This document shows positions 1 to 11,690 of a stretch of DNA of 11,690 nucleotides, piece by piece (the first letter of the stretch is position 1; each line of letters opens with the position of its first letter). The DNA is taken from positions 1 through 11,690 of the forward strand of contig CAIXGT010000153.1 of assembly GCA_903919105.1 (NCBI GenBank), read 5' to 3'. Source of the DNA: an uncultured Spartobacteria bacterium. Lineage in GTDB: Bacteria > Verrucomicrobiota > Verrucomicrobiae > Chthoniobacterales > UBA6821. The notes under the pieces are model-generated. The model did no database searches. It saw nothing but the letters and a program-made list of their open reading frames with translations, and was not told the DNA's origin. Made by a program: the position numbers and the translations under genes.

Positions 1-184
1 AAGTCAGAACCCCGCCGATCGCGTAGAGCATCCAGGTTTCGGAAACCACATAGGGGAAACCCATGATCGCAACCGCTAGCAGCATCGTTTTGAAAGAGGA
101 CTGCTTCTTCCCGTAAACGAACGCGGCTAATCCGATCGCCCCGAAGAGGATTTGAGCAAAGAGATTTGCCGCGGTGAAAGACAT
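1..184 (-). CDS. Small two-helix membrane protein, partial (C-terminus beyond left edge)
   Basis: An ATG at 184 (minus) opens a frame that stays open to the window edge, giving 61 residues beginning MSFTAANLFAQILFGAIGLA. Two hydrophobic stretches are visible, at about residues 6-24 and 33-57, separated by a short basic loop (GKKQSS). This suggests a small inner-membrane protein with two transmembrane helices. No Shine-Dalgarno sequence is evident upstream. It is transcribed away from the window, and the integrase gene to its right lies on the same strand, separated by 59 bp that include a short repeat. I do not recognise a specific function. Small proteins of this look occur widely as hypotheticals, so no role is assigned. 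The frame, the hydrophobic pattern and the coding-like codons make it likely real. Confidence 0.6.
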   Translation of the reverse strand, partial: MSFTAANLFAQILFGAIGLAAFVYGKKQSSFKTMLLAVAIMGFPYVVSETWMLYAIGGVLT

Positions 185-200
185 GGAAATCAAAGTGTCG

Positions 201-223
201 CGCCAAGACGCTAAGACGCAAAG
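201..223. repeat. Short tandem-like AAGACGC repeat
   Basis: The intergenic stretch between the small membrane gene and the integrase holds a degenerate 8-9 bp tandem repeat: CCAAGACGC, then TAAGACGC, then AAAG. From memory, near-identical intergenic repeats occur in many unrelated bacterial genomes. Its role is unknown. It lies just downstream of the integrase stop codon and upstream of the start of the left-edge gene. Confidence 0.45.
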
Positions 224-243
224 TTTTTGTGAAGAGGAGAGAC

Positions 244-1263
244 CTAATCCAGCGGACTTTTCACCGCGAGGCCGGGTTTATTGAGGACATGGGTGTAGAT
301 CATCGTCGTCGAGACATCCTTGTGCCCGAGCAACTCCTGCACCGTGCGGATGTCGTAGCCATTCTCAAGCAAGTGCGTGGCAAAGGAATGACTCAGCGTG
401 TGGCAGGTCGCCGGCTTCGTGATTCCGCTCACCCGCAGCGCCCCCTTCATCGCGCGCTGCAACCCCGTCTTCAGCACATGATGGCGACGGATCACCCCTG
501 ACCGCGGATCCCTCGACCGCGATCGAGAGGGAAATACCCACTGCCACCCCCACTCCTTGGCTGCCCTCGGATACTTTCGTGCCAGAGCTTCGGGCAGATA
601 GACCTCCCCATAGCCCTCCCTCAGATCGGATTCCCACAGCACCCTCACCCGCTTCAGATGCTCGGACAGAGGTTCCCGGAGCAGCTCCGGTAGCATCGTC
701 ACCCGATCCTTATCACCCTTTCCTCCCCGTACCATGATCTGCCCTCGGTCGAAATCCACATCCTTAACCCGTAGCCGGAGCAACTCCATCAGCCTTATTC
801 CGGTTCCATAAAGCACCTGACCCGGCAGACGAAAAGCATCGGGAAGAGATCCCAGCAAACGCTGCACCTCCGCCTTGCTCAGGACCACGGGGAGACGCTT
901 TCTCCTGCTCGCCTGGAGAAACTCCCCCAGATCACCAAGCTCAATTCCCAGCACCTGAGAATAAAGAAAGACAATGGCGTTTAGGGCTTGATTCTGCGTC
1001 GCGGCCGATACAGCTTGCACGCTGGCAAGATGATTGAGAAACCCCACCACCTCTGCAGAGCCCAGATCACGGGGATGCATCCACTCCCCCGACTGATCCC
1101 TCTGGTGTTTGAGGAAGCGAAGCACCCATCCCGTGTAGGCTTCCTCCGTTCGAAGGCTGTAGTGCTTTACCCGGAGCACCTCCCTGACTTGATCCATCAA
1201 CGGCGATTTCGGATTGGCAATGACGAACGCAGCCTTTCCCGGGAAGCTTCTGTGGGGTTTCAT
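244..1263 (-). CDS. intI: Integron integrase (IntI-type tyrosine recombinase) with catalytic Arg replaced by Ser
   Basis: This is a site-specific tyrosine recombinase that would integrate and excise cassettes at attI and attC. Numbered from the ATG at 1263 (339 residues), it has an N-terminal SAM-like DNA-binding part (about 20-105) and a catalytic domain. That domain shows Arg I in [10 protein letters not shown] (R157), the GGKGDKDR strand (K182), His in CHTLSHSF (H288), His in LLGHKD (H314) and the nucleophile in TMIYTH (Y323). The integron-specific insertion is present ([10 protein letters not shown], then DPRSG and RRHH, about 236-262), which separates it from XerC/D and phage integrases. 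The second catalytic Arg, normally HTLRH, is Ser here (S291, codon at 391-393), so strand cleavage should fail. The frame can extend to a GTG at 1278, but that codon overlaps the AAGGAG ribosome-site-like sequence (1278-1283), so I prefer the ATG. The frame is otherwise intact. Confidence 0.9.
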
Positions 1264-1279
1264 AGGGGAAACTACCACT

Positions 1280-1290
1280 CCTTCAGAAGG
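1280..1290. other. Small palindrome beside the integrase start
   Basis: CCTTC-A-GAAGG is a perfect inverted repeat immediately upstream of the integrase start. On the minus strand it overlaps the AAGGAG element, so the ribosome site could be partly hidden in a hairpin. The symmetry is directly visible. A regulatory role is only a guess. Confidence 0.3.
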
Positions 1291-1320
1291 ATAGCAAAAA
1301 ACCTACCCCGATGAACTTAA

Positions 1321-1361
1321 CAACAAACACGGCCATTTGGCCGCCTAGTACCTGTTAGGGG
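1321..1361 (+). other. attI: attI-like integration site (core box GTTAGGGG at 1354-1361)
   Basis: This lies between the integrase start and the first cassette, where attI is expected. The core box GTTAGGGG (1354-1361) marks the junction, with the crossover expected after the first G. The assignment is supported by CCCCTAAC at 1834-1841, the exact reverse complement, which is the R'' box of the first cassette. An inverted repeat CTAGT/ACTAG (1345-1349 and 1362-1366) brackets the box. A 14-bp palindrome, CGGCCATTTGGCCG, lies at 1330-1343. The outer boundary of attI is not resolved. Confidence 0.6.
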
Positions 1362-1886
1362 ACTAGAGATCTCTCATGAACGAAATCACCGATAAATCAC
1401 CACCTCTTATGTGGATAAAAAAGACCCAAAAAGAAATTGAAGAAGCAAAGATCCAAAATGAGCAAACGAAAAAAAAGGGATATAAAATTGCTAGAATTGT
1501 ATTATCTGTTGGATTGGGAGGACTTATTACCATCGGATGCACATTTCTGCATGGGAGGATGGGTGTAGGTATGTATGGCACAAACATTGTTGGAGAAAGT
1601 GAATTAGCAGCAAGATTCCCAATTGCCTTAATCATTGGAATTATCATTGGAGTCATTATTTACTTAACTCCACTACCAAAATCAAAACAGACATTTGTAT
1701 GCCCAAAATGTGAAACAGTAAAAACAGATGATGGAGAGTATACATGCTCTTGCGGAGGTCACTTTGAAAACATCGTCTCCATGAAATGGATAGAGAATCA
1801 GAAAGCCTAGAAAGGAAAGATAGAACATGAAATCCCCTAACCAAGCGATGCAGCGAACGCCCTTCGGTCGTCGCTGATCTTTAACG
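1355..1886 (+). mobile_element. Integron gene cassette 1
   Basis: The cassette runs from the crossover point in the attI box (after G1354) to the crossover point in attC1 (after G1886). In the circular form its two ends would join as GTTAGGGG, which pairs perfectly with its own R'' box at 1834-1841. That match is a strong internal check of the boundaries. It carries one gene (1376-1810) and a 59-bp attC. No promoter is evident inside it, as is usual for cassettes. Confidence 0.75.
1376..1810 (+). CDS. Cassette 1 protein: two-helix membrane protein with C-terminal zinc ribbon
   Basis: This is a 144-residue protein of unrecognised family. The N-terminal third is charged and probably helical (KKTQKEIEEAKIQNEQTKKK, residues 15-34). 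It is followed by two hydrophobic segments, at about 38-58 (IARIVLSVGLGGLITIGCTF) and 81-98 (FPIALIIGIIIGVIIYLT). The C-terminal tail has a CPKC pair (C109, C112) and a CSCGG pair (C124, C126), consistent with a zinc ribbon that is likely cytoplasmic. The gene starts 21 bp inside the cassette and ends 23 bp before the attC R'' box, the standard cassette layout. No clear ribosome site is seen; an AGAGATCTCT palindrome lies just upstream. An internal Met at residue 12 (ATG at 1409) is an alternative start. The base composition is AT-rich. Function is unknown. Confidence 0.8.
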   Translation: MNEITDKSPPLMWIKKTQKEIEEAKIQNEQTKKKGYKIARIVLSVGLGGLITIGCTFLHGRMGVGMYGTNIVGESELAARFPIALIIGIIIGVIIYLTPLPKSKQTFVCPKCETVKTDDGEYTCSCGGHFENIVSMKWIENQKA

Positions 1887-1892
1887 TTCGGC
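1834..1892 (+). other. attC: attC1 recombination site of cassette 1
   Basis: This is a well-formed attC hairpin. R'' is CCCCTAAC (1834-1841) and L'' is GATGCAGCGA (1847-1856). A short loop with CCTTCGG follows, then L' TCGCTGATC (1871-1879) and R' GTTCGGC (1886-1892). L'' and L' pair perfectly except for one extra G in L'' (G1850). This is the extrahelical base that directs the integrase to the folded bottom strand in known attC sites. The stem extends inward with ACG/CGT-type pairing. Its length of 59 bp is normal for attC. Confidence 0.85.
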
Positions 1893-2342
1893 AGAAAAAA
1901 TACAACCAGAACATCCATGAGTAAATGTCCAAACTGTAGTTGCGATATGGAGGAAGGGGAGTTTTCTGTAGGACAGTCAGGTTTAGCTACACTTATGGTG
2001 GGTGCATCATTCCCGCAGCTTTTCTTTAAATCTAAGGATAAGAACAGAGAATCTATCATTCAGTGGAATACTGGGCAAAGAATCGGATTATATTGTAGAA
2101 ATTGCGGAACTGTCCTTATTAAGACAAGAAAGAATTCAGCCTCCAGTTGAGATGAATAAAATACGAATCATTACGCCGAACTAAGCGCTGCACACCAACG
2201 GCTCTCCGCGCGGGTTGTTTAATAGTGCGGTCATAATTTCACCGGCTCAGTCACGGATGCTGCTTCCGCAGCCTCCGCGCCTTCGCCTTGACCCTTTTTG
2301 CTGCCACCTGCCGGTTCCAGAGAGCCGTGGGTGAGCTTGGCG
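1887..2342 (+). mobile_element. Integron gene cassette 2
   Basis: The left boundary is the crossover in GTTCGGC (1886-1892). The cassette's own R'' box is GCCGAAC (2175-2181), the exact reverse complement, which confirms that the two ends belong to one circularisable unit. It holds a single small gene (1917-2150). The right boundary is the G of the GTTAAGGC box at 2342, which is less certain because the attC there is unusually long. Confidence 0.65.
1917..2150 (+). CDS. Cassette 2 protein: small zinc-ribbon protein, DUF6487-like
   Basis: This is a 77-residue protein with two cysteine pairs, CPNC near the start (C4, C7) and CRNC near the end (C60, C63). Between them the segment reads DMEEGEFSVGQSG at first and IIQWNTGQRIGLYC at the end. 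The pattern CPxC-x2-MEEG, a central Trp, and a second Cys pair after a small strand resembles small bacterial zinc-ribbon proteins grouped as DUF6487. That match is by recollection of the pattern. The role is unknown; such proteins may bind nucleic acid or act as metal-stabilised scaffolds. The gene starts 30 bp inside the cassette with no obvious ribosome site. It is AT-rich like cassette 1. Confidence 0.75.
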   Translation: MSKCPNCSCDMEEGEFSVGQSGLATLMVGASFPQLFFKSKDKNRESIIQWNTGQRIGLYCRNCGTVLIKTRKNSASS

Positions 2343-2349
2343 TTAAGGC
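2175..2349 (+). other. attC: Probable attC2 with an extra-long loop
   Basis: The left arm is R'' GCCGAAC (2175-2181), TAAGC, then L'' GCTGCACACC running into ACGGCTCTC (2198-2206). The right arm is GAGAGCCGT (2320-2328), then GGGTGAGCTTGG and GTTAAGGC (2342-2349). ACGGCTCTC pairs perfectly with GAGAGCCGT. GCT-G-CACACC pairs with GGGTGAGC leaving an extra G in the left arm, as in true attC sites, plus two small bulges. The right end closely resembles many known attC ends. The loop of about 113 bp contains an internal GCTGC-TTCC-GCAGC hairpin and gives a 175-bp site, longer than the roughly 60-140 bp usual for attC. Alternatively, the right half was lost and another attC end lies here by rearrangement. 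Confidence 0.6.
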
Positions 2350-2389
2350 AAAAAAACCATGAATACCTCACTTTTAGTCTGCAAACGCT

Positions 2390-2494
2390 AAAAGCGTAGT
2401 ATTTTGGATGGATAGCAAGGCGTGCAAGCGCAGCGGTATCGGGCATACCGCAAGCGAGCTACAACGCAGCTAGGCGCCAAAAGACTACGCTTTT
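2390..2494. repeat. 105-bp imperfect palindrome overlapping the phnA stop codon
   Basis: This is a long inverted repeat. The outer arms AAAAGCGTAGT (2390-2400) and ACTACGCTTTT (2484-2494) pair perfectly. After one mismatch, TTTTGG (2402-2407) pairs with CCAAAA (2477-2482). At the centre, GCGGTAT (2433-2439) pairs with ATACCGC (2445-2451) around a CGGGC loop. A smaller hairpin, ACGCT-AAA-AGCGT (2385-2397), overlaps the left arm. The right arm contains the last codons and stop (2485-2487) of the phnA gene. Followed by TTTTTT on the plus strand (2491-2496), it could end transcription of the cassette array. It resembles dispersed palindromic elements such as REP/MITE types, but no copies can be checked here. 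Confidence 0.65.
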
Positions 2495-2817
2495 TTGACA
2501 AAACAGGCTTTGAGGCCGACTGCTATCCCATCGACCTTGCAGGAAATCTCATGATCTTCTTCACCTAGCTTGATCGGCTTGGACTTTGTTCCCCCCTTGA
2601 GGACGGAGGTACCTCCCAGTTTGAGGTCCTTGATCAGGACAACACAGTCGCCATCAGCCAAGACAACGCCGTAGGCATCCTTGACGATACGCGGACCATC
2701 AGCAATCTCGGCCTCAGCCTCCTTGGCCCATTCAAAGCCACAGGTGACGCACTCCCATTTGTTGGAGTGAGCGATCACTTCTTCCATCGTGCATTCGGGA
2801 CAGGCAGGGTTGGACAT
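2485..2817 (-). CDS. phnA: PhnA/YjdM family zinc-ribbon protein
   Basis: This is a 110-residue protein beginning MSNPACPECTMEEVIAHSNK. The N-terminal zinc ribbon has CPEC (C6, C9) and CVTC (C23, C26). It is followed by the characteristic PhnA core: IVKDAYGVVLADGDCVVLIKDLKL, then LKGGTKSKPIKL, and a C-terminal DHEISCKVDGIAVGLKACFVKK. The length and order match E. coli YjdM (formerly PhnA), whose link to phosphonate use is historical. It is not a phosphonoacetate hydrolase and its biochemical role is unsettled. The frame extends upstream to 2868, but the family start is at 2817, and the extra residues (MVAGVCVTFLISVAF) are not family-like. The stop codon lies within the palindrome at 2390-2494. 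It is on the opposite strand to the cassettes and has no attC of its own, so I do not call it a cassette gene. Confidence 0.9.
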   Translation of the reverse strand: MSNPACPECTMEEVIAHSNKWECVTCGFEWAKEAEAEIADGPRIVKDAYGVVLADGDCVVLIKDLKLGGTSVLKGGTKSKPIKLGEEDHEISCKVDGIAVGLKACFVKKA

Positions 2818-2892
2818 TAGGGAAAATGCTACCGAAATCAGAAAGGTGACACAAACACCTGCGACCAATAATTATCTCTCGGAGATTGATCC

Positions 2893-3099
2893 TCAGACGC
2901 CCACGGTCTCCATTTCCATTCGCGAAAAGTTTCCATCAGGAACTCTTAGAGAAAGATAGAGCATCTCGATTCCCACGACCTTCCCCTCGGAGTTGTAGTC
3001 GAGAATGACTCCAGGAGAGATTTCATTGGTTTCCGCGGGAGGAGCTTCGTCCAGCTTCAGGTAAAGCGCATCGGCCTCGCGATCAATCGTGAGTTTCAT
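2893..3099 (-). CDS. DUF2283 family protein, putative antitoxin
   Basis: This is a 68-residue protein starting MKLTIDREADALYLKLD, with later LDYNSEGKVVGIEML. This is the typical DUF2283 pattern: a small beta-rich protein with a D-x-EADALYI/LxL motif and a G-x-VVGIE strand. Its start overlaps the end of the preceding gene by 4 bp (ATGA at 3096-3099). An AAAGGA ribosome site lies about 5 bases upstream, inside that gene, so the two are likely translationally coupled. DUF2283 genes are very often paired with DUF4258 genes, and the pair is widely regarded as toxin-antitoxin-like. The antitoxin role is inferred from this pairing, not from an assay. Confidence 0.85.
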   Translation of the reverse strand: MKLTIDREADALYLKLDEAPPAETNEISPGVILDYNSEGKVVGIEMLYLSLRVPDGNFSRMEMETVGV

Positions 3100-3344
3100 A
3101 GCTGTCCTTTCATGTTGCGGTCGAGGTACATGGAAATGACCCGTTTGGGATCTTCTATGGAAACAATAACTCGTAGCACGCGGTTAGCAAGTTCCGGCAC
3201 AATGCCAAGGCGGTGCTCCAATGAAGAATCGACTGGATCAGGATCTATCAGGTCGGGTTCTTCAAGAACTCGCTCTACCCAATCCACCAGAATTTGCCTG
3301 CTCTCCATTCGTGACAGAGCGTGTTTGGTATAAATTGGTGTCAT
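3096..3344 (-). CDS. DUF4258 domain protein, putative RelE/BrnT-like toxin
   Basis: This is an 82-residue protein reading MTPIYTKHALSRMESRQILV. It has the H-A-x-x-R-M-x-x-R-x-I signature of DUF4258, then a VERVLEEPDLIDPDP segment and two closing strands, LRVIVSIEDPKRVISMYLDR. Family members have a small RelE-like fold, and the His and Arg residues near the N-terminus could serve RNA cleavage. It is the first gene of a two-gene unit and overlaps the DUF2283 gene. This is the reverse of the more usual antitoxin-first order in many type II systems, but it is common for this pair. Only a weak AGAG ribosome site is seen upstream. Toxicity is inferred. Confidence 0.82.
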   Translation of the reverse strand: MTPIYTKHALSRMESRQILVDWVERVLEEPDLIDPDPVDSSLEHRLGIVPELANRVLRVIVSIEDPKRVISMYLDRNMKGQL

Positions 3345-3487
3345 TCAAATGCTCTGGGCGTGATCAACCGTTTGTTTGAAGAGCCGCCACCAAATCGCGC
3401 ACTTGGCTTGTTCACCTCTTGTGGTTTTTGTGCATTTTGTGGCTCAAACCTAATAAAACTCTAATGATCATCTGGGTTATTAACAGG
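3345..3487. repeat. Intergenic region with a CACAAAA-type degenerate repeat
   Basis: This 143-bp gap lies between the DUF4258 gene and the isocitrate dehydrogenase stop. On the minus strand, 3413-3444 reads as spaced CCACAAAA, TGCACAAAAA and CCACAAGAGG units. Similar degenerate CACAAA/CACGAA tandem repeats are, from memory, frequent intergenic elements in many bacteria. No convincing terminator hairpin, RNA gene or attC was found here. The DUF4258 promoter should lie in it, but no clear boxes stand out. Confidence 0.4.
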
Positions 3488-5842
<2,355 letters not shown>

Positions 5843-7252
5843 ATGGGCAAAACGCTTCTTGATAAGGTCTGGGAGGAACACACCGTTCGCACGCTCCCCG
5901 ACGGTAGGACTCAACTTCTGATTGGCACCCACCTCATCCACGAGGTGACCAGTCCCCAGGCCTTCGGCATGGTGCGCGACCTTGGACTGAAAGTTCTCTA
6001 TCCGAACCGCACCTTTGCGACCGTTGATCACATCGTGCCGACCGACCAGCGGGCCGAACCCTTCTCCGATCCCCTCGCCGACGCGATGGTGAAGGAACTA
6101 CGCAAGAACTGCGCCGAGAGCGGAGTCACCTTCTTTGACCTTCCTTCGGGCAATCAAGGCATCGTCCATATCGTCGGTCCGGAACAGGGGATCACCCAGC
6201 CCGGCACCACGATCGCCTGCGGCGACTCCCACACCTCGACCCACGGAGCCTTCGGAGCGATCGCCTTCGGCATCGGAACGAGCCAGGTGCGCGACGTCCT
6301 CGCCACCCAGACCATGGCGATCGGCAAGCCTAAGGTCCGCCGCATCAATGTCGACGGAAAGCTAGCCCCCGGAGTCTATTCCAAGGATGTCATTCTCCAT
6401 ATCATCCGCCATCTCGGGGTGAACGGCGGCATCGGCTACGCCTACGAGTTCGCAGGCTCGACATTCGACTCCTTCACCCAGGAAGAACGCATGACGGTCT
6501 GCAATATGTCGATTGAGGGTGGAGCCCGTGTCGGCTACGTGAACCCGGACGAAACCACCTTCGAGTATCTGCGTGGACGCCCCTACTCCCCTAAGGGAGC
6601 CGAGTGGGATGCCGCCGTCGCACGCTGGAAGGCCGTAGCCTCGGACAAGGATGCCGTCTACGACGACATCGTGAATTTCAAGGCCGAGGAGATTCTCCCG
6701 ACCATCACCTGGGGGATTACCCCGGGACAGGCGATCTTTATCGACGAAGCGATCCCCAATCCCGACGACCTCCCCGAGAAGGACCGCGCAACCGCCCATG
6801 AGGCCATCGAGCACATGAAGCTCACAGCCGGTACCCCTGCGATCGGCATCAAGATCGATGTCGCCTTCCTCGGCAGCTGCACCAACGGGCGTCTCTCCGA
6901 TCTGCAGGAAGTTGCCAAGCATATCCGCGGACGCAAGGTCGCCTCCCATGTGAAGGCGATCGTTGTTCCCGGATCACAGGGAGTGGCCTCCGTTGCTGAG
7001 AAGATGGGACTAGCGGAGATCTTCCGCGAGGCCGGCTTTGAGTGGCGCGGTGCGGGATGCTCCATGTGCCTAGGCATGAATCCCGACAAACTCGTCGGCG
7101 ACCAACTCTGCGCCAGCTCCAGCAACCGCAACTTCAAGGGCCGCCAGGGTAGCCCGACCGGACGCACTATGCTCATGAGTCCGCTCATGGTCGCCGCCGC
7201 CGCTCTCACCGGCGAAGTCAGCGACGCCCGCAAAATCTTCGGCATCCACTAA
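5843..7252 (+). CDS. leuC: 3-isopropylmalate dehydratase large subunit
   Basis: LeuC and LeuD form isopropylmalate isomerase, which interconverts 2- and 3-isopropylmalate in leucine biosynthesis. The 469 residues begin [16 protein letters not shown] and show the aconitase-family signatures HIVPTDQ (63-69) and [13 protein letters not shown] (127-139). The three cysteines that hold the [4Fe-4S] cluster are C346 in GSCTNGR, and C406 and C409 in CSMCLGMN. The C-terminus reads [22 protein letters not shown], a typical LeuC ending. Length and motifs are complete, so the protein should be functional. It is the first gene of a plus-strand cluster and is followed by leuD after 41 bp. Homologous AcnA-type proteins are excluded by the size and the separate small subunit. 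Confidence 0.97.
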
Positions 7253-7263
7253 ATTCCCTATCT

Positions 7264-7282
7264 CCTAGATCCTAGATCCCAG
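7264..7282. repeat. Short 7-bp tandem repeat between leuC and leuD
   Basis: TCCTAGA occurs twice in direct succession, followed by TCCC, in the 41-bp leuC-leuD gap. It is small and possibly fortuitous. No ribosome site is evident before leuD. Confidence 0.25.
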
Positions 7283-7293
7283 CTCCAAAAATC

Positions 7294-7905
7294 ATGTCCC
7301 TCGAAAAAATCACTCAGATCTCCGGTCGCGGGGTTTTCGTTCCCGGCGATGACATCGACACCGACCGTATCATTCCAGCCCGCTTCATGAAGTGTGTTAC
7401 CTTCGACGGACTTGGAGAGTTTGCCTTTGCCGACGCCAAGCTTGCCGAGAAGGCTGCGGGCCGGCTCCATGCCCTTGATGATTCGCGATTCAACGGAGCC
7501 ACCATCCTGATCTCCGGCTCGAACTTCGGCTGTGGCAGCTCCCGGGAGCATGCCCCTCAGGCCCTCTACCGCTACGGCTTCCGCGCTATCATTGCCGAGA
7601 GCTTTGCCGAGATCTTCTTCGGCAACTCGACGACACTTGGCATCCCCTGTGTGAAAATGTCCAAAGAGGATATCGCGGATCTCGCGGCACTCATCGAAAA
7701 GACCCCCTCCATTCAAGTGACCATCGATCTCACCGAGAGCAAGGTGACCACCGATGATATCGATTTCGCCGCCGAGTTTTCCCTCCCGGGACATGCCCGT
7801 GAGCCTCTCATGAACGGCCGCTGGGATTCCATCGCCGACCTCGTCGATGGCCTCGAGGATGTGAAGGCCCGCGTTGCTGCGATCCCGTATCTCGCCGGCA
7901 AATAG
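7294..7905 (+). CDS. leuD: 3-isopropylmalate dehydratase small subunit
   Basis: This is the small, swivelling subunit of isopropylmalate isomerase and closes the active site over the LeuC cluster. At 203 residues it is of normal LeuD length. It shows the N-terminal DIDTDRIIPARF (20-31), the substrate-recognition loop GSNFGCGSSREHA (75-87), and a family-typical YGFRAIIAESFAEIFFGN (94-111). The C-terminal EPLMNGRWDSIADLV also fits LeuD. The start at 7294 leaves no clear Shine-Dalgarno sequence, as for several genes in this window. A sensor kinase gene begins only 9 bp after its stop, suggesting a common transcript. Confidence 0.97.
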   Translation: MSLEKITQISGRGVFVPGDDIDTDRIIPARFMKCVTFDGLGEFAFADAKLAEKAAGRLHALDDSRFNGATILISGSNFGCGSSREHAPQALYRYGFRAIIAESFAEIFFGNSTTLGIPCVKMSKEDIADLAALIEKTPSIQVTIDLTESKVTTDDIDFAAEFSLPGHAREPLMNGRWDSIADLVDGLEDVKARVAAIPYLAGK

Positions 7906-7914
7906 GCTTCGTTC

Positions 7915-9873
7915 ATGACTCCCGGAGCGCGCCACTATCAAGGGGCAGGCGACGGCGGCTCCCCATTACCCTCGAAGCCCGTTACGCTTGAGAGGAAGAC
8001 AGGGATTATCCCCTTCTTCAGTTGGCGCAATGCTCTTGAGTGCCTTCTGGGAGGCATTTGCGTCTTCACTCTCTGCATGATCGGCCAGGAGTTTTATAAG
8101 GTCGCTGGGACATTTGCCGCTCCTCTTTGGCCCTCCAGCGGACTTGCTCTTGCGCTTCTGCTACTGCGGGGATGGCGTCTCTTTCCGGCGATCATTTTAG
8201 GAACGATTGCGGCGACCCAAACCTTTGGTGATAGTCTGCTCTTTTCCGTCGCGGGATCCGCGGGTAATACCCTCGAGTCCCTAACCGGTTGGTACTTGCT
8301 GACACGCGTTTTTAATTTTTCCAATTACTTGCACTACCCCCGGAGGGATATGTTGCTACTGTTTCTCGCCGGGACACCCTTTGGCACGTTCCTCAGCGCC
8401 CTGATCTGCACCCTCTCTCTGGCACACTCAGGAGTTGTGATGACTTCCGGCCCGTTTCTTTCGACGGTGCTCTTCTGGAGCGGCAATATGCTCGGCATCA
8501 TCGCCTTCACCCCTCTTATTGTCATCTTGGGCGAACAGATCCCTTTCTTCACGGAGAAGAAGACCCGTCGCGGAGGGATCCTCTTTCTGCTTATTCCTTT
8601 TAGTTCAGTGCTCTTCGTCTTCGGGAACAAATTTCTTTCAAACCACACACTTGATATTCTCTCATTTCTCCTATTTCCAATCTTCATCTGGACTGCTCTT
8701 TTCTTGGGGCTTCCGAGCTCAGCGCTCTCAGTGGCCGTCGTCGCCACGATCGGCACTGGATTAACCCTCTTCGGGCTTGGCCCTTTCGTCTCTTCGGACC
8801 CAAATGAGACCTGCGGACAACTTACCCTGTATCTCCTTATTCTGGGAACATCATCCCTCGTAATGGCCGCCATTGAGCAAGAACGTACGCACGGCAAATT
8901 GAAGAAACGTCTCTCGACTCTTACTGCGGGATTGGGCTACTGGGAGTGGAGCCAGAACGAGGGAGTGAGAAATATGGCGATGATTGACAATGCATCGGCC
9001 GCAACAGCAGCCGAGATGGGGTTCCCCATTGTACTTCCAAATGACTGGATCTCAACGGTCGCTTCAGAGGAAGCCATTCATTTTCCCTGGAATCAAATTC
9101 GCCCCGGATTCGCTCCGGGCGACTTCATATCAGGTGATGTAACGCTAAGGGTAGATTCTTCCATGCTAACCATCGTCGTCACGGGCCGTGTCCTGCAGAT
9201 TGATCGTGAGGGATGCCCAGTCAGCATCATCGGTACAGCGAGGGAGGTGACGTCCGAGCGCCTTTCGGCAAAACTACGCATCGTGGCCGCTCGTCAGGAA
9301 TTGGAGTTGCGTAATATCCGATCGCATCTCAATCCTCACTTCCTCTTCAACAGCCTGAATGTTATCAAGGCCCTCATTATCGAGGACGCGACCAAGGCCC
9401 AGAGTGCCATTGTTTCCCTTTCCCAACTGCTACGCATCTCCCTGCAAGCCACGCAGGGAAAGCTAATCCCCCTGAGCACAGAAATCTCGCTGATCCGTTC
9501 CCTTATCGATCTTCAAAAGATGCGCTACGAGGACCGCCTTCAGGCTGTTATGAGCATCGAGGCCGAGACAGAAAACGTCATGATTCCCCCGATGATCTTT
9601 CAGCAACTTGTGGAAAACGCCATCAAACATGGTATTGACTCCAGGATCTACGGTGGCGAAATCCGAGTTGAGGCTCTTCTGGAAAGAAGTCATTTGCTAC
9701 TTGCAGTAAACAATCCCGGAACTTTAAGAGAGGGCTCGCACAATAGCTTCGGTCTACGAAGCATTCATGAACAGTTGGATTCCATCTATGGAACCAGAGC
9801 CTCGTTTCGCGTCGTCAATCAGGCAGGGGATGCCGTTAGGGCGGAGATCAGGATTCCCCTCATGATGAACTGA
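7915..9873 (+). CDS. MASE1 sensor histidine kinase of the LytS/YehU type
   Basis: This is a membrane sensor kinase of 652 residues. Residues about 38-320 form a MASE1-type integral membrane sensor of around eight helices, with the hallmark LWPSSGLALALLLL (71-84) and PAIILGTIAA. A linker with a possible PAS-like fold (GYWEWSQNEG onward, about 340-450) follows. The kinase core is the His_kinase (PF06580) type: HLNPHFLFNSLN (471-482) with the presumed phosphorylated H475, an N box QQLVENAIKHG (563-573) and a G-rich FGLRSIHEQL (612-621). Such kinases pair with LytTR regulators, and one follows at 9957. The ligand is unknown. The start at 7915 is 9 bp after leuD, so it may share the leuCD transcript. 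The first 35 residues look non-membrane and poorly conserved, so a later start is possible. Confidence 0.9.
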   Translation: MTPGARHYQGAGDGGSPLPSKPVTLERKTGIIPFFSWRNALECLLGGICVFTLCMIGQEFYKVAGTFAAPLWPSSGLALALLLLRGWRLFPAIILGTIAATQTFGDSLLFSVAGSAGNTLESLTGWYLLTRVFNFSNYLHYPRRDMLLLFLAGTPFGTFLSALICTLSLAHSGVVMTSGPFLSTVLFWSGNMLGIIAFTPLIVILGEQIPFFTEKKTRRGGILFLLIPFSSVLFVFGNKFLSNHTLDILSFLLFPIFIWTALFLGLPSSALSVAVVATIGTGLTLFGLGPFVSSDPNETCGQLTLYLLILGTSSLVMAAIEQERTHGKLKKRLSTLTAGLGYWEWSQNEGVRNMAMIDNASAATAAEMGFPIVLPNDWISTVASEEAIHFPWNQIRPGFAPGDFISGDVTLRVDSSMLTIVVTGRVLQIDREGCPVSIIGTAREVTSERLSAKLRIVAARQELELRNIRSHLNPHFLFNSLNVIKALIIEDATKAQSAIVSLSQLLRISLQATQGKLIPLSTEISLIRSLIDLQKMRYEDRLQAVMSIEAETENVMIPPMIFQQLVENAIKHGIDSRIYGGEIRVEALLERSHLLLAVNNPGTLREGSHNSFGLRSIHEQLDSIYGTRASFRVVNQAGDAVRAEIRIPLMMN

Positions 9874-9956
9874 TTTATTTTGGTTAGTCCTATTTTGTCA
9901 TTTCAAAAACAGGGCGAAATGTGTTAACGGAATTATATCTGTACCCCCCAGTGCCC

Positions 9957-10658
9957 ATGAATATCCTTATCGTCGATGACGAACGTCCTTGCCGAAATGA
10001 CTTGGAGCGTTCCCTCAGAACACTTGGGGTGGATGGATCCATTGAGAAGGCCGCCTCCGTTGATGAAGCTATAGAACTCATCAACGCTCAAATTCCCGAC
10101 GTCATCCTCCTTGATATCGAGATGCCGGGAGAAAATGGATTTGATCTGCTCAGCCGCCTTGGAAATGCAAGTCCTCCCGTCATCTTCACCACCGCTTACG
10201 AGCAGTTTGCAGCTCGAGCCTTTGAAATAGAGGCCATTGACTACCTCCTCAAGCCTTTTGATTCACAGCGTCTCGCCAAAGCTCTTGAACGCATTCCCCT
10301 CCCGGATCGAAAATCTCCCGCACTCACTCAAGGTGACTCTATCCTTCTCAAGCTTGACGGCGAATGTCTTCTCCTCCCGGTCGAGAGCATCGAACTCGTA
10401 GTAACCACCGGCAACACATCAGAGGTGTTTTGGGGTGACTGTTCGGGGAGGGTCAACAAACCGCTGAAGTATCTCGTGCAAAGACTCGATTCTTCGCTGT
10501 TTTTCCGAGCTACCAGGGATCAATTGATTAATCTGCGGAAGTTCGTTTCCATGAAGATAAATGATCAGGGACTGGTGCAGGTCCAACTACCCCACAAGCG
10601 TCAGGTCATATTTTCACGCCGTCAGAGTACCCTCTTCAGAAAAATTCATAAGCTCTGA
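9957..10658 (+). CDS. LytTR-family response regulator
   Basis: This is a two-component response regulator of 233 residues from the ATG at 9957. The receiver domain (1-about 115) has the acidic pair in MNILIVDDE (D7, D8), the phospho-acceptor D53 in ILLDIEMPG, T78/T79 in FTTA, and K99 in LLKPFD. The C-terminal half (about 126-233) is a LytTR DNA-binding domain: SILLKLDGECLLLPVESIELVV, then FFRATRDQLINLRKF and VIFSRRQSTLFRK. It is the partner of the LytS-like kinase upstream and should act as a DNA-binding regulator. The frame extends to an ATG at 9921, which has an AGGG nearby, but regulators of this family start at the MxILIVDDE strand, so I chose 9957. The gap to the kinase is 83 bp with no strong promoter seen. 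Confidence 0.93.
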   Translation: MNILIVDDERPCRNDLERSLRTLGVDGSIEKAASVDEAIELINAQIPDVILLDIEMPGENGFDLLSRLGNASPPVIFTTAYEQFAARAFEIEAIDYLLKPFDSQRLAKALERIPLPDRKSPALTQGDSILLKLDGECLLLPVESIELVVTTGNTSEVFWGDCSGRVNKPLKYLVQRLDSSLFFRATRDQLINLRKFVSMKINDQGLVQVQLPHKRQVIFSRRQSTLFRKIHKL

Positions 10659-10726
10659 CTTCCTCTCCAGCGGATTTTCGAGAAGAAGGCTTTTCCTAAT
10701 CTCCTTGGCCATGCAATGAAAGGGGC

Positions 10727-11690
10727 ATGAATTTTTTTCTCCATGGTATTTGTGTCGCGGGGTTGTTGATTTTGACCCCCTTCTCACGGGCTTCCACTTG
10801 GTCGTTTGCTGTTGCCGGAGACGACCGAACGGATGTGCGCGCGGACAAGGTTGATCCTACCGGCATTCACACCGAGGAACTAACTAAGCTGATGCAGGCC
10901 CTCTCGACCGCCAAGCCGGCTTTCCTACTATTCACGGGGGATCTCGTCTATGGAGACAACATGCGGATCCCGCAGAAGATCGCGGAACAGTTCTCTGCGT
11001 GGAAGAAACTCGTCGCCACGAATGCTCCCGGCCTGACCATCCTTCCTGTAAGAGGTAATCACGATACGCTTGGGGATATCGAGGGAACCGCCTGGTTGGC
11101 TGCCTTCGAACCCGATCTGACTTCCAACAAGGTCGGCTACTTCCCAGGACAAAAAGGCTTCAGCTACTCCTATATCGTCCCGGGCCATCCCGAGACGGCA
11201 GTGATCGCGCTCGACCAGTACAACCCAGCCGCTCCTCACAAGGTGGATCTTGTCGGTCTCGAAGCGTCCCTCAAGGAACTTAAGGCCAAGGGTGTGAAGA
11301 ATCTCTTCGTCTTCGCCCACGAGGAGGCCTTCACCGCAGGATGTCATCCCGACACAGACAACATGGCTGCGCACCCCACAGACCGCGACAAATTCCTGGA
11401 ACTCCTACGTACCAACGGCTGCGAGTATTTCTTTATCGGCCATGATCACTTCTATGACTGGATGGAGATCCGCAACTGGCGCTGGCCCGCTGACTATGCG
11501 CTGAACCAGGTTGTGGCCGGGACGGCCGGAGCCCCCTTCTATCCGGACAAGACCTATTTCGGCGCTCATGACGGCTACGAGTTGATCCGACTCGACCACC
11601 GGCAAAACACCTACGGCTATCTCCAGGTGACCGTCAACGATGATCCGAAGCCGGGTGAAAAAGCAGTGAGCGTGAACTTCGTCCCGCTCG
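10727..11690 (+). CDS. Secreted calcineurin-like metallophosphoesterase, partial (C-terminus beyond right edge)
   Basis: The frame opens at ATG 10727 and stays open to the window end, giving 321 residues. The N-terminus MNFFLHGICVAGLLILTPFS is a signal peptide with likely cleavage after SRA (residue 22), so the protein is exported. Metallophosphoesterase motifs follow in order: GDDR (31-34, replacing the usual DxH), GDLVYG (71-76), RGNHDT (109-114), AHEE with H198, and GHDH (238-241). Together these build a di-metal centre for hydrolysing phosphoesters; the substrate is unknown. The first motif has Arg where many relatives have His, as in GD[DS]R-type subfamilies. AAAGGGGC lies immediately before the start, too close for a standard ribosome site, and no upstream in-frame start is better. 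A 68-bp gap separates it from the response regulator. Confidence 0.88.
   Translation, partial: MNFFLHGICVAGLLILTPFSRASTWSFAVAGDDRTDVRADKVDPTGIHTEELTKLMQALSTAKPAFLLFTGDLVYGDNMRIPQKIAEQFSAWKKLVATNAPGLTILPVRGNHDTLGDIEGTAWLAAFEPDLTSNKVGYFPGQKGFSYSYIVPGHPETAVIALDQYNPAAPHKVDLVGLEASLKELKAKGVKNLFVFAHEEAFTAGCHPDTDNMAAHPTDRDKFLELLRTNGCEYFFIGHDHFYDWMEIRNWRWPADYALNQVVAGTAGAPFYPDKTYFGAHDGYELIRLDHRQNTYGYLQVTVNDDPKPGEKAVSVNFVPL

Follow-up and report, generated by a model that had tools for sequence, protein, structure and literature searches.

Serine at the second catalytic arginine position in the integrase of an apparent small chromosomal integron

The window, by which we mean the whole 11,690-nucleotide stretch of DNA analysed here, carries from left to right a short open reading frame (ORF), an integrase gene (intI), an attI region, two gene cassettes, phnA/yjdM, two small genes and icd. 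On sequence grounds, its organism appears to be related to an uncultured Spartobacteria genome. The features are listed below in window coordinates. Integrase residues are numbered over the 344-codon frame, with numbers counted from the ATG given in brackets.

2 to 193, minus strand: short ORF
1278 to 244, minus strand: intI, integron integrase, 344 codons from a GTG start; the ATG is residue 6
793 to 795, minus strand: first catalytic arginine (Arg-I), R162 (R157), present
718 to 720, minus strand: catalytic lysine, K187 (K182), present
469 to 471, minus strand: Lys270, a second charge-changing residue, in a mostly acidic column
400 to 402, minus strand: first catalytic histidine, H293 (H288), present
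391 to 393, minus strand: column of the second catalytic arginine (Arg-II), occupied by Ser296 (291), giving HTLS for HTLR; codon AGT (ACT on the plus strand)
322 to 324, minus strand: second catalytic histidine, H319 (H314), present
295 to 297, minus strand: nucleophilic tyrosine, Y328 (Y323), present
1279 to 1360, plus strand: attI region with similarity to genomes G019 and G017; core GTTAGGG at 1354-1360
1355 to 1886, plus strand: cassette 1, with an ORF at 1376-1810 and attC at 1835-1892
1887 to 2342, plus strand: cassette 2, with an ORF at 1917-2150 and attC at 2175-2348
180 to 2486: stretch missing at the same site in the sister genome G015, whose two matching flanks are three bases apart
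2868 to 2485, minus strand: phnA/yjdM
between phnA and icd: two small genes with matches to DUF2283 and DUF4258
3488-5711, minus strand: icd, monomeric isocitrate dehydrogenase, split into two frames
rightward of icd, in order: leuC, leuD, a MASE1 histidine kinase, a LytTR response regulator and a metallophosphatase

The intI product matches the family model TIGR02249 with 439.5 bits, against a cut-off of 265, and contains the domains PF13495 and PF00589. Comparison with the solved integrase 2a3v (IntI4) gives an E value of 8.5e-81. By descent, the protein is an integron integrase. The attI region adjoins its gene, and 76-79 bases of this region are about 89% identical to sequences in G019 and G017. 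This similarity ends at the core GTTAGGG, beyond which the sequences of the window, G019 and G017 differ.

In both cassettes the outer attC motif exactly complements the core of that same cassette, with CCCTAAC matching GTTAGGG in cassette 1 and GCCGAAC matching GTTCGGC in cassette 2. The core of the first attC recurs in loci of G017, G019, G020 and G021 with 93-100% identity over 39-46 bases. When folded as bottom strands, the second attC forms a long hairpin (z -2.29; 1 of 200 shuffles as good), and the first is not clearly above its shuffles (z -0.87; 39 of 200 as good). The ORF of cassette 1 encodes 144 amino acids, with a weak zinc-finger match at 105-140 and hydrophobic stretches recognised by eye; that of cassette 2 encodes 77 amino acids and matches DUF6487 at its cut-off. 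Nothing points to a third cassette, as the window contains no complement of the last core farther downstream. This arrangement suggests that the window holds a small chromosomal integron composed of intI, attI and two cassettes.

No Rfam family matches the window at gathering scores, and a promoter/terminator scan of positions 1150-2500 returned 1 and 2 sites, compared with shuffle means of 2.3 and 1.6. Separately, a hairpin element is found at 2377-2496, at the 3' end of phnA (-28.9 kcal/mol with DNA parameters; arms AAAAGCGTAGT and ACTACGCTTTT), and it too has no Rfam match. A 73-base piece of this element is present with 78% identity in G015 (C32), and stretches resembling it, as judged by eye, adjoin phnA in G021 and G024.

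For context we drew on the 16 genomes in the genus to which G002, the genome that carries locus L011, belongs. The LeuC protein of the window is identical to that of G015 after rounding (100%) and 99% identical to that of G020; nearly all of the other 14 genomes give 90-96%, and G016 has no close match. At the integron-free site of G015 (locus L125), the phnA stop and the beginning of the following ORF overlap when the sequence is inspected by eye. Either the integron was inserted in the lineage of the window or it was lost in G015.

The preliminary description of this DNA had pointed to a serine, encoded by AGT at 391-393, in place of the second catalytic arginine of an otherwise complete integrase. 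Rereading the codon bears this out, and every homologue aligned has Arg at this position, as does the corresponding residue of 2a3v. The description was equally correct that the frame is complete and that R162, K187, H293, H319 and Y328 are in place. Thus, five of the six residues of the catalytic set R-K-H-R-H-Y are present, the exception being Ser296 at Arg-II.

The same description had proposed counting Arg against Ser in this column among homologues. Arg occupies it in 120/120 homologues from a first protein search, and in 236/236 proteins when this search is combined with a second that used the C-terminal 179 residues as query; both lists hold the best 120 of about 8000 matches. The entries searched are representatives of 90% clusters, within which Ser forms would be hidden (P0001, for example, represents 59 sequences). 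At the DNA level, the first set of loci has Arg in 159/159 matches above 150 bits (144 of them distinct, with 32 weaker matches dropped). An enlarged set has Arg in 255/255 sequences that are distinct over the last 150 residues and match across the column with more than 150 bits (281 matches before deduplication, 42 weaker ones dropped). In this enlarged set, 60 integrase regions come from the matches listed by a search across 213 genomes in the order to which G002 belongs; all 60 cover the column. A Ser form shared across the clade is thereby ruled out for the sequences examined. A motif search of viral_contigs found no stretch with Ser encoded by AGY, compared with 72 for a pattern covering Arg. 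Among the literature matches listed, titles and abstract openings mention no natural Arg-II change in an integron integrase.

A residue so isolated might be a wrong base. By this explanation, the integrase of the population has Arg, and AGT entered the consensus through low coverage, strain mixture or read error. The call of Ser296 rests on the consensus of one contig; the preliminary description asked for raw-read support at this codon, yet its interpretation takes the base as correct. The absence of Ser from every other sequence examined, and of its AGY form from viral_contigs, speaks for such an error. So does icd, in which one extra base in a G run at about 3962 is peculiar to the window and lacking in 9/9 aligned relatives. 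The two resulting frames correspond to neighbouring stretches (5-585 and 585-742) of the monomeric isocitrate dehydrogenase profile, which they cover between them, and the extra base is either an error of the consensus or a genuine disruption of a gene of central metabolism. An indel in a homopolymer does not, however, imply substitution errors. As a measure of the latter, we counted private departures at columns invariant among relatives in four other genes, omitting the metallophosphatase, for which relatives are too few. The window shows 10 departures in 1091 columns, distributed as 0/387 in leuC, 0/135 in leuD, 5/393 and 2/102 in the two icd pieces, and 3/74 in phnA. This count lies slightly above the counts, summed by hand, of the nearest relatives G015 (4), G021 (6) and G020 (7), which favours an error, but below those of G019 (20), G024 (24) and G017 (27), which does not; the clean leuC and leuD, and a LeuC identical, after rounding, to that of G015, likewise speak for the base calls. 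Substitution errors therefore do not appear to be plainly raised, and we regard a consensus error as an unlikely, if serious, explanation of the Ser codon.

The position of the change is more unusual than the number of changes. Residue 296 is the one place where the window differs among 67 columns that do not vary in the other 120 proteins; by the same leave-one-out test, 108 of these 120 proteins depart at none. We also compared residue classes at columns whose class is at least 95% conserved, using 265 distinct full-length sequences (a span of at least 280 residues and no stop, with the window included). This comparison revealed one further departure, Lys270, at a column where the other 264 sequences have E (231), D (19), P (9), A (2), S (1) or a gap (2), and hence an acidic residue in 250/264. 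Two class departures are not exceptional, as 47 of the 264 other sequences have as many; the striking feature of the window is that one of its departures falls on a catalytic residue. Lys270 itself is possibly a second damaging change or a compensating one.

One proposal is that the Ser form is active, or partly so, with the missing charge supplied elsewhere, for instance by Lys270. K270 and S296 are the sole class departures at these conserved columns, and both are peculiar to the window. There is also a precedent in the CTnDOT integrase, in which Arg-I is displaced and another Arg takes over, according to the part of PMC8138268 available to us. Nevertheless, the five residues that the window alone has when compared with G019, P0001, P0003 and P0004, K270 and S296 among them, include no new Arg. 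Every other sequence examined keeps Arg at Arg-II, and K270 may be just a second damaging change. We therefore hold an active Ser form to be highly improbable.

Losses at other catalytic sites were also sought in the homologues. Five of the 255 loci sequences have an apparent loss at a site other than Arg-II. In L328 the two ends lie in different frames and the end diverges; L336 lacks its N-terminal half and carries K187N; L338 contains stops; and in L243, which has a changed end, the match stops at residue 329, right after a misfit Tyr. The fifth, L305 (G031), has H319P at the second His in a frame that is open to the contig end. In pairwise alignments of the 236 proteins, the Tyr column holds 234 Y and one F and is uncovered in one protein, whereas a MAFFT alignment of 120 gave one Q. 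The F belongs to P0130, a protein of 237 residues with Y328F, and P0135 shows a gap at Arg-I in pairwise alignments. Cases comparable to the Ser296 missense are thus rare among the sequences examined, namely H319P in L305 and Y328F in P0130.

The nearest relative for which DNA is available, the G019 integrase, is 94% identical in protein sequence to that of the window and has CGC at the Arg-II codon. In the 144 distinct loci, the Arg codons at this column are CGC (63), CGG (40), CGT (18), CGA (11), AGG (9) and AGA (3). The preliminary description had derived AGT from CGT by one mutation, a statement that finds no support as written, given CGC in G019 and the low share of CGT.

The integrase genes of the window and G019 differ at 94 codons, 19 of them nonsynonymously, with an NG86 dN of 0.033 and dS of 0.417. 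The resulting dN/dS of about 0.08 (0.06 and 0.10 by two other methods) describes the history of the pair and not the time since Arg-II changed. It shows that the gene lineage has been under purifying selection in the past. In relative-rate comparisons of the window with four relatives, using four outgroups, 0/16 were significant (lowest p 0.065); changes specific to the window exceeded those of the relative in 10/16, including 4/4 with G019. A rate on the window branch that is not significantly raised fits recency, but it also fits a functional gene or a sequence error. A long-dead gene is unlikely in view of the open frame, the low dN/dS and the absence of any significant rate test, although the excess of window-specific changes in 10/16 comparisons points the other way. 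By the same evidence, the earlier suggestion that the inactivation is recent is consistent with the data.

In IntI1, the Arg of the HxxR motif is presumably R280. The IntI1 mutants R280E and R146K are inactive both in vivo and in vitro, and R280E shows no affinity for attI1 or attC, as described in the excerpted text of PMC2117344. In tyrosine recombinases generally, Arg-I and Arg-II stabilise the phosphate transition state; Cre and Flp mutants without either Arg act on charge-neutral substrates, and replacement of Arg-II by Lys is reasonably well tolerated in Cre (PMC4499138, also from excerpts). Ser is unlike that Lys. Because of the role of the two arginines and the inactivity of R280E and R146K, Ser296 would be expected to abolish or nearly abolish recombination. 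The loss of function put forward in the preliminary description therefore stands as likely, by analogy with a change to Glu rather than Ser in IntI1 and with the Cre and Flp data, as far as these are given in the parts of the sources available. Specifically, the window integrase would no longer stabilise the scissile phosphate, it may also bind its sites poorly if it resembles R280E, and this copy would neither insert nor excise cassettes.

Outside this residue the gene shows good conservation, as it might if the protein had been retained as a non-cleaving DNA-binding protein that, for example, covers attI or represses its own gene. MrpR of prophage SPbeta, which has a tyrosine-recombinase fold, performs no recombination and acts as a repressor, illustrates such a role in the excerpts of PMC10516654. 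Yet recency explains the conservation, IntI1 R280E, again from the available text of PMC2117344, binds neither attI1 nor attC, and no second Ser sequence was found, hence nothing hints that a dead form is being selected. The chance that the integrase serves as a binder seems to us extremely slim. Considered jointly, a naturally occurring integron integrase that functions despite the loss of Arg-II, its charge supplied by Lys270 or elsewhere, and one kept as a non-cleaving attI binder make up a quite improbable pair of outcomes.

We instead consider it likely that a recent missense mutation changed Arg-II to Ser in the integrase of a small chromosomal integron, leaving an enzyme that is probably dead and cassettes that are retained. 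The array had been called locked, and this holds in cis only, because attI and both attC sites are still present and may continue to serve an integrase that acts in trans, which could then move the cassettes.

Integrase genes in other genomes of the genus are found in several states. Full-length matches occur in G002, G019 and G021 among the 16 genomes. The G021 integrase is 62% identical to that of the window, with attC-like sites on its phnA side, and its contig also has phnA and leuC. G017 (L133) retains an N-terminal piece with a TAG, G020 (L136) the C-terminal 119 residues and G015 (L137) a remnant of 25 residues; in G012 the integrase piece runs off the end of its contig. Within about 1.5 kb of the remnants in G017 and G020 there is an attC-like core. 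The other nine genomes give only weak integrase matches of about 50 bits, which we take for Xer recombinases, and fragmentary contigs make these absences weak. A dead integrase in the window would add to the losses in a genus in which copies elsewhere are truncated or have disappeared, and this genus is a place where integrase loss can be traced in stages.

Dead integron integrases are common, and the window would represent a known fate reached through an unusual single missense. In the available part of PMC2426708, nearly a third of surveyed intI genes are pseudogenes with a stop, a frameshift or a large indel, the definition also covering a size that is off by at least 20%. By that excerpted definition the window intI, with its open frame of 344 codons, would not count as a pseudogene. 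Excerpts of other studies describe a fitness cost of active class 1 integrases in Acinetobacter baylyi, with loss by frameshift in serial transfer (PMC3510236), widespread intI inactivation in several Xanthomonas species (PMC12444791) and loss of the chromosomal integron in Treponema (PMC3607928). If the base is right, counts of intI pseudogenes based on stops and frameshifts would miss deaths of this kind and would therefore be lower bounds.

The window integrase shares with IntI4 (2a3v) and IntI1 the match to a common family model, the N-terminal and catalytic domains and five of the six catalytic residues; it alone has Ser at Arg-II and Lys at the mostly acidic column 270. The same catalytic Arg is presumably affected in IntI1 R280E, which is a laboratory change to Glu in the excerpted account, whereas the window has a natural Ser. 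The chromosomal intI pseudogenes described in the available parts of PMC2426708 and, for Xanthomonas, PMC12444791 likewise combine probable loss of integrase activity with remaining cassettes. Those pseudogenes were called, according to the same excerpts, by stop, frameshift, large indel, size, truncation or absence, and by such signs the window copy passes as intact. Two further proteins resemble it in having natural, nonstandard catalytic sets, as far as the excerpted reports go. In the CTnDOT integrase (PMC8138268), however, it is Arg-I that is missing, with another Arg as its substitute, and MrpR (PMC10516654), a repressor with the tyrosine-recombinase fold, lacks most of the catalytic residues, five of which the window integrase keeps.
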